Shown here: positions 1 to 64,000 of the stretch, piece by piece | How the letters are laid out: every line of letters starts with the position of its first letter | How positions within the stretch are numbered: position 1 is the first letter of the stretch | Assembly (NCBI GenBank): GCA_020628855.1 | Contig: JAHDEL010000003.1 | Coordinates: 49,578 to 113,577 of the forward strand | Source: Saprospiraceae bacterium | Lineage (GTDB): Bacteria > Bacteroidota > Bacteroidia > Chitinophagales > Saprospiraceae | Reading direction: 5' to 3' | DNA: 64,000 nucleotides | The notes under the pieces: model-generated | What the model saw: the letters and a program-made list of their open reading frames with translations, nothing else | What the model was told of the DNA's origin: nothing | The model's database searches: none | Translations under genes and position numbers: made by a program

Positions 1-305
1 ATCTCAGCACCAAAACCAACTGTGTACATTAATAATGGTATTGTCAGTATCAAAAGAAATGGAGCTAACTTGGCGTAAATACGATAATCTAATCTGGAAC
101 ACACAAATACAACACCTCCCCCAATAGCCAAAAAGATTGCTTGTTGAAGCAGATAAACCTCCGTATTACCTCCATGGTACTTATGAGCCATGTTGGTGGT
201 TGCACTATAGACTGCTAGCATAGACAAACAGCCTAAGAAGGTGATAATTAGCCATATGACTTTATCACCTTTGAGATTAAAAAATATGTTTGCTATTGCA
301 GACAT
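1..305 (-). CDS. ftsW: FtsW lipid II polymerase/flippase family protein, N-terminal part (partial)
   Basis: This SEDS-family membrane protein of the division machinery polymerises septal peptidoglycan together with its partner PBP. Translating the minus strand from the ATG at 305 gives about 101 residues before the window edge. They include a hydrophobic helix containing VIWLIITFLGCLSMLAVYS, then MAHKYHGGNTEVYLLQQ and a second pair of membrane segments, the usual start of FtsW/RodA. It begins inside the last codons of murD (13-base overlap including the murD stop), so the two are probably translationally coupled. The position after murD in the dcw cluster favours FtsW over RodA. The catalytic loop and C-terminus lie outside the window. 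Confidence 0.88.
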   Translation of the reverse strand, partial: MSAIANIFFNLKGDKVIWLIITFLGCLSMLAVYSATTNMAHKYHGGNTEVYLLQQAIFLAIGGGVVFVCSRLDYRIYAKLAPFLLILTIPLLMYTVGFGAE

Positions 306-1597
306 GAATATGTGTTATATATCAAATTGAATACGTGTTCTTTAAATTGATCTCCCCTATCTCTATAATTTTTAAAAAGGTCAAAACTTGCACAAGCGGG
401 TGATAACAGCACTCTGTCTCCCTCTTCTCCTTCGCTTATCACAGTTTCCATTACTGCTTCCAGACGAGCGCAACTCTTAAGAGGTATTCCAAAATCTTGG
501 TAATACGACATCAGCTTTGTATTATCCGAACCAAGACAGATGATCATCTTGACTTTGGATTTAACCAAATCATCTAAGATGCTATAATCATTGCCTTTAT
601 CCACTCCACCAACTATCCAAAACAGAGGAGTTTCTGTCCCCTGCAAAGCATAATAGGTCGCATCTACATTCGTCGCTTTACTATCATTGATATAGACCAT
701 GCCATTAATTCTTGCAACTTCCTCCATTCGATGCGGCAGTCCTTGATAGTTCTTAAGGCCTTCAATCACCTCTGATTCCTGCAACCCTAAAGTCTTAGCA
801 ACAGCAAGCACCACCATTGCATTAAAGTGATTATGCTTACCTCGAAAAGGAAATGTAGCTAAGGCCTGCTTATTTGAAAGTAATTGATCAGCATTACTAA
901 ATTGAACAGGACATTGCTTTGCTTGAATCACAGAGAGTCTTCGAGAAATCAATTCATCTTCTGAATTGTAGATGATCGTATCACTTACTCCCTGATTTCT
1001 TGCAATCCTCATCTTCGCATCAGCATATTCTTCAATACTCGAATTGTAACGATCCAAATGATCAGCAGTGATATTAAGCACAACGCTTACATCTGGCTTA
1101 AATTCAGTGATATCTTCCAGCTGAAAACTACTGAGCTCCAAGACCACTATTTCGCTATCTCGATTAGCTAGTAACCTGCAAAAACTAACGCCAAAATTGC
1201 CACCGACCTGTACATCTTTTCCTTGATGCTTCAAGACCTGATATATCATGTTGGTGACAGTAGATTTTCCATTGCTTCCAGTAATGCCAATTATTTGAGC
1301 TTTACTGTATCGGAAACCATATTCAATCTCACCGATGATATCCACTCCTTGTGTTTTCAAGGTCTGTATAACTGCAGAAGAGTTAGGTATTCCTGGACTC
1401 TTAATGACAAGTTTTGCCTTTCCAATAATGTCAATACTATGTCCATTTTCTTCAAAACGGATACTATGTTTTTCTAAGAGTGTCTTCGTATCTGAATGAA
1501 TCTCTCCATGATCAGAAACAAACACTTCATTAGCATTTTTCTTTGCAAGTAATGCTGCACCTATTGCACTTTCTCCACTTCCAAGTACCGCTATCAT
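293..1597 (-). CDS. murD: UDP-N-acetylmuramoylalanine--D-glutamate ligase MurD
   Basis: This cytoplasmic Mur ligase adds D-Glu to UDP-MurNAc-L-Ala using ATP. The 434-residue product has the N-terminal nucleotide fold ([17 protein letters not shown]), the P-loop GITGSNGKST at about 104-113, the central LNITADHLDRY motif, the NDSKATN motif of the C-terminal domain and the closing LLSPACASFD motif. The reading frame is open 19 codons further upstream, but the ATG at 1597 is chosen. It overlaps the mraY stop as TAATG, the classic coupling arrangement, and gives the usual family length and N-terminus. Upstream is mraY; downstream ftsW starts inside this gene. No key residue appears missing. Confidence 0.96.
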   Translation of the reverse strand: MIAVLGSGESAIGAALLAKKNANEVFVSDHGEIHSDTKTLLEKHSIRFEENGHSIDIIGKAKLVIKSPGIPNSSAVIQTLKTQGVDIIGEIEYGFRYSKAQIIGITGSNGKSTVTNMIYQVLKHQGKDVQVGGNFGVSFCRLLANRDSEIVVLELSSFQLEDITEFKPDVSVVLNITADHLDRYNSSIEEYADAKMRIARNQGVSDTIIYNSEDELISRRLSVIQAKQCPVQFSNADQLLSNKQALATFPFRGKHNHFNAMVVLAVAKTLGLQESEVIEGLKNYQGLPHRMEEVARINGMVYINDSKATNVDATYYALQGTETPLFWIVGGVDKGNDYSILDDLVKSKVKMIICLGSDNTKLMSYYQDFGIPLKSCARLEAVMETVISEGEEGDRVLLSPACASFDLFKNYRDRGDQFKEHVFNLIYNTYSCLQ

Positions 1598-2862
1598 TAT
1601 CGGACTTTTAGAGTTATGATACTTAAGAGCGCCAAGATGATTCCCACAATCCAAAACCGCGTAACTATCTTGACTTCATGATAGCCTTTCTTTTGATAGT
1701 GGTGATGAAGAGGAGACATTAAGAAGACTCTTCGACCTTCACCAAACTTTCTCTTTGTATACTTGAAGTAACTTACTTGGATTATCACTGAAAGAGTTTC
1801 TATGAAAAATATTCCACAGAGCAACGGCAAGAGGAGTTCCTTTCTTAATAGAATTGCTAATGACGCCACTATACCACCGATGGCCAAACTACCAGTGTCA
1901 CCCATAAATACTCTAGCTGGAAATGCATTGTACCACAAAAAACCAGTACATGCCCCTACAAAACAAGCCGAATACACAACTAGCTCTGCGCTAAATGGTA
2001 TGTAGAGAATATTAAGATAATCAGCAAAAAAAGCATTACCAGATACATAGGCAAAAATGCCGAGAGTTCCAGCAATAATTGCTGACAAGCCCGCCAGAAG
2101 TCCATCTAATCCATCAGTCAGATTAGCTCCGTTACTCACTCCCGTGACTATAAATATTACAATTGGAATAAAAATGATCCACACGAAGGACTCCTTGTTC
2201 TCTTTCAAAAACCAAATAAAATCACTATAAGAAATAGTGTTATTTTTAAAAAAAGGAATATTCGTAATTGATGACTTAGCATAAGCCATTTCTCGAGAGA
2301 TAGAAACACCAACTGGTGACTGTTCTTCTAACTCAAATGTCTTTATAATGTGATAACCTTGATCAACCGCAACCTTGACTGGCATTCTGACAACAACATC
2401 TTCATGTAACACCATTGTCACACCGACAATTAAGCCTAGTCCAATTTGACCAATCACCTTAAATCGTCCTTTCAGACCTTCCTTATTCTTCTTAAATACT
2501 TTGATGTAGTCATCCGCAAATCCAATAGCCGCCATCCAGACGGTAGTAACCAGCATAAGGATGATATAAATATTATCCAATCGTGCAAACAACAAGCATG
2601 GAACAAGGATCGCGGCAATAATTATTAATCCACCCATCGTTGGAGTTCCCTCCTTCAACTTTTGACCATCAAGACCAAGTTCGCGGACCGTCTCGCCTAC
2701 TTGCAACCTTTTCAAAGATCGTATGATTCGATCACCAAATACAGTGGCAACTAAAAGTGAAACTAATACTGCCAACCCCGATCGAAACGATATATATTGA
2801 AATAGACTTGCGCCTGGCAAGCCATAATTCTTCTCTAAGAATTCAAATAAATAATAGAGCAT
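1597..2862 (-). CDS. mraY: Phospho-N-acetylmuramoyl-pentapeptide transferase MraY
   Basis: This integral membrane enzyme transfers phospho-MurNAc-pentapeptide to undecaprenyl phosphate, making lipid I. Visible signatures are EGTPTMGGL near residue 72, the catalytic-loop [17 protein letters not shown] near 115, NLTDGLDGL near 248, [13 protein letters not shown], and the histidine loop [15 protein letters not shown] near 383. At 421 residues it is about 60 longer than the 360-residue proteobacterial enzyme. The excess is a hydrophilic stretch at roughly 155-215, which I believe is normal for Bacteroidota. Its ATG lies 18 bases after the T-run of a strong terminator-like hairpin that separates it from murE, so its transcription may be conditional. 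It couples to murD through a TAATG overlap. Confidence 0.96.
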
Positions 2863-2878
2863 AACCCGTATTACTTTT

Positions 2879-2941
2879 TAAAAAAAACAGTTGACAGCGG
2901 GGATCTAAAACGTTTTCCAGATGTATCCCACTGCAACTGTT
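2879..2941 (-). terminator. Large terminator/attenuator-like hairpin between murE and mraY
   Basis: On the minus strand the arms AACAGTTG (2941-2934) and CAACTGTT (2893-2886) pair perfectly. They are extended inward by CAG/CTG and GGGAT/ATCCC with one- or two-base bulges, and the loop contains the self-complementary AAAACGTTTT. The 3' arm runs straight into T8 (2887-2880), giving the textbook form of an intrinsic terminator. Only 17 bases separate the T-run from the mraY ATG, too few for a full promoter. Transcription of mraY must therefore read through, start upstream, or be regulated here. The structure is seen directly; the attenuation role is inference. Confidence 0.75.
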
Positions 2942-2979
2942 AAAACCAACCTGAGAATGATAATAGAACCTACTCTTAA

Positions 2980-4428
2980 TTATCTTCTGGAAAATTCCAT
3001 TACCTTTCTCTTATCATCGAATGGATGTTTAACTCCATTGATTTCCTGATATTTTTCATGTCCTTTGCCTGCTATTAACAACACATCTCCTGCATTCAGA
3101 AGCATTAATCCCATCTTGATCCCTTGAGCTCTATCGCTAATTCGAAAGACTCTTGACTCATCTTCCAGTTCTATTCCTTGTTCCATATCATCAAGAATAC
3201 TTTCTGGATTCTCAGATCGAGGATTATCAGATGTTAATACTACCTTGTCACTATATCTTGCTGCAATTGCCGCCATTATGGGTCGCTTCTTTGCATCACG
3301 ATCTCCGCCACAACCGACTACTGTAATCACATTAGCTGCACTTACTGCTCGTATTGTCTTGAGTACATTTTCTAATGCGTCAGGAGTGTGAGCATAATCA
3401 ACAATCGCAAATGCTTTTGACTTCTCTACTTCAATGAGATCAAACCTACCCTCAGGAGCTCTCACTATAGAAAGTGCTGAAAGTATCTCCAATGTACTCC
3501 CTGCTTCTAATTGCTCTAAAATTGCAAAAGACGCTAGAAGATTATACCCATTAAACTCTCCTACGAGTCGAAAAAAAGCTTCTACACCATTCACGGACAT
3601 CTGGAGTCCACCGAGGCCAGAATCAATTATCCTACCCTTGTAATCACAACTCTGGCGAAATCCATAGTACACCTGCTTAGCTTGCGTATTCTGCAGCATT
3701 ATCCTGCCATTTTTATCATCAATATTGACAATGGCAACTGCATCAGGCTTCAGACTGTCAAAGAACATTTTCTTCACTCTGATATACTCAGAGAAAGTAT
3801 TATGATAATCAAGATGATCATGAGTAATATTGGTAAATACCGCAATATCAAAATCAACTTGAGATATCCTATTTTGGTGAATGGCATGAGAACTCACTTC
3901 CATTATCACATGTGTACATTCAGCATCTCGCATTCTTGCAAATAGTTGCTGAAGAGCAATAACATCTGGCGTAGTCAATTCACTTGGCTCTTCTTTATCA
4001 TCTATACAAATCTTCACTGTAGATATCAATCCACAAGTCAGACCTAGTGTCTTCAATGATTGATGCAATATTGTCCCCACCGTTGTTTTACCATTAGTCC
4101 CAGTGATACCAACTATTTCTAGTTCTTCACTTGGATAATCGTAGTAAAAAGCAGCAATATTACCAACCAAGTTTGCTTCATTCTCAACCTTTAGAATTCC
4201 ATCTCTATTCGGAAAATCATCCTGAGTAACTAGACACAACACAGCACCGTTATCAATCGCTCTCTGGACATAATCATGACCATCCGCATTTACACCCTTC
4301 TGCGCTATAAAGAGATATCCTGGCTTAACCTTCCGGCTATCTATTGCGATTCCAGCAACTTGCTGACTTCCGTCAAACTTTCCCTCTTTGATAGTTACTA
4401 CTTCTAAGATTTCTTCTAAAAGCTTCAC
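2980..4428 (-). CDS. murE: UDP-N-acetylmuramoyl-L-alanyl-D-glutamate--2,6-diaminopimelate ligase MurE
   Basis: This cytoplasmic ATP-dependent Mur ligase adds the third stem-peptide residue to UDP-MurNAc-L-Ala-D-Glu. The 482-residue protein has the substrate-binding N-terminal domain (AIDSRKVKPGYLFIA), the P-loop GITGTNGKTT at 107-116, the HDHLDYH motif, and a C-terminal domain carrying DNPRSENP at 401-408. DNPR is the established signature of ligases that use meso-diaminopimelate, so the cell wall is predicted to be mDAP type. It follows the penicillin-binding protein gene after a 35-base gap and is separated from mraY by 117 bases holding the terminator-like hairpin. Confidence 0.96.
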   Translation of the reverse strand: MKLLEEILEVVTIKEGKFDGSQQVAGIAIDSRKVKPGYLFIAQKGVNADGHDYVQRAIDNGAVLCLVTQDDFPNRDGILKVENEANLVGNIAAFYYDYPSEELEIVGITGTNGKTTVGTILHQSLKTLGLTCGLISTVKICIDDKEEPSELTTPDVIALQQLFARMRDAECTHVIMEVSSHAIHQNRISQVDFDIAVFTNITHDHLDYHNTFSEYIRVKKMFFDSLKPDAVAIVNIDDKNGRIMLQNTQAKQVYYGFRQSCDYKGRIIDSGLGGLQMSVNGVEAFFRLVGEFNGYNLLASFAILEQLEAGSTLEILSALSIVRAPEGRFDLIEVEKSKAFAIVDYAHTPDALENVLKTIRAVSAANVITVVGCGGDRDAKKRPIMAAIAARYSDKVVLTSDNPRSENPESILDDMEQGIELEDESRVFRISDRAQGIKMGLMLLNAGDVLLIAGKGHEKYQEINGVKHPFDDKRKVMEFSRR

Positions 4429-4463
4429 CTTATTTCAAAATTTTTATGATATCGCTTTCGACA

Positions 4464-6584
4464 TCATTGTAAGTATATTATCAATGTATTTTGATCAATT
4501 TCTTTCCCTGGATCAATCGTCTGCTTCCAGACTCTTCCAGATCCAAAGACCTCATACTTCACACCCAAACTTTCCATGATATAGATAGCATCTCTCAGCC
4601 CCATACCTTTCAAGTCAGGAATCTTCCCTACTTTAATTTTCTTTCTTTCAACTTTCAATTCGTCCTCTTTCGGAAAAATATCTATCCATTTGTTTCTAGT
4701 CTGCACATCCTTCACTCCAATAAACTCTAACACTTTTTCATAATCACCTGCGTAACCCGCATGATAGCTTTTCACTAGATCCTGCCTCTCCTCATTCACG
4801 ATACTGGCCATCAATTTTTCATCTATCAGTGTCACACCCTCTGCTATGTTCTTAAACACTGGACCTGCCACTTTACCGCCATAGTAATCTCCGTCTTTTG
4901 GCTCATAGACAACAACTAAGAGCGAGTATTTCGGAGAATCTGCTGGAAAAAACCCAACAAAAGACGCATTGTATTTCTTTTCTTCTTCCGCTTGTGCATA
5001 ATTCACTCTGGTTGTTCCAGTCTTTCCAGCAATTTCTACTATATCAGACTTCACACTTTTTGCTGTGCCATCGTTTACAGTAGATTTTAAGAGATCATGC
5101 ATTTGCTCAATAGCACCCTTACTTGCTATCTGATCGATCAAGACTTTTTGGCTAAACTGCTCCCAAGTCTTTCCATTTCTGATCAACTCACTGACCATAT
5201 AAGGCTCCATCAATCGCCCTCCATTCGCAATAGCATTACAAAAGTTCAACATTTGCAATGGAGTCAACATCAACTCATATCCGTGAGACATCCATGGAAT
5301 AGTAGTACCATACCAAGTCTTCTTATTCACGTCAGGATGCTTAATTACCGGATTTGGCTCACCAGGCAACTCAATATTTGTCTTGCTTACCAAGCCAAAA
5401 GAGTCAAGCTTATTTACAAACCTTGCATTATGAGCTCTCTTACCATAGTATTTCAAGGCCAAATCTGCAGCGCCAATATTACTAGACATCTTAAATGCTT
5501 CGGCTGCCGTTACCTCAAACTTTCCATGCAGATGAGAGTCCTTCATGGTCAAATCATAAAATCGCTTTTTACCGCCATTGAGATTTACCTTTTCATTAAG
5601 CTGCAAGTGACCATCATCTAGCATTGCCAAATAGCTCGCTATCTTGAATGTAGATCCTGGCTCACTCAGCCTTCCAATTGCATAATTAAAGTCTTCAACT
5701 GCACCTTTCTTAGTATTGGTAAGATTTGCCATTGCCTTAATACCTCCAGATTCAACATCCATCAATATTGCTGTTCCTGCTCTGGCTTTATTATTCAACA
5801 CAGCCAACTCCAACTCTTGATGCACAAGATCTTGCATAGTCATGTCAAGGGTGGTAACTACATCGTCACCTTTTTCGATCTTGAGCTCAGCCGGATCAAA
5901 CATTGGAACCCAAACTCCACCTGAAACCTTCTTCATAAAGACTTCATAAGCAGGCCCGCTTAATACTTTATCATATGCAGCTTCTAAGCCAATCTTATCA
6001 GCATTTTCTCTATCCTCTCCAATCGTTCTTGAGGCAAGCCCAGCAAAAGGCTTAAATCTCTTATTCTTGCGAACTACAATTAAACCTCCTCTGTATTTGC
6101 CCTTTCGCAAAATGGGATAAGACTTTAGTCGGTCAAGCTGATCAAGATTAATATCAGATACCAATGCTGTATACCTAACGCTCTTCTTTCTTTCCTTGCC
6201 TAACCTTCTGTCATTCGTTAGCTTAAATCTCCACTGCTGCTCTGTATACACATCAGGAAAATCTTTGGCCAACCAATAACTTAGAGAATCTACACCTGCA
6301 TTAAACACCTCATCTGTAGGTGCTAGCAAATCCATTCGTATGTCAAAAAAAGGCAGTGAAGTAGCAAGAATATTTCCTTGAGCATCGAAGATGTTTCCTC
6401 TTTCAGAATCAACAGTTTTCCACTCAACTTTACTCTCTGCTTTACTTCTCCATTTATCGCCTTCAATCAGACTGATCTTTACCACTCTGAACAAGATGAG
6501 GCACGCAAACAAACCAAATGCCAGCAGCAACACATAGACACGAATGAGCAATTCATTCTTTTTATCTTCACTTCTAACACTCAT
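4464..6584 (-). CDS. ftsI: Penicillin-binding protein 2/3 class B transpeptidase (FtsI) with C-terminal PASTA domain
   Basis: This septal class B transpeptidase cross-links peptidoglycan strands. The 706 residues comprise a short cytoplasmic start, one membrane anchor at about 14-35, a dimerisation domain, then the transpeptidase with S311-T-F-K314 (active-site serine), SSN at 367-369 and KTGT at 521-524. The C-terminal stretch from about 650 (KIPDLKGMGLRDAIYIMESL) is a single PASTA domain, common in Bacteroidota FtsI but absent from E. coli FtsI. The gene starts 4 bases after the stop of the FtsL-like gene, in the expected dcw position, which favours FtsI over an elongation-specific PBP2. 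Confidence 0.93.
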   Translation of the reverse strand: MSVRSEDKKNELLIRVYVLLLAFGLFACLILFRVVKISLIEGDKWRSKAESKVEWKTVDSERGNIFDAQGNILATSLPFFDIRMDLLAPTDEVFNAGVDSLSYWLAKDFPDVYTEQQWRFKLTNDRRLGKERKKSVRYTALVSDINLDQLDRLKSYPILRKGKYRGGLIVVRKNKRFKPFAGLASRTIGEDRENADKIGLEAAYDKVLSGPAYEVFMKKVSGGVWVPMFDPAELKIEKGDDVVTTLDMTMQDLVHQELELAVLNNKARAGTAILMDVESGGIKAMANLTNTKKGAVEDFNYAIGRLSEPGSTFKIASYLAMLDDGHLQLNEKVNLNGGKKRFYDLTMKDSHLHGKFEVTAAEAFKMSSNIGAADLALKYYGKRAHNARFVNKLDSFGLVSKTNIELPGEPNPVIKHPDVNKKTWYGTTIPWMSHGYELMLTPLQMLNFCNAIANGGRLMEPYMVSELIRNGKTWEQFSQKVLIDQIASKGAIEQMHDLLKSTVNDGTAKSVKSDIVEIAGKTGTTRVNYAQAEEEKKYNASFVGFFPADSPKYSLLVVVYEPKDGDYYGGKVAGPVFKNIAEGVTLIDEKLMASIVNEERQDLVKSYHAGYAGDYEKVLEFIGVKDVQTRNKWIDIFPKEDELKVERKKIKVGKIPDLKGMGLRDAIYIMESLGVKYEVFGSGRVWKQTIDPGKEIDQNTLIIYLQ

Positions 6585-6588
6585 CTAC

Positions 6589-6876
6589 TTAGCCTTCATC
6601 TTTATCAATAATAACTGGAGTCTTGTCATATCGCTCCAGTCCTTTATCTTTCAATGTTTTATCAAGCTCTGATGCTGTACTTTTAAGCATCACTTTCTGC
6701 TTTAAATGCATGTACTTATCATGCACATTTTGTCTTTCAATCTTCAGAGATTGAATTTTTCTTAATTTTTTCTCCGAACTATTTGCATTAAAGATGTAGA
6801 ACAATCCCATAAGGACAACTAATAAGACATAGCCTATATTCCTAATTACAAAATCGACTGGTCTTGCACCTTTCAT
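6589..6876 (-). CDS. FtsL-like division protein
   Basis: This small bitopic protein sits between rsmH and ftsI, the standard place of ftsL. Its 95 residues show a short basic N-terminus, one hydrophobic segment at about 12-32 (IGYVLLVVLMGLFYIFNA) and a charged region at about 33-85 with heptad-like spacing, typical of the FtsL/FtsB periplasmic coiled coil. FtsL sequences diverge too far for motif recognition, so the call rests on size, topology and neighbours. It is spaced 2 bases from the rsmH stop and 4 bases from ftsI, so all three are certainly co-transcribed. Confidence 0.78.
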   Translation of the reverse strand: MKGARPVDFVIRNIGYVLLVVLMGLFYIFNANSSEKKLRKIQSLKIERQNVHDKYMHLKQKVMLKSTASELDKTLKDKGLERYDKTPVIIDKDEG

Positions 6877-6878
6877 GT

Positions 6879-7784
6879 TTATAGCTTTTCCGCAACCCTC
6901 AGCTTAGCACTTCGAGATCTTGGATTATTTAGTTTTTCTTCCTCTGATGGCACATCAAATTTTCTTCCAACCACCTTATACACATCTATCTTCCTTCCAT
7001 ACTCATCTTCGCTTATCAAGCCTTCATGATTTCCATTCCTGATATAATGCTTTACAATCTTATCCTCTAAAGAATGATAAGTCAAAACCACTAATCTTCC
7101 ACCAACTTCTAACCTCTCAGCACACTTCAACAAAGCTTCTTTCAAAGCACCCACTTCATCATTCACCTCTATTCGCAGCGCCTGGTAGACTTGAGCAAAA
7201 TATCTATTTACATCGCCAATTACCAACTTAGACAAGAGCGCATTAAACTGCCTAACCCCAACTTTTGTGGGCCACTTATTTCTCTCTTCCACAATTCTCT
7301 TAGCTAACGTCTTAGAATTCCTCACCTCACCAAACTCACCAAACACCTTCCACAACCTTTCAAAATCATAACTGTGCACTATCTGCGACGCTGTCATCTC
7401 CATACTTTGATTCATCCTCATATCTAACACACCTTCTTCAAATCTCCAAGCAAACCCCTTTTCCACTTCATCAATCTGCCAAGAACTGATACCCAAGTCA
7501 GCAAATATCCCGTGTACTTTATCCACCTTATAGTAATCAAGCCATTGATCAAAAAAGCGAAAGTTTGATAAACAAAATGTCAATTTTTGACTATGACTTG
7601 CCTGCTTACTTGCATCCAAGTCCTGATCAAAGGCATAGAGTCTCCCGTTAGAGTCAAGCCTCTTAAGTATTGCTTCACTATGACCACCACCCCCATGAGT
7701 TAAATCAACATAGACACCCGAATCATTTGTTATCAAGCGCTCAACACACTCTTCTAACATTACAGGAATATGATAATCACTCAT
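6879..7784 (-). CDS. rsmH: 16S rRNA (cytosine(1402)-N(4))-methyltransferase RsmH
   Basis: This SAM-dependent methyltransferase (formerly MraW) acts on C1402 of 16S rRNA in the ribosomal P site. The product begins MSDYHIPVMLEEC, the conserved RsmH N-terminus, and has the SAM-binding motif DLTHGGGGHS at 27-36. The family motifs GIFADLGISSWQID and GGRLVVLTYHSLEDKIVK follow, with NPRSRSAKLR near the end. The open frame reaches 7805, but the ATG at 7784 is chosen because it gives the conserved N-terminus; it overlaps the mraZ stop by 8 bases. The 301-residue length is normal for the family. Confidence 0.96.
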   Translation of the reverse strand: MSDYHIPVMLEECVERLITNDSGVYVDLTHGGGGHSEAILKRLDSNGRLYAFDQDLDASKQASHSQKLTFCLSNFRFFDQWLDYYKVDKVHGIFADLGISSWQIDEVEKGFAWRFEEGVLDMRMNQSMEMTASQIVHSYDFERLWKVFGEFGEVRNSKTLAKRIVEERNKWPTKVGVRQFNALLSKLVIGDVNRYFAQVYQALRIEVNDEVGALKEALLKCAERLEVGGRLVVLTYHSLEDKIVKHYIRNGNHEGLISEDEYGRKIDVYKVVGRKFDVPSEEEKLNNPRSRSAKLRVAEKL

Positions 7785-8235
7785 CCTGAGATGCATTGTT
7801 GCCAAATACCTCTTCCGCTAGTTGCGAAAAATCCTCTGGCTCTCGATCAAGCATCGCATCGTACTGATCTTTAGCCCAGACTTCGATTTGCTCATTATAT
7901 GCGAACAAAACAACTTCCTTAACTAAACCTCCGTACTTCATCAGTCCTTTGGGAATCAATATTCTATCTGCAGAATCACAACTCACCTGAGTTGCTCCTC
8001 TATAAAAATACCTCACTGCCTCCCTATTCTTTTTTACGTAGATGTTGAGCTGGTTTATCTCTTTCGTCTTTTTCTGCCAAACATCTTGAGGGTATATCAT
8101 AAGATGATTTTCAAACCCTCGATTTATCGTAAACCTCGCATGTTCAACTCCAAGTTGCTTGAGTAAGGATGTAGGCATCTTCAGCCTACCCTTAGCATCT
8201 ATTTTGCATTCATATTCTCCTGCCAGGTTGTACAT
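7777..8235 (-). CDS. mraZ: Transcriptional regulator/division protein MraZ
   Basis: MraZ is an AbrB-fold DNA-binding protein that, in the species studied, represses its own dcw operon by binding short 10-base-spaced repeats upstream. The 152-residue product has the two tandem SpoVT/AbrB-like halves. The first begins NLAGEYECKIDAKGRLKMP, and the second contains CDSADRILIPKGLMKYGG near 85-102. It is the first gene of the cluster, and the three phased GTGKK-type repeats at 8274-8303 lie 39-68 bases before its ATG, fitting autoregulation. Confidence 0.95.
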   Translation of the reverse strand: MYNLAGEYECKIDAKGRLKMPTSLLKQLGVEHARFTINRGFENHLMIYPQDVWQKKTKEINQLNIYVKKNREAVRYFYRGATQVSCDSADRILIPKGLMKYGGLVKEVVLFAYNEQIEVWAKDQYDAMLDREPEDFSQLAEEVFGNNASQDE

Positions 8236-8273
8236 GCTTTATTGTCAACGACAGAACAAACTTAACAAGGATT

Positions 8274-8303
8274 AACACATTTTCCCACTCTTCAACACAT
8301 TTT
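8274..8303 (-). promoter_or_regulatory. Probable MraZ operator: three 10-base phased repeats
   Basis: Reading the minus strand from 8303, three consecutive decamers are AAAATGTGTT, GAAGAGTGGG and AAAATGTGTT, which places GTGTT, GTGGG and GTGTT exactly 10 bases apart. Published MraZ boxes are GTGGG-like repeats with 10-base spacing just upstream of mraZ, and this block sits 39 bases before mraZ. The repeats are seen directly; their use by this MraZ is inferred. Confidence 0.7.
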
Positions 8304-8340
8304 TTTCAAAAAACATATAAATTTTTATAATCTGTTATTG

Positions 8341-8363
8341 CATGTAAATAAATTGTTTACATG
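8341..8363. repeat. Perfect 8-base inverted repeat upstream of mraZ
   Basis: CATGTAAA and TTTACATG form a perfect palindrome around a 7-base AT-rich spacer. The site lies about 105 bases upstream of mraZ, between a possible promoter at 8459-8466 and the MraZ repeats. Its size and symmetry resemble an operator for a dimeric regulator. The low-GC context raises the chance level, and the binding protein is unknown. Confidence 0.4.
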
Positions 8364-8458
8364 TTATACATTTTTTGATTACATATGCCTGCAAACACGT
8401 CTACTATCCACGATCACAGAGAGACACTAATCCTTAACTGCTGCTTAGCAATTAATTA

Positions 8459-8466
8459 CAAATATA
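8459..8466 (-). promoter_or_regulatory. Possible sigma-A -7 element for the dcw operon
   Basis: On the minus strand the bases read TATATTTG, a full match to the Bacteroidota -7 consensus TAnnTTTG. No TTG is seen at the -33 position. If used, the mraZ leader would be about 215 nucleotides and would contain the palindrome and the MraZ repeats. The rest of the 8236-8494 gap holds no recognisable gene. Confidence 0.35.
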
Positions 8467-8490
8467 AAATAATCTTAATATAAGTGAATC

Positions 8491-8513
8491 CCCCTTATTT
8501 ATTAGGGGTTTTT
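8491..8513 (+). terminator. Short hairpin with T-run at the end of the glycosyltransferase gene
   Basis: CCCCT (8491-8495) and AGGGG (8504-8508) pair around an 8-base loop and are followed on the plus strand by TTTTT. The left arm overlaps the stop codon of the minus-strand glycosyltransferase. On the minus strand the hairpin exists without a T-run, so it would best stop antisense transcription, or act weakly as the terminator of the upstream pair. Confidence 0.4.
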
Positions 8514-9238
8514 CGAGGTTGGTATTTCTTGAGGCGCATTTGAATTACTCCTAGTATTGCCTCCTTTACGATACTGGTATTCATTTTGGAAGTACCTTTC
8601 TCCCTATCCTTAAATATTATAGGTATTTCCTTTATGCTAAACCCTAAGCGATGAGCAATGTATTTCATCTCAATTTGGAATGCGTATCCAATGAATTGAA
8701 TATTATCCAAATCTATGGTCTCTAGTACTGCTCGCTTGTAACAAACAAACCCTGCTGTTGTATCCTTGACTGGTATCCAAGTGATTGCTCTTACAAACAA
8801 TGAAGCTCCATAGGAAAGAAACAAACGATCAAATGGCCAGTCTTGGATTCCACCACCTTTAATATATCTACTCCCAACAGCAATGTCAGCATCCTCTTTA
8901 CATGCCTTGATGAGTTGAGGTACAACCTTTGGATCATGACTGAAGTCTGCATCCATCTCTAGGACATAATCATACAAGTTCTTAATAGCATACTTAAATC
9001 CTGCAATGTATGCCGTTCCCAAACCAGATTTCTCAGCACGCTCCAATAGGTGCAATCGATGTAAATATTCTTCTTGAAGTAACTTGACTTTATCTCCTGT
9101 TCCATCAGGAGAACCATCATCTACAATCAATATTTCGTAATTTGAATCAAGAGAGAGTACTGCATCGATGATAGATTCAATGTTCTCTATTTCATTGTAA
9201 GTTGGTATAATAATAAGAGACCGGTCAGGCATAATCAC
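8495..9238 (-). CDS. Polyprenol monophosphomannose synthase-like GT2 glycosyltransferase
   Basis: This GT-A fold, family 2 enzyme resembles dolichol-phosphate-mannose synthase (Dpm1/Ppm1), which loads mannose from GDP-mannose onto a polyprenyl phosphate at the cytoplasmic face. Motifs are LIIIPTYNEIENI near residue 8, ILIVDDGSPDGTGDKV near 36, the metal-binding EMDADFSHDP near 93 (DAD replaces DXD), and YAFQIEMKYIAHRLGF in the acceptor region. No C-terminal transmembrane segment is present in the 247 residues, as in single-domain members. A second ATG two codons in (9232) would serve equally well. It follows the E1 gene after 6 bases, probably by operon accident. Confidence 0.85.
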   Translation of the reverse strand: MIMPDRSLIIIPTYNEIENIESIIDAVLSLDSNYEILIVDDGSPDGTGDKVKLLQEEYLHRLHLLERAEKSGLGTAYIAGFKYAIKNLYDYVLEMDADFSHDPKVVPQLIKACKEDADIAVGSRYIKGGGIQDWPFDRLFLSYGASLFVRAITWIPVKDTTAGFVCYKRAVLETIDLDNIQFIGYAFQIEMKYIAHRLGFSIKEIPIIFKDREKGTSKMNTSIVKEAILGVIQMRLKKYQPRKTPNK

Positions 9239-9244
9239 TAAAAA

Positions 9245-11656
9245 TCAAGCAAATCTATCAGGTTCTGCTTCTTGCATAAGTTTAATAACGGTCTCAACCA
9301 CGTCTTCAGTTTGTGGTTTTGAATAATAGTCACCTTCATCTCCATATGGGGGTCTATGATCACTTGCCGTCAGAGTCAATGGCTGGGAATCTAAACTATA
9401 ATAACCTCCTTGATTTTCAATTACTTCTTGTAAAATGTACGCAGATGCTCCTCCGGGAACATCTTCATCAACAATTAACAAACGATTAGTTTTTGACAGA
9501 GATTGACCAATATGATGCTCCATATCAAAAGGCAAGAGCGTCTGGACATCAATGACTTCAACAGTAATACCTACTGATTGTAATAGAGGCACCGCAGCCA
9601 TCACCACTTTCACACAAGACCCATAAGTTACTATTGTCACATCGTCACCCTCTTGCAGTGTTTCTGGGCTGCCTAAGGCTACTGTATATTCTCCTATATT
9701 ATCTGGAAGTGTCTCCTTCAATCTATATGCATTCAGAGGTTCAACTACAACAGCTGGATCACTTGATTGGATAAGTGTCTGATACATACCAGCAGCTTGA
9801 ACAAAATTTCGTGGCACACAAATATGCATCCCTCTTAATGTAGTCAGCAACATACCCATATGTGAGCCTGAATGCCAAATGCCTTCTAGTCTATGCCCTC
9901 TCGTTCTGATTATTGCTGGAGCCATTTGCAATCCTGCAGATCGATATCTTATGGTAGCAAGATCATCTGTTAGGGGCGCTAATCCATAGACGAGATAGTC
10001 CAAGTACTGGATTTCTGCAATTGGTCTCAGACCCCTCATGGCTAAGCCAATCGCTTGTCCTACGATGGTCCATTCTCTGATCCCAGTATCAAAAACTCTT
10101 GATTCACCATACTTTTCTTGTAAGCCTGCAAAACCTTGATTCACATCACCAATATTACCTACATCTTCTCCAAAAGCATATGCCAATGGATTTACACTAA
10201 ATAAGTAATCAAAGTATGCATTGACTACTTGATAGCCAGAGACATTCTTAGATTCGTCAGAATAGATCGGTCGAACAACTGGAATTTGAGTTGCGTTTCG
10301 CTCTGTTTCACTATAGAGATGGGTGTGATATGCTTGAGCACCTTGTGCTTCCTCTCTATTCAAAATAGTCTGAATCCCATCCCCGTATGGAATATCTTCA
10401 ACCTCAGCTCTCGAACGAATTTGTCTGAGTACTTTGACTAGATCATAACGCATCGGGACATATAGATTCTTTATCTCATTAATCTCCTGCTTGAATGCAT
10501 CTTCGGAAAGCTCTAGCAGAGCCAGAATCTCATTTCTTAATTCTTCAATTGGCTGATAGAAATTATCCCACGCTGTTTTCTTTCCTTCTTTTACAAACAA
10601 TTTGGCTTGCTGATGCAATTCTTCCAACTCTTCTTCTGACGCTATACCTGACATCACAATCCACTCTTTGAACTTGAGATTGCAATCATAAGCTCTTTCC
10701 CACTCTAGTCTTTCTTTAGGTTTGTATCGTTCGTGCGAACCAGATGTCGAATGTCCTTGAGGCTGAGTAAGCTCCTCCACATGAACAACTACAGGGCGCC
10801 GTTCCGACCTAGCCAAAGTCGTTGCTTTTTCATAGGCATTATTAAGTGCAACATAGTCCCAACCGTTCACCTTTATAATATATAGCCCATCACCTTCTGC
10901 ATTCTTTTCAAAACCTGAGATGACTTCAGAAATACTACCCTTTGTGGTTTGATATTTCTTTGGGACAGAGATTCCATAACCATCATCCCAAACTGAAATT
11001 ACCATTGGGACCTGAGTTACGGCAGCAGCGTTTAATGTTTCCCAAAAGACTCCTTCAGAAGTGCTTGCATCTCCAATTGTGCAAAAAACAATTTCATCTC
11101 CAGAACCTAAATTTGGATAGTGCTCTCTAACTTCTTCATTTTCTCTTAACTTATTTGAGGCTAAAGCCAAACCTAAGGCTCGCGCCATTTGACCACCTGT
11201 TGATGATATATCGGCACTTATATTATAAGAGTTCCGTAGGTCAAGATAATTATCTTCCTGGTCAACAAAAGGTGTCGCAAAGTGACTATTCATCTGTCGA
11301 CCTGCAGAAAAAGGGTCATGATTTACATCGGCATATAACTGAGCAAATAAGTCTTCAACCTTTGTTAGACCAAGAGCCATGATCATTGTCTGGTCTCTAT
11401 AGTATCCAGATCGAAAATCACCTTTTTCAAAAAATCGTGAAAGGACTACTTGAGGAAGTTCTTTGCCGTCACCAACAATACCAAATTTTGCTTTACCAGT
11501 CAAAACCTCTTTTCTACAGAGCAATGAAGCTTCTCGGCTCACTTGACATATCCACAAATCCTTAAGAACTGCCTCTTTAAAGGATTCAAGGGAATTATCC
11601 TGATGAAGAGTATTTATAACTAAATCCTGATAACGATACGCTTTAGCTTGGCTCAA
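9245..11656 (-). CDS. 2-oxoacid dehydrogenase E1, fused alpha and beta subunits
   Basis: This thiamine-diphosphate enzyme decarboxylates a 2-oxoacid and transfers the acyl group to lipoyl-E2. The 803-residue product is a head-to-tail fusion. The alpha domain (about 60-400) contains the ThDP motif beginning GDAS at 195 and ending DDGYGIS at 224-230, and the phosphorylation-loop-like GSHERYKP. The beta domain (about 465-803) contains AYAFGEDVGNIGDVNQGF, GLRPIAEIQYLDYL and the closing VVETVIKLM. Fused E1 is frequent in Bacteroidota. The substrate (branched-chain acids or pyruvate) cannot be decided from sequence alone. E2 and E3 are not in the window. The 184-base upstream gap is shared with the divergent DUF1573 gene. 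Confidence 0.92.
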   Translation of the reverse strand: MSQAKAYRYQDLVINTLHQDNSLESFKEAVLKDLWICQVSREASLLCRKEVLTGKAKFGIVGDGKELPQVVLSRFFEKGDFRSGYYRDQTMIMALGLTKVEDLFAQLYADVNHDPFSAGRQMNSHFATPFVDQEDNYLDLRNSYNISADISSTGGQMARALGLALASNKLRENEEVREHYPNLGSGDEIVFCTIGDASTSEGVFWETLNAAAVTQVPMVISVWDDGYGISVPKKYQTTKGSISEVISGFEKNAEGDGLYIIKVNGWDYVALNNAYEKATTLARSERRPVVVHVEELTQPQGHSTSGSHERYKPKERLEWERAYDCNLKFKEWIVMSGIASEEELEELHQQAKLFVKEGKKTAWDNFYQPIEELRNEILALLELSEDAFKQEINEIKNLYVPMRYDLVKVLRQIRSRAEVEDIPYGDGIQTILNREEAQGAQAYHTHLYSETERNATQIPVVRPIYSDESKNVSGYQVVNAYFDYLFSVNPLAYAFGEDVGNIGDVNQGFAGLQEKYGESRVFDTGIREWTIVGQAIGLAMRGLRPIAEIQYLDYLVYGLAPLTDDLATIRYRSAGLQMAPAIIRTRGHRLEGIWHSGSHMGMLLTTLRGMHICVPRNFVQAAGMYQTLIQSSDPAVVVEPLNAYRLKETLPDNIGEYTVALGSPETLQEGDDVTIVTYGSCVKVVMAAVPLLQSVGITVEVIDVQTLLPFDMEHHIGQSLSKTNRLLIVDEDVPGGASAYILQEVIENQGGYYSLDSQPLTLTASDHRPPYGDEGDYYSKPQTEDVVETVIKLMQEAEPDRFA

Positions 11657-11780
11657 TGGTATTAAATTGGTTGGTAAGGCAAAATTAAGAGTATCTCTAA
11701 AATTTCTTCAAAAGCAGCTCAGAAGTTTTCCACAAATGCTATTAACTAAACATTAAAGATTCATTTAAACAAAGTATCGC

Positions 11781-11811
11781 TTGATTCTTGTATTTTTGAA
11801 TCATAAATTTG
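11781..11811 (+). promoter_or_regulatory. Sigma-A promoter of the DUF1573 gene with embedded inverted repeat
   Basis: TTG at 11781-11783 is followed after 20 bases by TAAATTTG at 11804-11811, a full match to the Bacteroidota -33/-7 consensus. The predicted transcription start is near 11818, about 23 bases before the ATG. The spacer carries the inverted repeat TGATTC (11782-11787) and GAATCA (11798-11803), placed where a repressor could block RNA polymerase. Confidence 0.65.
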
Positions 11812-11840
11812 AATTCCTTTTTAAAGAAACTGTATAGAAA

Positions 11841-12302
11841 ATGAAAAATATTTTAACACTGCTTTTATTGAGTTTTACTTCTGCCTTTGTTTTAGCGCAA
11901 GCTGAAATACAGAAAGAAACTACTGAGCAAGATGGAGGACCAATAATGACATTCGAATCTATGAATGTTGATTATGGTACTATTGAGCAACATTCAGAAC
12001 CGTTAAGAGTACTTAAGTTTACTAACACTGGCGATGAGCCTTTAGTAATCAAAAACTGTAAAGGCTCTTGTGGTTGCACTGTTCCAATTTGGCCTAAAGA
12101 GCCAATAATGCCAGGAGAAGAGTCTGAAATCGAGATTCGTTATGCTACCAATCGTTTAGGTAAAATAAATAAAACGGTTAGAATAACTACAAATGAAGGC
12201 GACACTCCACATATCGTAAAAGTTCTTGGAGATGTTTTTCAAGCAGAAAAAGAGCAAAGCGTTCCTTCAAGCCAGCCTAGTATGTTAAAAGGCGGACAAT
12301 AA
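11841..12302 (+). CDS. Secreted DUF1573 domain protein
   Basis: The 153-residue product has a clear signal peptide (MKNILTLLLLSFTSAFVLAQA). One DUF1573 domain follows, at about 33-130, an immunoglobulin-like fold related to ASPM-SPD-2-Hydin domains. Its hallmark GSCGCTVP cysteine motif is at about 75-82, then GEESEIEIRYAT and the closing VLGDV. The molecular role of DUF1573 is unknown; members are exported and abundant in Bacteroidota. The gene has its own promoter (11781-11811) and a strong terminator right after the stop, so it is monocistronic. Confidence 0.88.
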   Translation: MKNILTLLLLSFTSAFVLAQAEIQKETTEQDGGPIMTFESMNVDYGTIEQHSEPLRVLKFTNTGDEPLVIKNCKGSCGCTVPIWPKEPIMPGEESEIEIRYATNRLGKINKTVRITTNEGDTPHIVKVLGDVFQAEKEQSVPSSQPSMLKGGQ

Positions 12303-12325
12303 GAACAGAAATATAACACAGTAAG

Positions 12326-12358
12326 AAAACCTTCAACGAAAGTTGAGGGTTTTTTTAT
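12326..12358 (+). terminator. Intrinsic terminator of the DUF1573 gene
   Basis: ACCTTCAAC and GTTGAGGGT (12329-12337 and 12342-12350) form a 9-base-pair stem with one G-U pair around a GAAA tetraloop, followed by a run of seven T. It ends just before the ATG of yaaA at 12376. Confidence 0.88.
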
Positions 12359-12375
12359 TTTACAATCAAAACAAT

Positions 12376-13134
12376 ATGATTACACTACTCTCACCAGCGA
12401 AATCATTACATGCGATAGCTGAAACACCAGAAGGTGAAACAAGAGTTCCTTTTCCAAAAGAAACTCATGAATTAGTCAAAATACTAAAAGGATACAATCA
12501 AGACAAACTAGGTGATCTGATGCATTTGAGTGATAATCTTGCATTATTGAACTATAAGAGATATCAGACATTCTCTTCTCGATACACAAATAATAACAGT
12601 GCTTCTGCAGCTCTTCAATTTGCTGGTGATGTGTACAGAGGCCTTGATATGAGTACATGGGATAAGCGAAGCATTGATTATAGTCAAAACCATCTTAGAA
12701 TACTGTCTGGACTTTATGGGCTGTTAAGGCCTTTAGATAAGATGCAACCATACAGATTGGAAATGGGTACGAAACTGAAAAACAAGCATGGTTCAAATCT
12801 CTATGCATTTTGGTCAGAGAAAGTGACAGCCTTACTCAATAAGGAACTGAAAAAGCATAAAGTAGACATTATTGTCAATTTAGCCTCAAAGGAATATTTC
12901 AAAGTGGTATCAACCAAGCAACTAAATAGTCCAGTAATTAATGTAGAGTTCAAGGAATACAGAAACGGAGACTTGAAAATAATCTCCTTTAATGCAAAAA
13001 GAGCTCGAGGTCTGATGGCTAAGTTTATTATGACAAATAGAATTGACACTCCTCAAGACTTATCAAGATTTGATAGCGAAGACTACAAACTCAGCGCAGA
13101 TAGTGATGAGCACAACTTACTTTTCATAAGATAA
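12376..13134 (+). CDS. yaaA: Peroxide stress protein YaaA (UPF0246 family)
   Basis: This DUF328/UPF0246 cytoplasmic protein limits free iron during peroxide stress in E. coli. Signatures are the start MITLLSPAKSLHAIAETP, QTFSSRYT near residue 65, LRILSGLYGLLRPLD near 105, the basic LASKEYFKVV, and ISFNAKRARGLMAKFI near 210. An open frame extends 11 codons upstream, but those codons run through the preceding terminator hairpin, and the ATG at 12376 gives the conserved N-terminus. The length is then 252 residues, close to the family norm. The DUF547 gene follows after 6 bases. Confidence 0.92.
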   Translation: MITLLSPAKSLHAIAETPEGETRVPFPKETHELVKILKGYNQDKLGDLMHLSDNLALLNYKRYQTFSSRYTNNNSASAALQFAGDVYRGLDMSTWDKRSIDYSQNHLRILSGLYGLLRPLDKMQPYRLEMGTKLKNKHGSNLYAFWSEKVTALLNKELKKHKVDIIVNLASKEYFKVVSTKQLNSPVINVEFKEYRNGDLKIISFNAKRARGLMAKFIMTNRIDTPQDLSRFDSEDYKLSADSDEHNLLFIR

Positions 13135-13140
13135 TAATGT

Positions 13141-14682
13141 ATGATCCACCGAATTCTAACTCTTGTTCTCCTAGGCTTTGCAATTAATCTAATTGCCCAA
13201 TCTGAGAGTGAAATAATTAATGATGCGCAATCCTTTCTCGATAATCACACAACAGCAGAGGGAATCAACTATCAATCGATTTCTTCAGAACAATCTGAAT
13301 GGGATAGGCTCATGCGCTTGGTACGAGATATTGAAGGTCCAAATAGAGAGCGTTCCTTGGCACTCAACTGCCTGGGATATAATATGCATGTCATTGACAA
13401 AGTCTTAAAAAACTACCCTTTACAATCCGTTCAGCAAATCAAAGATTTTTTTGATTCAGATATCGAGATAGCTGGAACTACGACAACACTTAACCAGCTC
13501 GAGAAATCTTTACTTGAAAAATACAACCATGGAAGTATACACTATTTACTGGTGTGTGGTGCTCAAAGTTGCCCAAGCTTACCTGACCACACAAAGATTT
13601 CATCAGAACAATCTCAACTTGACTCTGTATACAACTCAATTTTAGAGCAAGGAAAATTCGCTTTCATCGATCGATTTAACGAACAACTTGTACTCTCTAA
13701 AATTTTTGAATGGTATACTGAGGATTTTGGAGGAATAGAAGCTATAAGAAGTCAACTAGCATTTATAACTAGACAAAGCCTTGATGATTATAAAGTAAAG
13801 TTTGACACATATGATTGGGCATTAAATGATGTAAACAATGGAATTCAGACCAGATTCATTCCTTCTCGATTATTAACAAAAGGCGAAATACAATTTCAAA
13901 TTTTCTCAAACTATTATACACAGTCTGAACCGAGTCTTACTCCAAATGCGAGAGTCAATTTTTGGTCGAATATTATAACTGTCATTTTCGGATCTAATAA
14001 GAATCTGAATTGGGGTCTTTTTGGAAGAGTGAGATCTGTAAGTGTAAACCCGGCCAACGGCATAAGAAACTACTTTAGCGGTTATACGATAAACAATCAA
14101 AATATAAGTCCACTCAATGGAGTCTCTACATATGAGCGCTTTGGGTTGACTGCACTTGGACCACAGATTCGATATAGACCTAAACTAGACACAAAAGGAA
14201 ATAATCTTTTTGTACACACCATTACATTTCCAATTGGAAACGCATTAGAAGGAGACAATCTGAATGGGTATATCGACTGGAACGGTATAAGTCTCTTCAA
14301 TCAATGGTTCTACGACTATGATATCAAACCAAAGCGAAATATTTTTCTAGATATTGGTTTTAATATTGAGAATATTGATTCCAGGTTTTTTCAGAAGGAA
14401 GGAGGATTTGTCTATATATCAACTCCGGTTACTGCAATTTATAGTGCTTATCCACAGCCAGGATTAACATTTTATGCTTTGGCTGGTGCTGCACCAAGAA
14501 TCTGGATGACAAGAACCGATACTATCAATATTGGTTTTGATCCTTTTGGGCAAATTGGTGGAGGAATGAAATACTTTATTTCTGATACAGTTGAGATAGA
14601 ATGTTTGCTTACTCAATTTTTTGGAGGCAACCTCTCGCGTAACGCACAAACAATCAATTTTGGAATAAGATACACCTATTAA
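13141..14682 (+). CDS. Secreted DUF547 protein with C-terminal beta-barrel-like region
   Basis: The 513 residues begin with a signal peptide (about 1-20, ending NLIAQS). The first half (about 25-215) is a DUF547 domain recognised by RSLALNCLGYNMHVID and the motif HYLLVCGAQSCPSLPDH; its activity is unknown. From about 240 the sequence is rich in alternating aromatic/polar strands and ends FGIRYTY, a terminal aromatic as in outer-membrane beta-barrels. The architecture suggests a periplasmic or surface DUF547 domain tethered to a barrel. It starts 6 bases after yaaA and is probably co-transcribed with it. Confidence 0.75.
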   Translation: MIHRILTLVLLGFAINLIAQSESEIINDAQSFLDNHTTAEGINYQSISSEQSEWDRLMRLVRDIEGPNRERSLALNCLGYNMHVIDKVLKNYPLQSVQQIKDFFDSDIEIAGTTTTLNQLEKSLLEKYNHGSIHYLLVCGAQSCPSLPDHTKISSEQSQLDSVYNSILEQGKFAFIDRFNEQLVLSKIFEWYTEDFGGIEAIRSQLAFITRQSLDDYKVKFDTYDWALNDVNNGIQTRFIPSRLLTKGEIQFQIFSNYYTQSEPSLTPNARVNFWSNIITVIFGSNKNLNWGLFGRVRSVSVNPANGIRNYFSGYTINNQNISPLNGVSTYERFGLTALGPQIRYRPKLDTKGNNLFVHTITFPIGNALEGDNLNGYIDWNGISLFNQWFYDYDIKPKRNIFLDIGFNIENIDSRFFQKEGGFVYISTPVTAIYSAYPQPGLTFYALAGAAPRIWMTRTDTINIGFDPFGQIGGGMKYFISDTVEIECLLTQFFGGNLSRNAQTINFGIRYTY

Positions 14683-14732
14683 TAGGTACACTCATTGCCC
14701 TTTTTCGTATATACAAAATAAAAATGTCAAAA

Positions 14733-14760
14733 AACATATTAAAATATTTTTTAATATGTT
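14733..14760. repeat. Perfect 12-base inverted repeat after the DUF547 gene
   Basis: AACATATTAAAA (14733-14744) and TTTTAATATGTT (14749-14760) pair perfectly around a TATT loop, 51 bases after the DUF547 stop. It may end that transcript, though no T-run follows. It sits just before the -7 element of the potassium channel promoter, so an operator role is also possible. Only one base pair is G-C. Confidence 0.5.
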
Positions 14761-14769
14761 AACAAAACT

Positions 14770-14777
14770 TATGTTTG
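14770..14777 (+). promoter_or_regulatory. Probable -7 element of the potassium channel gene
   Basis: TATGTTTG matches TAnnTTTG fully; no TTG is at the ideal -33 spacing. The predicted start near 14784 leaves a leader of about 150 bases that contains an inverted repeat (GCATACAATG at 14834-14843, CATTGTATGC at 14896-14905). Confidence 0.45.
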
Positions 14778-14833
14778 TGTCACGATAATAAGATATCGTA
14801 TTAGTTTTCTTAAAGACCTTTTAAATTGAGTAA

Positions 14834-14905
14834 GCATACAATGTAAACGAGGTCATTCCAAAAACCGATGCTTAACCACCATTGGTGATTTCTTGCATTG
14901 TATGC
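14834..14905 (+). repeat. Inverted repeat framing a structured leader of the channel gene
   Basis: GCATACAATG (14834-14843) and CATTGTATGC (14896-14905) are perfect reverse complements separated by 52 bases. Inside lies a smaller hairpin, CACC-ATT-GGTG (about 14877-14887). Together they could fold as a two-level RNA stem immediately before the channel coding region. This argues that the ATG at 14882, inside the structure, is not the start codon. Confidence 0.45.
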
Positions 14906-14935
14906 ATTACTTTTGTTACTGTATGGTACAAGAAC

Positions 14936-15814
14936 ATGCAAAAGTTCTTGTTTAATCCTATGGTGAAGACACGTCCACTTACATTTAAAGAGAAGGTCCA
15001 CGAAGTGATCTTCGAAGCAGATACTAGACAAGGCAAATGGTTCGACATCGTACTTATAGTTGCCATAGTCCTCAGTGTATTAATTGTCATGTTAGAAACT
15101 GTACCTTCATTGGAGGACAGATTCGGTCATGTTTTCTACATTTTGGAATGGATATTTACAATACTATTCACTATCGAATATGCTTTAAGGCTTTACTCTG
15201 TTAAAAAACCAATGAAATATGCTACTAGCTTTTATGGAGTTGTAGATCTTATTTCCATTTTGCCTACTTATCTCTCGTTTTTTATTTATGGTTCTCAATC
15301 CTTAATGGTAATCAGAGCACTAAGACTCCTCAGGATATTCAGAGTATTCAAACTTGCAAATCACTTCAAACAGGGGCTGATGCTCATTAGGGCCCTGAGA
15401 GATAGTGCTGCTAAAATCTCTGTGTTTTTGTTCTTTATTATTCTGATGACTATCATGTTTGGATCTCTCATGTATCTCATCGAAGCCAAATCAAATGCTG
15501 GTTTTGATTCTATCCCAAGAAGTATTTACTGGGCAATTGTGACACTAACAACTGTCGGTTATGGAGATATTAGTCCAAGCACAAATCTTGGTCAGTTCAT
15601 TGCTGCTATAGTTATGATATTAGGTTATGCTGTTATCGCTGTACCTACAGGGGTTGTCACTTCTGAGATAATAAGAGGAACAAAAAAGAACCAAAATGAA
15701 GTGAACATCAATACTCAATCTTGCCAATCTTGTTCAAGAGAAGGACATGATGATGATGCAATCTATTGTAAGTATTGTGGAGAAAAAATCAACGAACAGG
15801 ATGAAGAAGACTAA
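14936..15814 (+). CDS. Voltage-gated potassium channel family protein with C-terminal zinc ribbon
   Basis: This is a six-helix ion channel subunit. Numbered from the ATG at 14936 (292 residues), it has S1 at about 36-54, S2/S3 at about 65-115, an S4-like segment with regular arginines (VIRALRLLRIFRVFKL, 125-140), the pore helix and selectivity filter TVGYGD at 206-211, and S6 at about 221-243. The filter indicates K+. The tail carries two CxxC pairs (C263, C266, C278, C281), forming a zinc ribbon. The open frame starts at 14882, but that ATG lies within a leader inverted repeat; 14936 or 14960 fits better. What the zinc ribbon senses or binds is unknown. Confidence 0.88.
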   Translation: MQKFLFNPMVKTRPLTFKEKVHEVIFEADTRQGKWFDIVLIVAIVLSVLIVMLETVPSLEDRFGHVFYILEWIFTILFTIEYALRLYSVKKPMKYATSFYGVVDLISILPTYLSFFIYGSQSLMVIRALRLLRIFRVFKLANHFKQGLMLIRALRDSAAKISVFLFFIILMTIMFGSLMYLIEAKSNAGFDSIPRSIYWAIVTLTTVGYGDISPSTNLGQFIAAIVMILGYAVIAVPTGVVTSEIIRGTKKNQNEVNINTQSCQSCSREGHDDDAIYCKYCGEKINEQDEED

Positions 15815-15823
15815 GAATTGGTG

Positions 15824-16240
15824 TTAACCTGGCAGTCTCAAAACATGAAACATTCTTTTCACACTATAATCTCCACTTCCATTTGCCAATAAAATAAATA
15901 ACCCACCGCAGTATGCCATTGTCCGTAAGAACATCAAACCTTGGACACGTTGTACACTTGGGTCATCATTCCAGAATGAATACACTATAAAAGTATAGGG
16001 AAGCCAGTAACAAAGTAACATTAAAGCTCCTACTCTTGAGAAATAACCAATAAGTACGAGTATACCACCGATGAGAAGGAAGATAATCGAACCTACTAAG
16101 AGCAAATTCAGAGCAAAATCAAGGTTATATATTTGAAGAGTTTGTTTTGTTTCCTGAAAAAACACAATAGTATCTAGTGCTTCAAAAATGCTAACTAGAC
16201 CAATTAAAATCCTTCCAATAAGATCAAAACTATTTTTCAT
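15824..16240 (-). CDS. DoxX family membrane protein
   Basis: The 138-residue product has four hydrophobic segments and a DoxX-like start (MKNSFDLIGRILIGLVSIFEALDTI), with the IGGILVLIGYFSRVGALML segment near 75. DoxX proteins are small quinone-associated or redox-linked membrane proteins with poorly defined activity. The open frame extends to 16306, but those codons are hydrophilic and overlap the divergent hydrolase start, so the ATG at 16240 is chosen. It is convergent with the channel gene, 9 bases away, with no clear terminator between them. Confidence 0.78.
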   Translation of the reverse strand: MKNSFDLIGRILIGLVSIFEALDTIVFFQETKQTLQIYNLDFALNLLLVGSIIFLLIGGILVLIGYFSRVGALMLLCYWLPYTFIVYSFWNDDPSVQRVQGLMFLRTMAYCGGLFILLANGSGDYSVKRMFHVLRLPG

Positions 16241-16276
16241 GTGTTCTAAAACGATGCAAATACATTGCCAATCATG

Positions 16277-16284
16277 TAATTTTG
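16277..16284 (+). promoter_or_regulatory. Probable -7 element of the alpha/beta hydrolase gene
   Basis: TAATTTTG matches TAnnTTTG, 10 bases before the ATG at 16295. Transcription would start only a few bases before the gene, giving a nearly leaderless message. No TTG is at the expected -33 distance. Confidence 0.4.
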
Positions 16285-16294
16285 GACCCGAATT

Positions 16295-17155
16295 ATGAGA
16301 GAACAAGCAAGCCTATTAAAGCTAATTGGAAAACTATTCAATATTGTATTCTTCTTTTCACCTAAAATTGCAAGTAGATTGGCATATAATGCCTTCCAGA
16401 GGCCTCGAAGGAGACCAATGAAATCGGGTAGCGAAGCTATATTAAGAAAAGGCAAGTATACTTTTCAGACAGGCAAAGAAAATATCCAATATTACAAATG
16501 GGGAGTTGACAAGGCATCTGTTGTTTTTCTTCATGGTTGGGAAAGCTCTTCATTACGTTGGAAACCATACTTTGACATCTTCAAAGCGAGAGGAATTACA
16601 ATAGCTATGCTTGATGCTCCTGGACATGGACTCTCTACTTCCAAGCTTTTTAATGCTCATGCTTATGCGCAAGCAGCACTTCCCCTTATAAAAAAAGAAC
16701 AACCAGAAATCATTGTTGGTCATTCCATCGGTGGTTTTACGACGATGCTCCTTTGCAACGAAAACCTAGGATACACTCCTAAGAGGGTAATACTCTTGGC
16801 CCCTAATAATAAACTGAAAGACATCTTGAGAACCTATCAAGATATCTTAGGCTTTAATGATGGATTGTTCAATCAAATGATAGCTGATATTGTAAAATTT
16901 GATGGAAAGACTATTGATTATTATTCTGGGGAGGCCTTACTACAAAACATTTCTGCTCCTGTAACAATCATTCATGATACAGATGATAAGATTTTACCAT
17001 TTAACGGAAGTGCATTAATGGCGGAGCATAACCCAGATATTGAGTTAATCAAGATCACTGGATATGGTCATAAACTAAAAAGCAAAACTATTGTAGAATT
17101 GGTGCTAAAAGCATGTAGGAAGACTATTCCTCTCCTCCATCCATCTCAGTCGTGA
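16295..17155 (+). CDS. Alpha/beta hydrolase
   Basis: This 286-residue protein has an alpha/beta-hydrolase fold. Visible elements are the oxyanion-hole loop VVFLHGWESSS (76-86), LDAPGHGLS (106-114), the nucleophile elbow GHSIGG with Ser144, the acid in IIHDTDDKILPF (about 228-230) and the histidine in GYGHK (His259), a complete triad. About 45 extra basic residues precede the core, with a hydrophobic stretch at 14-22 (LFNIVFFFS) that may associate with the membrane. The substrate is unknown. Its last 32 bases overlap the end of the convergent 17124-17684 gene. Confidence 0.86.
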   Translation: MREQASLLKLIGKLFNIVFFFSPKIASRLAYNAFQRPRRRPMKSGSEAILRKGKYTFQTGKENIQYYKWGVDKASVVFLHGWESSSLRWKPYFDIFKARGITIAMLDAPGHGLSTSKLFNAHAYAQAALPLIKKEQPEIIVGHSIGGFTTMLLCNENLGYTPKRVILLAPNNKLKDILRTYQDILGFNDGLFNQMIADIVKFDGKTIDYYSGEALLQNISAPVTIIHDTDDKILPFNGSALMAEHNPDIELIKITGYGHKLKSKTIVELVLKACRKTIPLLHPSQS

Positions 17156-17684
17156 GGTGCTCAGCTTCTTTGAATGCTTTGAGTACTTGCTGATTCGCTT
17201 GAAATTCAGTATCAATAGCTTCAGCATATTCATCAGTTTGTGTTTTCAACTCTTCCTCTTTCTCTTCTTTCAAAGACTTCGGTAATTCTCTTATCGAAGA
17301 AATGAGGTTATTGTTAAACTGAACCAGCACTTCCTTTTTACTTCTTACAAGCCCCATTGAAAGTGCATTTACTCTGGTGGCTACTTTTTGCTTTTCATTC
17401 TTCACATCTTGCTCAATAGCTTTGGCAAGTACCTTATTATATCTTTCAATGAGATCCTTTACTTCTCCAGCAAATTTCTCGCTATGCTTAGAAAATAAAT
17501 CATCAACTTTTTGTTTTTGATCTGCAAACTCCTCTTGATAATCTTCGTTGGCTTCAACAGTTGTCTCATCTGCTTTGACTGTCACAGGAGCAACATTCAT
17601 GATATCCGCAATAAGTGACTCTTGGGCAATTGCAACACTAGAAAATAGTAAGGCAAAGAATGTGAATAGAGCTGTAATTCTCAT
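17124..17684 (-). CDS. Exported coiled-coil protein of unknown function
   Basis: The 186-residue product has a signal peptide (MRITALFTFFALLFSSVAIAQ). The rest is highly charged, rich in Glu, Lys and Gln with long predicted helices (for example KQKVDDLFSKHSEKFAGE), suggesting an extended periplasmic coiled coil. I recognise no family. It overlaps the convergent hydrolase gene tail-to-tail by 32 bases. The upstream gap, 17685-17957, shows no other gene and is shared with the M4 protease promoter region. Confidence 0.65.
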   Translation of the reverse strand: MRITALFTFFALLFSSVAIAQESLIADIMNVAPVTVKADETTVEANEDYQEEFADQKQKVDDLFSKHSEKFAGEVKDLIERYNKVLAKAIEQDVKNEKQKVATRVNALSMGLVRSKKEVLVQFNNNLISSIRELPKSLKEEKEEELKTQTDEYAEAIDTEFQANQQVLKAFKEAEHLTTEMDGGEE

Positions 17685-17873
17685 TGTAAAAGAATTTTTT
17701 TATAAGTATTTCCGAATCTAGAACACCAAAAATAATAAAAAGAGTTTCATCTAGGTATTCATTAGCACAATCATAACAAATTCCTAAAAGACTTTTTAAG
17801 AAAACGCAAATCATTGTCAATTTGTATCCTTTCTTTCAAAACTTTCTGTTCTTCAGGGTTTTCACCTACTAAG

Positions 17874-17881
17874 TAAATTTG
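17874..17881 (+). promoter_or_regulatory. Possible -7 element of the first M4 protease gene
   Basis: TAAATTTG is a full TAnnTTTG match, 77 bases before the chosen ATG at 17958. No TTG is seen at the -33 position, so the call is tentative. Confidence 0.35.
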
Positions 17882-17957
17882 TCGCCCAACTATCAATTAC
17901 TTTCTGTTGTGCATATGTAAATTAGATTTTACCATAACTTCGGAAAAATCTTTTGCT

Positions 17958-20900
17958 ATGCGAATCCTTTTCTTATCACTTATTCTGTTTGTTTTTTCAG
18001 ACTTTTGTTTAAGCCAATCGTATAATAATCAGGCTCGCACTCGTGCAGAGTATAGTTACAAGAAAATACAGCCACAGATAGATATCAAGAAGTTGCATGA
18101 AAACGTCGAAAGTGTTTTTGATGCCGATATTATTGATGGTCTGACACAGAAAAAGTCACTCAAGGGAATAGATAATGCCACGCATGTGCGTTATCAGCAA
18201 ACATATAAGTCTATTCCCGTTCTGGGCGGTGAGGTAATAGCACATGGTAATGCTTCCAATAAATTCATGACAAGTAACATCTTACCTCGTATTAATATTA
18301 ATCACATACCTGTACTTAGTGAACCTCAAGCCATCGAGAAAGCAAAAGCATTAAGCGATGCTAAAGAATATCATTGGGAAAAATATGAAGATGGTGAAGA
18401 GCCTACAGTACAGCTGATGGTCATGGATGCCAGTTTCCCGAATTTCTCAGGAATCTATCAATTGGTGTATGCAGTATCATTATATGCTACCCAACCTCTG
18501 GATAAATCAAAATGGTATATAGACGCACACTCAGGACAATTAGTAAAGAAAGTATCTGAGTTATGTCATGAGAGTGTTCCCGCATCAGGAAAAACTCTGT
18601 ACTATGGAGAACGAGAATTCATGACTGACAGTGTGGCTCCAAATGAATACCATTTGATAGATCGTTCAAGAGGTGAAGGCAATACGACGTATAGAGACTC
18701 CAATGGCAGGACAGTATTAACTGACAGTGATAACTATTGGGATCTTACAGATAAGCATAACCATTCTGCAGCAATTGATGCACATTGGAGTACTGCCGAA
18801 TTCTATGATCTTTTGTATGAATACTTTGGTTGGGAAGGTCTAGACGGAGAAGGAAAAGCAATGGATTGCGTGGTCAACTTCAGAGATGGGTCACCGTATG
18901 TCAATGCATTTTGGGATGGTCGGTATGCTTGGTTTGGAGATGGTGATTGTCATTTTGGTCCATTGACTTCGTTAGATGTGGTTGCCCATGAATTTACCCA
19001 TGGTCTCACTGATTATACCTCTGATTTAGTCTACATGGACGAACCAGGAGCACTCAACGAATCAATGAGCGATATTTTTGGCAAAGCATGCGAACTCTAT
19101 GCTACTCCTGAGGATTTTGACTGGTATATCGGAAGAACCTTCAATTTGACAGAATTTGCTAACCCTTTTAGGAATATGGCAGATCCTTCCTCTGCTGGAG
19201 ACCCTGAATATTATCAAGGTAATTTCTGGCATGTTGACGAGTCAGATAATGGAGGAGTTCATAGCAATAGTGGAGTATTAAACTATTGGTTCTACTTGAT
19301 CACCGATGGTGCAAGTGGTGAAAACGAAAAAGGCTATGCTTTTGATATTGAAGGATTGGGAATGGAGACCGCTATTCAAATTCCATTTTTGATGCAATCA
19401 GCCTACCTAACTATAACAAGTAATTATAATGATGCATACAATGCTTCTGTTCTCGCAACTGAATCATTATATGGAGCGGAGTCAACTGAGATGGATGTCA
19501 TAAAAGAAGCTTGGAAGGTTGTTGGATTACCACTAAACAGCAACCAAGTTGTCGATTTAGACCTTGCAGTCGAATTTGCTTCTGAGCTGGATAATACATG
19601 TATTAATAATGAACCCATAGATGTTGAAGTAAGGGTATCTAATATTGGTATAGACACACTATTTGCTGGAGATACTATCAAATTGGTGCTTAATAATGTC
19701 GAAACAAATCCTTACAACTATATTCTGACTGAAGATTTCTTGCCTGGGCAAGACTCATTAATTACTCTAATAAATGGTTACACCGTGATTGCAGAGGGGA
19801 ATCTCAGATTAGATATTCTATTGACAAACAATGATAAAGTTCAAGGTAATAACACTGATAGACTCAACTTTAGTAATTATTTCTCAGACTTACAAGATTT
19901 GGAATTGAGCGTGAATGTTCCTGATAATATTGACTGTTACATTGACTCTATTCCTATTCCAATTTCTGTAAGAAATAGTAGTTGTGCACCTATTCCAGCA
20001 GGCACAGAATATACTGTTGTAATGAAAACAGGCGGACAAGTGGTGTCTGAAGAAACCTTCACAAATTCTTCAGATATAGCAGTAGGCGGAAGAGCTAATC
20101 ATGAATTCTTTTTTGTATACCCCGGTAACATTACCATTCTTGATTTCGAATTACTGGTTGATGATATCGATGTGTCAAATAATTTTGTCAGCTTTCAGCC
20201 AGTTTTTGTAGAGTCTTCCATTAATGAAGAATATGAAAACTCCTTGAATGAAGAATCAGCATTCGATGATCTCATATTTTTAGCAGATGAATTTATGTTT
20301 GGGTCTGTAGAATATGAAGGAGCATTTTATATGGGAACAACAGGAAGAAGCAGTGATCCAACGAATATTTGTCCATTCTACCAGGATAATTTCACGACCA
20401 ATGGTTCGACATACTTTGAAATGTGTGTTGATTTTGAAGAATATGAAAACATTGTTCTTTCCTTTGACTTAATCCAATTGAGAAATGAATTTGTGGACTC
20501 ATTCCCAGAACTTACTAATTCGTTTTGCATGACCATGGTCGAATGGAGCTCTATCAACAAAGACAGCACATTGCTAATAAACGATCAGACAGAAGGTGAA
20601 AAATATCATTACGACCTACAACTTCCTGATTACTTTACAGGATATATCCGTTTTCAGTTTTATAACCATATTGGTAACTTAAATTTTTCATCTAGTTGGG
20701 CGCTTGAGCGTCATGATTACAATTTGTTAGACAATTTGACTTTGAGAGGAAATATCGTTTCTAAGACCGAAGAAAATATTGCAACATCTGGTTTAGCACT
20801 CTATCCAAACCCTGTATCAGACGTTCTCTTTATTGACGCCTCAGACAAGGAAATTCATCATTTGAGAATTCTTGATTTGTCAGGTAAAGTGCTTCTGCAA

Positions 20901-21017
20901 GAAACTGATCCTAGCGAATCTAGAGTCAATATCTCTCAGCTCAAAAACGGGATGTATTTTATCCAATTAGCTGAATTAGATGGAACTTCAACAACACTCA
21001 AGTTCTTAAAACAATAA
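17958..21017 (+). CDS. Secreted thermolysin-like M4 metalloprotease with T9SS sorting domain
   Basis: This zinc endopeptidase is predicted to be exported and then handled by the type IX system. The start at 17958 gives a signal peptide (MRILFLSLILFVFSDFCLSQ); 17 upstream in-frame codons are hydrophilic and were excluded. The 1019 residues contain a propeptide with FTP/PepSY features (THVRYQQTYKSIPVLGGEV), the catalytic domain with HEFTH at 344-348 and the third zinc ligand in GALNES (Glu368), and CARDB-like beta domains at about 535-720. A type A sorting domain starts at LYPNPVSD and ends in KFLKQ. A second M4 protease at 37085-40099 shares the plan but has a different middle module. Confidence 0.93.
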   Translation: MRILFLSLILFVFSDFCLSQSYNNQARTRAEYSYKKIQPQIDIKKLHENVESVFDADIIDGLTQKKSLKGIDNATHVRYQQTYKSIPVLGGEVIAHGNASNKFMTSNILPRININHIPVLSEPQAIEKAKALSDAKEYHWEKYEDGEEPTVQLMVMDASFPNFSGIYQLVYAVSLYATQPLDKSKWYIDAHSGQLVKKVSELCHESVPASGKTLYYGEREFMTDSVAPNEYHLIDRSRGEGNTTYRDSNGRTVLTDSDNYWDLTDKHNHSAAIDAHWSTAEFYDLLYEYFGWEGLDGEGKAMDCVVNFRDGSPYVNAFWDGRYAWFGDGDCHFGPLTSLDVVAHEFTHGLTDYTSDLVYMDEPGALNESMSDIFGKACELYATPEDFDWYIGRTFNLTEFANPFRNMADPSSAGDPEYYQGNFWHVDESDNGGVHSNSGVLNYWFYLITDGASGENEKGYAFDIEGLGMETAIQIPFLMQSAYLTITSNYNDAYNASVLATESLYGAESTEMDVIKEAWKVVGLPLNSNQVVDLDLAVEFASELDNTCINNEPIDVEVRVSNIGIDTLFAGDTIKLVLNNVETNPYNYILTEDFLPGQDSLITLINGYTVIAEGNLRLDILLTNNDKVQGNNTDRLNFSNYFSDLQDLELSVNVPDNIDCYIDSIPIPISVRNSSCAPIPAGTEYTVVMKTGGQVVSEETFTNSSDIAVGGRANHEFFFVYPGNITILDFELLVDDIDVSNNFVSFQPVFVESSINEEYENSLNEESAFDDLIFLADEFMFGSVEYEGAFYMGTTGRSSDPTNICPFYQDNFTTNGSTYFEMCVDFEEYENIVLSFDLIQLRNEFVDSFPELTNSFCMTMVEWSSINKDSTLLINDQTEGEKYHYDLQLPDYFTGYIRFQFYNHIGNLNFSSSWALERHDYNLLDNLTLRGNIVSKTEENIATSGLALYPNPVSDVLFIDASDKEIHHLRILDLSGKVLLQETDPSESRVNISQLKNGMYFIQLAELDGTSTTLKFLKQ

Positions 21018-21120
21018 AAGGAATACACTTATAGAATTCAGCAATATAAAAGGGGTATTCACTGAGTTCAAACCAGACGATGGATTGTATTTTCGCATTC
21101 ACGTAAAATTTGTTTCTTGA

Positions 21121-24100
21121 ATGTTTCTAAATTCTAGAGTTTCCATCCTATTACTAGGTGTTTTGTTGCCCATACTCAAAGTAACAATCCATCAAGCTTT
21201 TACCCCAACTACAACTACGGAAAAAGGTTGTTTTGCATTAGCAGATATTACAGCTGAGCAATCTGGGCTATGGAATGACCCTAGTATTTGGTCTGGCAAC
21301 ACTGTGCCCACATCATTCGATAATGTGATCATACCTGTCAACAAAACAGTAACATTATTAGGAGTCTGTAGCGCAAAAACAATTAGAGTCCAAGGTAAGC
21401 TTAACGCTCTTCAAGATAATCCCAATGCAGACTTCGATCTTTACGCCGAAAATATATTAATATCAGGATCTCAAGCGATCCTTGACCTAGGGACTCAGGT
21501 ATCTCAATATATAGCAGAAGGAACCATCAATCTTATTGGACAAGATGATGGAGATGACATCATGGGCATGGGTGACAAATTTTTGGTCATCGCTAATGGC
21601 GCAAAAGCATTTCTACATGGCAAGAAAAAGACGAGTTGGACACAACTTGACATTACTGCCGAAATTGGCCAGACTGAAATTGCATTGAAGGAAGCCGTAG
21701 ATTGGGAGATTGGTGATAAAATTGTTATTGCATCGTCATCAAGATTACAATCAGAAACTGAAACAAGAACAATCCTAGGGATAAGTTCAGATGGAAGACA
21801 ACTCACTTTAAATGCTCCCTTGCTCTACCAACACTATGCAAGCATAGAAGAATATGACAACGGCAAACAAGGCATTGATAAGAAAAGCTGGACTGTTGAT
21901 CTTAGAACAGAAGTAGGTCTACTCACGAGAAACCTCAAAATTCAAGGAGACAATGGGTCTGAGCTATCTGGATATGGTGGTCATATGATGATTATGCCAT
22001 CAGCAAAAATCTATTGTAGCAACATAGAACTCTATAGAATGGGCCAACAGTTTCATATTGCTCGATACCCATTTCATTGGCATCTGTGCGGAGATGTTGA
22101 TGGCCAATACATCGATAACTGCAGCATACACAGAGGCTTCAATAGAGCAGTAGTTGTACATGGCACGAATAATACAAGAGTTGAGAACACTGTAGCTTAT
22201 GATATCTGGGGAAGCGCATTGTTTCTTGAGGATGGTATAGAAACAGGTAACATCCTTCGCAATAATCTTTTACTAGGAGTGTATGTTCCTCCTCATGCAC
22301 CTGAAGAAATTGATTTTGACTCTGGCAGTCTGCCTGGTGGTATTGATAATCCTCTAGGAATAGTACCATCCGATTATCAAAGGCACCTCTTTAGGGTAGA
22401 GTCTCCTGCCGGAATTTGGATAACTAATCCAGATAATACTATAGAAGACAATATAGTAGCTGGCTGTGATGGTGTTGGATTTTGGTATGGACTACCCGAA
22501 TCACCAACAGGCCTATCAGCTGGCACGCCGAACATCAGCCCAAGAAAAATACCCATTAGATCTTTCAAGGGTAATAAGGCACACTCTGTGGCATCTGGAC
22601 TCCACTTTGATCACAGCCACAATGGTGCACAAGATGCCCTTGTTGATGCTACATATTTACCAGAAGAAAATGGTGTTGGAGTTTGGACTGAGGTGACAGA
22701 CTTTACTTGTTATAAAATGAATCGAGGTTGGTGGACAAGGACTACAGTAGCCGCTTCAAGAAATATTCTATTCAGAGACATCAAACTTCTTGATTGCAAA
22801 GATGAAGAAATGATTATTTCTTCATGGAAAGGAAGAATGTATGATTGTCTTTTTGTAGGCAGAACACCGAATCATTCTGATAAAAACAGGAAAGTAGACT
22901 ACACAGCCGCTATGGCTTTCTATGATGGAAATTACGAAGTCTATGACAGTCATTTTGAGAATTTTGATAGAGACTACCTTTCCATATTTGCTTGGTTTGG
23001 TGGTGCTGATGATAGATGCAATGATTTCTTTGCAAATTGCACATTTAAAAATGTCAATTACTATAATGATTTCACACCAAGGAAAAGCATTGATTTAGGT
23101 GGAGTAATACGTGATATAGATGGCACAGTGAATGGTATACCAGGAGCATGTTTGTATCCTGAGCATCCCTATGTGATTGATCTAAACAATTTTGAGCAAT
23201 TGGATCCACAGATGATTGGCTACATTACCAACGGACCATACTACCCTGGAAAAATAGATATTAGAAAAGCATTTGAAGAAGATGCAAATGGCATCTATTC
23301 TGAGTGGGGTGATGGCCATTGCATTCATGGAAGCGTGTGGGGAGCTTATAATCAATTTACCGTCATCCCTGGTCTGAATCGGACCTATAAGTTTAGATGG
23401 TTAGATGAGATCAATAGTTCTCTCGAACTTGGCTTTAAGTATGTCCAAAATGGTGATGCAATTAATCTCATTTTTGAAGGTAGTCCTGTAGAATTGGAGT
23501 TGTCTTCAGGCCAGAAGCTTAGCTCTCAAGAGGCAGTCTTTGCTTCCAATACTGATGCGTTTCACTGGAATAGTGAATCACAAACATTGGCCGTAAGGCT
23601 GATTGCTGAAGGGGACCCTACTCCAAATGACAATGAATTTATTGCAGAAAAAATTACTGAAATTCAAACTGTTAATAACCAGAACGTTCAAGCTAAAACT
23701 ATCTATCCAGCTGTGTTCAGACCTTATGCTGGAACACCTCATACAACAAACGCTATTATCGAAGCAGAGCATTTTGATTACGGAGGGCAATTCATAGCAT
23801 ATCTTGAAATGGGAGATCAAGCTCCACTACCACTCTATGACATCTCCAATGAGAACAACCGTTTTACCGTGCTTTCTGCGGAAGCTGATAAAGCAAGACC
23901 TGGAGAGTTAGTTGAGATTGGATTATCAGAAGAAGAGTATTCTGGAAAATTTGCGATTAGAGATATCTATCAAGGAGAATATTGGCACTACTCCATCGCA
24001 GTTCCTGAATCTCAAAACTATATTTTCAGAATAAAAGCTAAGTCTGAAAATTCTAACAATGGCTTGACTGTTGAAGAAGGCAACACTACCCTATTGACAA

Positions 24101-27100
24101 GCCAATGGACACCTACTGGTAGTAACAGCCAAATTGCTGAGCTTGGCAGTATCTTCCTTACAGCTGGTAATCACGTATTAAAAGTAAAAGCGACTACAAG
24201 CGATTATAGTCTAGATTGGTTTGCTTTAGTTGACCCAGGAGCAGGACCATTTAATGATATGGCGGGAGATTCTGATGGGGATGGTAAATTTTATGCTCAA
24301 GAAATCGATCTAGGTAGGAATCCCAACTCAGTCTGCGACCATGCTTTTGAATTTGATACAGATGGTGATCAGGAGGCTTGGTGGAATGCATTCCAACTGG
24401 AAGATATTGTTGTGACTGATGGGACTCTAAAAGCATCGACACTTACCAATGATGCAAGTCTCAATAGTCCTTACCTTACGGTAAATGGGGATAGCCTTGG
24501 ATATATTCAGATCAGAATGCGAGCAGGGCAAAATGGGCTTGTGGAATTACATTGGGAAAATGACAATGGATCCTACGATGTGACACGTCGCGTATTTCAA
24601 GATTACACATCAAATGGAGAATGGCAAGTGGTTACTTTTGAATTAATTGATCATCCTGAATGGAAAGGAAACACCATATATCAATATAGGTTAGACCCAT
24701 TATCAGAAGTAACAAATATCGAAATCGATTGGATTCGAGGGAGCTGTGAACCTGTCATAAATGCTGCAGCTGATAGTGATGGTGATGGCAAATCCTATGC
24801 AGATGAATTAGCCTTAGGTCGGAACCCTTTTGATATTTGTGATATGGGCTTCGAATTCAATCAGGATAATAATCAAGAAGCTTGGATCAATGTGGCCAAC
24901 ATCAGCAATCTCAGAGTCGAGAATGGTAGCCTAAAAGGTAATCCTACTTCTGCTGATCCAAATATTAATAGCCCTACTCTACTTGTTGACGGAGACTCAA
25001 TAAAAGCAATCCAGGTCAGATTTAAAGCTGATCAAAATGGACTCATGGAATTATTTTGGAGCAATGAAAATGGTGGCTACTCTTCCCAGAGGAGAGTAAC
25101 TGTTCCTTATGAGGAAACTCCAAATTGGAGGACTTTGATTTTTGATCTCAAAGAACATCCTGAATGGAAAGGAAGGACTATCGAATCTATCAGAGTAGAT
25201 CCTTTGAGTTCAGCTTCGAGTTTTGAAATTGACTTTATCAGAGGAAGTTGTACAACACAGATATCCACCTCAGGTGATTTGGATGGAGATGGCAAAAATT
25301 ATGAAACAGAAGTTTCACTTTCCCGTAACCCTTTGACCATGTGTGATTTAGGCTTTGAGTTTAACTCAAATTCTGATTTGGAATCTTGGAATCCCGCCGC
25401 AAACATGCAAAATGTCCAAGTTGTCAACGGATCTTTCCAAGCACAATCTACTAATCCAGACCCTAATCTTATAAGCCCTACATTGAGCATTGATGGAGAT
25501 TCTATAAAAGTAATTGAAGTAAAGATGAGGAGTGATCAGAATGGAATTGTCGAATTATTCTGGGCGAATGAGGTTGGAGGATTTGGTCCGGACAAACGGA
25601 TAGAACTTGATTATACAGGTTGGGGAAGTTGGCAAACCTTAGAGTTTGTAGTTGGAAATCACTGGCAATGGGATAATCGTATTATCAATACAGTGAGATT
25701 AGATCCAATTGGAGCAACTACCAATTTCTCTATTGACTTCATTCGAGGGCATTGTTGTTATAATCCGGGTGCTTGTCCTCCTATTAGCGACTATATAGAT
25801 GCTGACCTTGATGGGTTTGTGGACGGTATTGATTGTGATGACCTGAACCCCAATATCAATCCAGGGTCAATAGAAGTGCCTAATAATACTATTGACGAAG
25901 ACTGTGATGGAATAGCTCAAGTTATTGATCAAGATAATGATGGTTATAATTCAGCAATTGATTGTGATGATACAGACCCCAACGCAAATCCTGGCCAAGA
26001 AGAAATAGTTAATAATACCATTGATGAAGACTGTGATGGAATAGCTCAAGTTATTGATCAAGATAATGATGGTTATAATTCTGATGAAGACTGTGATGAC
26101 ACAAATGCAGCAGTTAATCCAGGTGCAGAAGAAATTCTAAATAATTCGATTGATGAAGATTGTGATGGAATCCTGGGTGGTATTGATAATGATAATGATG
26201 GGTTCTTCGATGGAGAGGATTGTGATGATACAGACCCAAGTATAAACCCAGATGCTTCTGAAATTCCAAATAACACGATAGATGAAGACTGTGATGGCAA
26301 TATATTGATTATTGACCTAGATGGGGACGGATACAATTCTGATGAAGACTGTGATGATACAGACCCTTTTCTGAATCCTGGTCAGATGGAGATACCAAAT
26401 AATGCAATTGATGAGGATTGTGATGGAGTTGCTTTAGTTATTGACGACGATGGTGATGGTTATAATTCCGATGAAGACTGCGATGATACGAATCCAAATA
26501 TTAATCCGAATCAGGCAGAAATACCAAACAACTCAATTGATGAGAATTGTGATGGAATGATCTTGATCATAGACCAAGATAATGATGGCTATAATTCAGA
26601 TGAAGATTGTGATGATAGCAACCCAAATATTAACCCTGATGCTACGGAGATTGTCGGGAATACCATCGATGAAAATTGTGATGGGATAATTGAGGGGATT
26701 GACAATGATAATGATGGCTATTTTGATGAGGTAGATTGCAATGATTCAGATCCAAATATTAATCCTCAAGCAATTGAAGTATGCGATGGAGTGGATAATA
26801 ATTGCAATGGTGTGATTGATGAGGGTTTCATGCTGAACACCTATTATCTTGATGATGACATGGATGGCTTTGGTAATTCAATGTTTACAGTTACGGCATG
26901 TGAACAACCACCTGGATATAGTCCTAATGCTTTAGATTGTAATGATGATAATGCCAGTATAAGTCCAAACGCAGAAGAAATTCCTAATAATACCATAGAT
27001 GAAGATTGTGATGGAGAAGCACTTGTCATTGATATGGATGCAGATGGATTTAACTCTAGTGAAGATTGTGATGATAGCAATAGTGAAATTAATCCTTTGG

Positions 27101-27624
27101 CTGTTGAAATTTGTGATACAGTCGACAACAACTGTGATGGAAATGTGGATGAAGGCTGGACATTAATACAGCAATATTTAGATCAAGATGGTGATGGTTA
27201 TGGTGATGAAAATTTTGGTATTGAAGCATGTAATCTAATCAGTGGCTATGTTGCGAATGCAAATGACTGTGATGATACAAATCCAGAGATACATCCGAGC
27301 TCAGAAGAGATTGTGAATAATGGGATCGATGAAGACTGTGATGGCTTCGACTTGACGTCTTCAACTCAAGTAATTACGCATACCAATTCAATTACGGTTT
27401 TCCCAAATCCTTTTTCAGACTATTTATCTCTATCCAATCCGAATAGACTTGATGTTAGAATTTTAATATATTCCTCTTCAGGTATTTTGATAGACAGACA
27501 AATTGGTAATGATAGTAGAATTCACATTCAAAGTTCATCGTTTTGGCCAACAGGGATTTACTTCATTCTTGTTGAGCAAACAGACGGTGTCCATTTACAA
27601 ATAGAAAAAGCTATAAAACTCTAA
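21121..27624 (+). CDS. Giant secreted G8/parallel beta-helix protein with MopE-type metal-binding repeats and T9SS domain
   Basis: The 2167 residues read as a mosaic. A signal peptide or anchor is at about 1-27. A G8 domain (GLWNDPSIWSGNTVP) is at about 45-165 and a right-handed beta-helix region at about 260-680 (IDNCSIHRGFNRAVVVHG), as in TMEM2/CEMIP-like and other polysaccharide-acting proteins. A CBM6-like domain (AIIEAEHFDYGGQF) spans about 875-1045. Then come three tandem modules of about 168 residues (1047-1545), eleven MopE-type repeats with DEDCDG and CDDTDP cores (about 1560-2080), and a sorting domain beginning VFPNPFSDYL. The likely role is a surface-bound carbohydrate-binding or degrading protein; no catalytic residues can be assigned. 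The 103-base gap upstream of the gene holds no other gene. Confidence 0.85.
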   Translation: MFLNSRVSILLLGVLLPILKVTIHQAFTPTTTTEKGCFALADITAEQSGLWNDPSIWSGNTVPTSFDNVIIPVNKTVTLLGVCSAKTIRVQGKLNALQDNPNADFDLYAENILISGSQAILDLGTQVSQYIAEGTINLIGQDDGDDIMGMGDKFLVIANGAKAFLHGKKKTSWTQLDITAEIGQTEIALKEAVDWEIGDKIVIASSSRLQSETETRTILGISSDGRQLTLNAPLLYQHYASIEEYDNGKQGIDKKSWTVDLRTEVGLLTRNLKIQGDNGSELSGYGGHMMIMPSAKIYCSNIELYRMGQQFHIARYPFHWHLCGDVDGQYIDNCSIHRGFNRAVVVHGTNNTRVENTVAYDIWGSALFLEDGIETGNILRNNLLLGVYVPPHAPEEIDFDSGSLPGGIDNPLGIVPSDYQRHLFRVESPAGIWITNPDNTIEDNIVAGCDGVGFWYGLPESPTGLSAGTPNISPRKIPIRSFKGNKAHSVASGLHFDHSHNGAQDALVDATYLPEENGVGVWTEVTDFTCYKMNRGWWTRTTVAASRNILFRDIKLLDCKDEEMIISSWKGRMYDCLFVGRTPNHSDKNRKVDYTAAMAFYDGNYEVYDSHFENFDRDYLSIFAWFGGADDRCNDFFANCTFKNVNYYNDFTPRKSIDLGGVIRDIDGTVNGIPGACLYPEHPYVIDLNNFEQLDPQMIGYITNGPYYPGKIDIRKAFEEDANGIYSEWGDGHCIHGSVWGAYNQFTVIPGLNRTYKFRWLDEINSSLELGFKYVQNGDAINLIFEGSPVELELSSGQKLSSQEAVFASNTDAFHWNSESQTLAVRLIAEGDPTPNDNEFIAEKITEIQTVNNQNVQAKTIYPAVFRPYAGTPHTTNAIIEAEHFDYGGQFIAYLEMGDQAPLPLYDISNENNRFTVLSAEADKARPGELVEIGLSEEEYSGKFAIRDIYQGEYWHYSIAVPESQNYIFRIKAKSENSNNGLTVEEGNTTLLTSQWTPTGSNSQIAELGSIFLTAGNHVLKVKATTSDYSLDWFALVDPGAGPFNDMAGDSDGDGKFYAQEIDLGRNPNSVCDHAFEFDTDGDQEAWWNAFQLEDIVVTDGTLKASTLTNDASLNSPYLTVNGDSLGYIQIRMRAGQNGLVELHWENDNGSYDVTRRVFQDYTSNGEWQVVTFELIDHPEWKGNTIYQYRLDPLSEVTNIEIDWIRGSCEPVINAAADSDGDGKSYADELALGRNPFDICDMGFEFNQDNNQEAWINVANISNLRVENGSLKGNPTSADPNINSPTLLVDGDSIKAIQVRFKADQNGLMELFWSNENGGYSSQRRVTVPYEETPNWRTLIFDLKEHPEWKGRTIESIRVDPLSSASSFEIDFIRGSCTTQISTSGDLDGDGKNYETEVSLSRNPLTMCDLGFEFNSNSDLESWNPAANMQNVQVVNGSFQAQSTNPDPNLISPTLSIDGDSIKVIEVKMRSDQNGIVELFWANEVGGFGPDKRIELDYTGWGSWQTLEFVVGNHWQWDNRIINTVRLDPIGATTNFSIDFIRGHCCYNPGACPPISDYIDADLDGFVDGIDCDDLNPNINPGSIEVPNNTIDEDCDGIAQVIDQDNDGYNSAIDCDDTDPNANPGQEEIVNNTIDEDCDGIAQVIDQDNDGYNSDEDCDDTNAAVNPGAEEILNNSIDEDCDGILGGIDNDNDGFFDGEDCDDTDPSINPDASEIPNNTIDEDCDGNILIIDLDGDGYNSDEDCDDTDPFLNPGQMEIPNNAIDEDCDGVALVIDDDGDGYNSDEDCDDTNPNINPNQAEIPNNSIDENCDGMILIIDQDNDGYNSDEDCDDSNPNINPDATEIVGNTIDENCDGIIEGIDNDNDGYFDEVDCNDSDPNINPQAIEVCDGVDNNCNGVIDEGFMLNTYYLDDDMDGFGNSMFTVTACEQPPGYSPNALDCNDDNASISPNAEEIPNNTIDEDCDGEALVIDMDADGFNSSEDCDDSNSEINPLAVEICDTVDNNCDGNVDEGWTLIQQYLDQDGDGYGDENFGIEACNLISGYVANANDCDDTNPEIHPSSEEIVNNGIDEDCDGFDLTSSTQVITHTNSITVFPNPFSDYLSLSNPNRLDVRILIYSSSGILIDRQIGNDSRIHIQSSSFWPTGIYFILVEQTDGVHLQIEKAIKL
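24261..25755 (+). repeat. Three tandem coding repeats of about 500 bases
   Basis: Within the giant gene, three units start near 24261, 24763 and 25266. Each begins with a calcium-loop-like DSDGDGK or DLDGDGK, then LGRNP or LSRNP, a CD..FEF motif, a QNG(L/I)(V/M)EL(H/F)W strand, and closes with D(W/F)IRG(S/H)C. The units are clearly homologous at protein level but have diverged in DNA, so the duplication is not recent. Confidence 0.85.
25797..27350 (+). repeat. Eleven MopE-type (putative metal-binding motif) coding repeats
   Basis: About 44-residue units repeat the pattern D.D.DGYNS.EDCDD..P.INP...EI.NN.IDEDCDG. I count eleven CDD/CND cores. Units 8 and 10 carry the alternative CDGVDNNCNG / CDTVDNNCDG ending seen in MopE-related proteins. 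Two adjacent stretches near 25898 and 26028 are almost identical over about 60 bases, so slippage or recombination could change the copy number. Confidence 0.85.
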
Positions 27625-28047
27625 TCACTTCAACATACTACCTACTGCTGCCCACCATGGTCGTACAATTACTTCGAGTCTACCAGCTTTGACAGCAGGG
27701 TCTGCCTCAGCCAAACTCTTGGCATCTGCAAGAGTTGGTACCGAGTAGATTGCAATACCTCGAAAATCACCATCATCACCAAATGGCCCAGCAATATGAA
27801 TTATTCCTTGATTCGCTAAACTGTCCATGTGAGCAAGATGCGCTTTTTGGATTTCAGCAACAACCTCTTCTGATTGATCCCTTTGTTCACCCGCTTTCAA
27901 GAACACCATAAAGTACTGCTTCATTGTGTAAGTGGTATCACCTTCTGTCATTTCGAAAGTCATAAAACCAAGAGAATCGACTTCTACTTCTTGAGCAAAA
28001 AGTTGGATACCAAAGAGTAAAAGAATACTAAGAAAAAACGCTTTCAT
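27625..28047 (-). CDS. Exported YciI-like protein
   Basis: This 140-residue protein starts at the ATG at 28047 with a signal peptide (MKAFFLSILLLFGIQLFAQ). A second ATG three codons upstream (28056) is also possible. The mature part has the dimeric alpha/beta-barrel features of YciI: YFMVFLKAGEQRD, then HLAHMDSLANQGIIHIAGPF, and the terminal EADPAVKAGRLEVIVRPWW. Cytoplasmic YciI proteins bind small ligands; a secreted form is common in Bacteroidota and its role is unknown. It abuts the stop of the giant gene with no gap. Confidence 0.8.
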   Translation of the reverse strand: MKAFFLSILLLFGIQLFAQEVEVDSLGFMTFEMTEGDTTYTMKQYFMVFLKAGEQRDQSEEVVAEIQKAHLAHMDSLANQGIIHIAGPFGDDGDFRGIAIYSVPTLADAKSLAEADPAVKAGRLEVIVRPWWAAVGSMLK

Positions 28048-28112
28048 TCCAGACAATTTTAGCCCAAGTAAAGAAAAAATATCGAAACACGGAATACAAG
28101 TCTAAAATTGAT

Positions 28113-28120
28113 TAGCTTTG
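28113..28120 (+). promoter_or_regulatory. Sigma-A -7 element of rpsO
   Basis: TAGCTTTG followed by CACCC is the typical strong Bacteroidota -7 element. The predicted start near 28127 gives a leader of about 45 bases that contains the hairpin at 28136-28155. Confidence 0.6.
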
Positions 28121-28135
28121 CACCCGCTAAACTCT

Positions 28136-28155
28136 GATCTTAGAGATCTTTTTTT
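28136..28155 (+). promoter_or_regulatory. Terminator-like hairpin in the rpsO leader
   Basis: GATCT (28136-28140) and AGATC (28144-28148) flank a TAG loop and are followed by seven T, ending 16 bases before the rpsO ATG. The overlapping CTCT/AGAG pairing offers an alternative fold. It could be a small attenuator or an S15 autoregulatory site, but the stem is only five pairs long. Confidence 0.4.
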
Positions 28156-28171
28156 GGTAAAATTATAACAA

Positions 28172-28447
28172 ATGGCAACATACTTAAGTAAAGAAAAGAG
28201 AGAAGAAATTTTTGCAGAATTCGGAGGGAATTCTAAAAACACAGGTTCAATTGAAGGGCAAATAGCTCTATTTACCTACAGAATCAAAGAACTTTCTAAT
28301 CACCTTAATGCTAACAAGAAAGATCATTCTTGCAGAAGAACACTTCTGACGCTTGTTGGTAAAAGAAAAGGTTTGCTACAATACTTAGCAGACAAAGATA
28401 TTAGCCGATACAGAGCGATTATCGAAAAACTCAACCTAAGGAAATAA
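28172..28447 (+). CDS. rpsO: 30S ribosomal protein S15
   Basis: S15 is a primary 16S rRNA-binding protein of the small subunit platform. The 91-residue product carries the family hallmarks: NTGSIEGQIALFTYRI near residue 25, LNANKKDHSCRRTLLTLVGKR in two pieces near 45-65 (with HSCRR where most bacteria have HSRR-type sequence), and the closing DISRYRAIIEKLNLRK. Its length is normal. It precedes pnp, as in many bacteria, separated by 131 bases with two hairpins. Confidence 0.96.
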   Translation: MATYLSKEKREEIFAEFGGNSKNTGSIEGQIALFTYRIKELSNHLNANKKDHSCRRTLLTLVGKRKGLLQYLADKDISRYRAIIEKLNLRK

Positions 28448-28463
28448 AAACTACAGGTGTGCT

Positions 28464-28481
28464 AAAGTGGTACACCGCTTT
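28464..28481 (+). terminator. Hairpin between rpsO and pnp
   Basis: AAAGTGG (28464-28470) and CCGCTTT (28475-28481) pair with one G-U around TACA. A second stem, CCCAA-GATG-TTGGG (about 28508-28521), follows. In E. coli this interval holds the rpsO terminator and a pnp autoregulatory RNase III site; no long T-run is present here, so this is a weak terminator or processing site at best. Confidence 0.35.
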
Positions 28482-28578
28482 ATTCTGATCGATAGTATTA
28501 ACATTGCCCAAGATGTTGGGGTGTATTACTATGGTGCAGTCTAAAGTTTATTAAGCGAACAATATAACATACAAATTA

Positions 28579-30726
28579 ATGGGTAATATTAAACCTACGA
28601 CTACCTCATTCAATCTACCTGATGGAACTGAAGTAGTTATTGAAACAGGAAAATTAGCTACACAAGCGCACGGCTCTGTAGTAGTTAGAATTGGAAACAC
28701 AATGCTATTTGCAAGCGTCGTTTCTGCAAAAGAGCCCAGAGAGGGCCAAAGCTTCTTCCCACTCTCCGTTGATTATCAAGAAAAATTTGCATCGGCCGGA
28801 AAAATCCCAGGTAACTTCTTTAGAAGAGAAGCAAGACTTTCTGACTATGAAATACTTATCTGTAGACTAGTCGATCGTGCCATCAGGCCGTTGTTTCCAG
28901 ATGGTTACATGAATGATACTCAAGTCATTATCAATCTTATCTCTGCAGACGAAGAAACCTTACCAGATTGCTATGCGGCTCTAGCTGCATCTGCTGCACT
29001 ATCGGTCTCTAACATCAACTTTGATGGGCCTATCTCAGAGGTTAGAGTGGCCAAAATCAATGGCGAATACAAAGTCAATCCAAAGCGAAGCGAAATGCAA
29101 GATGCAACACTTGACATTATTGTTGCTGCAACGATGGATAATGTGATGATGGTTGAAGGAGAAGCTCATGAATGCCAAGAAGCTGAACTTATAGAAGCAA
29201 TAAAGGTAGGTCATGAAGTGATCAAGACACAATGCCAAGCACAGCTGGACCTTGCAAAATTAGTTGGTGAAAAAGCTACTCAGAAAAGAGAGCTAGTACC
29301 AATAGAAGTGAATGAAGAAGTCTATAACTTCGTCAAAGAGCACAGTGTCGAAGGTATCAAAGCTATTGCTAAATCGGCACTTGCAAAATTTGAAAGAAAA
29401 GACCAGTTCGATGTCCTCGGGAAGCAAATTGCTGAAAAGTTTGAAGAGGCTCACGATGAAGACTATGTTTCTGAGCACGGAGGACTAGTCGGAGAATACT
29501 TTGGTAAAATCAAAAAGGAAACGATCAGAAGAGTTGTTCTTGATGAAGAAGTGAGATTGGATGGTCGTCAGTTTGATGAAGTTAGACCTATATGGACTGA
29601 AGTAGATTATCTGCCTGCTGCACATGGTTCTGCAATATTTAACAGAGGCGAAACACAATCACTCACTTCTCTTACACTAGGAACAAAGACTGATAGTCTG
29701 ATGGTTGACACTGCTCTAAACATGAGTTATGAGAAGTTCATCCTTCATTATAACTTCCCTGCTCTCTCTGTTGGAGAAACTAAACCAATGCGTGGACCTG
29801 GAAGAAGAGAAGTTGGGCATGCCAATCTCGCTCAAAGAAGTCTGAAACAAGTATTACCAGAAGATAATCCATATACATTAAGAATCGTATCAGATATTCT
29901 TGAGTCTAATGGTTCTTCTTCCATGGCTACAGTTTGTGCCGGATCCTTAGCATTAATGGATGCAGGTATTAATATCAAAGCACCTGTTTCAGGTATTGCT
30001 ATGGGTATGATTTCTGATGGTGAAAAAACTGCTATCCTTTCCGACATCCTTGGTGATGAAGATGCGCTTGGAGATATGGACTTCAAAGTGACTGGAACTG
30101 AAAAAGGTATTTGCGCATGCCAGATGGATATTAAGATTGATGGGTTACCATATGCATTACTTGAGAAAGCATTAGATCAGGCCAAAGCTGGAAGGCTGCA
30201 TATCTTAGGAGAAATGAATAAGACTATCAGTGCTCCAAATGCAGATCTTAAGCCACATGCCCCTAGAATGGTCGAAATAATCATAGACAAGAACTTTATT
30301 GGAGCAGTAATTGGACCTGGAGGAAAAGTAATTCAAGAAATCCAAGAAGTGACAGGAACAGTTATTAACATTGAGGAAGTGGATGATAAAGGTGTTGTTT
30401 CTATTGCTAGTAACAATGGTGAAGCATTAAAGAAAGCTGTCGATTGGATTAACAATATCACATTTGTGCCTAAGGTTGGTGATGTCTATGAAGGTACTGT
30501 AGCATCAGTTATGCCTTATGGTGTATTTGTTAATTTCAAAGGTAAGAATAGCGGTTTACTTCATATTTCAGAGATATCACATACTAGAATCAATGATGTT
30601 TCTGAAGTCTATAAAGAGGGTGATTCTGTCAAGTTCAAGCTAGTAGAAGTGGATAAGCGAACTGGTAAGATGAGACTTTCTCGTAAAGCTTTGATGCCTA
30701 AACCTGAAAAGAAACAAGAGGGTTAG
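28579..30726 (+). CDS. pnp: Polyribonucleotide nucleotidyltransferase (PNPase)
   Basis: This 3'-5' phosphorolytic exoribonuclease is a trimeric RNA-degrading enzyme. The 715 residues contain two RNase PH domains (first starting near 13, second near 330 with VRLDGRQFDEVRP), the active-site SVGETKPMRGPGRREVGH region near 400, the KH domain with FIGAVIGPGGKVIQEI near 575, and a C-terminal S1 domain (VGDVYEGTVASVMPYGVFV, about 632-700). Length and order are standard. The gene ends in a strong terminator. Confidence 0.97.
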   Translation: MGNIKPTTTSFNLPDGTEVVIETGKLATQAHGSVVVRIGNTMLFASVVSAKEPREGQSFFPLSVDYQEKFASAGKIPGNFFRREARLSDYEILICRLVDRAIRPLFPDGYMNDTQVIINLISADEETLPDCYAALAASAALSVSNINFDGPISEVRVAKINGEYKVNPKRSEMQDATLDIIVAATMDNVMMVEGEAHECQEAELIEAIKVGHEVIKTQCQAQLDLAKLVGEKATQKRELVPIEVNEEVYNFVKEHSVEGIKAIAKSALAKFERKDQFDVLGKQIAEKFEEAHDEDYVSEHGGLVGEYFGKIKKETIRRVVLDEEVRLDGRQFDEVRPIWTEVDYLPAAHGSAIFNRGETQSLTSLTLGTKTDSLMVDTALNMSYEKFILHYNFPALSVGETKPMRGPGRREVGHANLAQRSLKQVLPEDNPYTLRIVSDILESNGSSSMATVCAGSLALMDAGINIKAPVSGIAMGMISDGEKTAILSDILGDEDALGDMDFKVTGTEKGICACQMDIKIDGLPYALLEKALDQAKAGRLHILGEMNKTISAPNADLKPHAPRMVEIIIDKNFIGAVIGPGGKVIQEIQEVTGTVINIEEVDDKGVVSIASNNGEALKKAVDWINNITFVPKVGDVYEGTVASVMPYGVFVNFKGKNSGLLHISEISHTRINDVSEVYKEGDSVKFKLVEVDKRTGKMRLSRKALMPKPEKKQEG

Positions 30727-30759
30727 AAAAGGCAACTTTTATACAATACGAAAAAACAG

Positions 30760-30793
30760 AGTGCAGCTAATATAGGTTAGCTGCACTTTTTTT
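30760..30793 (+). terminator. Intrinsic terminator of pnp
   Basis: AGTGCAGCTAA (30760-30770) and TTAGCTGCACT (30777-30787) form a perfect 11-base-pair stem with a 6-base loop, followed by a T-run to 30793. Confidence 0.93.
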
Positions 30794-30890
30794 GTCTATA
30801 AAACATGTTAGTTGAAACTTTAACACGTTATTAGTTGTAACTACAGTAGAGATTATTTATTAACAGGATAAAAGCAGTTTTCTATTGGGC

Positions 30891-31757
30891 ATGCGTCAAT
30901 TAAAAATCACGAATAAAATCACGAACCGTGAGAGTGTTGCACTTGACAAATATCTTAATGATATTGCCAAAATAGATATTCTTACCCCAGAGGAAGAAAC
31001 TACTTTAGCAAAGCGGATAAAAGAAGGAGATAAAGATGCTCTAGAATTACTTACCAAATCCAATCTCCGGTTTGTAGTGTCTGTTGCAAAGCAATACCAA
31101 AACCAAGGATTGTCTTTGAGCGATTTGATAAATGAAGGAAATGTAGGGTTGATGAAGGCTGCAAAACGATTTGACGAAAGTCGTGGCTTCAAATTTATCT
31201 CTTACGCGGTTTGGTGGATTAGGCAATCCATACTTCAAGCTATTGTAGAGTATAGCCGTATGGTCAGGCTTCCCGTCAACAAACAACATACAAGCAGTAA
31301 GCTCAATCAAGCTTTCTTATCGTTCGTGCAACAATTTGAAAGAGAGCCAACAACTGATGAACTTGCTGAGATCATGGATATGACTCCAAAGGAAGTTGAA
31401 ACAATCATGCAGCAATCAGGTAGGCATGTATCAATGGATGCTCCACTTGGTGGAGATGAGGGTAATGCAACTATGCTTGACCTATTCGCTCCAGGAGATC
31501 AAGAAAGTCCAGACATAGGACTCATGGAAGAATCTCTCAAAGATGAAGTTCGTGAAGGGCTCGCAATGTTGTCACCAAGAGAAGTTGATGTATTGAGAGC
31601 ATACTATGGTCTGAATGGTCACAAATCTCATAATCTTGAGGAAATCGGCGAGATGTATGGTCTTACTAGAGAAAGAGTGAGACAAGTCAAAGAACGTGCA
31701 TTGAGAAGACTCAGGAAGTCTATTAACAAAAATGCCCTAAAATCCTATCTAGGCTAA
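30891..31757 (+). CDS. rpoD: Primary RNA polymerase sigma factor (RpoD/SigA)
   Basis: This is the housekeeping sigma-70 factor. The 288-residue product starts MRQLKITNKITNRES, the short N-terminus typical of Bacteroidota SigA, which lacks the large region 1.1. It continues through region 1.2 (YLNDIAKIDILTPEEE), region 2 (GLSLSDLINEGNVGLMKAA, then FISYAVWWIRQSILQAI), region 3, and region 4.2 with EIGEMYGLTRERVRQVKERA. A second in-frame ATG two codons upstream (30885) exists, but 30891 gives the conserved start. The TAnnTTTG promoters noted elsewhere in the window are the expected targets of this factor. It lies 26 bases from the next gene. Confidence 0.95.
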   Translation: MRQLKITNKITNRESVALDKYLNDIAKIDILTPEEETTLAKRIKEGDKDALELLTKSNLRFVVSVAKQYQNQGLSLSDLINEGNVGLMKAAKRFDESRGFKFISYAVWWIRQSILQAIVEYSRMVRLPVNKQHTSSKLNQAFLSFVQQFEREPTTDELAEIMDMTPKEVETIMQQSGRHVSMDAPLGGDEGNATMLDLFAPGDQESPDIGLMEESLKDEVREGLAMLSPREVDVLRAYYGLNGHKSHNLEEIGEMYGLTRERVRQVKERALRRLRKSINKNALKSYLG

Positions 31758-31782
31758 TTTTTGCTAACCAAGCAGATGTATT

Positions 31783-32436
31783 ATGATTAGAGTTTTGATG
31801 ATTGCCTTGATCGCAGGAGCAGGAGCCTTCTTTATCATTTTTCAAGTAATCAAATTCTTCTTTAGTATCAGCAATCCTAAGTCCAGAGTATCTAAGGATC
31901 GTAAGTATGGCTTAATAAAGCTGAGAGAACTTGCAGAAGGACTTGTTCCTTTTGAAATAGAAGAACTTCGCATATTAAGTATAGAAAGAACTGCCTCACC
32001 GAGCAGAAAGACTTTTCATAGTGAAGAATTCGGGACATTATCTACGATTTATAATGAGCCGTTGGTCGCCTACTACTATTTTGATTACCTGGATGAAAGA
32101 AAGCTGCTCTTAACAGAAACCGATGGGACTGACGTAGAACTCTACACTGAGGCACATCAGACAACTGTTTGGGTTAATGGGAAGATTCGATTTGTAATAG
32201 ATTCCAAAGGACAGTTGATAGATAATTCGAATCAATCCATTCTGGGTGTTTTACACAGAGATATCAATAATCAATACAGTACCATTCAGATTAATGGAGA
32301 GACTAGAGCTCATCTGCTTAATAATAAATTTGTGCAACCATCTAGTACTCGGGCTTACCCAGTTATTGAAGTAGAGAGCAAAGCAGAAGCATTAATCATC
32401 TATTGTCTCTCTTTGTATCAAGTATTTGAGATGTAA
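31783..32436 (+). CDS. Membrane-anchored protein of unknown function
   Basis: The 217-residue product begins with a single hydrophobic helix at about 4-29 (MIALIAGAGAFFIIFQVIKF) followed by basic residues, so the rest probably faces the cytoplasm. The soluble part mixes beta-rich segments (PLVAYYYFDYLDERKLLLTE) with no motif I recognise. It follows the sigma factor gene by 26 bases without a terminator and ends at a strong terminator, so it is probably co-transcribed with rpoD. Confidence 0.65.
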   Translation: MIRVLMIALIAGAGAFFIIFQVIKFFFSISNPKSRVSKDRKYGLIKLRELAEGLVPFEIEELRILSIERTASPSRKTFHSEEFGTLSTIYNEPLVAYYYFDYLDERKLLLTETDGTDVELYTEAHQTTVWVNGKIRFVIDSKGQLIDNSNQSILGVLHRDINNQYSTIQINGETRAHLLNNKFVQPSSTRAYPVIEVESKAEALIIYCLSLYQVFEM

Positions 32437-32442
32437 GAAAAT

Positions 32443-32465
32443 AAAGGAGGCCAATGACCTCCTTT
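32443..32465. terminator. Bidirectional terminator
   Basis: AAAGGAGG (32443-32450) and CCTCCTTT (32458-32465) form a perfect 8-pair stem with a 7-base loop, 7 bases after one stop and 7 bases before the convergent stop at 32473. The stem-end A and T runs suit termination in both directions. Confidence 0.82.
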
Positions 32466-32472
32466 GAATCAA

Positions 32473-33093
32473 TTAACAATCTTCTTTGATTTGTCGTAGC
32501 TCCTCTCTGGAATTTACTGTTGTTGCTTCTTCAGCCCCATCAAGGACTACTTCAATTGGAAAATCTAATTTGGGTCTTTCTTCAGCATCTAAGTTATCGA
32601 GCTTCCACTCTCTTAATGCTAATCGAGCATCCCTCCACTTTTCATACTCAATCACAGTACCATCTGGATATTCAATCCCGATTGGATAGACTAATCTAAA
32701 GCATGGCTTGCCTTCCCCAAGATTCTCTCTAAAACACGCTTTCCTAATATCCACGAGCTCACTTCTGTCAACTACTGTAATCACTTCTCCATCTTCATTA
32801 ATCATATCAATGGGGTATTGTAATACAGGTCTTCCAATAACTTCTGGATCAGATTGGAACCAATTCCTAATTTGGGTTCTTGCATCTGAAATTGACTCTG
32901 CTTCTATTACACTTCCATCTGCCAAGTCAAAAGCAATTGGAAATACAATTTCATAGCAGCCTCCAGAGCCAGCTCGAGTCTCTACAACCAAACTATTCAG
33001 AGTTTCATCAGTAAGATCAGTACTCTGTTCTTCTTTATTACAAGCCAAGAAGCTCAATAAAGCAAAACAATAAACAAAAATGCGATGTGTCAT
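32473..33093 (-). CDS. Lipoprotein with two tandem copies of an unrecognised domain
   Basis: The 206-residue product has a lipoprotein signal (MTHRIFVYCFALLSFLAC, modified Cys18 predicted). The mature part is an internal duplication. Unit one (about 46-121) runs from CYEIVFPI through DGSVIEAES to RPVLQYPID and ends RKAC. Unit two (about 128-206) runs from CFRLVYPI through DGTVIEYEK to RPKLDFPIE and ends IKEDC. Each unit starts and ends with a cysteine, suggesting one disulfide per copy. I cannot name the family. It is convergent with the rpoD-linked gene, and the 215-base region upstream (33094-33308) shows no other gene. Confidence 0.75.
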   Translation of the reverse strand: MTHRIFVYCFALLSFLACNKEEQSTDLTDETLNSLVVETRAGSGGCYEIVFPIAFDLADGSVIEAESISDARTQIRNWFQSDPEVIGRPVLQYPIDMINEDGEVITVVDRSELVDIRKACFRENLGEGKPCFRLVYPIGIEYPDGTVIEYEKWRDARLALREWKLDNLDAEERPKLDFPIEVVLDGAEEATTVNSREELRQIKEDC

Positions 33094-33308
33094 AGGTGAA
33101 GAATTTAAAGTGTGAAAAATAAACTAACAGTGCTATGACTTTAAAGAACAAAATTGGTTTAATCCTGGTGTTGAATTTGTTAAACGTTGATAAGATACGT
33201 TGGTAGATTGGTGTGAGTTATTTATCGATAATAGTGTTAAATATTTCTTTTGACTGGAATCTTTAAAATGCTTCCTCCGTTGAGAATTGTAACTAATCCA
33301 CATAAGAG

Positions 33309-33686
33309 ATGAAACACTTACTCATCGTATTATTTACTTTCAGTGCAATAATTCTTTCTGCTCAGCAAGAATCAAATGATACAAAATCCTTTGAGCAAGG
33401 AATTACAAAACTTCAAGAAACACTCGATACTCTTGATGTCAGTCGGATTCTAGAAAATCTAGATATCACAATTAATGATGTCAAACCATCAGAAGATGAT
33501 TTGAATGCAATGAAAGACCAGATGTCTCAAGCCTTGTCAAGACTAGAAGAAATTGATTTTGACAAATTAGAAGCAGACCTGAAATCTTTCATGGAACAAA
33601 TGGGAGATATCTTTGGAGATTTTGATGGTTTAGAAGTCCTTCCACAGCAATCTCAGGAAAAGGATACCAAGCTCAAAAAGATCTAA
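33309..33686 (+). CDS. Small exported acidic protein of unknown function
   Basis: The 125 residues begin with a signal peptide (MKHLLIVLFTFSAIILSAQQ). The mature part is acidic, with repeating short helices (EQGITKLQETLDTLDVSRIL, MKDQMSQALSRLEEIDFDKL) suggesting a coiled-coil periplasmic protein. No family is recognised. A loose inverted repeat (AACCTA...TAGGTT) follows the stop, but there is no clear terminator. Confidence 0.62.
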   Translation: MKHLLIVLFTFSAIILSAQQESNDTKSFEQGITKLQETLDTLDVSRILENLDITINDVKPSEDDLNAMKDQMSQALSRLEEIDFDKLEADLKSFMEQMGDIFGDFDGLEVLPQQSQEKDTKLKKI

Positions 33687-33776
33687 CCTACTTTAGAAAT
33701 TATTTTCTTTTGATAGGTTGCTGATTATTTAAACAAATACAATAATATTGCGTTGATTATACATTAACGTGGTATT

Positions 33777-34205
33777 ATGACGAAAAGCAGTATGAATGTT
33801 TTAGACACTGTGAGGATTATTATCTATAGGTGTCATGAAAAAGGCTTGGAAGTATTCCTTCTGAATGAGCACCTCGAAAATGATCCAGATATCTGGGGAC
33901 TACCAACAGGTGACAAGTCTCCTCTTTCCGCTGCGATTCAACAAAATAGAATCATTGAACTTGATCCTATCATCGATGATAATGGGATCGAACTGAAGAC
34001 ATATGCCATCGAAGCAGATTGGCATGAAATACCAAGTATTCGTGGTATGGTCAAACATGATGTTAAACTTATTAAATACGCTCTAGACAAAGGCACTTAC
34101 TTCTGTGTTAAGGAAGCAGTTAAGAGAGTACTACCAAATGAGTATAAAGCTTTAAAAGAATTAAAGGATTTAATATTAGATAGAAATCTTCTTTTTAATA
34201 TCTAA
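33777..34205 (+). CDS. Nudix-like protein lacking a Nudix box
   Basis: The first part of this 142-residue protein resembles the start of a Nudix fold: VRIIIYRCHEKGLEVFLL, then DIWGLPTGDK where Nudix enzymes have W.LPGG. The catalytic Nudix box (G, five residues, E, seven residues, REUXEEXGU) is absent; the matching region reads SPLSAAIQQNRIIELDPII. It may be a non-catalytic relative or an unrelated protein. A start at the second Met (33792) is possible. It lies 34 bases before purC, so co-transcription is likely. Confidence 0.6.
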   Translation: MTKSSMNVLDTVRIIIYRCHEKGLEVFLLNEHLENDPDIWGLPTGDKSPLSAAIQQNRIIELDPIIDDNGIELKTYAIEADWHEIPSIRGMVKHDVKLIKYALDKGTYFCVKEAVKRVLPNEYKALKELKDLILDRNLLFNI

Positions 34206-34239
34206 GTATTCCTTAATGCTTGCTCATTATCTTTGATAA

Positions 34240-35178
34240 ATGAAGCAAGCCATACCACATACTTACTTTCATTTTCCTAATCAGACAAGTTTCTATAGAG
34301 GTAAAGTTCGTGATGTTTACGGATTTGATGATAAGATAGTTATGGTGACGTCTGATAGAATATCAGCGTTTGATCATATTCTTAAGCAAGCTATACCAGA
34401 CAAAGGCGCAATACTCAATACCATTGCGGCCAGTTTTCTGGATAAAGCAAAATCAATTGTACCGACTTGGCTTGAAGCCTGTCCACATCCTAATGTGTCC
34501 ATAGGAAAGCGGTGTGAACCTATTATGCTCGAAATGGTAATAAGAGGCTACCTTGCGGGTCATGCTTGGAGAGAATACAAATCTGGAAAGAGAATGCTAT
34601 GTGGCGAAGAAATGCCTGAAGGAATGCGAGAAGGTCAAGCCTTCCCTACTCCTATAATTACCCCTGCAACGAAAGCAGAAGAAGGTCATGATATGGATAT
34701 AGCAAAAGCTGATATTCTCAAGCAAAAGATTGTCTCTCCAGAAACTTATGCTGAGCTCGAAGCATATACAAAAGCATTATTCGAACTGGGCACACGACAT
34801 GCAGCAAAGCAAGGGTTGATTCTTGTTGATACTAAATATGAATTTGGTCTGCATAATGGACAGATAACCTTAATGGACGAGATTCATACGCCTGATAGCT
34901 CTAGGTACTACATTAAAGAGGGATATGAGAACAGATTGAGCAAAGGAGAACAGCAAAGACAACTCTCAAAGGAATTCGTCCGCGAATGGTTAATGGAAAA
35001 TAATTTTCAGGGCAAGACAGGGCAAACATTACCTGATATGCCTCCAGCCTTTGTAGAAACTGTCACTCAACGCTATACAGAACTCTTTAGTAGACTGATG
35101 GGAAAAGCTCCAGACTTGGCAGAAAGCTCAGATATCCTTTGGGATATCGAACAATCTATAACTAACTACTTCAAATAA
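34240..35178 (+). CDS. purC: Phosphoribosylaminoimidazolesuccinocarboxamide synthase (SAICAR synthase)
   Basis: This enzyme catalyses the ATP-dependent condensation of CAIR with aspartate in purine synthesis. The 312-residue protein is of the longer type also found in fungi. Motifs are YRGKVRDVYGFDDKIVMVTS near residue 19, SDRISAFDHIL, EMVIRGYLAGHAWREYKSG near 101, LVDTKYEFGL near 205, and LMDEIHTPDSSRYY near 222. purN is at 45077-45661, elsewhere in the window, so the purine genes are not in one operon here. It is convergent with the SPFH gene after 3 bases. Confidence 0.95.
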   Translation: MKQAIPHTYFHFPNQTSFYRGKVRDVYGFDDKIVMVTSDRISAFDHILKQAIPDKGAILNTIAASFLDKAKSIVPTWLEACPHPNVSIGKRCEPIMLEMVIRGYLAGHAWREYKSGKRMLCGEEMPEGMREGQAFPTPIITPATKAEEGHDMDIAKADILKQKIVSPETYAELEAYTKALFELGTRHAAKQGLILVDTKYEFGLHNGQITLMDEIHTPDSSRYYIKEGYENRLSKGEQQRQLSKEFVREWLMENNFQGKTGQTLPDMPPAFVETVTQRYTELFSRLMGKAPDLAESSDILWDIEQSITNYFK

Positions 35179-35181
35179 GTA

Positions 35182-36021
35182 TTATTGATCACCAAGGATG
35201 ATTGGCAGACCTTCGTCTCCTCCTCCGATGACAATAATTTTTGAATTAGAAGATTTAGCTAACTCCAATGTAGCTTCAATACCTTTATCCTTTAGAATCT
35301 TGTCATTCAAACTTGCAGTTAATACTCTATTTGCTTCTGCTTTGGCATTCGCCTCTATGATTCTTCTTTCTGATTCTTTTCGCTCTTTGTCTAGTCTAAA
35401 TTCATACTGAAATGCCATCTGCTCCTCTTCCAACTTTTGCTCAATTGCAGCTTTGAGTTTTGGAGGTAATTCAAGAGAACTAATCAAAATTGCATCAAGA
35501 GTTATATACTTCTCCGTCACAGCCTCAGCTGTTCGTTGGAAGATCTCATCTTGAATGGCCTCTCTCTGAGTACTATACAGTTCTTCTGGCAAATACTTAC
35601 CTATCACCTCTCTCGTAGCCGATCGTATTTCTGGCTTAATGATTCTATCTAAATAGTCACTACCAATTTCATCATGTAAGTATCCTATCTTCTCTGATAC
35701 AGGATTATATCGATAGGATAATTCTACTTGAATAGAAAGACCATTCTCTGATAACACTTCCATCTTCTCAAAACCTTCATTTATTCTTACATCATAGACT
35801 ATAAGGTCATTCCAAGGAGCCACTACATGGAATCCTTGATCATAGATTCTATCCTTCTGAATACCACCATTAAACCTCTTAAACATCACTCCTTTCTTAC
35901 CAGGAGGAATAGTAATGAATGTTGTGTTAGAGAGTACAGCAAATAAAAAGAAGAGGGCTACAATATAAAATATATACTTAGATAAGTTGCCTGGAAGATT
36001 AATTTGAGGACGTTGGCTCAT
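35182..36021 (-). CDS. Prohibitin-family SPFH/Band 7 membrane protein
   Basis: The 279 residues have one N-terminal transmembrane helix at about 13-31 (IFYIVALFFLFAVLSNTTF). The SPFH domain follows (TIPPGKKGVMFKRFNGGI, then VQVELSYRY-like segment and IIKPEIRSATREVIGKYLPE), with the coiled-coil region at about 200-245 (EQMAFQYEFRLDKERKESER). Prohibitin-type SPFH proteins form ring scaffolds in the inner membrane that influence proteases and membrane organisation. It ends in a glycine-rich segment, IIVIGGGDEGLPIILGDQ. Confidence 0.88.
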   Translation of the reverse strand: MSQRPQINLPGNLSKYIFYIVALFFLFAVLSNTTFITIPPGKKGVMFKRFNGGIQKDRIYDQGFHVVAPWNDLIVYDVRINEGFEKMEVLSENGLSIQVELSYRYNPVSEKIGYLHDEIGSDYLDRIIKPEIRSATREVIGKYLPEELYSTQREAIQDEIFQRTAEAVTEKYITLDAILISSLELPPKLKAAIEQKLEEEQMAFQYEFRLDKERKESERRIIEANAKAEANRVLTASLNDKILKDKGIEATLELAKSSNSKIIVIGGGDEGLPIILGDQ

Positions 36022-36086
36022 GGTTTTAATTTAAAGAATTAAGAATGTATACATCTACTACAATCCAATGTAGGAAATGATTTATA

Positions 36087-37088
36087 CTATTCGATAAAAT
36101 GTAAGATATTTTCTACTATCTCATTACTATCCTGATCTTTCATGCATTTAAAGTGGCGCTTAGGGCAAACTGTATGACCAATTTTAGAGCATGGTCTGCA
36201 ACTCAAATTGTTTACCTGATGGACAGAATAAGTGGATTTTCCTTCAGGATAATATGGATACATCCCAAATTGGGGTACTGTATTACCCCATACGCTAATA
36301 ATTGGCTTCTTTAATCCAGCAGCTATGTGCATCAACCCTGTATCTCCGGTAAGCGTAGCTTTAGAATTCTGGAGAACAATACTGCTTTGTGTAAGAGTAA
36401 GTCTACCTACCAAATTAATGATCTTATTATCATCCAATACACGCTCAATTCTTTCTGCTTTTTTGATGTCATTGGGCCCACCGAGCAGAGCAATTTTGCC
36501 TGGAACATTCTTGCATACTTCAATGAGGGTTTCATCAGTAATTTGCTTGGTTTGATGAGCGGCTCCAATAGCTATAGCTAAATCAAAACTTTCGACTCCA
36601 GCCAATGTTTGTATCTTCTGCCATTGTGCTGCACTATCATTGGGAAGAAAAACATCTAGACCCTGATTATCATTCTGGATTCCAAGATGCTTTACCGTTT
36701 GCAGATATCTATCAACGATATGGATATCTGGCATCGTATCTCTTTTGAAGTTGACAAGCAACCATTTCTTTACGTTTAACTTATTGACCCTATGAGTGGG
36801 TTTTCCTAATTGAAATGTTAGTCGCCTACTCTTAATATTGTTTTGCAAATCAATCACATACACATAATTATTATTCTTGATATGATTGAATGTGTTCTGA
36901 TTTAACTTATCAAAATAAAAGGTGTTAGTTATATATGGGTTATACAACATTACCTCTTTCATTTTGGAGGTAGTCAAAAAATCAACGTCAAAGCCTCCTT
37001 GTTCCTTAAGAGTACGGAACACAGGAGAGGTCAGTACAATGTCACCGATTGAACTGAACCGAATTACAAGTATTTTTTTACTACTTAT
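36087..37088 (-). CDS. Glycosyltransferase family 9 (heptosyltransferase-like), non-canonical start
   Basis: This GT-B fold enzyme of the ADP-heptose:LPS heptosyltransferase family works on envelope glycans. The first possible GTG start (37022) would remove the conserved N-terminus. The in-frame codons upstream encode KKILVIRFSSIGDIVLTSPV, the family's first strand and glycine loop. C-terminal motifs are LTGDTGLMHIAAGLKKPII and SVWGNTVPQFGMYP, followed by a four-Cys cluster (LSCRPCSKIGHTVCPKRHFKC). Between the in-frame stop upstream and GTG 37022 there is no ATG, GTG or TTG. The best site is ATA at 37088, which overlaps the TAA of the upstream protease gene. The coding potential is firm; the start is not. 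Confidence 0.82.
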   Translation of the reverse strand: MSSKKILVIRFSSIGDIVLTSPVFRTLKEQGGFDVDFLTTSKMKEVMLYNPYITNTFYFDKLNQNTFNHIKNNNYVYVIDLQNNIKSRRLTFQLGKPTHRVNKLNVKKWLLVNFKRDTMPDIHIVDRYLQTVKHLGIQNDNQGLDVFLPNDSAAQWQKIQTLAGVESFDLAIAIGAAHQTKQITDETLIEVCKNVPGKIALLGGPNDIKKAERIERVLDDNKIINLVGRLTLTQSSIVLQNSKATLTGDTGLMHIAAGLKKPIISVWGNTVPQFGMYPYYPEGKSTYSVHQVNNLSCRPCSKIGHTVCPKRHFKCMKDQDSNEIVENILHFIE

Positions 37089-40000
37089 TGCTTGATAAAC
37101 TTATCTGTGTGGACAATCTCTCCTTTATATAATAGGCTAATCGAGTACAGTCCTGTATTCAAATTACTGAGAGTTAGTGTTTGCACCTGAGCCTGCATAT
37201 CAAACTGAGCTACAGTCCTCCCTAAATTATCTTGAATCACAAGATGGTCACAATCCATCCCATCAATTGCTATTTCCAACTGATCAACAACTGGGTTTGG
37301 CGATATACTTACGGTATACTCTTGAACAATATCATCAGTGTCAACATAGAGATTCCTCACACCATTAGAGAACCAAGTTCCCCATTTACCACCTACAATA
37401 AACACATCTTCACTGTTTGATACAGCTGTTATCTTATCAGAGTTTAGAGTCACAACCCCAAGGTCTAGCCCAAATATCCAAGGAAAGTCAAAGATGACCT
37501 TCGAGTCATCTCTAGAAAAGTTAGGATAGCCAAGATCACTATTCTCCATAATGATACCTAGATCACCGGTTTCAATATTATACCCAACTACTGTATAGAG
37601 ATTATCCTCAAGAACATCAAAGGCAATAATATATGGAGAATTCTTACTAAACGTAGGATTACCTATACTTACGCCTTCTGGCAATGCTGAGAACAATTTT
37701 TGAATATTACCATTTCCAAATTGATCATTTGCTCTATCCCAAACTTCCAGGAAACCAATATCCCAATAATTGATTGCACCCGAACTATTAGAAGTAATAC
37801 TATTATTGGCATCATACATCAAATATTTCCCTGTAATGTCAAACTCCATAGCATCAGCATATAAGACATCGCCTGTAGAAACTCCTTCTGAAAAAGTAGG
37901 ATTGTAGAGTTCATAAGGTTGTGTTTGATTGCTTTCGAAATCATAGATGTAGACAAAGTTCTCTTCTTGATTTGCTATTGCAGCTAATCTTAATCCATCT
38001 TTGGATATGACCACATTTCTCCAAACCGCTTGATCATCAAAAACATCGTAGCTAAAACTCCCAGCATTCCAATCAATTTCGACAAGATAGATTCTACTAT
38101 CGCTCCCCACAAATACAATTCTTGTTCCATCATCGGACGCTGAAGGTTTACTCTTAATATTCTCTTCTATAAAAGGATTATTAATATCCTCTCCTACACC
38201 ATCTGCCAAATTGATTTGACTCAAATCTGGTGGGCTCCACATAACAAAATCAGCACCCAAGTTCTCCATGGCATCCTCTACTGTTGTACCTCCTGCACTC
38301 CCAATTCCGACCTGATCGAAAGCACTATTTGCAGCATCGACAATTGATTGCATACCCATATCTGCAGCTGCTTGTACAACTGCATTTCTACAGTCTACAA
38401 ATTGAGAAGACCTTGTTAGATAAGTAGTCAATGCTCGATAGTACACTTTCTCTGCAGTTTGATTACCAACCGCTTCCGCAAACAGATAAAATGCTCTGTT
38501 AGGAATTCCACTATTGATATGCACACCACCATTATCTTGACTCCCAGTAAATCTTTCACTGTAATGACTCGGTTGCCATCCTGATCCAAAATCTCCTGTA
38601 GATGCTCCATTATGAGGATCTTTCAGGTTTCTTAATGCTCCTGAAGGAAACGCATTTGTCTTTACTACTTCCTCTCCAATTAGATACCACTCTTGATCAG
38701 CATCATCAATCATAGCGCCAAATACATCTGCAAAAGATTCATTCAATGCGCCTGATTCTCCTTGATATTCCAAATTGGCTGTATTCTGTATAACACCGTG
38801 AGTTAATTCATGTCCGGCTACATCCAACCCTCTTCCTAATGGTCTGAAAGCCGAATCACCATTCCCATAAAACATTGCAGCTCCATTCCAAAAAGCATTA
38901 CCCATTGAGCTTCCGTCTTCATTTGCTACATTGATGATGGAAACTATATTTCCGCCATTACCATCTATAGCTTCTCTGGAATGCACGTTTTTAAAATATT
39001 CATAGGATAATCCTGAATTATAGTGCGCTGAAACTGCTGTCTCCTTATCACTCCAACTATTGTTTCCTGATGTCACATGATCGTAAGTGAAGTTGCTATT
39101 TTGTGGCGCAGTATTAAAAGCATCTATGGTCCAAATGACTCCTACTGGTTCATTGGGCATGTTAGATTGTCCTCCTTGAAACATGGTTCGAGAACCATCA
39201 AGCAGATAGAAAGTATTACCGACTTCATACGTATTAATTGTTCTATTCAAGCCAAAGAGGTCGGAAGCATTTGCAGTCGCTTCACCATCTGGGGGCAAGC
39301 TGCAAGAATGTCCATGAAATTTACAAACTTTTGAGAATTGATCTAAGAACTGTCCTGTATCTGCAGAAACAATAAACTGTTGATGTTCTCCAACATTTGC
39401 ATAGACATCAACGTAATACGCTAATACAACATCTCCGTCTTTCTTCTGAAAATAGACTTGCTCAATTACCCATTGTTCATCACCAATAAGGTGACTAAGA
39501 TTATCATCAATCTCGTGGTAATGATCTAATTCAGCAATAACCAATTGCTTTACTTGTTCTTCAGAAAGTCCAGATTTACTAGCAGGCAAGATTCTTGAAT
39601 CAGGCAGCATATTTGACTGCATTGAAACAACTCCTGCCTCATCAATATGAAGTATTGATTCTGAATTATAGACTTTAATACCATTTCTAGTTTGGTGAAA
39701 TCTCAAATGGGTATGTCCATAATCATCAGACCATGACGAATGGATCACTACATTGTCTTCTAGATTTTTGATATTAACCAATTCTGAAAATTTGCTCAAC
39801 AAGACTTGAGGATTTGATCTTTCAGCAGTAACCTGGTCAAGGCTTACATACTTTACACCACTATATTGGTTGACACCATAGGCTAAGCCTTCACGTTGTC
39901 TTTCTGGTAGTTTGGACCATTGTCGAGTGCTTATTCCATCTTCTATTATTTGAGAAAATGTTGCCTTGATTACAGGCTTGCTTTCTTTTAGAATTGTAGA

Positions 40001-40099
40001 TTCCTGTGTTTGATCTGAATCACTGAATTCTACTTTTTTAAACTGCGACCATGTCGGAACGGAAGAAAATATGAGTATTGAAAGTATGAGTAATCTCAT
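37085..40099 (-). CDS. Second secreted M4 metalloprotease with beta-propeller-like region and T9SS domain
   Basis: This is a thermolysin-family zinc protease of 1004 residues with a signal peptide (MRLLILSILIFSSVPTWSQ). The FTP/PepSY propeptide includes SWSDDYGHTHLRFHQ. The catalytic domain has HELTH at 430-434 and the Glu ligand in GALNESFADVFG. A region at about 640-900 has PD40/TolB-like strands (GTRIVFVGSDSRIYLVE, ISKDGLRLAAIANQEENF) suggesting a beta-propeller. The sorting domain starts VSISPNPVVDQLEIAI and ends KFIKQ. Compared with the protease at 17958 it swaps CARDB-like domains for the propeller. Its stop overlaps the likely start of the GT9 gene. Confidence 0.92.
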   Translation of the reverse strand: MRLLILSILIFSSVPTWSQFKKVEFSDSDQTQESTILKESKPVIKATFSQIIEDGISTRQWSKLPERQREGLAYGVNQYSGVKYVSLDQVTAERSNPQVLLSKFSELVNIKNLEDNVVIHSSWSDDYGHTHLRFHQTRNGIKVYNSESILHIDEAGVVSMQSNMLPDSRILPASKSGLSEEQVKQLVIAELDHYHEIDDNLSHLIGDEQWVIEQVYFQKKDGDVVLAYYVDVYANVGEHQQFIVSADTGQFLDQFSKVCKFHGHSCSLPPDGEATANASDLFGLNRTINTYEVGNTFYLLDGSRTMFQGGQSNMPNEPVGVIWTIDAFNTAPQNSNFTYDHVTSGNNSWSDKETAVSAHYNSGLSYEYFKNVHSREAIDGNGGNIVSIINVANEDGSSMGNAFWNGAAMFYGNGDSAFRPLGRGLDVAGHELTHGVIQNTANLEYQGESGALNESFADVFGAMIDDADQEWYLIGEEVVKTNAFPSGALRNLKDPHNGASTGDFGSGWQPSHYSERFTGSQDNGGVHINSGIPNRAFYLFAEAVGNQTAEKVYYRALTTYLTRSSQFVDCRNAVVQAAADMGMQSIVDAANSAFDQVGIGSAGGTTVEDAMENLGADFVMWSPPDLSQINLADGVGEDINNPFIEENIKSKPSASDDGTRIVFVGSDSRIYLVEIDWNAGSFSYDVFDDQAVWRNVVISKDGLRLAAIANQEENFVYIYDFESNQTQPYELYNPTFSEGVSTGDVLYADAMEFDITGKYLMYDANNSITSNSSGAINYWDIGFLEVWDRANDQFGNGNIQKLFSALPEGVSIGNPTFSKNSPYIIAFDVLEDNLYTVVGYNIETGDLGIIMENSDLGYPNFSRDDSKVIFDFPWIFGLDLGVVTLNSDKITAVSNSEDVFIVGGKWGTWFSNGVRNLYVDTDDIVQEYTVSISPNPVVDQLEIAIDGMDCDHLVIQDNLGRTVAQFDMQAQVQTLTLSNLNTGLYSISLLYKGEIVHTDKFIKQ

Positions 40100-40118
40100 T
40101 GTATAGTCTTTTGGTATG

Positions 40119-40577
40119 TTATTTAGTAGGGTTCATGTATCGCTTTTTTAGCTTCATAAAATTCCTGTAGTATATATCAAGCTGTTCAGGCATTGATTTA
40201 TTCATTCCTCCCCATGCTAATTTCTTTTTGCGATCGCCTTGTTTGATGATAATAAAGTATGTCATATTGCCTGGATCATCGAGTACTAATTCATCAAATC
40301 CTAGTGTTGTATAATTATCAAAAAACTGTTGCGCAATATCCTTCTCAAAAGATCCTACAGGCTGGTAGGTATCCGAGGACATAGACTTTTCGAATATTTG
40401 ACCATCCGGAAGTAATTTGAATTTCTCGGTTTTACCCGCAAAACCACCTGAACTACCAAATATTAACTCAGGTTGTCCACCATCATTTGCCATGGCATCT
40501 TTCTTTGATTTACAATTTGAAAGCGAAAACAACATCACAAAAACGAAGAGGTAACTACAGCGCATCATGCTTAGCAT
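40119..40577 (-). CDS. Small lipoprotein of unknown function
   Basis: The 152-residue product has a lipoprotein signal (MMRCSYLFVFVMLFSLSNC) with Cys22 as the predicted lipid site. Starts at Met4 or Met5 are equally good. The mature part contains FGSSGGFAGKTEKFKLLPDG and the strand MTYFIIIKQGDRKKKLAWGG, fitting a small beta-rich domain. I do not recognise a family. It lies 20 bases before the M4 protease on the same strand and is probably co-transcribed. The 188-base region upstream (40578-40765) is AT-rich and shared with the divergent Cys/Lys-rich gene. Confidence 0.68.
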   Translation of the reverse strand: MLSMMRCSYLFVFVMLFSLSNCKSKKDAMANDGGQPELIFGSSGGFAGKTEKFKLLPDGQIFEKSMSSDTYQPVGSFEKDIAQQFFDNYTTLGFDELVLDDPGNMTYFIIIKQGDRKKKLAWGGMNKSMPEQLDIYYRNFMKLKKRYMNPTK

Positions 40578-40765
40578 ATTAAATTTTATGATAAAGTATA
40601 AAAATAAGAGAATAGCTTCATTATAATAGTTAAGGGACGCTTTTTAAGGTCAGAATATGACGTTATGTTAAAAAACACTAAAATTCAAAAAGCAATAAAA
40701 CTTAATATCCTATATTTACTTTACAGTATTAATTCTATTTAATTGATTAAAAGAAATTTAACACC

Positions 40766-41227
40766 ATGAAAAAAGTATTATTCTTATTGACTTTTGTTTT
40801 TGCTGCTGGTATGGTATCTGCTCAAAAGTGCAATAAAAGCGCAAGCAAGAAATGTTGTGCAAAAAAGACACAGACAGCTGCTGTTCAGACTACTCCTGAA
40901 ACTCAGGTTGCATCTATGATTGCTGAAGCTGATGCTGCAGCTGCATTAGATGAGACTATTGAGAAGAAAGTATGTGAGACTTCGGGCAAAGTGTCTTATT
41001 CTCAAAAAAGTGTATGCTCTACATCAGGAAAAGTATCTTTCCAAGATGTGATGTATGATTCTGAAGCAAAGACTTTTGTAAATGTTTCACCAAGTGCTAC
41101 TGTGAAAGCTTCTACTGCAGAGGTTATTCCAGTTTCTGAGTCTGCTCCTGCTAAGCCGGCTGCATGCTCTAAGAGCAAAAAGTCTTGTGCTAAGACTTGC
41201 GCTAAGAAAAAAGCAATGGAACAATAA
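40766..41227 (+). CDS. Exported Cys/Lys-rich protein of unknown function
   Basis: The 153 residues begin with a signal peptide (MKKVLFLLTFVFAAGMVSAQ). The mature protein has eight cysteines in three clusters: KCNKSASKKCCAKK at the start, a twofold repeat CETSGKVSYSQ / CSTSGKVSFQD in the middle, and CSKSKKSCAKTCAKKK at the end. Ala- and Thr-rich linkers lie between. The Cys-Lys pattern could bind metal or be disulfide-bonded. No family is recognised. It is followed by a strong terminator and is monocistronic. Confidence 0.7.
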   Translation: MKKVLFLLTFVFAAGMVSAQKCNKSASKKCCAKKTQTAAVQTTPETQVASMIAEADAAAALDETIEKKVCETSGKVSYSQKSVCSTSGKVSFQDVMYDSEAKTFVNVSPSATVKASTAEVIPVSESAPAKPAACSKSKKSCAKTCAKKKAMEQ

Positions 41228-41249
41228 GAAGAATTAATCTTATATAAAG

Positions 41250-41280
41250 AAAGCCTGCGATACTTATCGTGGGCTTTTTT
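41250..41280. terminator. Bidirectional terminator
   Basis: AAAGCCTGCGATA (41250-41262) and TATCGTGGGCTTT (41265-41277) form a 13-pair stem with two G-U pairs and a T-run on the plus strand. It sits between the Cys/Lys-rich gene and the convergent response regulator. Confidence 0.85.
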
Positions 41281-41930
41281 TATTCCGCCAGTAGGTTGTT
41301 CTCCATGGCAACCCTGACAAGGCCCGCAGAATTTCTAACATTAAGCTTGTTTAATAAGCTACTCCTATGTGACTCTACAGTTTTCAATGAGATGTATAAC
41401 TTACTTGCAATCTCTTGAGTTGTATGTTCATCAATTATCAGAGCAAGTACTTCCTTTTCTCGTTTGGATACTTTCGGGAAAAACTTACTTTTTTGCTCTT
41501 TCTTTTCATTATTCTTCATCAAACCCTTCATGATGGTATGCTTCACTTCCTCACTGAAGTAACTTAAACCACTATCTACTGTTTTGATCGCCTTTATTAA
41601 TTCTTCTCTTCCTGTATTCTTAAGAATATATCCAGAAGCACCATTACTCAATATTTCTGTCACATAGCTTTCTTCATTGAACATTGAAATGGCAATAATC
41701 TTCACATGTTTTGCTGTGGTAGATAGCTTTTTGCATACTTCAATCCCGTTCATGCCTGGAAGGTTGACATCTAACAAAAGGATGTCTGCTTTTAATCTGA
41801 TTACTGCTTCCTCCACACTAGAGCCATCATAGCATCTTCCTACAACTTTCATATCTGGTTCCAGTCTTAGAATAGACTCTATGCCGTCTACAAACATTTT
41901 ATGGTCATCTGCGATAAGAATATTTATCAT
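41280..41930 (-). CDS. NarL/FixJ-family response regulator
   Basis: This two-component output protein has 216 residues. The receiver domain (1-about 120) has the acidic pair in IADDHKMF, the phospho-acceptor in ILLLDVNLPGMNG (Asp54 region), Ser/Thr in IIAISMFN, and a Lys in YILKNTG. The C-terminal LuxR-type helix-turn-helix (about 150-213) includes SKREKEVLALI and KLYISLKTVESHRSSLLNKL. The histidine kinase of the matching HisKA_3 type is encoded divergently at 42451-44214, so the two are a probable cognate pair separated by a 520-base intergenic region. Confidence 0.93.
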   Translation of the reverse strand: MINILIADDHKMFVDGIESILRLEPDMKVVGRCYDGSSVEEAVIRLKADILLLDVNLPGMNGIEVCKKLSTTAKHVKIIAISMFNEESYVTEILSNGASGYILKNTGREELIKAIKTVDSGLSYFSEEVKHTIMKGLMKNNEKKEQKSKFFPKVSKREKEVLALIIDEHTTQEIASKLYISLKTVESHRSSLLNKLNVRNSAGLVRVAMENNLLAE

Positions 41931-42142
41931 TGGGGAAGAGATTTGATTAATACAAAGGTAGTTGCTACAATCTTCAATTTTTGAGGGTAATCCCTGATAT
42001 TAGAAAATCGGTGTATTCAATGATGTCTGAAGCATGATAAATGAACACCTTTGTTATACAGACAAATTAAAAACGGAGTTACAGTCACTCTTCGATTTTG
42101 ATAAAAAATTGAATGTCAGGTGAAAGCATCAGACGAGACTAG

Positions 42143-42176
42143 TAACCTAGATTGGTTATGTGTAAATACTTACACA
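42143..42176 (+). ncRNA. Two consecutive hairpins in the regulator-kinase intergenic region (candidate structured RNA)
   Basis: TAACC-TAGATT-GGTTA (42143-42158) abuts TGTGTAA-ATAC-TTACACA (42159-42176), both with perfect stems. They are followed after 15 bases by AAGGAGGAG (42192-42200), which is exactly complementary to CTCCTCCTT at 42311-42319. The 41931-42450 interval has no long gene but ends in a strong plus-strand terminator, so something transcribed from within it must end there. An RNA regulator or a leader with a small ORF are the options. This is inference from structure only. Confidence 0.35.
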
Positions 42177-42263
42177 AAAAGATTTCGCTTTAAGGAGGAG
42201 CGTTTATTGATTTTGGTTCATTGTTTTTTGGTTTACGACATTATCTCGAAATAAAATCTAAAC

Positions 42264-42401
42264 ATGCTCATATTTAGCTTCACAGCTGACTTTTGTTTAA
42301 AAATAATACTCTCCTCCTTTTTTTACTTTTTGAAATCACATACTTGGATACTCATTGGATTGACTACTACATATAAGTCTAAAAAAGAAAAACCTTCATA
42401 A
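42264..42401 (+). CDS. Possible 45-residue hydrophobic small protein
   Basis: An ATG at 42264 opens 45 codons ending TAA at 42401, inside the left part of the terminator hairpin. The product starts MLIFSFTADFCLKIILSSFF, continues hydrophobic to about residue 35, and ends in a basic tail (YKSKKEKPS), like a single-span small membrane protein. No ribosome-binding site is obvious. AT-rich random sequence also yields such ORFs, so support is mainly the tight fit to the terminator. Confidence 0.3.
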   Translation: MLIFSFTADFCLKIILSSFFYFLKSHTWILIGLTTTYKSKKEKPS

Positions 42402-42419
42402 CGATGAAGGTTTTTTTTT
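42384..42419 (+). terminator. Intrinsic terminator upstream of the histidine kinase gene
   Basis: AAACCTTCAT (42390-42399) and ATGAAGGTTT (42404-42413) pair perfectly around AACG and are followed by a long T-run. It ends about 32 bases before the kinase ATG and so belongs to a transcript that starts within 41931-42380. Confidence 0.88.
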
Positions 42420-42450
42420 ATCTTTCTTTTGCATTCTCACATTATATCCA

Positions 42451-44214
42451 TTGCGATTACTTCATCAACATATTACTTTCTTTGCCTTCCTACTTTTTAT
42501 GAGTCTTTGGCAAAGTTCAAATCTTTGGGGACAATCATCTAAAGAGAACTTATATGATAGTCTTTTAGATCGATTAGAAAATGCTAGAGAGTCTAAAAAT
42601 TATAAAGATCTAGCAGAAACTTATTATGCCTTGGCTTCTTATGAAAGTAAGTTCAGTCGCTCAAAGAGAAATGTCATTGAGTTTTATAATAGATCACTTG
42701 AGTACTATAAAGTCATCAATGACCATACTTCGCAAGCTCAAATAAAGTCAGCGATTGCAGAAGAGTATTTTAGAAATAATATGCTTGAAGATGCAAAAGA
42801 ACTCTATAATGATTTACTTGATGATAGTCTCTATACAGAGGTAGTACACTTGCATAAACAACTGGGAATCATTGCAATTCAAGAAAATAATAACTCGGAG
42901 TATCAAAATCAGCTAGATGCAATTCTTGCGATGGACGCAAAAGATTCTTCTGCAATTGCACAGCTAACTTTATTGAAGCTCCATCATGCAATTTCTTATT
43001 CAGATACATTGACGGCAACCATTATCACTGAAGAATGTACATCTTGCCCTACAATTTTTGACACGAAAGACTCTATTGATTATTTGCTGCTGTTAGCCCA
43101 ACTTCAAATTATCAAAGGTGATATAGACAATGCGGATTACACACTCAAAAAACTGGAAAGAACCCTAGGGGAATTACCATTAAATTATGACAACTTACGC
43201 GTCCTGGCTTTAAGACAAACGTGCTATGAATCTAGGTTTCAATTTGACTCTTCATATTATTATGCCCAGAAAGTCATGCATCTCAAAGACAGTATGACGA
43301 ATATAGCTAGGATAGAGTCTATTGCAAATCTTGCTGAAAAGTATAAAGCAAAGGATAAAAGTACTGCAATAAGAATCCTGGAGCTGGAAAAAAAATATGA
43401 CAAACAAACAAATGATCAGCAACGTAGAGCCTTATATGTACTTGGGTTATTAGCCAGTGTTCTTCTACTTTCCATCTATTTTACCGTCAGATTCTATACA
43501 CAAAGACTAGAAGCCAATGAGATCATCTCAGTGCAAAACAGCGCTCTATCTAAGCAAAAAATACAAACACTCCAAGATGAATTAAACCTCAAAAGCATGC
43601 ACTCCATGATTGAAGGTCAAGAGAGTGAAAGAGAAAGAATTTCTAAAGATCTTCATGATAGCCTTGGTGGTCTTCTTTCCACTATCAAACTTCAACTTGA
43701 ACATATACCTATAGATGAAGAAAATACTCCGGCAATCAAAAAGCAAAACCAAGTACAAACACTTTTAGATTATGCTGTGAGAGAAGTCAGGAATATCTCA
43801 AGTAATTTACAGCCTACGTCATTGAAAAACCTTGGTTTAGTTGCAGCTCTAAAAGATTTATTCAATCGAGCTGAAGGTGCAGCTTACCCAGATATCGAAT
43901 TCCAGCATTATGATGTCCCTCAACTGAAAAACATGGTAGCTCTTTCTCTGTACAGAATTGTACAAGAATTACTAAATAATACAATTAAGCACGCACAGGC
44001 TGAAGAAATATTTATTCAATTAAGAAAAGAAGAAAATCAGCTGGTGCTTCAATATGAAGATGATGGTATCGGCTTTGATCTAGAATCTCTTAAAAAAAGT
44101 GGGATGGGTCTAGAAAACATTACAAGTAGAGTGAATTACTTGAATGGCGAGCTCAGTATTGATGCACGGGTGAATGAAGGTGTCTCCTATGTCATCCACA
44201 TTGATATACAGTAA
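42451..44214 (+). CDS. TPR-containing sensor histidine kinase (HisKA_3/NarX type)
   Basis: This membrane kinase of 587 residues has a signal peptide or anchor (about 1-28) and a periplasmic helical region with TPR-like repeats (about 30-320). A transmembrane helix follows at about 329-350 (LYVLGLLASVLLLSIYFTV), then a coiled linker. The HisKA_3 dimerisation domain contains ERERISKDLHDSLGG (phospho-His near 401), and the HATPase domain has RIVQELLNNTIKHAQA and DDGIGFDLESLKKSGMGL. The response regulator at 41280-41930 is the likely partner. Its stop overlaps the next gene's ATG as TAATG. Confidence 0.93.
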   Translation: MRLLHQHITFFAFLLFMSLWQSSNLWGQSSKENLYDSLLDRLENARESKNYKDLAETYYALASYESKFSRSKRNVIEFYNRSLEYYKVINDHTSQAQIKSAIAEEYFRNNMLEDAKELYNDLLDDSLYTEVVHLHKQLGIIAIQENNNSEYQNQLDAILAMDAKDSSAIAQLTLLKLHHAISYSDTLTATIITEECTSCPTIFDTKDSIDYLLLLAQLQIIKGDIDNADYTLKKLERTLGELPLNYDNLRVLALRQTCYESRFQFDSSYYYAQKVMHLKDSMTNIARIESIANLAEKYKAKDKSTAIRILELEKKYDKQTNDQQRRALYVLGLLASVLLLSIYFTVRFYTQRLEANEIISVQNSALSKQKIQTLQDELNLKSMHSMIEGQESERERISKDLHDSLGGLLSTIKLQLEHIPIDEENTPAIKKQNQVQTLLDYAVREVRNISSNLQPTSLKNLGLVAALKDLFNRAEGAAYPDIEFQHYDVPQLKNMVALSLYRIVQELLNNTIKHAQAEEIFIQLRKEENQLVLQYEDDGIGFDLESLKKSGMGLENITSRVNYLNGELSIDARVNEGVSYVIHIDIQ

Positions 44215-45110
44215 TGAAAGATTCTGAATTACTCCTCTCACAGCTGAATATACCGAGTCCACTACTCAAGCTGGACTCTAATTTTTTGAACTCATATCAA
44301 ATAGAAGCATGGATTAAAAGGGATGACCTTATTCATCCAATTATATCAGGAAATAAATATAGAAAGCTAAAAGGCTATCTGGAAGCATATTATAAAGGTC
44401 GATACAATGGAATCATCACCTTTGGTGGTGCGTATAGTAATCATCTCTATGCAACATCAGGTCTATGTGCATTACTCAATATTCCATTCTCAGCTATTGT
44501 TCGTGGTTTAGAGGCAGATCTAAGTAACTCTACCCTTTCTCTCTTAAAACAGAATAAGCATACAGTACATAGAGTAAGTAGAGCAGAATACAGAGAAAAA
44601 ACGAATGGGGAAACATATCGCAAGTTGATGTCCCAAAATCAGCTGCTTAGTATCAACGAAGGAGGCAATGGTTACGAAGCTCAAATAGGAATAGATGGCT
44701 TATATGACGAAATAGATAGCGCACTCAAGGATTTCGACATGCTCTGTGTGGCCTCTGGTACCGGAACTACTGCTTTAGGAATTCTTCATCATCTCGATAA
44801 ACGCAAGAATTGCAAACTCAATGTTTCACTTTGTGTGAGAGACAATTCTGTGAAAGAAAGACTGTTAAGTCACCCAAATAGCTCACAATTGATAATCACA
44901 CCAGAGCTATGGGGTGGATTTGCTAAAAAGAAAACACCATTAGAGCAATTTATCTTGGAATGGACTGATAATCACAGTATAGCTATCGAACATGTCTATA
45001 CCGGCAAGATGCTCTACAATATTTGGGAAGCCATCAAAAAGAAAGAAATTCCTTCGCACAGTAAAATTGTGATAATTCACACAGGTGGTTTGAGACCAGA
45101 AAGCCATTGA
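44214..45110 (+). CDS. PLP-dependent ACC deaminase / D-cysteine desulfhydrase family protein
   Basis: This fold-type II PLP enzyme has 298 residues. It has the lysine-bearing ISGNKYRKLKGYLEAY near residue 44, the substrate loop FGGAYSNHLYATSG near 74, the phosphate-binding ASGTGTTALGIL near 182, and HTGGLRP near the end. Family members deaminate ACC or split D-cysteine; sequence alone does not decide which, and both labels are often over-assigned. It begins on the kinase's stop (TAATG), so its translation is probably coupled to the sensor. Its last 34 bases overlap the end of the convergent purN. Confidence 0.85.
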   Translation: MKDSELLLSQLNIPSPLLKLDSNFLNSYQIEAWIKRDDLIHPIISGNKYRKLKGYLEAYYKGRYNGIITFGGAYSNHLYATSGLCALLNIPFSAIVRGLEADLSNSTLSLLKQNKHTVHRVSRAEYREKTNGETYRKLMSQNQLLSINEGGNGYEAQIGIDGLYDEIDSALKDFDMLCVASGTGTTALGILHHLDKRKNCKLNVSLCVRDNSVKERLLSHPNSSQLIITPELWGGFAKKKTPLEQFILEWTDNHSIAIEHVYTGKMLYNIWEAIKKKEIPSHSKIVIIHTGGLRPESH

Positions 45111-45661
45111 CTAATAACTCTAGGGTAATGAAAATGCTCTAATTTCAACACCTTTGATCCTATTGACTCAGAGTCATCGCTTGAACTTATTGCTAGGGTC
45201 GCTTGATGCAGAATTTTTCCTTTATCGTATTCAGCATTTACTACATGGATCGTTATACCAGTCTGAGTTTCTTGGGCATCTTTTACTGCTTGATGAACAT
45301 GCTTGCCATACATTCCCTTTCCACCAAATTTGGGTAGTAGAGAAGGATGGATGTTCAAAATATGATGAGGGAACACCATCAGTAAACGTTGACTAATTTT
45401 CCTTAAAAAACCAGCAAGGATAATTGCATCCACACGATTTGCTTTATGCAACGACAAAAGAAAATCATCAATTTCTTTAGGAGGCACATGGTCTGCATTT
45501 ATACCAAACTTGGCGGCTCTAGCCAACACACCAGCATTCTTTTTATTCGTAATCACATGACCAATTATGACATCTTCAGATTGTTGAAAGTATTGCATAA
45601 TTGCTTCTGCATTACTACCACTACCTGATGCAAGAATAATCAGTCTCTTTGGATCTCTCAA
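45077..45661 (-). CDS. purN: Phosphoribosylglycinamide formyltransferase
   Basis: This enzyme transfers a formyl group from 10-formyl-THF to GAR in purine synthesis. The 194-residue protein has LASGSGSNAEAIMQYF near residue 10, the folate/catalytic segment ILNIHPSLLPKFGGKGMYG near 103 (Asn and His of the catalytic triad), and VNAEYDKGKILHQ near 141 (Asp). Its ATG overlaps the stop of the DUF4835 gene as ATGA, so it is translated from the upstream operon. Its 3' end overlaps the convergent PLP gene by 34 bases. Confidence 0.95.
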   Translation of the reverse strand: MRDPKRLIILASGSGSNAEAIMQYFQQSEDVIIGHVITNKKNAGVLARAAKFGINADHVPPKEIDDFLLSLHKANRVDAIILAGFLRKISQRLLMVFPHHILNIHPSLLPKFGGKGMYGKHVHQAVKDAQETQTGITIHVVNAEYDKGKILHQATLAISSSDDSESIGSKVLKLEHFHYPRVISQWLSGLKPPV

Positions 45662-46563
45662 AACTTTTCAAGAACTTGATAATCCTCTGCGCGATAAGGA
45701 TCAAGCTTCACCATGATCTTGTAGGCTTTTGATCTTTGACCTGAAGCAGACGCTCTTAATACTTCTACAAGTTCCTCTTTCTTTGAGTCAGTGAACATCT
45801 GAATAATCTGGCTATTCGGGTAGATTTCATTGACTTGCTCAAGATTAGTAAGAGCATTAATCATGACGACAGTGCCTTTGTCTGGATCATTATGCATGAT
45901 ATCCAATCCTTTTCTATGGTATTCGTACATTGATTGTCTGACATCACGTGCCTTAGGATTGAAGATGTCTCCAATGATGTGATATCGACTTCGATTCGGC
46001 CCTTCAATGCTCCACTTATTATCAGAGCTTTTTATACTGGTTGGAATATTATCAACTATATTCTTAGCTATTCGAAAGTAATCTTCTCCTCCAAACGGAG
46101 AGAAAGTGTCATAATCATAACCCAAGATAATATATGCGTAATAAGTTAATAAGCTAGATAGCACATCTGTAAATGCGTCTTCATTATTCTGAATTGGTTG
46201 TAATTCGGTATATGAAAAAGTGAAGTCTTTATCATTTACGTTAAGCACTTGACTTGTATAATCACTTGCATAGACTGGTCTCAAAGACTGAAATAAAAAA
46301 TCTGTGTTGAACGTAGTTGCATTAACATCTTGCTTGATGAAGATTGTCAAATTGAATTCAATTTTCTCAAAATCTTCATATCGTTTACCTGTAAAGGAGG
46401 TATTGTTATAAAATTCTTCTATTTGTGATTTCAGTGTCTGAAAAACTTTTGGGTCTGCTGTCTGAAGAGCAGGGTGATTGATGGACACAGACACTTTGAA
46501 CTCTTGTGCTGCAAGATTAGCACCCATTATCAACACTAAACAAAAGACTAAAATATTCTTCAT
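45658..46563 (-). CDS. Exported DUF4835 family protein
   Basis: The 301-residue product begins with a signal peptide (MKNILVFCLVLIMGANLAAQ). It continues KVSVSINHPALQTADPKVFQ, the DUF4835 pattern widely found next to coaBC in Bacteroidota. Conserved pieces include YYAYIILGYDYDTFSPFGG near 150 and YEYHRKGLDIMHNDP near 230. Its function is unknown; it is predicted periplasmic. It lies downstream of coaBC (29-base gap) and overlaps purN. Confidence 0.85.
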   Translation of the reverse strand: MKNILVFCLVLIMGANLAAQEFKVSVSINHPALQTADPKVFQTLKSQIEEFYNNTSFTGKRYEDFEKIEFNLTIFIKQDVNATTFNTDFLFQSLRPVYASDYTSQVLNVNDKDFTFSYTELQPIQNNEDAFTDVLSSLLTYYAYIILGYDYDTFSPFGGEDYFRIAKNIVDNIPTSIKSSDNKWSIEGPNRSRYHIIGDIFNPKARDVRQSMYEYHRKGLDIMHNDPDKGTVVMINALTNLEQVNEIYPNSQIIQMFTDSKKEELVEVLRASASGQRSKAYKIMVKLDPYRAEDYQVLEKF

Positions 46564-46592
46564 TGCAATAAAACGTAATACCTACCGATCTC

Positions 46593-47798
46593 TTATGTCT
46601 TGAAATAATTATTTTCAATATAATCGAGGATATCAATAGCTACCTCTTCTTTTGGCTTAAGTCCATATTCTGTTTTTGAGCCATCATTCTTCAGGATAGA
46701 TACTTTATTCGTGCTCTTTCCGAATCCTGCTCCTTTATTTGCAAGAGTATTCAGCACTATGCAATCAAAGTTTTTCTTTTCTATTTTCTTGAATGCATTT
46801 TGTTCAGCATTTTGAGTCTCTAAAGCAAATCCAACAAGGACTTGTCCTTTTTTCTTTACTTTTCCTAAGCTGGCAGCTATATCTGTGGTTCTTTCTAACT
46901 GCAAGGACATATCACTGCCTGACTTCTTTATCTTTTGATTGCTTGTTTTCGCAGGACGATAATCAGCTACTGCAGCAGACAAGATACTAAGATCAATAGT
47001 GTCAAACTGCTTCTGACAGCTTTCGTACATTTCTTGTGCACTTACTACATTGACAACTTCGATGGAGTCATCTTTAGGACGTAGATCTGTAGGTCCGAGT
47101 ACTAGAATAACTGCTGCTCCTCTGTTAGCAGCTTCTTCAGCAAGACAAATACCCATCTTACCTGTACTATGGTTACTCAGAAACCTAACTGGGTCAAGAG
47201 ATTCTTTGGTAGGACCTGCAGTGATCAAAACACGCTTCCCGACTAGTGAGCTATGACGTTGAAATTTTTCTACTAGAAAACTAACGATATCTTCCGGTTC
47301 TGCCATTCTTCCTTCTCCAATTAACCCACTCGCAAGGTAACCGCTTCCAATAGGAATTTCTTCGATATCATCTTCACTCAATTGCTTTCGATTGCGCAAA
47401 GTTGAAGGATGTTTCCACATGTCTCTGTCCATTGCCGGAGCATAATACACAGGACACTTGGCAGACAAATAAACAGCCAAAACAATATTATTGGCAAAAC
47501 CACCAACCATGCCTGCAATGGTATTAGCTGTACAAGGAGCTATAATCATTGCATCAGCCCATAGGCCTAACTCAACGTGATTATTCCAAGCATCATTAGA
47601 TACAACATCAGTATAAACTTCAGATTTTGATAAAGATGCAAATGTGAGTGGGGCTACAAATTTAGCTGCTGAAGGTGTCATTATCACCTTGACTTCTGCG
47701 CCTGCTTTCTGCAATAGCCTTAATAGGATTACTGATTTGTAAGCGGCTATACTCCCAGTTACCGCTAATAAGATTTTTTTACTCTGAAGAGAAGACAA
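46593..47798 (-). CDS. coaBC: Bifunctional phosphopantothenoylcysteine decarboxylase / phosphopantothenate--cysteine ligase
   Basis: This protein performs two coenzyme A biosynthesis steps. The 401 residues contain an N-terminal flavoprotein decarboxylase (LLAVTGSIAAYKS at 10-22, APCTANTIAGMVGGFANN near 88, YYAPAMDRDMWKHPS near 117, and the substrate flap ASGLIGEGRMAEPED). The C-terminal CTP-dependent ligase (from about 185) has VLITAGPTKESLDPVRFLSN, GKMGICLAEEA and SAAVADYRP. The flap has Ser where the E. coli enzyme has catalytic Cys158 (ACGD). I recall the same change in other Bacteroidota sequences. It starts 24 bases after rpoZ. Confidence 0.94.
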   Translation of the reverse strand: MSSLQSKKILLAVTGSIAAYKSVILLRLLQKAGAEVKVIMTPSAAKFVAPLTFASLSKSEVYTDVVSNDAWNNHVELGLWADAMIIAPCTANTIAGMVGGFANNIVLAVYLSAKCPVYYAPAMDRDMWKHPSTLRNRKQLSEDDIEEIPIGSGYLASGLIGEGRMAEPEDIVSFLVEKFQRHSSLVGKRVLITAGPTKESLDPVRFLSNHSTGKMGICLAEEAANRGAAVILVLGPTDLRPKDDSIEVVNVVSAQEMYESCQKQFDTIDLSILSAAVADYRPAKTSNQKIKKSGSDMSLQLERTTDIAASLGKVKKKGQVLVGFALETQNAEQNAFKKIEKKNFDCIVLNTLANKGAGFGKSTNKVSILKNDGSKTEYGLKPKEEVAIDILDYIENNYFKT

Positions 47799-47822
47799 GA
47801 GCCGCTAGGGTTTCTTGAGGGC

Positions 47823-48179
47823 TTACTCCTCATCCATTTTATTGCCATTTCTATCTCTATACTCAAAATCAAGCATACCATTGAGATACTCATGTGTAGC
47901 AATAACCGTAGGGTTTGGAAGTCTTTCGTAAAATTTGGAGATTTCAATTTGCTCCTTATTCTCTATGATTTCCTCAATTCTGTCGGGAGTCACAGCAAAC
48001 TCTTCTAGTTTATTATTCAATTCGATTTTTAAATCATTTGATAATAGACTAGCTCTTTTGGCAATTACATTTAGAGCTTCATAGATATTAGTCGCTTCAT
48101 GTTCTGTAGTAAAACTAGCAATATCTTGTGCTTTAAGATTAGGGTCTATGTGCTGTAATTTAGTTCTCAAGTCCGACAT
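47823..48179 (-). CDS. rpoZ: DNA-directed RNA polymerase omega subunit, Bacteroidota type
   Basis: This accessory RNA polymerase subunit assists beta' folding. The 118-residue protein has the omega core at about 28-75 (NIYEALNVIAKRASLLSNDL, then KLEEFAV) with extra residues at both ends, as in Bacteroidota omega. It sits between bamD (20-base overlap) and coaBC, an arrangement that supports the call because rpoZ and coaBC are neighbours in much of the phylum. The divergence from proteobacterial omega explains the weak motif match. Confidence 0.85.
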   Translation of the reverse strand: MSDLRTKLQHIDPNLKAQDIASFTTEHEATNIYEALNVIAKRASLLSNDLKIELNNKLEEFAVTPDRIEEIIENKEQIEISKFYERLPNPTVIATHEYLNGMLDFEYRDRNGNKMDEE

Positions 48180-48978
48180 TCTGGATTTCTTTTAGAGATG
48201 AAATACAATTTGATTTTATTTTCTCAACCTCGCTCAAATACTTAGAGCTAGGATACTTTTCTATAAACTTACTTGCTTTCGATAAAGTTTCATTAAATCG
48301 AGCTTCCTTTTTGATAAATACACTGTTATCCGCTAATACATGACTACTATCCAGAATAATCCACTTTATCTCTTCTCCTCTTTTCGTTTCTGGAAAGTCT
48401 TTTATCATTGTTTCTAAGGAATTAATAGCAGCCTTATAATTCTTAATATCATAATACAGCCTACCTTGTTCAAAGGCCTTCTTCTCAAGCTTTGCACGCA
48501 TTTCGTCGATGAGTGTAGTCGCAACAGACGAGCGCTCACTATCTGGATATAAGTTGATGAATTTTTGAAATGCGGTAATCGCAGTCTCGGTATAAGTCTG
48601 ATCCAATCTATGATTCGGTGACAACTGGTACTGCGAATATGCAGCCATATACTGCGCTTCTTCCTTATAGGGACTAGTAAAGAAAGTATTGGCGTAATTT
48701 TCGAAATAATGCTGGGATAACAGAAACTGATCTTGATGATAATTACAATAAGCATATTTGTAAAACAAAACCTCTGCTTCCTTTTTCCCCCTATAAAAAG
48801 GTATTACTATGTCATACAGATTTTGAGCTTTGTAATAGTCTTTTTGGTCGTAATATGCATTAGCCTTTTCTAGGATAAGATTTGGGTCATTACTAGTTCT
48901 GACTCGTTCATATTCTGTCTTGCACGAGGTCAAGGCCGTTGCCAATACAAAGCTATATATGAGTAATCTGAAATTCAT
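48160..48978 (-). CDS. bamD: Outer membrane protein assembly factor BamD
   Basis: This outer membrane lipoprotein of the BAM complex has TPR repeats. The start at 48978 gives the lipoprotein signal MNFRLLIYSFVLATALTSC with the modified Cys at 19; the open frame extends 11 hydrophilic codons upstream, which were excluded. TPR-like units include NAYYDQKDYYKAQNLYDIVI near 42, FYKYAYCNYHQDQFLLSQHY near 73 and AITAFQKFINLYPDSE near 130. The length of 272 residues is typical. A possible promoter (TTG at 49018-49016, 20 bases, TATCTTCG at 48995-48988 on the minus strand) would leave almost no leader, supporting the later start. Confidence 0.88.
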   Translation of the reverse strand: MNFRLLIYSFVLATALTSCKTEYERVRTSNDPNLILEKANAYYDQKDYYKAQNLYDIVIPFYRGKKEAEVLFYKYAYCNYHQDQFLLSQHYFENYANTFFTSPYKEEAQYMAAYSQYQLSPNHRLDQTYTETAITAFQKFINLYPDSERSSVATTLIDEMRAKLEKKAFEQGRLYYDIKNYKAAINSLETMIKDFPETKRGEEIKWIILDSSHVLADNSVFIKKEARFNETLSKASKFIEKYPSSKYLSEVEKIKSNCISSLKEIQNVGLEN

Positions 48979-49084
48979 TTCGGAGCGCGAAGATACAGTT
49001 TTATCGTCCATAATTCAACTTTGTCAACACTTCAATAATTAACATACATTAGGATTACGAAAAACTCTTGGGAATCTTTGCAAG

Positions 49085-50980
49085 CTATCGATTAATGATA
49101 GTAAACTCTGTCCTTCTATTCTGCCTTCTGCCCATTGCTGTATCATTTGTTGCAATAGGTTCACTCTCTCCTTTTCCTTCATAGGAAACTCTAGCACTAT
49201 CGGCTCCTAAAGCTACTAATCTATTCTTTACAGACCTTGCTCTTTGTTGTGATAAAAGTAGGTTGTCGTCTTCGCTACCCACATTATCAGTATGACCAAT
49301 TATGTTCAAGCTAGAATTGGGATTGTCTTTTAGTATTTCTAATAGTTTCTTCATTTCATAATCCGACTCAGGCAACAGGTTATAACTACCTGACTCAAAG
49401 AAGATATTATTTAATACTATTGGTGCCGATGCAACTGGCTCCTGCTGTTCATCCTTACCAGGAATGCGTTGCATTCTCACGATATATTGAAATGGTGCTG
49501 TAATACTTGCTTCTTTAATTAAGTCGATATGTTCAGAATGCAACAAGTAACCTGGGGCTGTAACACTTATTGCATATGTTGAACCTGGATACAAGACTTG
49601 TACTGCTGTTCCGTCAGATCGGGTCTCCAAAGTATAATTTACATCTGCGTCAAAATATTGAATGTCAATACTTGCTTTCAATGGTTGATCTGTTACCATA
49701 TCTAAAACAGTCACTTCGAGATATGTTACTGGATTGGGACGAAATTCGTTCGGCAGGTCAAAAACAAAAATGTCTAAATTACCAGACTCCCGATCACTCG
49801 CAAAATAGGCCTTCTCTCCAAAAACATCAACGAAGAGAGCTCCTTCACTCAATTCTGTATTGATGGGATAACCTAAATTTTTAGCTCGTGTCCAAGTATT
49901 TCCATCTTTCTTGGACAAATAAATATCGAAATCACCCATTCCTGGCCAATAATCTGATCTAAAGTATAGTGAACTATTGTCTGGGTGAATGAATGGTGAA
50001 GCTTCGTTTCCTTTGGTGTTGATCATTGTATCGAGTAGCTCAGCTTTACTCCATTTCCCTTGAGTGTTTCTCTTACTCATATAAATGTCTTTACCACCAA
50101 CTCCACCCTTACGATCGGAGGTAAAAAACAACTCACTACCGTCGGCACTTAGTGTTGGTTGGGCATCCCAGGCAGATGAATTGATATTCGAACCCATATT
50201 CTTCACATCAGACCATTCTCCATTCTGCTTTTCTGATATATACAAATCAAATCTCCCTTTGCCATCACGACGACTATCGAGAGACAATATCAAAGTATTA
50301 CCATCAACACTAAGACAATGTGCTCCTTCATTAGATGGTGTATTCAGATTACTAACTGGTGAGGAGAGTTGATATTGACCTAAAGAATCTTTACTGCTAA
50401 GGAAAATATCTTCTTGACCTCCAATTCTTCGAGTGAAGATCATTGTTCCATCAAATGCTATACTCGGCAGATATTCGTGATGTTCCGAATTAATTTTCTC
50501 ATCAAGTTTTATTGGATTGAATTCGACAGGGTTGTTTATGGCATTCCTATAAAAATCAAAATGCTCTTTCTCTTTGAGGATCTTATCAAGTTGTTTCTTA
50601 TTCTCTTGTGATAATTCTATGACTTTACTCAATGCAGATTCTGCCAAATCAAATTGACCGAGTGCTTTGTGTGATTGATACAAAGTATATTGAACCTTTG
50701 GATTACCTGGTGAGAGTCTTGCCAATTGCATGAGATTTGGTAATGCTTTATCGTAAGCTTTATCGTCGAGATGCAACTTTGAAAGTGCTAAATACAAACC
50801 CTGAGCATCTGGAAATTTAACGATGGCTGACTCCAAAGACTGTATTGCCTTTGCTTTTCTATTCTTTTTGACAAGCTCTGAAACCTTCTTGAGTGTCTTA
50901 GTTACCTTCGGATTAGTTTGGGCGCTTAATGGACTTAAGCTGAAAAGGAAAAACAGAAATATTAAATGTCGAATTATCAT
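49085..50980 (-). CDS. OmpA-family protein with TPR and PD40 repeats
   Basis: The 631 residues comprise a signal peptide (MIIRHLIFLFFLFSLSPLSAQ) and TPR repeats at about 25-140. PD40/WD40-like beta-propeller repeats span about 165-405 (AWDAQPTLSADGSELFFTSD, EGAHCLSVDGNTLILSL), followed by a carboxypeptidase-regulatory-like domain at about 420-500. The C-terminal OmpA peptidoglycan-binding domain (about 520-631) has NIIGHTDNVGSEDDNLLLSQ and RRQNRRTEF. This architecture is very common in Bacteroidota and often associated with T9SS or gliding-type envelope complexes. It is transcribed after the TPR gene (38-base gap). Confidence 0.9.
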   Translation of the reverse strand: MIIRHLIFLFFLFSLSPLSAQTNPKVTKTLKKVSELVKKNRKAKAIQSLESAIVKFPDAQGLYLALSKLHLDDKAYDKALPNLMQLARLSPGNPKVQYTLYQSHKALGQFDLAESALSKVIELSQENKKQLDKILKEKEHFDFYRNAINNPVEFNPIKLDEKINSEHHEYLPSIAFDGTMIFTRRIGGQEDIFLSSKDSLGQYQLSSPVSNLNTPSNEGAHCLSVDGNTLILSLDSRRDGKGRFDLYISEKQNGEWSDVKNMGSNINSSAWDAQPTLSADGSELFFTSDRKGGVGGKDIYMSKRNTQGKWSKAELLDTMINTKGNEASPFIHPDNSSLYFRSDYWPGMGDFDIYLSKKDGNTWTRAKNLGYPINTELSEGALFVDVFGEKAYFASDRESGNLDIFVFDLPNEFRPNPVTYLEVTVLDMVTDQPLKASIDIQYFDADVNYTLETRSDGTAVQVLYPGSTYAISVTAPGYLLHSEHIDLIKEASITAPFQYIVRMQRIPGKDEQQEPVASAPIVLNNIFFESGSYNLLPESDYEMKKLLEILKDNPNSSLNIIGHTDNVGSEDDNLLLSQQRARSVKNRLVALGADSARVSYEGKGESEPIATNDTAMGRRQNRRTEFTIINR

Positions 50981-51018
50981 AATCAGGTCTTAGCTGACTA
51001 CACAACGAAAGAAAGTCT

Positions 51019-52038
51019 TTAGCTATTCTCTTTTAAGAGTCTTTGTGATTGTTTATCACCTAGTTCTGAGGCGTCTGTCCAATCCTTTATGTGACCACTT
51101 ACCCCACTCTTCCATTTTGCAATACCTCTTTGACGTAGTATATCTGAGTCACTAATTTCAAGAGGAGATTGTGGTTGCTCCATTGCCGCGTCAAATTGCT
51201 TAATTGACTCATCGTACTCTTCTTGTGCAAGCAACACTTCACCATAATAATAAGAGACCCATCTCTTCCAAATGATATTAGGGTTGCCCTTATCGAATTT
51301 TCTATTAGAAAAAAGCTTTAAATCGAAGGCTGCTTTTTCATATTGTTGTATTTCGAAATGAGCCTTTCCTTTATTTCTTCTGGCTTTCCAATATACTGGT
51401 TGGAGTGCTACGGATTTTTTTATCGCTTCTTCAAGGTCAGCAATTGCTTCTCCCAGCTTACCTTCTTCTAATAGTATTTTAGCTCTCCCGTAGTAGGCAT
51501 ATGGATTGGACGGATCAATACCAATACTTTTGGTATAATCTCGCATCGCATCATGGTTGCGTTGGAGCTGCTTATTGACTTTTGCTCTCTTTTGATATGC
51601 TTGAGCATGCCTATCATATTTCTCGATAGCCTTTGTTAAATGCTCTAGGGCTTGCTCTTCCTTTCCTTCTTCATCCATCAGTGCACGACCTTTCAGAAAT
51701 CTTTGAACAGCAATCTTATCACTGTTCGGTTCCATATGGTCATATTTCAAAACTTTGCCTTCTTCAATCAGCCATGCATCTATCTCTCCTGAAACTCCAA
51801 ATTGGCTACAATATTCAAGCAGGGCGATAGTATTTTTGTATGTTTTATCGAAGACTTGCTTTACGAATCTGGGGATGTTGAGCATCAGAGAATCCTTAAA
51901 AAAGATTTCCTCTGTCTCAAAAAGCGCATCTGATTTATGATAGTTCTCTGCACGATACTCGTACATTTTTACAGCCTTACTAAAGCTCTTTTCAGACCCA
52001 AATTCAATGTTACCCTGTATGATGGCTTTGTAAAGCAT
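51019..52038 (-). CDS. Tetratricopeptide repeat protein
   Basis: The 339 residues have no signal peptide and are predicted cytoplasmic. TPR units are visible from about 110 onward (EQALEHLTKAIEKYDRHAQA, DAMRDYTKSIGIDPSNPYAY, EAIADLEEAIKKSVALQPVY) and again near 275. The N-terminal 105 residues contain no recognisable motif. The function is unknown beyond protein binding. It lies on the minus strand between the terminator at 52060-52096 and the OmpA-family gene, and probably forms a unit with the latter. Confidence 0.78.
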   Translation of the reverse strand: MLYKAIIQGNIEFGSEKSFSKAVKMYEYRAENYHKSDALFETEEIFFKDSLMLNIPRFVKQVFDKTYKNTIALLEYCSQFGVSGEIDAWLIEEGKVLKYDHMEPNSDKIAVQRFLKGRALMDEEGKEEQALEHLTKAIEKYDRHAQAYQKRAKVNKQLQRNHDAMRDYTKSIGIDPSNPYAYYGRAKILLEEGKLGEAIADLEEAIKKSVALQPVYWKARRNKGKAHFEIQQYEKAAFDLKLFSNRKFDKGNPNIIWKRWVSYYYGEVLLAQEEYDESIKQFDAAMEQPQSPLEISDSDILRQRGIAKWKSGVSGHIKDWTDASELGDKQSQRLLKENS

Positions 52039-52059
52039 ATACTCTATGAAAAGAAAAAA

Positions 52060-52096
52060 CTATTCCAAAAAACACAAAATCCACTATTGAGTGGAT
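52060..52096 (-). terminator. Intrinsic terminator after the radical SAM gene
   Basis: On the minus strand ATCCACT (52096-52090) and AGTGGAT (52085-52079) pair perfectly around CAAT and are followed by TTTGTGTTTTTT. It separates the peptidase/radical SAM pair from the TPR gene. Confidence 0.72.
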
Positions 52097-52159
52097 AATA
52101 CCCTAAAGCAATTACAAAATCAAGTATTCTTTTGTTCAAAAATCTTGCAATTTTTCATG

Positions 52160-53194
52160 CTAATTTGCCCAGACTTTGCAACCTTCACTACAGTTAGCAC
52201 AAATATCTATTTCTTGTCTACCGATCAGGAGTTGGCTTCTGAAGTCGTTATACTGTGGACTATGCCATACTTGCTTAAGAGAAGCTTGTTTAAGGTCGCC
52301 TAATTTATGCTCAGCATCTTTGTCAAAACAACAAGGTACTACTACTCCGTCCCAAGTGACAACACAGCTGTGCCACATCTTCCAACAACGATTCACCAAT
52401 GCATGTTTAACTGTATATGTTCCATCAGACTGCATTTTATACCTGCTGTATTTTTCTATGGTAGGAATGAGTGGATTCCCATTTGAATAATCATAGACTT
52501 GGGCGGTTTTGAACTTGACTTCATCAACTCCGATTTGATCAGCTAATTCTTGGACTTCATGGATCTGATGCTCATTGGGCTTGACTACCAAAAACTGAAA
52601 AACTATATACGGCGTCTTGCTTTTTGCTTGTCGACGAGCCTCGACCACGTTTCGTGCGCCTTGAAGAACTGACTCCAATTTGCCTTCTTTTCTGTATTGC
52701 TCATAAGTTTCTTGGGTAGTCCCATCAATGGAAATGATCAATCTATCAAGTCCGCTTTCCACCGTTTTTGCAGCATTCTCATTATTTAGAAAATGGCCAT
52801 TCGTGGATGTGATTGTATAAATCCGTTTGCGAGATGCATAAGCAACCATTTCTAAGAAATCTGGATTTATGTATGGCTCACCCTGAAAATAAAAAATGAG
52901 ATAAGACAATGTATCGTAAAAACTATCAATACTTTGTCTGAAGAAATCTTTCTTCAAGTTCCCAGTTTCCCTTGTGAAAGATCTTAATCCACTAGGACAC
53001 TCAGGACATCTGAGATTGCATGCTGTTGTTGGTTCGAACGCAATTGACATTGGAAGACCCCATTGAATGGGTTTCCTAAGCAATCTTGTCACTTGATAAG
53101 AAGAATAGAGTTTAACTATATTAACTACCCTCTTTATCGAAGTCTTAGAAAAGAACCTCAACCCATCAAACAATGCAGCCCGAGTCATTATCAA
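52160..53194 (-). CDS. Radical SAM/SPASM domain protein
   Basis: The 344-residue protein has the radical SAM cluster motif CNLRCPEC (Cys59, Cys63, Cys66; CX3CX2C), the family GEP motif in FYFQGEPYINPDFLEMV near 101, and a strand-end VIFFQFL-like segment. A C-terminal SPASM domain with auxiliary-cluster cysteines follows (HSCVVTWDGVVVPCC near 275, CANCSEGC near 334). SPASM proteins modify peptides or other substrates; there is no peptide gene next to it, and the substrate is unknown. It starts 2 bases after the S46 peptidase stop. An alternative start is Met3. Confidence 0.88.
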   Translation of the reverse strand: MIMTRAALFDGLRFFSKTSIKRVVNIVKLYSSYQVTRLLRKPIQWGLPMSIAFEPTTACNLRCPECPSGLRSFTRETGNLKKDFFRQSIDSFYDTLSYLIFYFQGEPYINPDFLEMVAYASRKRIYTITSTNGHFLNNENAAKTVESGLDRLIISIDGTTQETYEQYRKEGKLESVLQGARNVVEARRQAKSKTPYIVFQFLVVKPNEHQIHEVQELADQIGVDEVKFKTAQVYDYSNGNPLIPTIEKYSRYKMQSDGTYTVKHALVNRCWKMWHSCVVTWDGVVVPCCFDKDAEHKLGDLKQASLKQVWHSPQYNDFRSQLLIGRQEIDICANCSEGCKVWAN

Positions 53195-53196
53195 TG

Positions 53197-55509
53197 TTAA
53201 GACTTACAGCAATTTTTATGTTTTTTGCAAGGCTTTCCTTTCTTCATACACTTCTTACAAGTCTTACAAAGTCCATCAGGTGTGCACATACTACTGTCAC
53301 AGTTACCACAGTTTGATCCGTCTTTACAGCATGTTTTGCCATCATCTGTCGGGTTTATGAGATTGATGTTCGAGGATTTCGGATTCACCAATTGCATTTC
53401 ATCAATCAAATGCCCTGCGTTCGCAAATTTGTCAATAACAAACAAAATATACCGAGCATCTACCATAATATTTCTACAGATAGATTTATCATAGTTGATA
53501 TCACTCATGGTACCTTCCCATACTCTATCAAAATTGAGCCCAATCAAATTACCATAGGCGTCTATAGCCGGACTACCACTATTACCTCCTGTAGTATGAT
53601 TACTGCCTAAAAAACATACTGGCATCTTACCTTCTGAATCTGCATATTGTCCATAGTCCTTATCCTGATACAATTCAATCAACTTGGGATGTACATCAAA
53701 CTCGTAATCGTCAGGAACATATTTAGCAATAACTCCACCTAACGATGTCACTGGATTATACCACACTCCGTCCTTGGGCTCATAACCATTCACCTGCCCA
53801 TAGGTAACACGCATAGTGCTGTTTGCGTCTGGATAGAATTTCTTTTCTGGAAAGGCGAGCATTTGAGACTTCATGTACAGTCTTTGGAGGGAATCTATCT
53901 TTGCATTAATTGCACTGTATTTAGTTGCTGCCTTTTCGTTATAGAGTGCAGACCAGTCTGTGTACAACTGATATCCTGCATCATTACTCAGCATACTCAT
54001 AGCATCCTTTGGTGCGCCTTTGAGTAGTGACAATAATTTATCACCATCTGCCAAAATTGAATTACTATAGACTTTGTCTGCTAATGCTTGAGCACTTCCT
54101 CTTAATCCTGCTGGAACATACTTGGCGTCAAGATTTTCTTTATACATCTCTATTAGCGATTCGAAAACTAGCTTATCAACATTTGGATCATAGTTCTTAT
54201 AGAGGGATTCGAAAAATGGTATTACTCTTTGAGCAAAACCATTATAAGCGTCTTCTCCATTGTTCTCATATCTATCAAGTAGTCTTTTTGTAATACTTGC
54301 AACTCGCAATAGCTCAACATTCCTTCCTGATATTTCAGAATAATAATCTTTGACCAATGCATAAGGCTCTATTTCAGAATAGTATTGATCAAACTCTTTC
54401 AGATATCTCTTCACTTCAGGATTTCGGGAAACAAGTTCCTTTTCAAATGCTCGCTTTTTGTCTAATGCATTTGTTTTTTCTAGGCCTAGACTTTCACCAA
54501 TCCATTTTTTCCAATAATTAGCTATGCTTGCAAACTTGGATGCATACTTCAGTTTGATTTCTGCATCTTCTCTCATTTTCTTACCAACGATATCTAGAGC
54601 ATTCTCACGGATTTGGATTTTGGCAGGGTTAAGCACTTCCAATGTTTGCTTGACTGCATGGGATGGAAGATATTGTCTAGTTCTTCCAGGAAAACCAAAA
54701 ACAAGAGTAAAGTCTCCTTCCTCAACTCCATCTAGTGAAATAGGCAGAGAATGTTTTGGAGCATAAGCAACATTATTTGGGCTGTATTCAGCAGGCTCAT
54801 TATTCTCATCTGCATATATTCTGAATAATGCAAAATCGCCTGTATGTCTTGGCCACTCCCAGTTATCAGTATCAGCTCCAAATTTGCCTATACTTTCGGG
54901 CGGAGCACCCACCAATCTTACATCAGGATAAGAGATCGTAATGAAGGCAAAGTATTGATTAGTATTGAAAAAAGGTTTGATCTCAATATCGCGAAACTTG
55001 GCAAGTTTCAGGGTTGCCTTATATGCTGTGATATTCTTATCAATAATTGAATTACGCTCGGCATCAGTTGTTACATTCTCAGTACCTTCTAAAATAATCG
55101 CAGATACATCTTCTATGCGTTCAATAAATTTAGCAAAGAGGCCAGGATTGGGCAATTCGTCACCTTTTGAATCTGCCCAGAAACCGTCTTTCAAATAATT
55201 ATTCTCAAGTGTTGAATGACTTTGGATCTCACTATAACCACAATGATGATTAGTCAAGAGCAATCCTTGATCAGAAATAACCTCAGAAGTACAAAATCCC
55301 CCAAAGTGAGCAATCGCATCCTTCAGTGACCCTTGATTCACTGAATAGATATCTTCTGCACTCATTTTCATTCCCATACCTTGCATTTCCTCTTCATTCA
55401 ATGCTTTCAATAGTAGTGGCAGCCACATTCCTTCACCAGCAAAGACAGTGAGCAAGGATGTACAAGAAAATATTACTGTAAGGACAACCGATCGAATCAT
55501 GTTTACCAT
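53197..55509 (-). CDS. S46 family dipeptidyl-peptidase (DPP11-like) with Cys-rich C-terminal tail
   Basis: This periplasmic serine exopeptidase removes N-terminal dipeptides. The start at 55509 (or 55500) gives a signal peptide (MIRSVVLTVIFSCTSLLTVF, then AGEG); 11 further upstream codons were dropped. The catalytic His lies in LLTNHHCGYS (about residues 84-93 from 55509) and the catalytic Ser in TTGGNSGSPA (Ser644). Arg lies 18 residues after that Ser (NFDRVWEG). In characterised enzymes Arg here marks Asp/Glu-specific DPP11 and Gly marks DPP7. The last 47 residues hold 11 cysteines (NCGNCDSSMC, CKTCKKC, KHKNCCKS) with many lysines, a tail I do not know from S46 peptidases. Confidence 0.9.
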   Translation of the reverse strand: MVNMIRSVVLTVIFSCTSLLTVFAGEGMWLPLLLKALNEEEMQGMGMKMSAEDIYSVNQGSLKDAIAHFGGFCTSEVISDQGLLLTNHHCGYSEIQSHSTLENNYLKDGFWADSKGDELPNPGLFAKFIERIEDVSAIILEGTENVTTDAERNSIIDKNITAYKATLKLAKFRDIEIKPFFNTNQYFAFITISYPDVRLVGAPPESIGKFGADTDNWEWPRHTGDFALFRIYADENNEPAEYSPNNVAYAPKHSLPISLDGVEEGDFTLVFGFPGRTRQYLPSHAVKQTLEVLNPAKIQIRENALDIVGKKMREDAEIKLKYASKFASIANYWKKWIGESLGLEKTNALDKKRAFEKELVSRNPEVKRYLKEFDQYYSEIEPYALVKDYYSEISGRNVELLRVASITKRLLDRYENNGEDAYNGFAQRVIPFFESLYKNYDPNVDKLVFESLIEMYKENLDAKYVPAGLRGSAQALADKVYSNSILADGDKLLSLLKGAPKDAMSMLSNDAGYQLYTDWSALYNEKAATKYSAINAKIDSLQRLYMKSQMLAFPEKKFYPDANSTMRVTYGQVNGYEPKDGVWYNPVTSLGGVIAKYVPDDYEFDVHPKLIELYQDKDYGQYADSEGKMPVCFLGSNHTTGGNSGSPAIDAYGNLIGLNFDRVWEGTMSDINYDKSICRNIMVDARYILFVIDKFANAGHLIDEMQLVNPKSSNINLINPTDDGKTCCKDGSNCGNCDSSMCTPDGLCKTCKKCMKKGKPCKKHKNCCKS

Positions 55510-55582
55510 TTTAGACTTCTTTAAAATTATATAGCTCACCAAAAATAATGGATTATATTCGAAGTTCTCAATTCAAACACAT

Positions 55583-56284
55583 TTGACCCCACTCTTTACA
55601 TTATCCTCTTCTTTTGATGCTTATACAATAGAGCACTTTGCTCCATTAATACTCACACTGCTAATGGGTATTGCAGTAATCAAATTTGCTCAAAAGCAAA
55701 GTGAATTATGGAAAGTTAGAATTGGCTTCTATATAGCTATGATTCCTTTCATTGCGGTAATATCGAGGATTGTCCTTTTGTTAGCAGATCAAACTTTTTC
55801 AATCAAGGAAGACTTGCCATTGCATCTCTGCAGAATAATAGGTCTTATGGTCCCATTTGTTATGTTATACAAAAATCGATTCTGGATGGGGGTATTTTAC
55901 TTCTGGGTTGGAGTTGGGACATTAGCGGCTAACTTCGTCCCTGATATTGATTATGGTTTTCCTTCAATCCATTATTTCCTGTATTGGATGGGGCATAGTA
56001 TTCTTGTTATCATTCCCTTTTATGTCATATTTGTCCATCGAGTTAAGATTGCATTTCGTGATCTTGTAAACGCTTTTTGGGTGGCAAATGTCTTGCTTCT
56101 GATCTGTTGGCTTATCAATTTAGGGTTAGGATCTAACTACTTCTATGCTATGAAAATGCCTCCAACTGGTGGTCTGTTGGATTTTCTGGGACCTTACCCG
56201 TATTTCATTTTTGGCATGCAACTTTTAAGCTTAGTCCTTTTTCTTTTGTTTTATCTTCCGATTGCATTGACCAGAAAATCTTAA
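55583..56284 (+). CDS. TIGR02206-type (YwaF-like) integral membrane protein
   Basis: The 233 residues contain about seven hydrophobic helices. Family features are the early His in YTIEHFAPLILTLLMG, the LPLHLCRIIGLMVPF motif near residue 78, NFVPDIDYGFPSIHYFLYW near 113, and the late GSNYFYAMKMPPTGG near 185. The function of this family is unknown. The gene is divergent from the S46 peptidase across a 73-base gap. The 3' flank has a hairpin (AAGCGTAT/ATGCGCTT, 56303-56322) without a clear T-run. Confidence 0.82.
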   Translation: MTPLFTLSSSFDAYTIEHFAPLILTLLMGIAVIKFAQKQSELWKVRIGFYIAMIPFIAVISRIVLLLADQTFSIKEDLPLHLCRIIGLMVPFVMLYKNRFWMGVFYFWVGVGTLAANFVPDIDYGFPSIHYFLYWMGHSILVIIPFYVIFVHRVKIAFRDLVNAFWVANVLLLICWLINLGLGSNYFYAMKMPPTGGLLDFLGPYPYFIFGMQLLSLVLFLLFYLPIALTRKS

Positions 56285-56368
56285 ATTAAGTTAAACGGCG
56301 TTAAGCGTATTTTAATGCGCTTGTGTTTACTCAGTCTTTGCACTACATTCAAGAAAAAATCAGACACT

Positions 56369-56896
56369 ATGAGAGTATTATTGTTTATTTGTCTTGTTGC
56401 ATTGTTTGGCTCTTGCACAACACAACTCCGTCCTCTTACTCATGATATTTATCAAGAATTTGGCTTTAATGAAGGAAATCTAAAAAAAATTCAATTCTAC
56501 CTATCTGATGATGTGGTCTTATTTAGAAAAGCCAGAACCGGAAAATCTCAAATTGAGAATGGATCCATTAAACTCATTAGGGGTCAAAAAATTGAGGAAA
56601 TACGATTTAAAAAAGGCACTCCAGGTGTCTTCACCTTTTCGCCAGACAGAAAGAAATTAGCAATTAGTTTTGACCAGTCTGATGAAATGTACTTAATCTT
56701 TGGCCCTAACCCCAAGTTGTCAAATAAATATGTGCTCCTTGCAAAGGAATGGAATCGTGGACAGGGTTCTGTTATATACGGTGGTGAAGAATTTAGTGTG
56801 AGAGCAAACGATGGCTTAGCTGGACTTTTGGTTGATATCAAAAAACTTCAAAATACTGAGATAAATAGAAGCGTGGCAAAAGGGAGAAGAATCTGA
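56369..56896 (+). CDS. Small lipoprotein of unknown function
   Basis: The start at 56369 gives a clean lipoprotein signal (MRVLLFICLVALFGSC, Cys16 predicted as the lipid site). The open frame reaches 56315, but the extra codons overlap the flanking hairpin and spoil the signal. The 175-residue product continues with a beta-rich body: QEFGFNEGNLKKIQFYLSDD, VLFRKARTGKS, then PGVFTFSPDRKKLAISFDQS and FGPNPKLSNKYVLLAKEWN. I recognise no family. It precedes transketolase, which has its own promoter. Confidence 0.7.
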   Translation: MRVLLFICLVALFGSCTTQLRPLTHDIYQEFGFNEGNLKKIQFYLSDDVVLFRKARTGKSQIENGSIKLIRGQKIEEIRFKKGTPGVFTFSPDRKKLAISFDQSDEMYLIFGPNPKLSNKYVLLAKEWNRGQGSVIYGGEEFSVRANDGLAGLLVDIKKLQNTEINRSVAKGRRI

Positions 56897-56939
56897 TATA
56901 TTACTTGTCAAATTAATATGTGTTAAACTCTCAGAATAG

Positions 56940-56947
56940 TACATTTG
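56940..56947 (+). promoter_or_regulatory. Sigma-A -7 element of the transketolase gene
   Basis: TACATTTG matches TAnnTTTG fully, 20 bases before the ATG at 56968. The short leader contains GTTGG (56947-56951) and CCAAC (56959-56963), a small inverted repeat that could hide the initiation region in a hairpin. Confidence 0.55.
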
Positions 56948-56967
56948 TTGGCATATAACCAACTTGT

Positions 56968-58995
56968 ATGCCTACAAACATTTCTCTTCAAGCTGCAGAC
57001 AATATTCGTGTATTAAGTGCGGCAATGGTAGAAAAAGCAAACTCTGGCCACCCAGGTGGACCAATGGGAGGTGCTGATTTTATCCATATTCTTTATTCTG
57101 AGTTTCTCAACTTTGACCCTAATGATGGAAACTGGCCACTGAGAGATAGATTCTATCTTGACGCTGGTCACATGTCCGCAATGCTTTACAGCCAATTAGC
57201 ATTAATTGGCAAGTACTCGATGGAAGATTTACAGCGATTTCGACAGTGGAAGTCAGTAACTCCTGGACATCCAGAAGTGGATTTTGAAAGAGGTGTTGAA
57301 AATACTTCTGGACCATTAGGTCTTGGTCATGCATTTGGGATTGGTAGCGCAATTGCTGAGCGTTTTCTGCATGCTAGATTTGGAGAATCGGTCGCCCATA
57401 AGACCTATATCTATATATCTGATGGGGGTATTCAAGAAGAAATTTCACAAGGAGCAGGAAGGATAGCTGGGAGCCTTGGACTAGGTAATATCATCATGTT
57501 TTACGATGCTAATGACGTCCAGCTTTCTCATACCGTAAGTGAAATAAGTAATGAAGATACTGCAAGTAAATACAGAGCTCTTGGGTGGCATGTAATTACA
57601 ATTGATGGAAATGACCACAATCAAATTAGAGGAGCAATTCAACAATGCATAGACGAAACAGACAAACCAAGCCTTATTATTGGTGAAACACTGATGGGAA
57701 AAGGAGTGCGTAATGCAGATGGTGAGTTAGCTGAAGGGGAGGTAGAATATCATGGAAAACCACTTGGAAAATCTAGTGCTGACTATGGTCAAACGATAAA
57801 AAATCTTGGAGGAGATAGCAATAATCCTTTTGTTATATTTCCCGAAGTCAAGCAATATTACAAGCATATTTTAGAAGAGAAATCAACTGTAGCAAACAGA
57901 AGAAAAATAGAATTTGGCAAGTGGTCAGATGCTAATGTAGAGTTAGCACAGCAATATGCTAGTTTTCTCGAGAAGAAGTATACACTTAATTGGGCAGAAA
58001 TCGACCAAAAACCTGATGTTGCAACAAGAAACGCTTCTGGGCTTGTACTTAGTCATCTTGCAGATCAAGTTCCTAATATGATTGTTTCATCTGCTGACCT
58101 TTGTGTTAGTGATAAAACTGAAGCTTTTCTGAAGAAGACATCACAATTTGCGTATCATGATTTTAGTGGAGCATTCTTACAAGCTGGAGTCTCAGAACTG
58201 AGCATGGCTGCACTTTGTACTGGAATGGCGCTACATGGAGGAGTGATTCCTGTATGTGCTACTTTCTTCGCATTTAGTGACTATATGAAGCCTGCAATTA
58301 GAGTAGCGGCATTGATGGAACAGCAAGTTATCTTTCTTTGGACTCATGATGCCTTTAGAGTTGGTGAAGATGGTCCTACACATCAACCTATCGAGCAAGA
58401 AGCTCAAATTAGGTTGCTCGAACATCTCAATAACCATAGTGGCAATCAATCATTTCTAGCACTAAGACCTGCTGATGCCGAAGAAACAACAGTGTGTTGG
58501 AAAATGGCCTTAGAAAATAGTGCTAGTCCTTCTGGGCTTATTCTATCAAGACAGAATATTGAGAGTCTGCCAACGTCTGATAGAAAAGAACAAGCTGTAA
58601 ATGCTGTATTTGGTGGCTATATAGTAAAAGCAACAGATAATCCAGATGTAGTGCTCCTTGCAAATGGATCAGAAGTAAGTACGCTATTTGGCGCTGCAGA
58701 ATTAATCGAATCAAAAAGTGATTACAAAGTCCAAATTAGCAGCATACCTTCAGAGGGTGTCTTCACACGTCAAGACTTTTCATACAAGGAAAAGGTACTC
58801 CCTGCGAATGTCAGAAGATATGGTCTGACAGCAGGTTTGCCAGTCACACTTTCCAATTTGGTTGGAAGTAATGGACAAGTCCAAGGGCTCAACCATTTCG
58901 GGTATTCAGCACCTTACACTGTATTAGATCAAAAGTTTGGTTATACCGCAGAGCAAGTAGCAGAGAATGTCATTGCTATGCTCAACAACAATTAA
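56968..58995 (+). CDS. tkt: Transketolase
   Basis: This ThDP-dependent enzyme of the non-oxidative pentose phosphate pathway transfers two-carbon units. The 675 residues are a full-length single chain. The N-terminal pyrophosphate domain has NSGHPGGPMGGADF near residue 26, DAGHMSAMLYS near 67, and the ThDP motif from SDGGIQEEISQGAGR to MFYDANDVQLSH (about 151-188). The pyrimidine domain has SELSMAALCTGMALHGG near 410 and the loop THDAFRVGEDGPTHQPIEQ near 464. No key residue is missing. It overlaps the convergent hibernation factor gene by 4 bases. Confidence 0.95.
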   Translation: MPTNISLQAADNIRVLSAAMVEKANSGHPGGPMGGADFIHILYSEFLNFDPNDGNWPLRDRFYLDAGHMSAMLYSQLALIGKYSMEDLQRFRQWKSVTPGHPEVDFERGVENTSGPLGLGHAFGIGSAIAERFLHARFGESVAHKTYIYISDGGIQEEISQGAGRIAGSLGLGNIIMFYDANDVQLSHTVSEISNEDTASKYRALGWHVITIDGNDHNQIRGAIQQCIDETDKPSLIIGETLMGKGVRNADGELAEGEVEYHGKPLGKSSADYGQTIKNLGGDSNNPFVIFPEVKQYYKHILEEKSTVANRRKIEFGKWSDANVELAQQYASFLEKKYTLNWAEIDQKPDVATRNASGLVLSHLADQVPNMIVSSADLCVSDKTEAFLKKTSQFAYHDFSGAFLQAGVSELSMAALCTGMALHGGVIPVCATFFAFSDYMKPAIRVAALMEQQVIFLWTHDAFRVGEDGPTHQPIEQEAQIRLLEHLNNHSGNQSFLALRPADAEETTVCWKMALENSASPSGLILSRQNIESLPTSDRKEQAVNAVFGGYIVKATDNPDVVLLANGSEVSTLFGAAELIESKSDYKVQISSIPSEGVFTRQDFSYKEKVLPANVRRYGLTAGLPVTLSNLVGSNGQVQGLNHFGYSAPYTVLDQKFGYTAEQVAENVIAMLNNN

Positions 58996-59273
58996 TCTTT
59001 CCTAGATCTTAATTGCCTCTTGAGGAGCTGTAATGTCCTAGATAGAGACTTTTCAAAAGAATGAGACTTTTCTGAGACTATAATATCGGTACCAGGTATA
59101 CCTAACCTCACCTTAATCTCGCTATTAGCCATTGGCTCATTATGCTCTTTATGCAGATAGACATCAGCATAAGTTATTCTGTCATAATACTTGGTCAATT
59201 TTAGCAGCTTTTCTTCGATAAGCTCCATTAAATTCCCAGTAATTCTAAAAGAAGATTGAATGTTCACTCGCAT
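58992..59273 (-). CDS. hpf: Ribosome hibernation promoting factor (HPF/RaiA family, short form)
   Basis: This small protein binds the ribosomal A/P sites and silences idle ribosomes. The 93-residue product has the beta-alpha-beta-beta-beta-alpha layout: RVNIQSSFRITGNLMELIEE, then KLLKLTKYYDRITYADVYL, then EIKVRLGIPGTDIIVSE and a basic C-terminal helix (TLQLLKRQLRSRKD). The length matches short HPF/YfiA proteins; the long-form dimerisation domain is absent. It is convergent with transketolase. The gap upstream to 59354 shows no other gene. Confidence 0.85.
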   Translation of the reverse strand: MRVNIQSSFRITGNLMELIEEKLLKLTKYYDRITYADVYLHKEHNEPMANSEIKVRLGIPGTDIIVSEKSHSFEKSLSRTLQLLKRQLRSRKD

Positions 59274-59354
59274 AGAATCTATTTAAAAGTGAAAGAAGAT
59301 GTCACCACTAAAAATAGACCATATTCAAATTAAATGCAATAAGTAATAGTGTAT

Positions 59355-59966
59355 TTATCTCATTCTCGGTCGACGACGTTTCGAGCTACGTCCAGCCATA
59401 TTCATACCTTTCTTGCCCATTGATTGAGCCAGCTTAGCCTGACCGCTTTGCTTTAAGGCTTTTTCCAACATGAACATTTGATCTTTTATTTGACTCATTG
59501 TAATGTTGAGCTTTTTAGCTTGCGAAAAATAATTCTTAGCAGCTGACCAATTATTCTTCGTGGCACTCATGTTAGCAAGTTGGAGGTACACCATTGCTCT
59601 TTCATTATCGCTCGGTAAATTAAGACCGAGCGCTTTGTTAAAGTAGCCTTCTGCCTCCTTATTGTTGCCCGTATTTGCTTCTATGGATCCGTGCATAATG
59701 TAGAACATTGCTCTATTTGTCACATATAATAACCTAGGAAAAAAAGTGAGTCCAAGTCTCTGCTTAGCAGCTTGAAAATCTCCTTTCTCAACTAATTGAC
59801 CTGCTGTCTGTACTGTTCCTAAAAGAAAGTATGAAACCAATAAAATGATTCCTATTAGTAAAAATGGAAACCCATACCAAAATCCATATGTGGTGGTCAA
59901 AATGATGCCCCCAATAATACCAATGGCAATTAAGGCAAATTTTAAATAGATATTTATCGTGAACAT
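59355..59966 (-). CDS. Membrane protein with TPR domain
   Basis: The 203 residues start with two hydrophobic helices (about 7-27 and 29-49, including FALIAIGIIGGIILTTTYGF). A TPR-like helical region follows at about 55-170 (NNKEAEGYFNKALGLNLPSD, WSAAKNYFSQAKKLNITMSQ), and the end is very basic (SSKRRRPRMR). It is probably an inner-membrane protein exposing TPRs to the cytoplasm. No family name is assigned. A full -7 match (TACTTTTG, minus strand 60001-59994) lies 28 bases before its ATG. Confidence 0.7.
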   Translation of the reverse strand: MFTINIYLKFALIAIGIIGGIILTTTYGFWYGFPFLLIGIILLVSYFLLGTVQTAGQLVEKGDFQAAKQRLGLTFFPRLLYVTNRAMFYIMHGSIEANTGNNKEAEGYFNKALGLNLPSDNERAMVYLQLANMSATKNNWSAAKNYFSQAKKLNITMSQIKDQMFMLEKALKQSGQAKLAQSMGKKGMNMAGRSSKRRRPRMR

Positions 59967-59993
59967 AATTGTGTAAAGATGTAATGTGGGTCA

Positions 59994-60001
59994 CAAAAGT
60001 A
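59994..60001 (-). promoter_or_regulatory. Probable -7 element of the TPR membrane protein gene
   Basis: The minus strand reads TACTTTTG, a full TAnnTTTG match 28 bases before the ATG at 59966. No TTG is seen at -33. Confidence 0.45.
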
Positions 60002-60081
60002 AAGAAATGTCTAGAAGATTATAAGGATGTGTTAGAGTTGAGTATTCAATTTTGTAAATTGGATTACCTAAATGCAATACT

Positions 60082-61944
60082 ATGTCGATTAGATTCTATT
60101 CCCAATACCTTATTCTACTTCTATTTGTTACACTATCTCACTCAATTTCTAGTCAGGCTAGCTTTACAAAGACAACAATAGATCCCATCGTGAAATTGGG
60201 TACAGTAGATGTAAAAAGTCTCAATGACAAGTATCAAGTCACGGTAATTAATACAGAGTCTCAAGATGCTACTTCCCATGTTATTAAGCAAAGACTTCAA
60301 GCAACTAAAGAAGCAATAAAAACGCTTTATCCAAAAAACGACAACCCAATTGTTGACTTACGAGGCTCATTAGATCCGCCGCAACTCCTTGATGGGTATT
60401 GGGGACATCTATTTGCACCTGGGATACCATTAGATAATCATCTTGCTACTAATGGTGAGCAAGTTCTTATTGCAATGAATACCCATTTCTCTATGAAGAA
60501 TCTGGATGGGAGCCCAATTATTGGATTTTCTTTAGATCATTTTGCTGCTGATGTTGGACTAGAAGGGAATACTTTCGATCCTCGTGTACTGTACGATCCA
60601 CAAACAGATAGATATATTGGAGTCTTTCTGCATGGTTCTGAAAGTAGTGATACTGGCATAGGAATTATGTTTTCTGTAAGTAATGATATTACAGGCGACT
60701 GGGTAGTCTATGCTTTACCTGGCAATCCATTTTCTAATACCACATGGACTGATTATCCAATGATCACTGTAACAGACACAGATTTACTTATCACGGTCAA
60801 CCTGATAAGAGATGCAGAACCTTGGGAAACAGGGTTTGATGAAACCATCATTTGGCAGCTTGACAAGCAGAATGGCTATAATGGAGAGGATATGAACTCA
60901 GTCCTTTGGCAAGATTTGGCATGGGATGGAAAAAATATTCGTAATCTCTGCCCTATGGAAAGCGCAGATGCTGAACCAGAACCGAATGCTTATTTTCTGT
61001 CGAATAGAAACTTTGATATGGAAAATGACACTTTTTTCTTTGTTGAAATGACTGGAGGAATTGATGACCCAAGTGCTGAACTTAAAATTGAGACTTTAAT
61101 CTCCCCTACTCCGTATGGTGCTCCTCCTAACGCTGCACAATCAGTGGGTGCATTACAAACAAACGACGCAAGAGTACTAGAAGGTTATTATCATAATGGA
61201 GAAATTCAATTTGTAGGTAATACAAGAAACCTCGATAACAACAAAGCAGGGATCTATCATGGAACGATCTCAGATGTTTTGGGCGAGAAATCTTTCGAGC
61301 TTCAACATATCATTCCAGCAGACTTAGAAATTGGTTACCCAGGTATAACATACACTGGAATAGATCCTGATGACAGAGATGCTATTATTCATTTCAGTCA
61401 TACATCAGAGACAGTTTTTGCAGGAGTGTCCGCAATGTATTATGACCCTGAATTTGGGTATTCGGATATAGTGGTAATTAGAGAGGGAGATGGTTACATT
61501 GATATTCTGAATGGCGATGTTGAACGATGGGGGGATTATGCTGGTTCACAACGTGAGTTTCTAGATCCTGGACTCTGTTTTATTTCAGGGACGTTGGGAG
61601 TGCCAAGCAAGCATAATCGTCCATGGGTTGCGAGATTGGCAAGACCAGATTTTGCACTCTCATCGGTTGACCTAAATTCCAAAACTGATGTCAACCTCTT
61701 TCCTAATCCAGTAAATAGCAGAGTCACTGTAGAACTCAATATTCCTCAAAGTAATCTGAGAGTGCAAGCATTATTGTATGATAATAGTGGTAGAGTAATA
61801 GAACAAGTTTACAATGGTATCATTAGAAAGTCAGGAGAAACAGAACTGAGTTTTGAAACGAGCCATTTAGCAAAAGGCAATTATACTGTTCATTTAATGG
61901 CAGATGGAAAAAATCTGATTACAAAATCATTTGTAAAACAATAG
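60082..61944 (+). CDS. Secreted protein of unknown function with T9SS sorting domain
   Basis: The 620 residues begin with a signal peptide (about 1-24, YLILLLFVTLSHSISSQ). A long beta-rich region (about 85-515) includes LAPGIPLD-like and FDPRVLYDPQTDRYIGVFLH motifs, with further repeats resembling a beta-propeller or sialidase-like fold. No catalytic motif is visible. The C-terminus is a type A sorting domain (LFPNPVNSRVTVEL to KSFVKQ). The gene is convergent with the spermidine-synthase-like gene (5-base gap). The 115-base upstream gap holds the divergent TPR gene's promoter. Confidence 0.82.
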   Translation: MSIRFYSQYLILLLFVTLSHSISSQASFTKTTIDPIVKLGTVDVKSLNDKYQVTVINTESQDATSHVIKQRLQATKEAIKTLYPKNDNPIVDLRGSLDPPQLLDGYWGHLFAPGIPLDNHLATNGEQVLIAMNTHFSMKNLDGSPIIGFSLDHFAADVGLEGNTFDPRVLYDPQTDRYIGVFLHGSESSDTGIGIMFSVSNDITGDWVVYALPGNPFSNTTWTDYPMITVTDTDLLITVNLIRDAEPWETGFDETIIWQLDKQNGYNGEDMNSVLWQDLAWDGKNIRNLCPMESADAEPEPNAYFLSNRNFDMENDTFFFVEMTGGIDDPSAELKIETLISPTPYGAPPNAAQSVGALQTNDARVLEGYYHNGEIQFVGNTRNLDNNKAGIYHGTISDVLGEKSFELQHIIPADLEIGYPGITYTGIDPDDRDAIIHFSHTSETVFAGVSAMYYDPEFGYSDIVVIREGDGYIDILNGDVERWGDYAGSQREFLDPGLCFISGTLGVPSKHNRPWVARLARPDFALSSVDLNSKTDVNLFPNPVNSRVTVELNIPQSNLRVQALLYDNSGRVIEQVYNGIIRKSGETELSFETSHLAKGNYTVHLMADGKNLITKSFVKQ

Positions 61945-61949
61945 GATAC

Positions 61950-62639
61950 TTAATTATCGAGATGTGATTGGTCATGGACAAACATCCAATTGTCTTTGAC
62001 CTCAAGATAAGTCGAGTTAGGAAAGACTGCAGAAAATGTTGCTTCAAACTTCTTACCTGTTTTGATATCAAACTCCGTTAATCCCATCCGATTATATAAG
62101 AGCACACCATTTGTGGTCAACTTGGATTCAAGAAGTTGTAAGAATTCTTTTGTTTCAAATTTGTTAGGAATAATGTCTTCAGCAAAGATGTCCATGATTA
62201 TCATGTCATAGCATTGCTCATCAATCTCAATAAAGTTTATTGCATCAGCTATTATAATCTCTAGTGAGGAGTCCATTCTACTCATGGTATATTTTTGGGC
62301 CAATTGAGCAACGACTTCATCTAGTTCAACAGCGGTGTACGTATAAGATTTTCTAAAAATCTTCTCTAGCATATAAGGGACCGAAGCTAACCCTAGCCCC
62401 AAAACGAGTACTTTATTCCAATCATTTCGAAATTTCAATTGCTCGAATGTCAATTTGAAATTATCATACTTGTCATCAAAGGAATAGATGGCTTTTTCGC
62501 AGCAGAGTTGATATCTACCCTGTCTTAAGTTAACGGCCAATATTGAATGATACTCCGACTGGGTTTCCTCAACACGAACCTCCGTGATATAGCTCAAAAT
62601 TGTTTGCCAGAAACTGGGGGATGGACTTACATTTCCCAT
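61950..62639 (-). CDS. Spermidine synthase-fold / class I methyltransferase-like protein
   Basis: The 229-residue product has a Rossmann methyltransferase core: VLVLGLGLASVPYMLEKIF near residue 93 (glycine loop), TAVELDEVVAQLAQKY near 118 (acidic ribose binder), and YDMIIMDIFAEDIIPNKF near 164. This matches SpeE-type proteins, but the usual N-terminal beta domain and putrescine-gate residues are not clearly present. The substrate is unknown. It overlaps the nucleotidyltransferase gene upstream by 13 bases and is the last gene of that operon. Confidence 0.72.
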   Translation of the reverse strand: MGNVSPSPSFWQTILSYITEVRVEETQSEYHSILAVNLRQGRYQLCCEKAIYSFDDKYDNFKLTFEQLKFRNDWNKVLVLGLGLASVPYMLEKIFRKSYTYTAVELDEVVAQLAQKYTMSRMDSSLEIIIADAINFIEIDEQCYDMIIMDIFAEDIIPNKFETKEFLQLLESKLTTNGVLLYNRMGLTEFDIKTGKKFEATFSAVFPNSTYLEVKDNWMFVHDQSHLDN

Positions 62640-63841
62640 GATCTACGCTGCTTGGTAGCTTCAAAGACATGGGTTAGAATATCGATATCTATTTGCTCAA
62701 GACGCAACGATCTTCTTTGCATTACCCGATTGATTGTATCGAGTGCTTTTTCAAACTGATAGGTATCCATTCCATCAGAACCACCCCAACTAAAAGAAGG
62801 GATAAATTTTGGCGGAAAGTTAGTTCCAAAAATATTAGAGCTAATTCCTGTCACTGTACCAGTATTAAACATACTATTGATAGAAGTCTTACAATGGTCT
62901 CCCATAATCAAACCACAAAACTGCAGGCCTGTCAATTGAAAGTCTGATGAGTCATAGCTCCAAACTGACACTTCTCCGTAATTGTTTTTGAGGTTGGAGC
63001 AATTGGTGTCTGCACCTAGATTACACCACTCTCCAATAACAGAATCGCCTATATAACCATCATGAGCTTTATTACAGTAGCCTTGAAAAACTGTCGACTT
63101 GACTTCACCACCTACCTTGCAAAATGGACCAAGTGTAGTACCCTGATAAATCTTTGCTCCTACCTTCACAACAGCATTTTCGCCTATAGCAACAGGACCT
63201 TTGATCACAGAATTCTCCAAAATTTTAGCATTCTTACCAATATAGATAGGACCATCACTTGCATTCAAAATACTGAAGTCAACTCTTGCTCCTTCTTCAA
63301 TGAAAATCTTCTCTAAACCAAAGTATCGATTAGTCTCTGATATCTTTTGGGATGATCTTTCATTGATAATAAGTTCGAAGTCACTAGCTATCTCACTCGC
63401 ATTAAATGAGAAGATATCTTGCGGTCTTGTTATGAATCGAATATCTCGGCTATCGTAGGATGAGATATCAATCATTTCCAACTCATCCAGATCTATATCA
63501 TAGGTTTCTTCATTGAATTGATGCTTCTTCAAAACACCTGCAATGAAGATATCTTTATAGATCAAACCCTGGTTAGGGCTGAGTCTCTTTATCAGACTTA
63601 GCACATTGGCATTTGGCAACAGCCTGCCATTGATAGCGATATTCGTCTCACTTAATTGAAGAGGAAACTTCTGAGAAAGGTAATCATTGGTTATATAACC
63701 ATGACTAGCGTTATTGAGATAGATTTTCCATTTCTCAGCAATAGTATTAATCCCTACCCTGAGCTCACACGCAGGCTTAAGAAAAGTCAGTGGCAATAAT
63801 GACTCCCACTTGTCATCATCAAAGAAAATGATGTGTGCCAC
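62627..63841 (-). CDS. GlmU-like putative sugar nucleotidyltransferase with left-handed beta-helix
   Basis: The 404-residue protein begins MAHIIFFDDDKWESLLPLTF, the diverged nucleotidyltransferase domain typical of Bacteroidota GlmU-like proteins, where LRVG...EKW replaces the canonical pyrophosphorylase signature. From about 190 to 350 it has hexapeptide repeats of a left-handed beta-helix (GKNAKILENSVIKGPVAIGE, GDSVIGEWCNLGADTNC). It may be a bifunctional acetyl/uridyltransferase relative; the activity is unproven. It lies 26 bases after rpmE2, a pairing I recall from related genomes. Confidence 0.85.
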   Translation of the reverse strand: MAHIIFFDDDKWESLLPLTFLKPACELRVGINTIAEKWKIYLNNASHGYITNDYLSQKFPLQLSETNIAINGRLLPNANVLSLIKRLSPNQGLIYKDIFIAGVLKKHQFNEETYDIDLDELEMIDISSYDSRDIRFITRPQDIFSFNASEIASDFELIINERSSQKISETNRYFGLEKIFIEEGARVDFSILNASDGPIYIGKNAKILENSVIKGPVAIGENAVVKVGAKIYQGTTLGPFCKVGGEVKSTVFQGYCNKAHDGYIGDSVIGEWCNLGADTNCSNLKNNYGEVSVWSYDSSDFQLTGLQFCGLIMGDHCKTSINSMFNTGTVTGISSNIFGTNFPPKFIPSFSWGGSDGMDTYQFEKALDTINRVMQRRSLRLEQIDIDILTHVFEATKQRRSWEM

Positions 63842-63867
63842 TGTAGTATAATTTTAATGAATTGATA

Positions 63868-64000
63868 TTACTCTGCTGGAGTATCTTCAGTCTTTCTTTT
63901 AGCGAATTTTGCAAATTTCTTGTTGAATTTGTCAATTCTACCAGCTGTATCAACGAATTTCATCTTTCCTGTGAAGAAAGGATGTGATTTATTCGAAATC
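63868..64000 (-). CDS. rpmE2: 50S ribosomal protein L31 type B, C-terminal part (partial)
   Basis: The minus strand from the right edge encodes 44 residues ending TAA at 63868. The stretch [20 protein letters not shown], then [12 protein letters not shown], is the conserved C-terminal half of L31. The absence of zinc-binding cysteines in this half fits the B type, though the N-terminal half lies outside the window. Downstream is the GlmU-like gene. Confidence 0.92.

Follow-up and report, generated by a model that had tools for sequence, protein, structure and literature searches.

A conserved structured RNA with a terminator-type hairpin separates murE from mraY in the dcw operon of Saprospiraceae

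Introduction

The dcw cluster is among the best-conserved bacterial operons, and little is known of its internal regulation. Among described RNAs, small RNAs derived from 3' UTRs and ending in intrinsic terminators lie directly after a stop codon and combine a conserved unpaired 5' part with a 3' terminator hairpin. Within the dcw cluster itself, UpsM of Rhodobacter sphaeroides is a terminator-ended leader RNA found in one family only; no separate promoter stands behind it, such that transcription of the cluster relies on readthrough (about 1 in 100), and an action in trans has been proposed (PMC5089854). A preliminary description of the locus studied here had called its hairpin a control point not known in any described dcw cluster, a claim against which UpsM, itself an RNA of the dcw leader that ends in a terminator, provides a precedent (PMC5089854). 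In Listeria, the riboswitch-derived small RNAs SreA and SreB show that termination at a cis element can yield an RNA that also acts in trans (PMC5089854).

Here we describe a structured RNA of nearly constant sequence that is located between murE and mraY in no fewer than 40 of the 112 Saprospiraceae genera sampled, together with phage-borne copies. Such an element could reveal how peptidoglycan precursor synthesis is coupled to other functions, and how phages exploit that coupling.

Results

A terminator-type hairpin between murE and mraY

The window (the whole 64,000-nucleotide stretch of Saprospiraceae DNA that was analysed, in which all positions below are numbered) holds a dcw operon in the order mraZ-rsmH-ftsL-ftsI-murE-mraY-murD, with Pfam matches in the same order (MraZ, MraW (RsmH), FtsL-like, PBP, MurE, MraY, MurD). 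Inside this operon, between murE (2980..4428, minus strand; Pfam) and mraY (1597..2862, minus strand; Pfam), the first gene 3' of the terminator, lies a terminator-type hairpin. On the minus strand its basal stem P2 pairs AACAGUUGCAGUGGG (2941-2927) with CCCCGCUGUCAACUGUU (2902-2886), both arms being supported by fold and covariation. The apical stem P3 (2903..2922 as a whole, minus strand; fold and covariation) consists of AUCUGGAA (2922-2915) and UUUUAGAU (2910-2903) capped by an AACG tetraloop, and is followed by the 3' arm of P2 and then by a T8 tract (2887-2880, minus strand, read from the sequence) that lies 17 nt from the mraY ATG (2862). The preliminary description had placed and described this inverted repeat, running into T8 17 nt upstream of the mraY start, correctly; what it took for a second self-complementary stretch in the loop, offering an alternative fold, is the continuation of the same hairpin as P3.

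Folding of the 120-nt stretch, proposed at the outset as a check, gave -31.4 kcal/mol (z = -2.96; 1 of 200 shuffles equally good), and the hairpin by itself accounts for -25.2 kcal/mol. The locus has both parts of an intrinsic terminator, a stable hairpin and an immediate T tract, on the transcribed strand. A generic terminator scan misses it because that scan requires an uninterrupted stem and a loop of 3-8 nt.

The hairpin is half of a larger conserved element

The region first flagged as the hairpin (2879-2941, minus strand) stands as a hairpin but not in its boundaries, as the conserved element extends from 2987 to 2879. This whole element (2879..2987, minus strand; covariance model R1 match, 107.6 bits) is about 110 nt long, with the hairpin as its 3' half. 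Its 5' part contains the stretch UAGGUUCUAUUAUCAUUCUCAGGUUGGUUUUAACAG (2937..2972, minus strand), which begins 7 nt after the murE stop codon (2982-2980) and holds most of the 28 columns that are invariant among 58 diverse copies. Mean pairwise identity across the 35-nt core is 95% (60 loci), as compared with 69% at codon positions 1 and 2 and 39% at third positions for the start of mraY. Peptide coding was rejected as the main constraint on the core, since it would demand invariant third codon positions as well, whatever the frame. A small 5' hairpin is likely from the sequences of the copies: it is clear in a divergent clade (AAUAGU-UGAGGG-ACUAUU), reads UAG-GUU-CUA in the main type, and is tentatively placed at 2961..2975 (minus strand; AUAG-GUU-CUAU type) in the window. 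Of the 95 main-type copies, 64 have AAAG and 12 have AACG as the apical loop, and most hairpins in relatives are followed on their 3' side by a T-rich tract, which is weak in a few (phage G610 and locus L145).

Covariation identifies the functional strand

Across the 58 copies the hairpin varies in sequence and keeps its pairs, with double changes at all 13 of the 13 tested pairs. Paired cells made up 93.1% in the alignment versus 77.1% in shuffles, the covariation score was 0.615 versus 0.301 in shuffles and 0.09-0.18 in slid versions, and 0 of 500 shuffles matched the real alignment on each of five measures; shuffled controls do not preserve relatedness whereas slid controls do, and the difference from the controls is large. 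Compensatory changes thus exceed those of shuffled controls, as in a conserved structured RNA. Alignment of the murE-mraY gap in relatives, which the preliminary description had put forward while holding that a stem not conserved in close relatives would count against it, recovered a conserved stem with compensatory changes. The copies contain many G-U pairs and few A-C mismatches, and the functional molecule is therefore RNA of the mraY-sense strand. Read in reverse, the core presumably resembles Fur boxes and part of the TPP riboswitch; we discarded this likeness, as its strand contradicts the covariation and Rfam gives no match.

The element occurs across Saprospiraceae

In the murE-mraY gap of Saprospiraceae, a near-identical AGNUAGGUUCUAUUAUCAUUCUCAGGUUGGUUUUAACAG is followed by a hairpin and usually by a T-rich tract, in relatives whose MurE and MraY are mostly just ~45-70% identical to those of the window. 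Allowing one mismatch, the 19-nt core CTATTATCATTCTCAGRTT occurs in 124 of 398 Saprospiraceae genomes and 40 of 112 sampled genera, almost always a short way 3' of the murE stop, and its reverse, used as a control, in none of the 398; a diverged form is frequent in genomes without the strict core (loci L243, L244, L256, L014 and L017). The Flavobacteria, Sphingobacteria and Cytophagales examined have mostly short gaps (from overlap to some tens of nucleotides) without the element. Across 298 genomes of the order, the main-type covariance model matched only Saprospiraceae, plus two marginal matches near 30 bits in other families that look like chance and were set aside. Rfam 15 returned no family at gathering threshold, the best matches at relaxed thresholds being weak eukaryotic miRNA/snoRNA models far below threshold, and a literature search found no publication on such an element, which is a previously uncatalogued structured RNA of Saprospiraceae lying between two cell-wall genes. 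A repeat or mobile element was also considered and rejected, the element being single-copy in the window's own genome and blastn of named phage and plasmid collections giving no match. Matches on other contigs were contig breaks in such gaps or 16-nt core matches elsewhere.

Two further observations were made during these searches. Gaps of another clade (L032, L034, L040, L257) hold a related-looking GGAGGGACUAUU in place of the core, with U-rich sequence and then a GC-rich hairpin behind it. At L154 2022-2040, a 16-nt core match in reverse orientation lies ~90 nt upstream of a large repeat protein gene and is probably due to chance.

Position, tandem arrays and promoters bear on attenuation of mraY

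The position of the element is fixed relative to the murE stop codon and not to mraY. From the murE stop to the core the median distance is 20 nt (<=30 nt in 67 of 97 copies), the stop often overlapping a conserved AUAUAAGA, and from the hairpin end to mraY it ranges from 0 to 683 nt with a median of 48. Five genomes (G109, G150, G238, G259 and G052) carry 2-5 tandem copies in one murE-mraY gap (array loci L142, L143, L145, L146 and L147). In G109 the element copies are 99-100% identical and their spacers 79%, a contrast absent from the other arrays that could stem from recent conversion.

The Bacteroidota-type primary-sigma promoter motif is TAnnTTTG. Searches for this motif type gave 0 matches upstream of the element in 95 stretches of 160 nt (6.0 expected from shuffles) and 0 between hairpin and mraY in 43 longer gaps (5.5 expected from shuffles); the earlier statement that no promoter lies between hairpin and mraY thus agrees with the window and with the longer gaps of relatives. 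With no Bacteroidota-type promoter found near the element, mraY is therefore probably reached by readthrough, and, at least where the hairpin adjoins mraY, transcription probably has to cross the terminator. In the window the motif occurs once before mraZ, at 8264, and once within murE, at 3448. The sequence at 8264, TAAGTTTG, lies 29 nt upstream of the mraZ start and is likely the dcw operon promoter. Elsewhere in the window, a single 803-aa reading frame at 9245-11656 resembles a fusion of the alpha and beta subunits of a 2-oxoacid dehydrogenase E1 component.

These data bear on whether the element is purely a cis attenuator of mraY and the genes downstream, its 5' part being a sensor (of a ligand, a protein or translation) that decides terminator formation. 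Such an attenuator would fit a terminator immediately 5' of mraY in the window and in many relatives (<=40 nt in 38 of 94 gaps), the absence of a promoter motif 3' of it, a long and aptamer-like invariant sequence and the single location in hosts. Against this, we found no conserved alternative (antiterminator) pairing able to break the terminator, though a conserved unpaired segment is present; the GUUG/UAAC mini-hairpin is too weak and is missing from the divergent clade; the distance to mraY differs by hundreds of nucleotides; up to five serial copies would multiply termination ahead of an essential gene; and phage copies sit at operon ends without mraY. We therefore regard a purely cis-acting element as rather unlikely. 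Of the attenuation first proposed to uncouple mraY from the upstream genes, the conserved terminator inside the dcw operon survives, but attenuation of mraY alone is insufficient because it leaves the invariant 5' stretch, the fixed place at murE, the arrays and the phage copies unexplained.

Phage copies lie behind late genes

Scanning IMG/VR revealed the complete element on two contigs. IMGVR_UViG_3300000976_000002 (60 kb) encodes a terminase and an integrase, and its element scores 87 bits; IMGVR_UViG_3300001202_000054 (43 kb) encodes a holin and an integrase, and its element scores 67 bits. The phage elements lie at L296 4223-4324 and L299 13376-13481. On IMGVR_UViG_3300000976_000002 the element is 3' of an M23 peptidase gene, a subtilase gene and a gene for a small secreted protein, with a second terminator-like hairpin between it and the next genes, and on IMGVR_UViG_3300001202_000054 it shares nucleotides with the stop codon of a DUF5675 gene, and an integrase gene runs convergently towards it. 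The copies follow lysis-type or other late genes, neither of them being the leader of a gene close downstream, and the stretches read on the two contigs contain neither murE nor mraY. Their stems are unlike those of the host, their core and AAAG loop are the same, and both lack one G of the UAGGUUC present in nearly all hosts. Wider and shorter patterns used for further viral copies gave nothing but chance matches.

A DNA-level site, whether an operator or the attachment site of a phage (attB on the host side, attP on the phage side), would account for the element adjoining a tyrosine-integrase gene in phage G610 and for the sequence that phage G609 and the host share up to the last murE codons (AAAGACATATAAGA). 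It is nonetheless very improbable, as DNA recognition does not require stem covariation with one-strand G-U pairs, no prophage occupies the gap in any genome read, and the integrases of G609 are ~10 kb from the element. The phage copies may additionally serve as attP.

A role confined to the murE 3' UTR, with the terminator and a bound protein protecting or processing the mRNA end and with neither regulation nor action in trans, would suit the fixed place behind an upstream stop codon in both hosts and phages, and the conserved tetraloop, like the unpaired core, could be where a protein binds. We think it improbable given that ordinary terminators do not need 30 invariant nucleotides and that the window species still must transcribe mraY through the element.

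As phage and tandem copies, the element exists independently of its usual operon setting, a property of trans-acting small RNAs, and because tandem copies and phage copies without mraY occur, the RNA itself appears to have a function.

Candidate targets of the core

Complements of the core were no more numerous in the window's genus than those of a reversed control, and with neither the end of murE nor the start of mraY did the core pair better than shuffles (z about 0). Among the 7 genomes of genus g64, 3 (loci L287, L288 and L289) carry TCTGAGAATGATAATAGAT, an exact 17-nt complement to part of the core, in the 5' UTR of a gene encoding a LysM-repeat protein, where the block was kept while its flanks diverged. 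We treat this putative target as a lead only and as within reach of chance, the number of chance matches expected in the scanned DNA being of order one.

Discussion

Building on the observed structure, strand, conservation and place of the element, on the lack of a recognisable promoter and on the tandem and phage copies, we favour, at a probability of roughly 0.48, a leaky terminator that ends a small RNA from the murE 3' UTR and allows readthrough into mraY, with the predicted RNA acting in trans. Partial termination, a stable small RNA and trans action are all three inferred from sequence. RNA polymerase coming from the dcw promoter would either halt at the hairpin and T8 or continue into mraY-murD and beyond. 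Halting would release an RNA of ~100 nt, possibly after processing close to the murE stop codon, that would consist of the invariant 5' part, for the most part unpaired, and a hairpin with a protective role. The invariant part would most likely act in trans, either as a base-pairing partner of other RNAs or as a protein-binding site, and would thereby signal to the rest of the cell how much the precursor half of the dcw operon is producing. As a pairing seed, a run of ~30 consecutive invariant nucleotides would be long; it could equally well be a binding site for a protein or a ligand.

Given its place between cell-wall genes, its tandem repetition and its carriage by phages, the element probably serves as a regulatory RNA in cell-wall synthesis. 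A fuller and more tentative proposal is that a family-specific small RNA of the murE 3' end, made by partial termination, might act in trans in envelope homeostasis, might have been amplified in tandem and might have been taken up by phages beside their lysis genes.

Comparison with known systems sets this proposal in context. As in 3'-UTR-derived small RNAs, an unpaired 5' part and a 3' hairpin follow a stop codon directly, but the element differs in lying inside its host operon and not at the end, in having a far longer invariant stretch and in that the processed RNA is putative. Termination in cis that releases a trans-acting RNA, as for SreA and SreB, is the model proposed here, although the present element has no recognised ligand domain and its trans role is a prediction. 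With UpsM it shares a terminator-ended dcw RNA, restriction to one family, the lack of a separate promoter behind it and a proposed trans role. UpsM, however, has its own promoter and forms the 5' leader ahead of mraZ, whereas the present element is internal and behind murE, and the covariance model found no copy before mraZ in the window, the location of a UpsM-type leader; the element also has another structure, tandem and phage copies and a Bacteroidota host. UpsM is therefore the nearest described case, with which the element has its logic in common and not its location.

Follow-up and report, generated by a model that had tools for sequence, protein, structure and literature searches.

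GacA is a LuxR-type response regulator that controls the structured small RNAs RsmY and RsmZ. The agr regulator is of the LytTR type and is accompanied by the AgrB/AgrD peptide genes. The agr P2 and P3 promoters of Staphylococcus are described as divergent promoters under a response regulator, one serving the two-component genes and the other RNAIII, a regulatory RNA that is structured, shows long-distance interactions and carries the code for a small peptide as well (PMC5789755). In the SgrR-SgrS-SgrT system of enteric bacteria, as outlined in PMC4021124, the RNA adjoins its own regulator gene and is made up, in this order, of a small 5' ORF, a conserved pairing region and a terminator; some species have an SgrS without the ORF, and the terminator binds Hfq. 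GibS, an Hfq-less intergenic sRNA of Bacteroides, has a promoter of the Bacteroidota type, whose -7 consensus is TAnnTTTG, and is described as relatively unfolded (PMC7366714). MgrB, of the MgrB-PhoQ pair, is presented as a small membrane protein whose expression depends on its own two-component regulator (PMC2789325). Regulatory RNAs of Bacteroidota beyond the gut genera are hardly explored. The literature searched gave no published link of Saprospiraceae, an sRNA and a two-component system, and the titles and abstract openings of the Saprospiraceae noncoding-RNA literature mention no such RNA.

The locus described here lies in a 64,000-nt stretch (the window) of a 3.4 Mb Saprospiraceae genome. 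It is probably a stand-alone RNA gene, set between a regulator gene and a kinase gene and under the control of the LuxR-type response regulator encoded beside it. Its likeness to agr-RNAIII is one of layout only, an operator between divergent promoters for a two-component gene and an RNA. Unlike agr, the regulator is of the LuxR/GerE type (Response_reg plus GerE) and no peptide-signal genes were seen beside it; none of the 8 proteins scanned in the region with Pfam matched a LytTR or AgrB/AgrD-type family. Unlike RNAIII, the peptide ORF is missing in several Saprospiraceae genera and the RNA has no Rfam match. With SgrS the RNA shares a position beside a regulator gene, an optional 5' ORF and a conserved, predicted single strand before the terminator, but Hfq was not found here and the regulator is a two-component response regulator. 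It resembles RsmY and RsmZ as a structured RNA that would be under a LuxR-type response regulator, and differs from the Rsm RNAs in having an exposed motif other than a GGA repeat; CsrA/RsmA was not found in 17 genomes. Like GibS it is a Bacteroidota RNA with a TAnnTTTG-type promoter in a setting where Hfq was not found, whereas its strong structure and its tie to a regulator gene set it apart. In the ORF-bearing genera a small membrane protein would be controlled by its own two-component regulator, as MgrB is, but in the window's genus that ORF is not conserved. Because the regulator class differs, Hfq was not found and Rfam gave no match, the locus is not classed as a member of agr-RNAIII or SgrS. 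The locus is best read as a regulatory RNA under a response regulator, with a layout like that of RNAIII and SgrS.

Genomic context and distribution

The interval is flanked by the gene of a LuxR/NarL-type response regulator (receiver and GerE domains by Pfam; 41280..41930, minus strand), which is the constant neighbour of the RNA, and by the gene of a sensor histidine kinase (HisKA_3 and HATPase_c by Pfam; 42451..44214, plus strand, TTG start), in which a signal peptide and a membrane helix are visible by eye. This is the divergent regulator-kinase pair that the preliminary description had placed around the interval. On the far side of the regulator, 40766-41227 (plus strand) encodes a protein of 153 aa, rich in Ala, Ser, Lys and Cys, whose start resembles a signal peptide and for which Pfam gave no match; its gene and that of the regulator are convergent.

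A DNA search found the interval at 76% identity in the congener G002, the nearest of the relatives matched at the DNA level. Kinase and regulator orthologs also flank a similar stretch in G001, G003, G005 and G035. A covariance model of the RNA 3' end (R1), built from 6 sequences, was searched against 398 genomes of the family and matched 61 of them at E <= 0.001. Strong matches (E <= 2.2e-5) were present in 57 of the 398, nearly always as a single copy. Although the search was RNA-only, an ortholog of the regulator adjoins the strong match in 57/57 loci, G096 being counted on a partial regulator match. In addition, an exact 20-mer of the conserved motif, CATTGGGATTGACTATTGCA, was found in 37 stretches from named species genomes, 36 of them Saprospiraceae or other Bacteroidota records and one a Thermoplasmata record. 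By tblastn the regulator lies upstream in 33 of these stretches and the kinase only in 3; the Thermoplasmata stretch has neither.

Beyond the family the matches are few. At the order level 25 of 396 genomes matched, 19 strongly and one weakly (G311) inside the family and 5 weakly outside it, and these 5 have no regulator or kinase nearby. At the phylum level (E <= 1e-4) 6 of 395 genomes matched, namely the window's own genome and 5 weak ones, and the 3 weak ones examined have no regulator or kinase beside them. Neither gene adjoins the weak family loci L108-L112; a sixth weak family locus, L113, is truncated by the end of its contig and shows a kinase-like match. The weak loci L108-L112 and the examined matches beyond the family, none of them beside the regulator or kinase, were treated as bare terminators. 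The comparisons give good support to a new structured RNA family, which appears limited to Saprospiraceae so far as searched.

Operator and promoters

A two-part sequence, GGGTAATCCC-N15-GGTGTATTC (41985..42018), lies between two divergent promoters and is the presumed operator of the response regulator. The -7 box of the RNA gene, CACCTTTG (42046..42053, plus strand), stands at a fixed spacing from it; the -7 box towards the regulator gene, with the consensus TAnnTTTG, is TACCTTTG on the minus strand (41953..41960). In relatives the operator reads roughly GGGGnnnnCCCC, then TGGGTG. In 54/57 loci, as against 0/1140 shuffles, a -7 box comes 60-62 bp after the operator, the misses being G096, G214 and G352. 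The regulator-facing box was recognised by a permissive pattern in 33/57 loci, mostly 31-33 bp from the operator. Genome-wide, the operator-like pattern was not enriched over control in most of 9 genomes.

Transcription of the RNA would start at about 42058 and, as judged from the promoter-to-terminator span and the homologs, the RNA gene would extend over 42058..42419 (plus strand), giving a predicted transcript of about 360 nt; among relatives the length would be about 220-740 nt. The preliminary description had guessed 200-350 nt, which is close, and its RNA unit ending at the terminator gains a promoter with operator and an adjoining regulator in the counts above. Control of the RNA family by the response regulator is strongly suggested, the regulator apparently turning the RNA gene on. 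We infer that the RNA is transcribed, that the regulator binds the operator and in which direction control runs.

RNA structure

No Rfam 15 family was found at the gathering threshold in the whole 64,000-nt window. The best sub-threshold score was 32.9 bits (Phe_leader, for which 55 are needed), and such matches are centred on the terminator. The folding energy of the plus strand is -115.6 kcal/mol, compared with -98.2 +/- 6.1 for shuffles (z -2.85, 0/100). The decisive evidence for structure beyond chance is comparative, a long-range stem and a terminator that are both kept by compensatory change.

The long-range stem pairs a 5' arm, AAGGAGGAG (42192..42200, plus strand), with a 3' arm, CTCCTCCTT (42311..42319, plus strand), an exact pairing already reported in the preliminary description. 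Its sequence varies from species to species while the pairing is kept. When arms were swapped between genera, the best contiguous helix had a mean of -14.4 kcal/mol compared with -18.8 for the native arms (57 loci; Wilcoxon p = 5.6e-9). The native pair beats all 8 swaps in 35/57 loci; the remaining 22/57 do not beat every swapped arm. The contiguous-helix score was adopted because swapping of whole duplexes was noisy (native above all 6 swaps in 21/57; means -39.6 and -33.9). Within genus g33, 12 distinct arm pairs registered by hand are 96.7% paired, and two-sided change occurs at 10/10 pairs (0/500 shuffles). Close to the stem there is an element, GGTTTACG (42230..42237, plus strand), that was recognised by eye and recurs near the long stem in relatives.

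The intrinsic terminator (42384..42419, plus strand) was called by terminator prediction; across 41001-43500 the number of terminator-like sites is 4, with 1.2 expected. Two-sided change occurs at 11/12 pairs of its hairpin (135 cells vs 41 shuffled, 0/500). Its apical part, CAUAACGAUG, is conserved, the apex staying CA[T/A]AA[A/C/T]G[A/T]TG while the stem covaries. We judge such an apex unusual for a plain terminator.

Two adjacent small hairpins (42142..42175, plus strand) are present as had been noted, GTAACC/GGTTAT at 42142-42159 with a closing G-U pair and GTGTAA/TTACAC at 42160-42175. By eye the window and G002 alone show them, and the sequence of this region differs in other relatives. 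The features that had been proposed for a conservation check divide: conservation extends to the long stem and the terminator but not to the 45-codon ORF, and for the two small hairpins it reaches no further than G002.

Small membrane ORFs

In 17/57 loci, mostly in g3, g70, g105 and g108, the promoter is soon followed by a hydrophobic ORF of 25-140 codons with an ATG start, compared with 2.1% in shuffles. Inspection by hand added further small membrane ORFs in g3, g62, g70 and g93. Where the ORF can be compared, dN is less than dS in 11/12 pairs, for example 0.10 and 0.58 in G005/G263; the exception, G197/G108, has few changes, and two of the dS values are saturated. In g70 (L098, L094, L096, L100, L102) the start of the ORF, ATGAAG..GAGATTTTGG, can pair by eye with CCCAAAATCTCAACTTCAT about 100 nt downstream, and this pairing might mask translation of the small membrane ORF.

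The position of the ORF right after the promoter, its dN below dS and the precedent of MgrB, presented in PMC2789325 as a 47-aa membrane peptide activated by a response regulator, would all suit a transcript that serves mainly as the mRNA for a small membrane protein feeding back on the kinase, in the way that MgrB acts on PhoQ, the structured 3' part being its UTR. Such an account is unlikely, since the RNA core persists in genera where the ATG and hydrophobicity criterion finds no small ORF (g18, g26, g75, g87 and g131; g93 also has none by this criterion), and in g33, where only 1/13 loci has a small hydrophobic ORF. In addition, the RNA is present where no kinase follows, and the frame lacks conservation within the window's own genus.

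The window itself has two candidate frames. A 44-codon GTG ORF (42120..42254, plus strand) occupies the position of the small membrane protein of other genera. It is open in G000 and G002, but the alignment has frame-changing gaps and dN is 0.49 with a dS of 0.64, so that coding is doubtful. A 45-codon ORF at 42264-42401, with its stop codon in the terminator loop, is present as the preliminary description stated. That description had proposed either a small RNA or a small membrane protein acting with the two-component system. The first part survives as a conserved structured RNA unit, but the product of the 45-codon ORF was rejected, as the G002 copy stops after 10 codons and carries many frameshifting gaps. 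On the alignments, coding in the window's genus is not convincing. By the small-ORF comparisons it is the RNA that stays constant, the protein being optional.

The conserved single strand

Between the long stem and the terminator lies a motif predicted to be single-stranded, ACTCATTGGATTGACTACTACA in the window (42350..42371, plus strand) and ACTCATTGGGATTGACTATTGCA in its family form, with near-invariant columns in 57 loci. The clades g1 (to which the window belongs), g18 and g70 have changes of their own. A sigma-54-like reading of the motif (GG-N10-GC) was rejected, since by eye neither the window nor G001 retains the GC.

For this strand base pairing with RNA is judged the likeliest mode of action, and protein binding the chief alternative. 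A search of 12 genomes for a long conserved trans complement (20-mer, <=3 mismatches) brought none to light, with 10 non-self near matches compared with 6 for the reversed control. A 14-mer with <=2 mismatches gave 35 matches in its own genome and 17 for the reversed control. With 1 mismatch allowed, the 14-mer complement had 77 non-self sites in 40 genomes, as against 27 control matches by our tally; no recurrent start-site target was present among the 77. Of these sites 46 are antisense to ORFs, the motif's strand reading as codons, and because most sites are of this kind the surplus gives no evidence of targets.

Several individual sites were recorded. In G134 and G212, two species of one genus, a tRNA-Cys gene is directly followed by GCAATAGTCAATCC, an exact complement of 14 nt of the motif, with a terminator-like hairpin 3' of it. 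The sites are in L266 (G134), around 730-818, where the tRNA-Cys was called by ARAGORN, and in L264 (G212), at 59 on the minus strand, where it was read by eye at the edge of the locus. This stretch is a possible target or sponge of the RNA. A site of 23 nt at 806 in L245 (G065) has about 3 mismatches to the motif complement and a duplex energy of -31.7 kcal/mol; 63 nt downstream of it comes an ORF whose start resembles a signal peptide. L237 (G090) has a tandem-like array of units of about 140-160 bp between two genes, each unit holding a near match to the motif complement.

The RNA might instead sequester a protein, as the Rsm RNAs do under GacA. A LuxR-type regulator adjoining a structured RNA would be in keeping with this, as would the conserved terminator apex and a motif with no clear nucleic-acid partner. 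But model searches did not find Hfq in 20 genomes (control rings, 5/14) or CsrA in 17 (control rings, 3/14), which at that sensitivity argues against those two partners, and no candidate protein was identified. Sequestration in place of base pairing is unlikely.

Relation to the kinase gene

The kinase was detected in 47/57 loci, some of the remaining loci being cut at contig ends. A 5' leader or attenuator of the kinase gene, with the long stem and the terminator as alternative folds tuning read-through, would fit the window, where the kinase start comes 32 nt after the end of the terminator. Read-through is also possible in some loci by the promoter count, the exact TAnnTTTG between terminator and kinase being found in 11/46 loci (46 of the 47 kinase-bearing ones were counted) against 9.8% in the control. 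However, the gene next downstream of the RNA is not the kinase but an unrelated convergent gene in several loci, fumarylacetoacetate-hydrolase-like by eye in L135, L150 and L166 and of other kinds in L159 and L169. In L138 a gene that is alpha/beta-hydrolase-like by eye, at +185 to +1144 in the oriented locus with the motif at 2882, intervenes between RNA and kinase. The spacing between RNA and kinase also varies up to about 300 nt. The leader explanation was rejected as very improbable. Since the RNA is retained where the kinase is not downstream, it travels with the regulator. The link to the two-component system that had been proposed thus holds for the regulator, but not for the kinase.

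Chance hairpins in an AT-rich spacer, for which only the two small hairpins confined to the window and G002 could speak, are contradicted by the covariation and the family-wide conservation and can be dismissed.

Proposed mechanism and significance

For the RNA gene under response-regulator control the following sequence of events is proposed. The kinase would phosphorylate the regulator, which would then bind the two-part operator between the two divergent promoters and control both its own gene and the RNA gene. The RNA would fold into the long-range stem with the terminator at its end, exposing between them the near-invariant single strand of about 22 nt as its working part. This strand would most likely pair with other RNAs and need no Hfq to do so. 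The 5' half of the RNA would, in several other genera, also code for a small single-helix membrane protein and so make the RNA dual-function there. More tentatively, the system may be a Bacteroidota counterpart of agr-RNAIII that evolved independently, in which the main output of the regulator is an Hfq-independent dual-function RNA with an effector strand of about 22 nt and an optional membrane peptide, gained in some genera and lost in others.

The locus brings together a promoter, a presumed regulator and the short near-invariant strand of a structured RNA family. A single small locus could therefore serve to test how sRNAs act in Bacteroidota without detected Hfq, and the genera with and without the peptide ORF would offer a natural comparison for the origin of dual-function RNAs.
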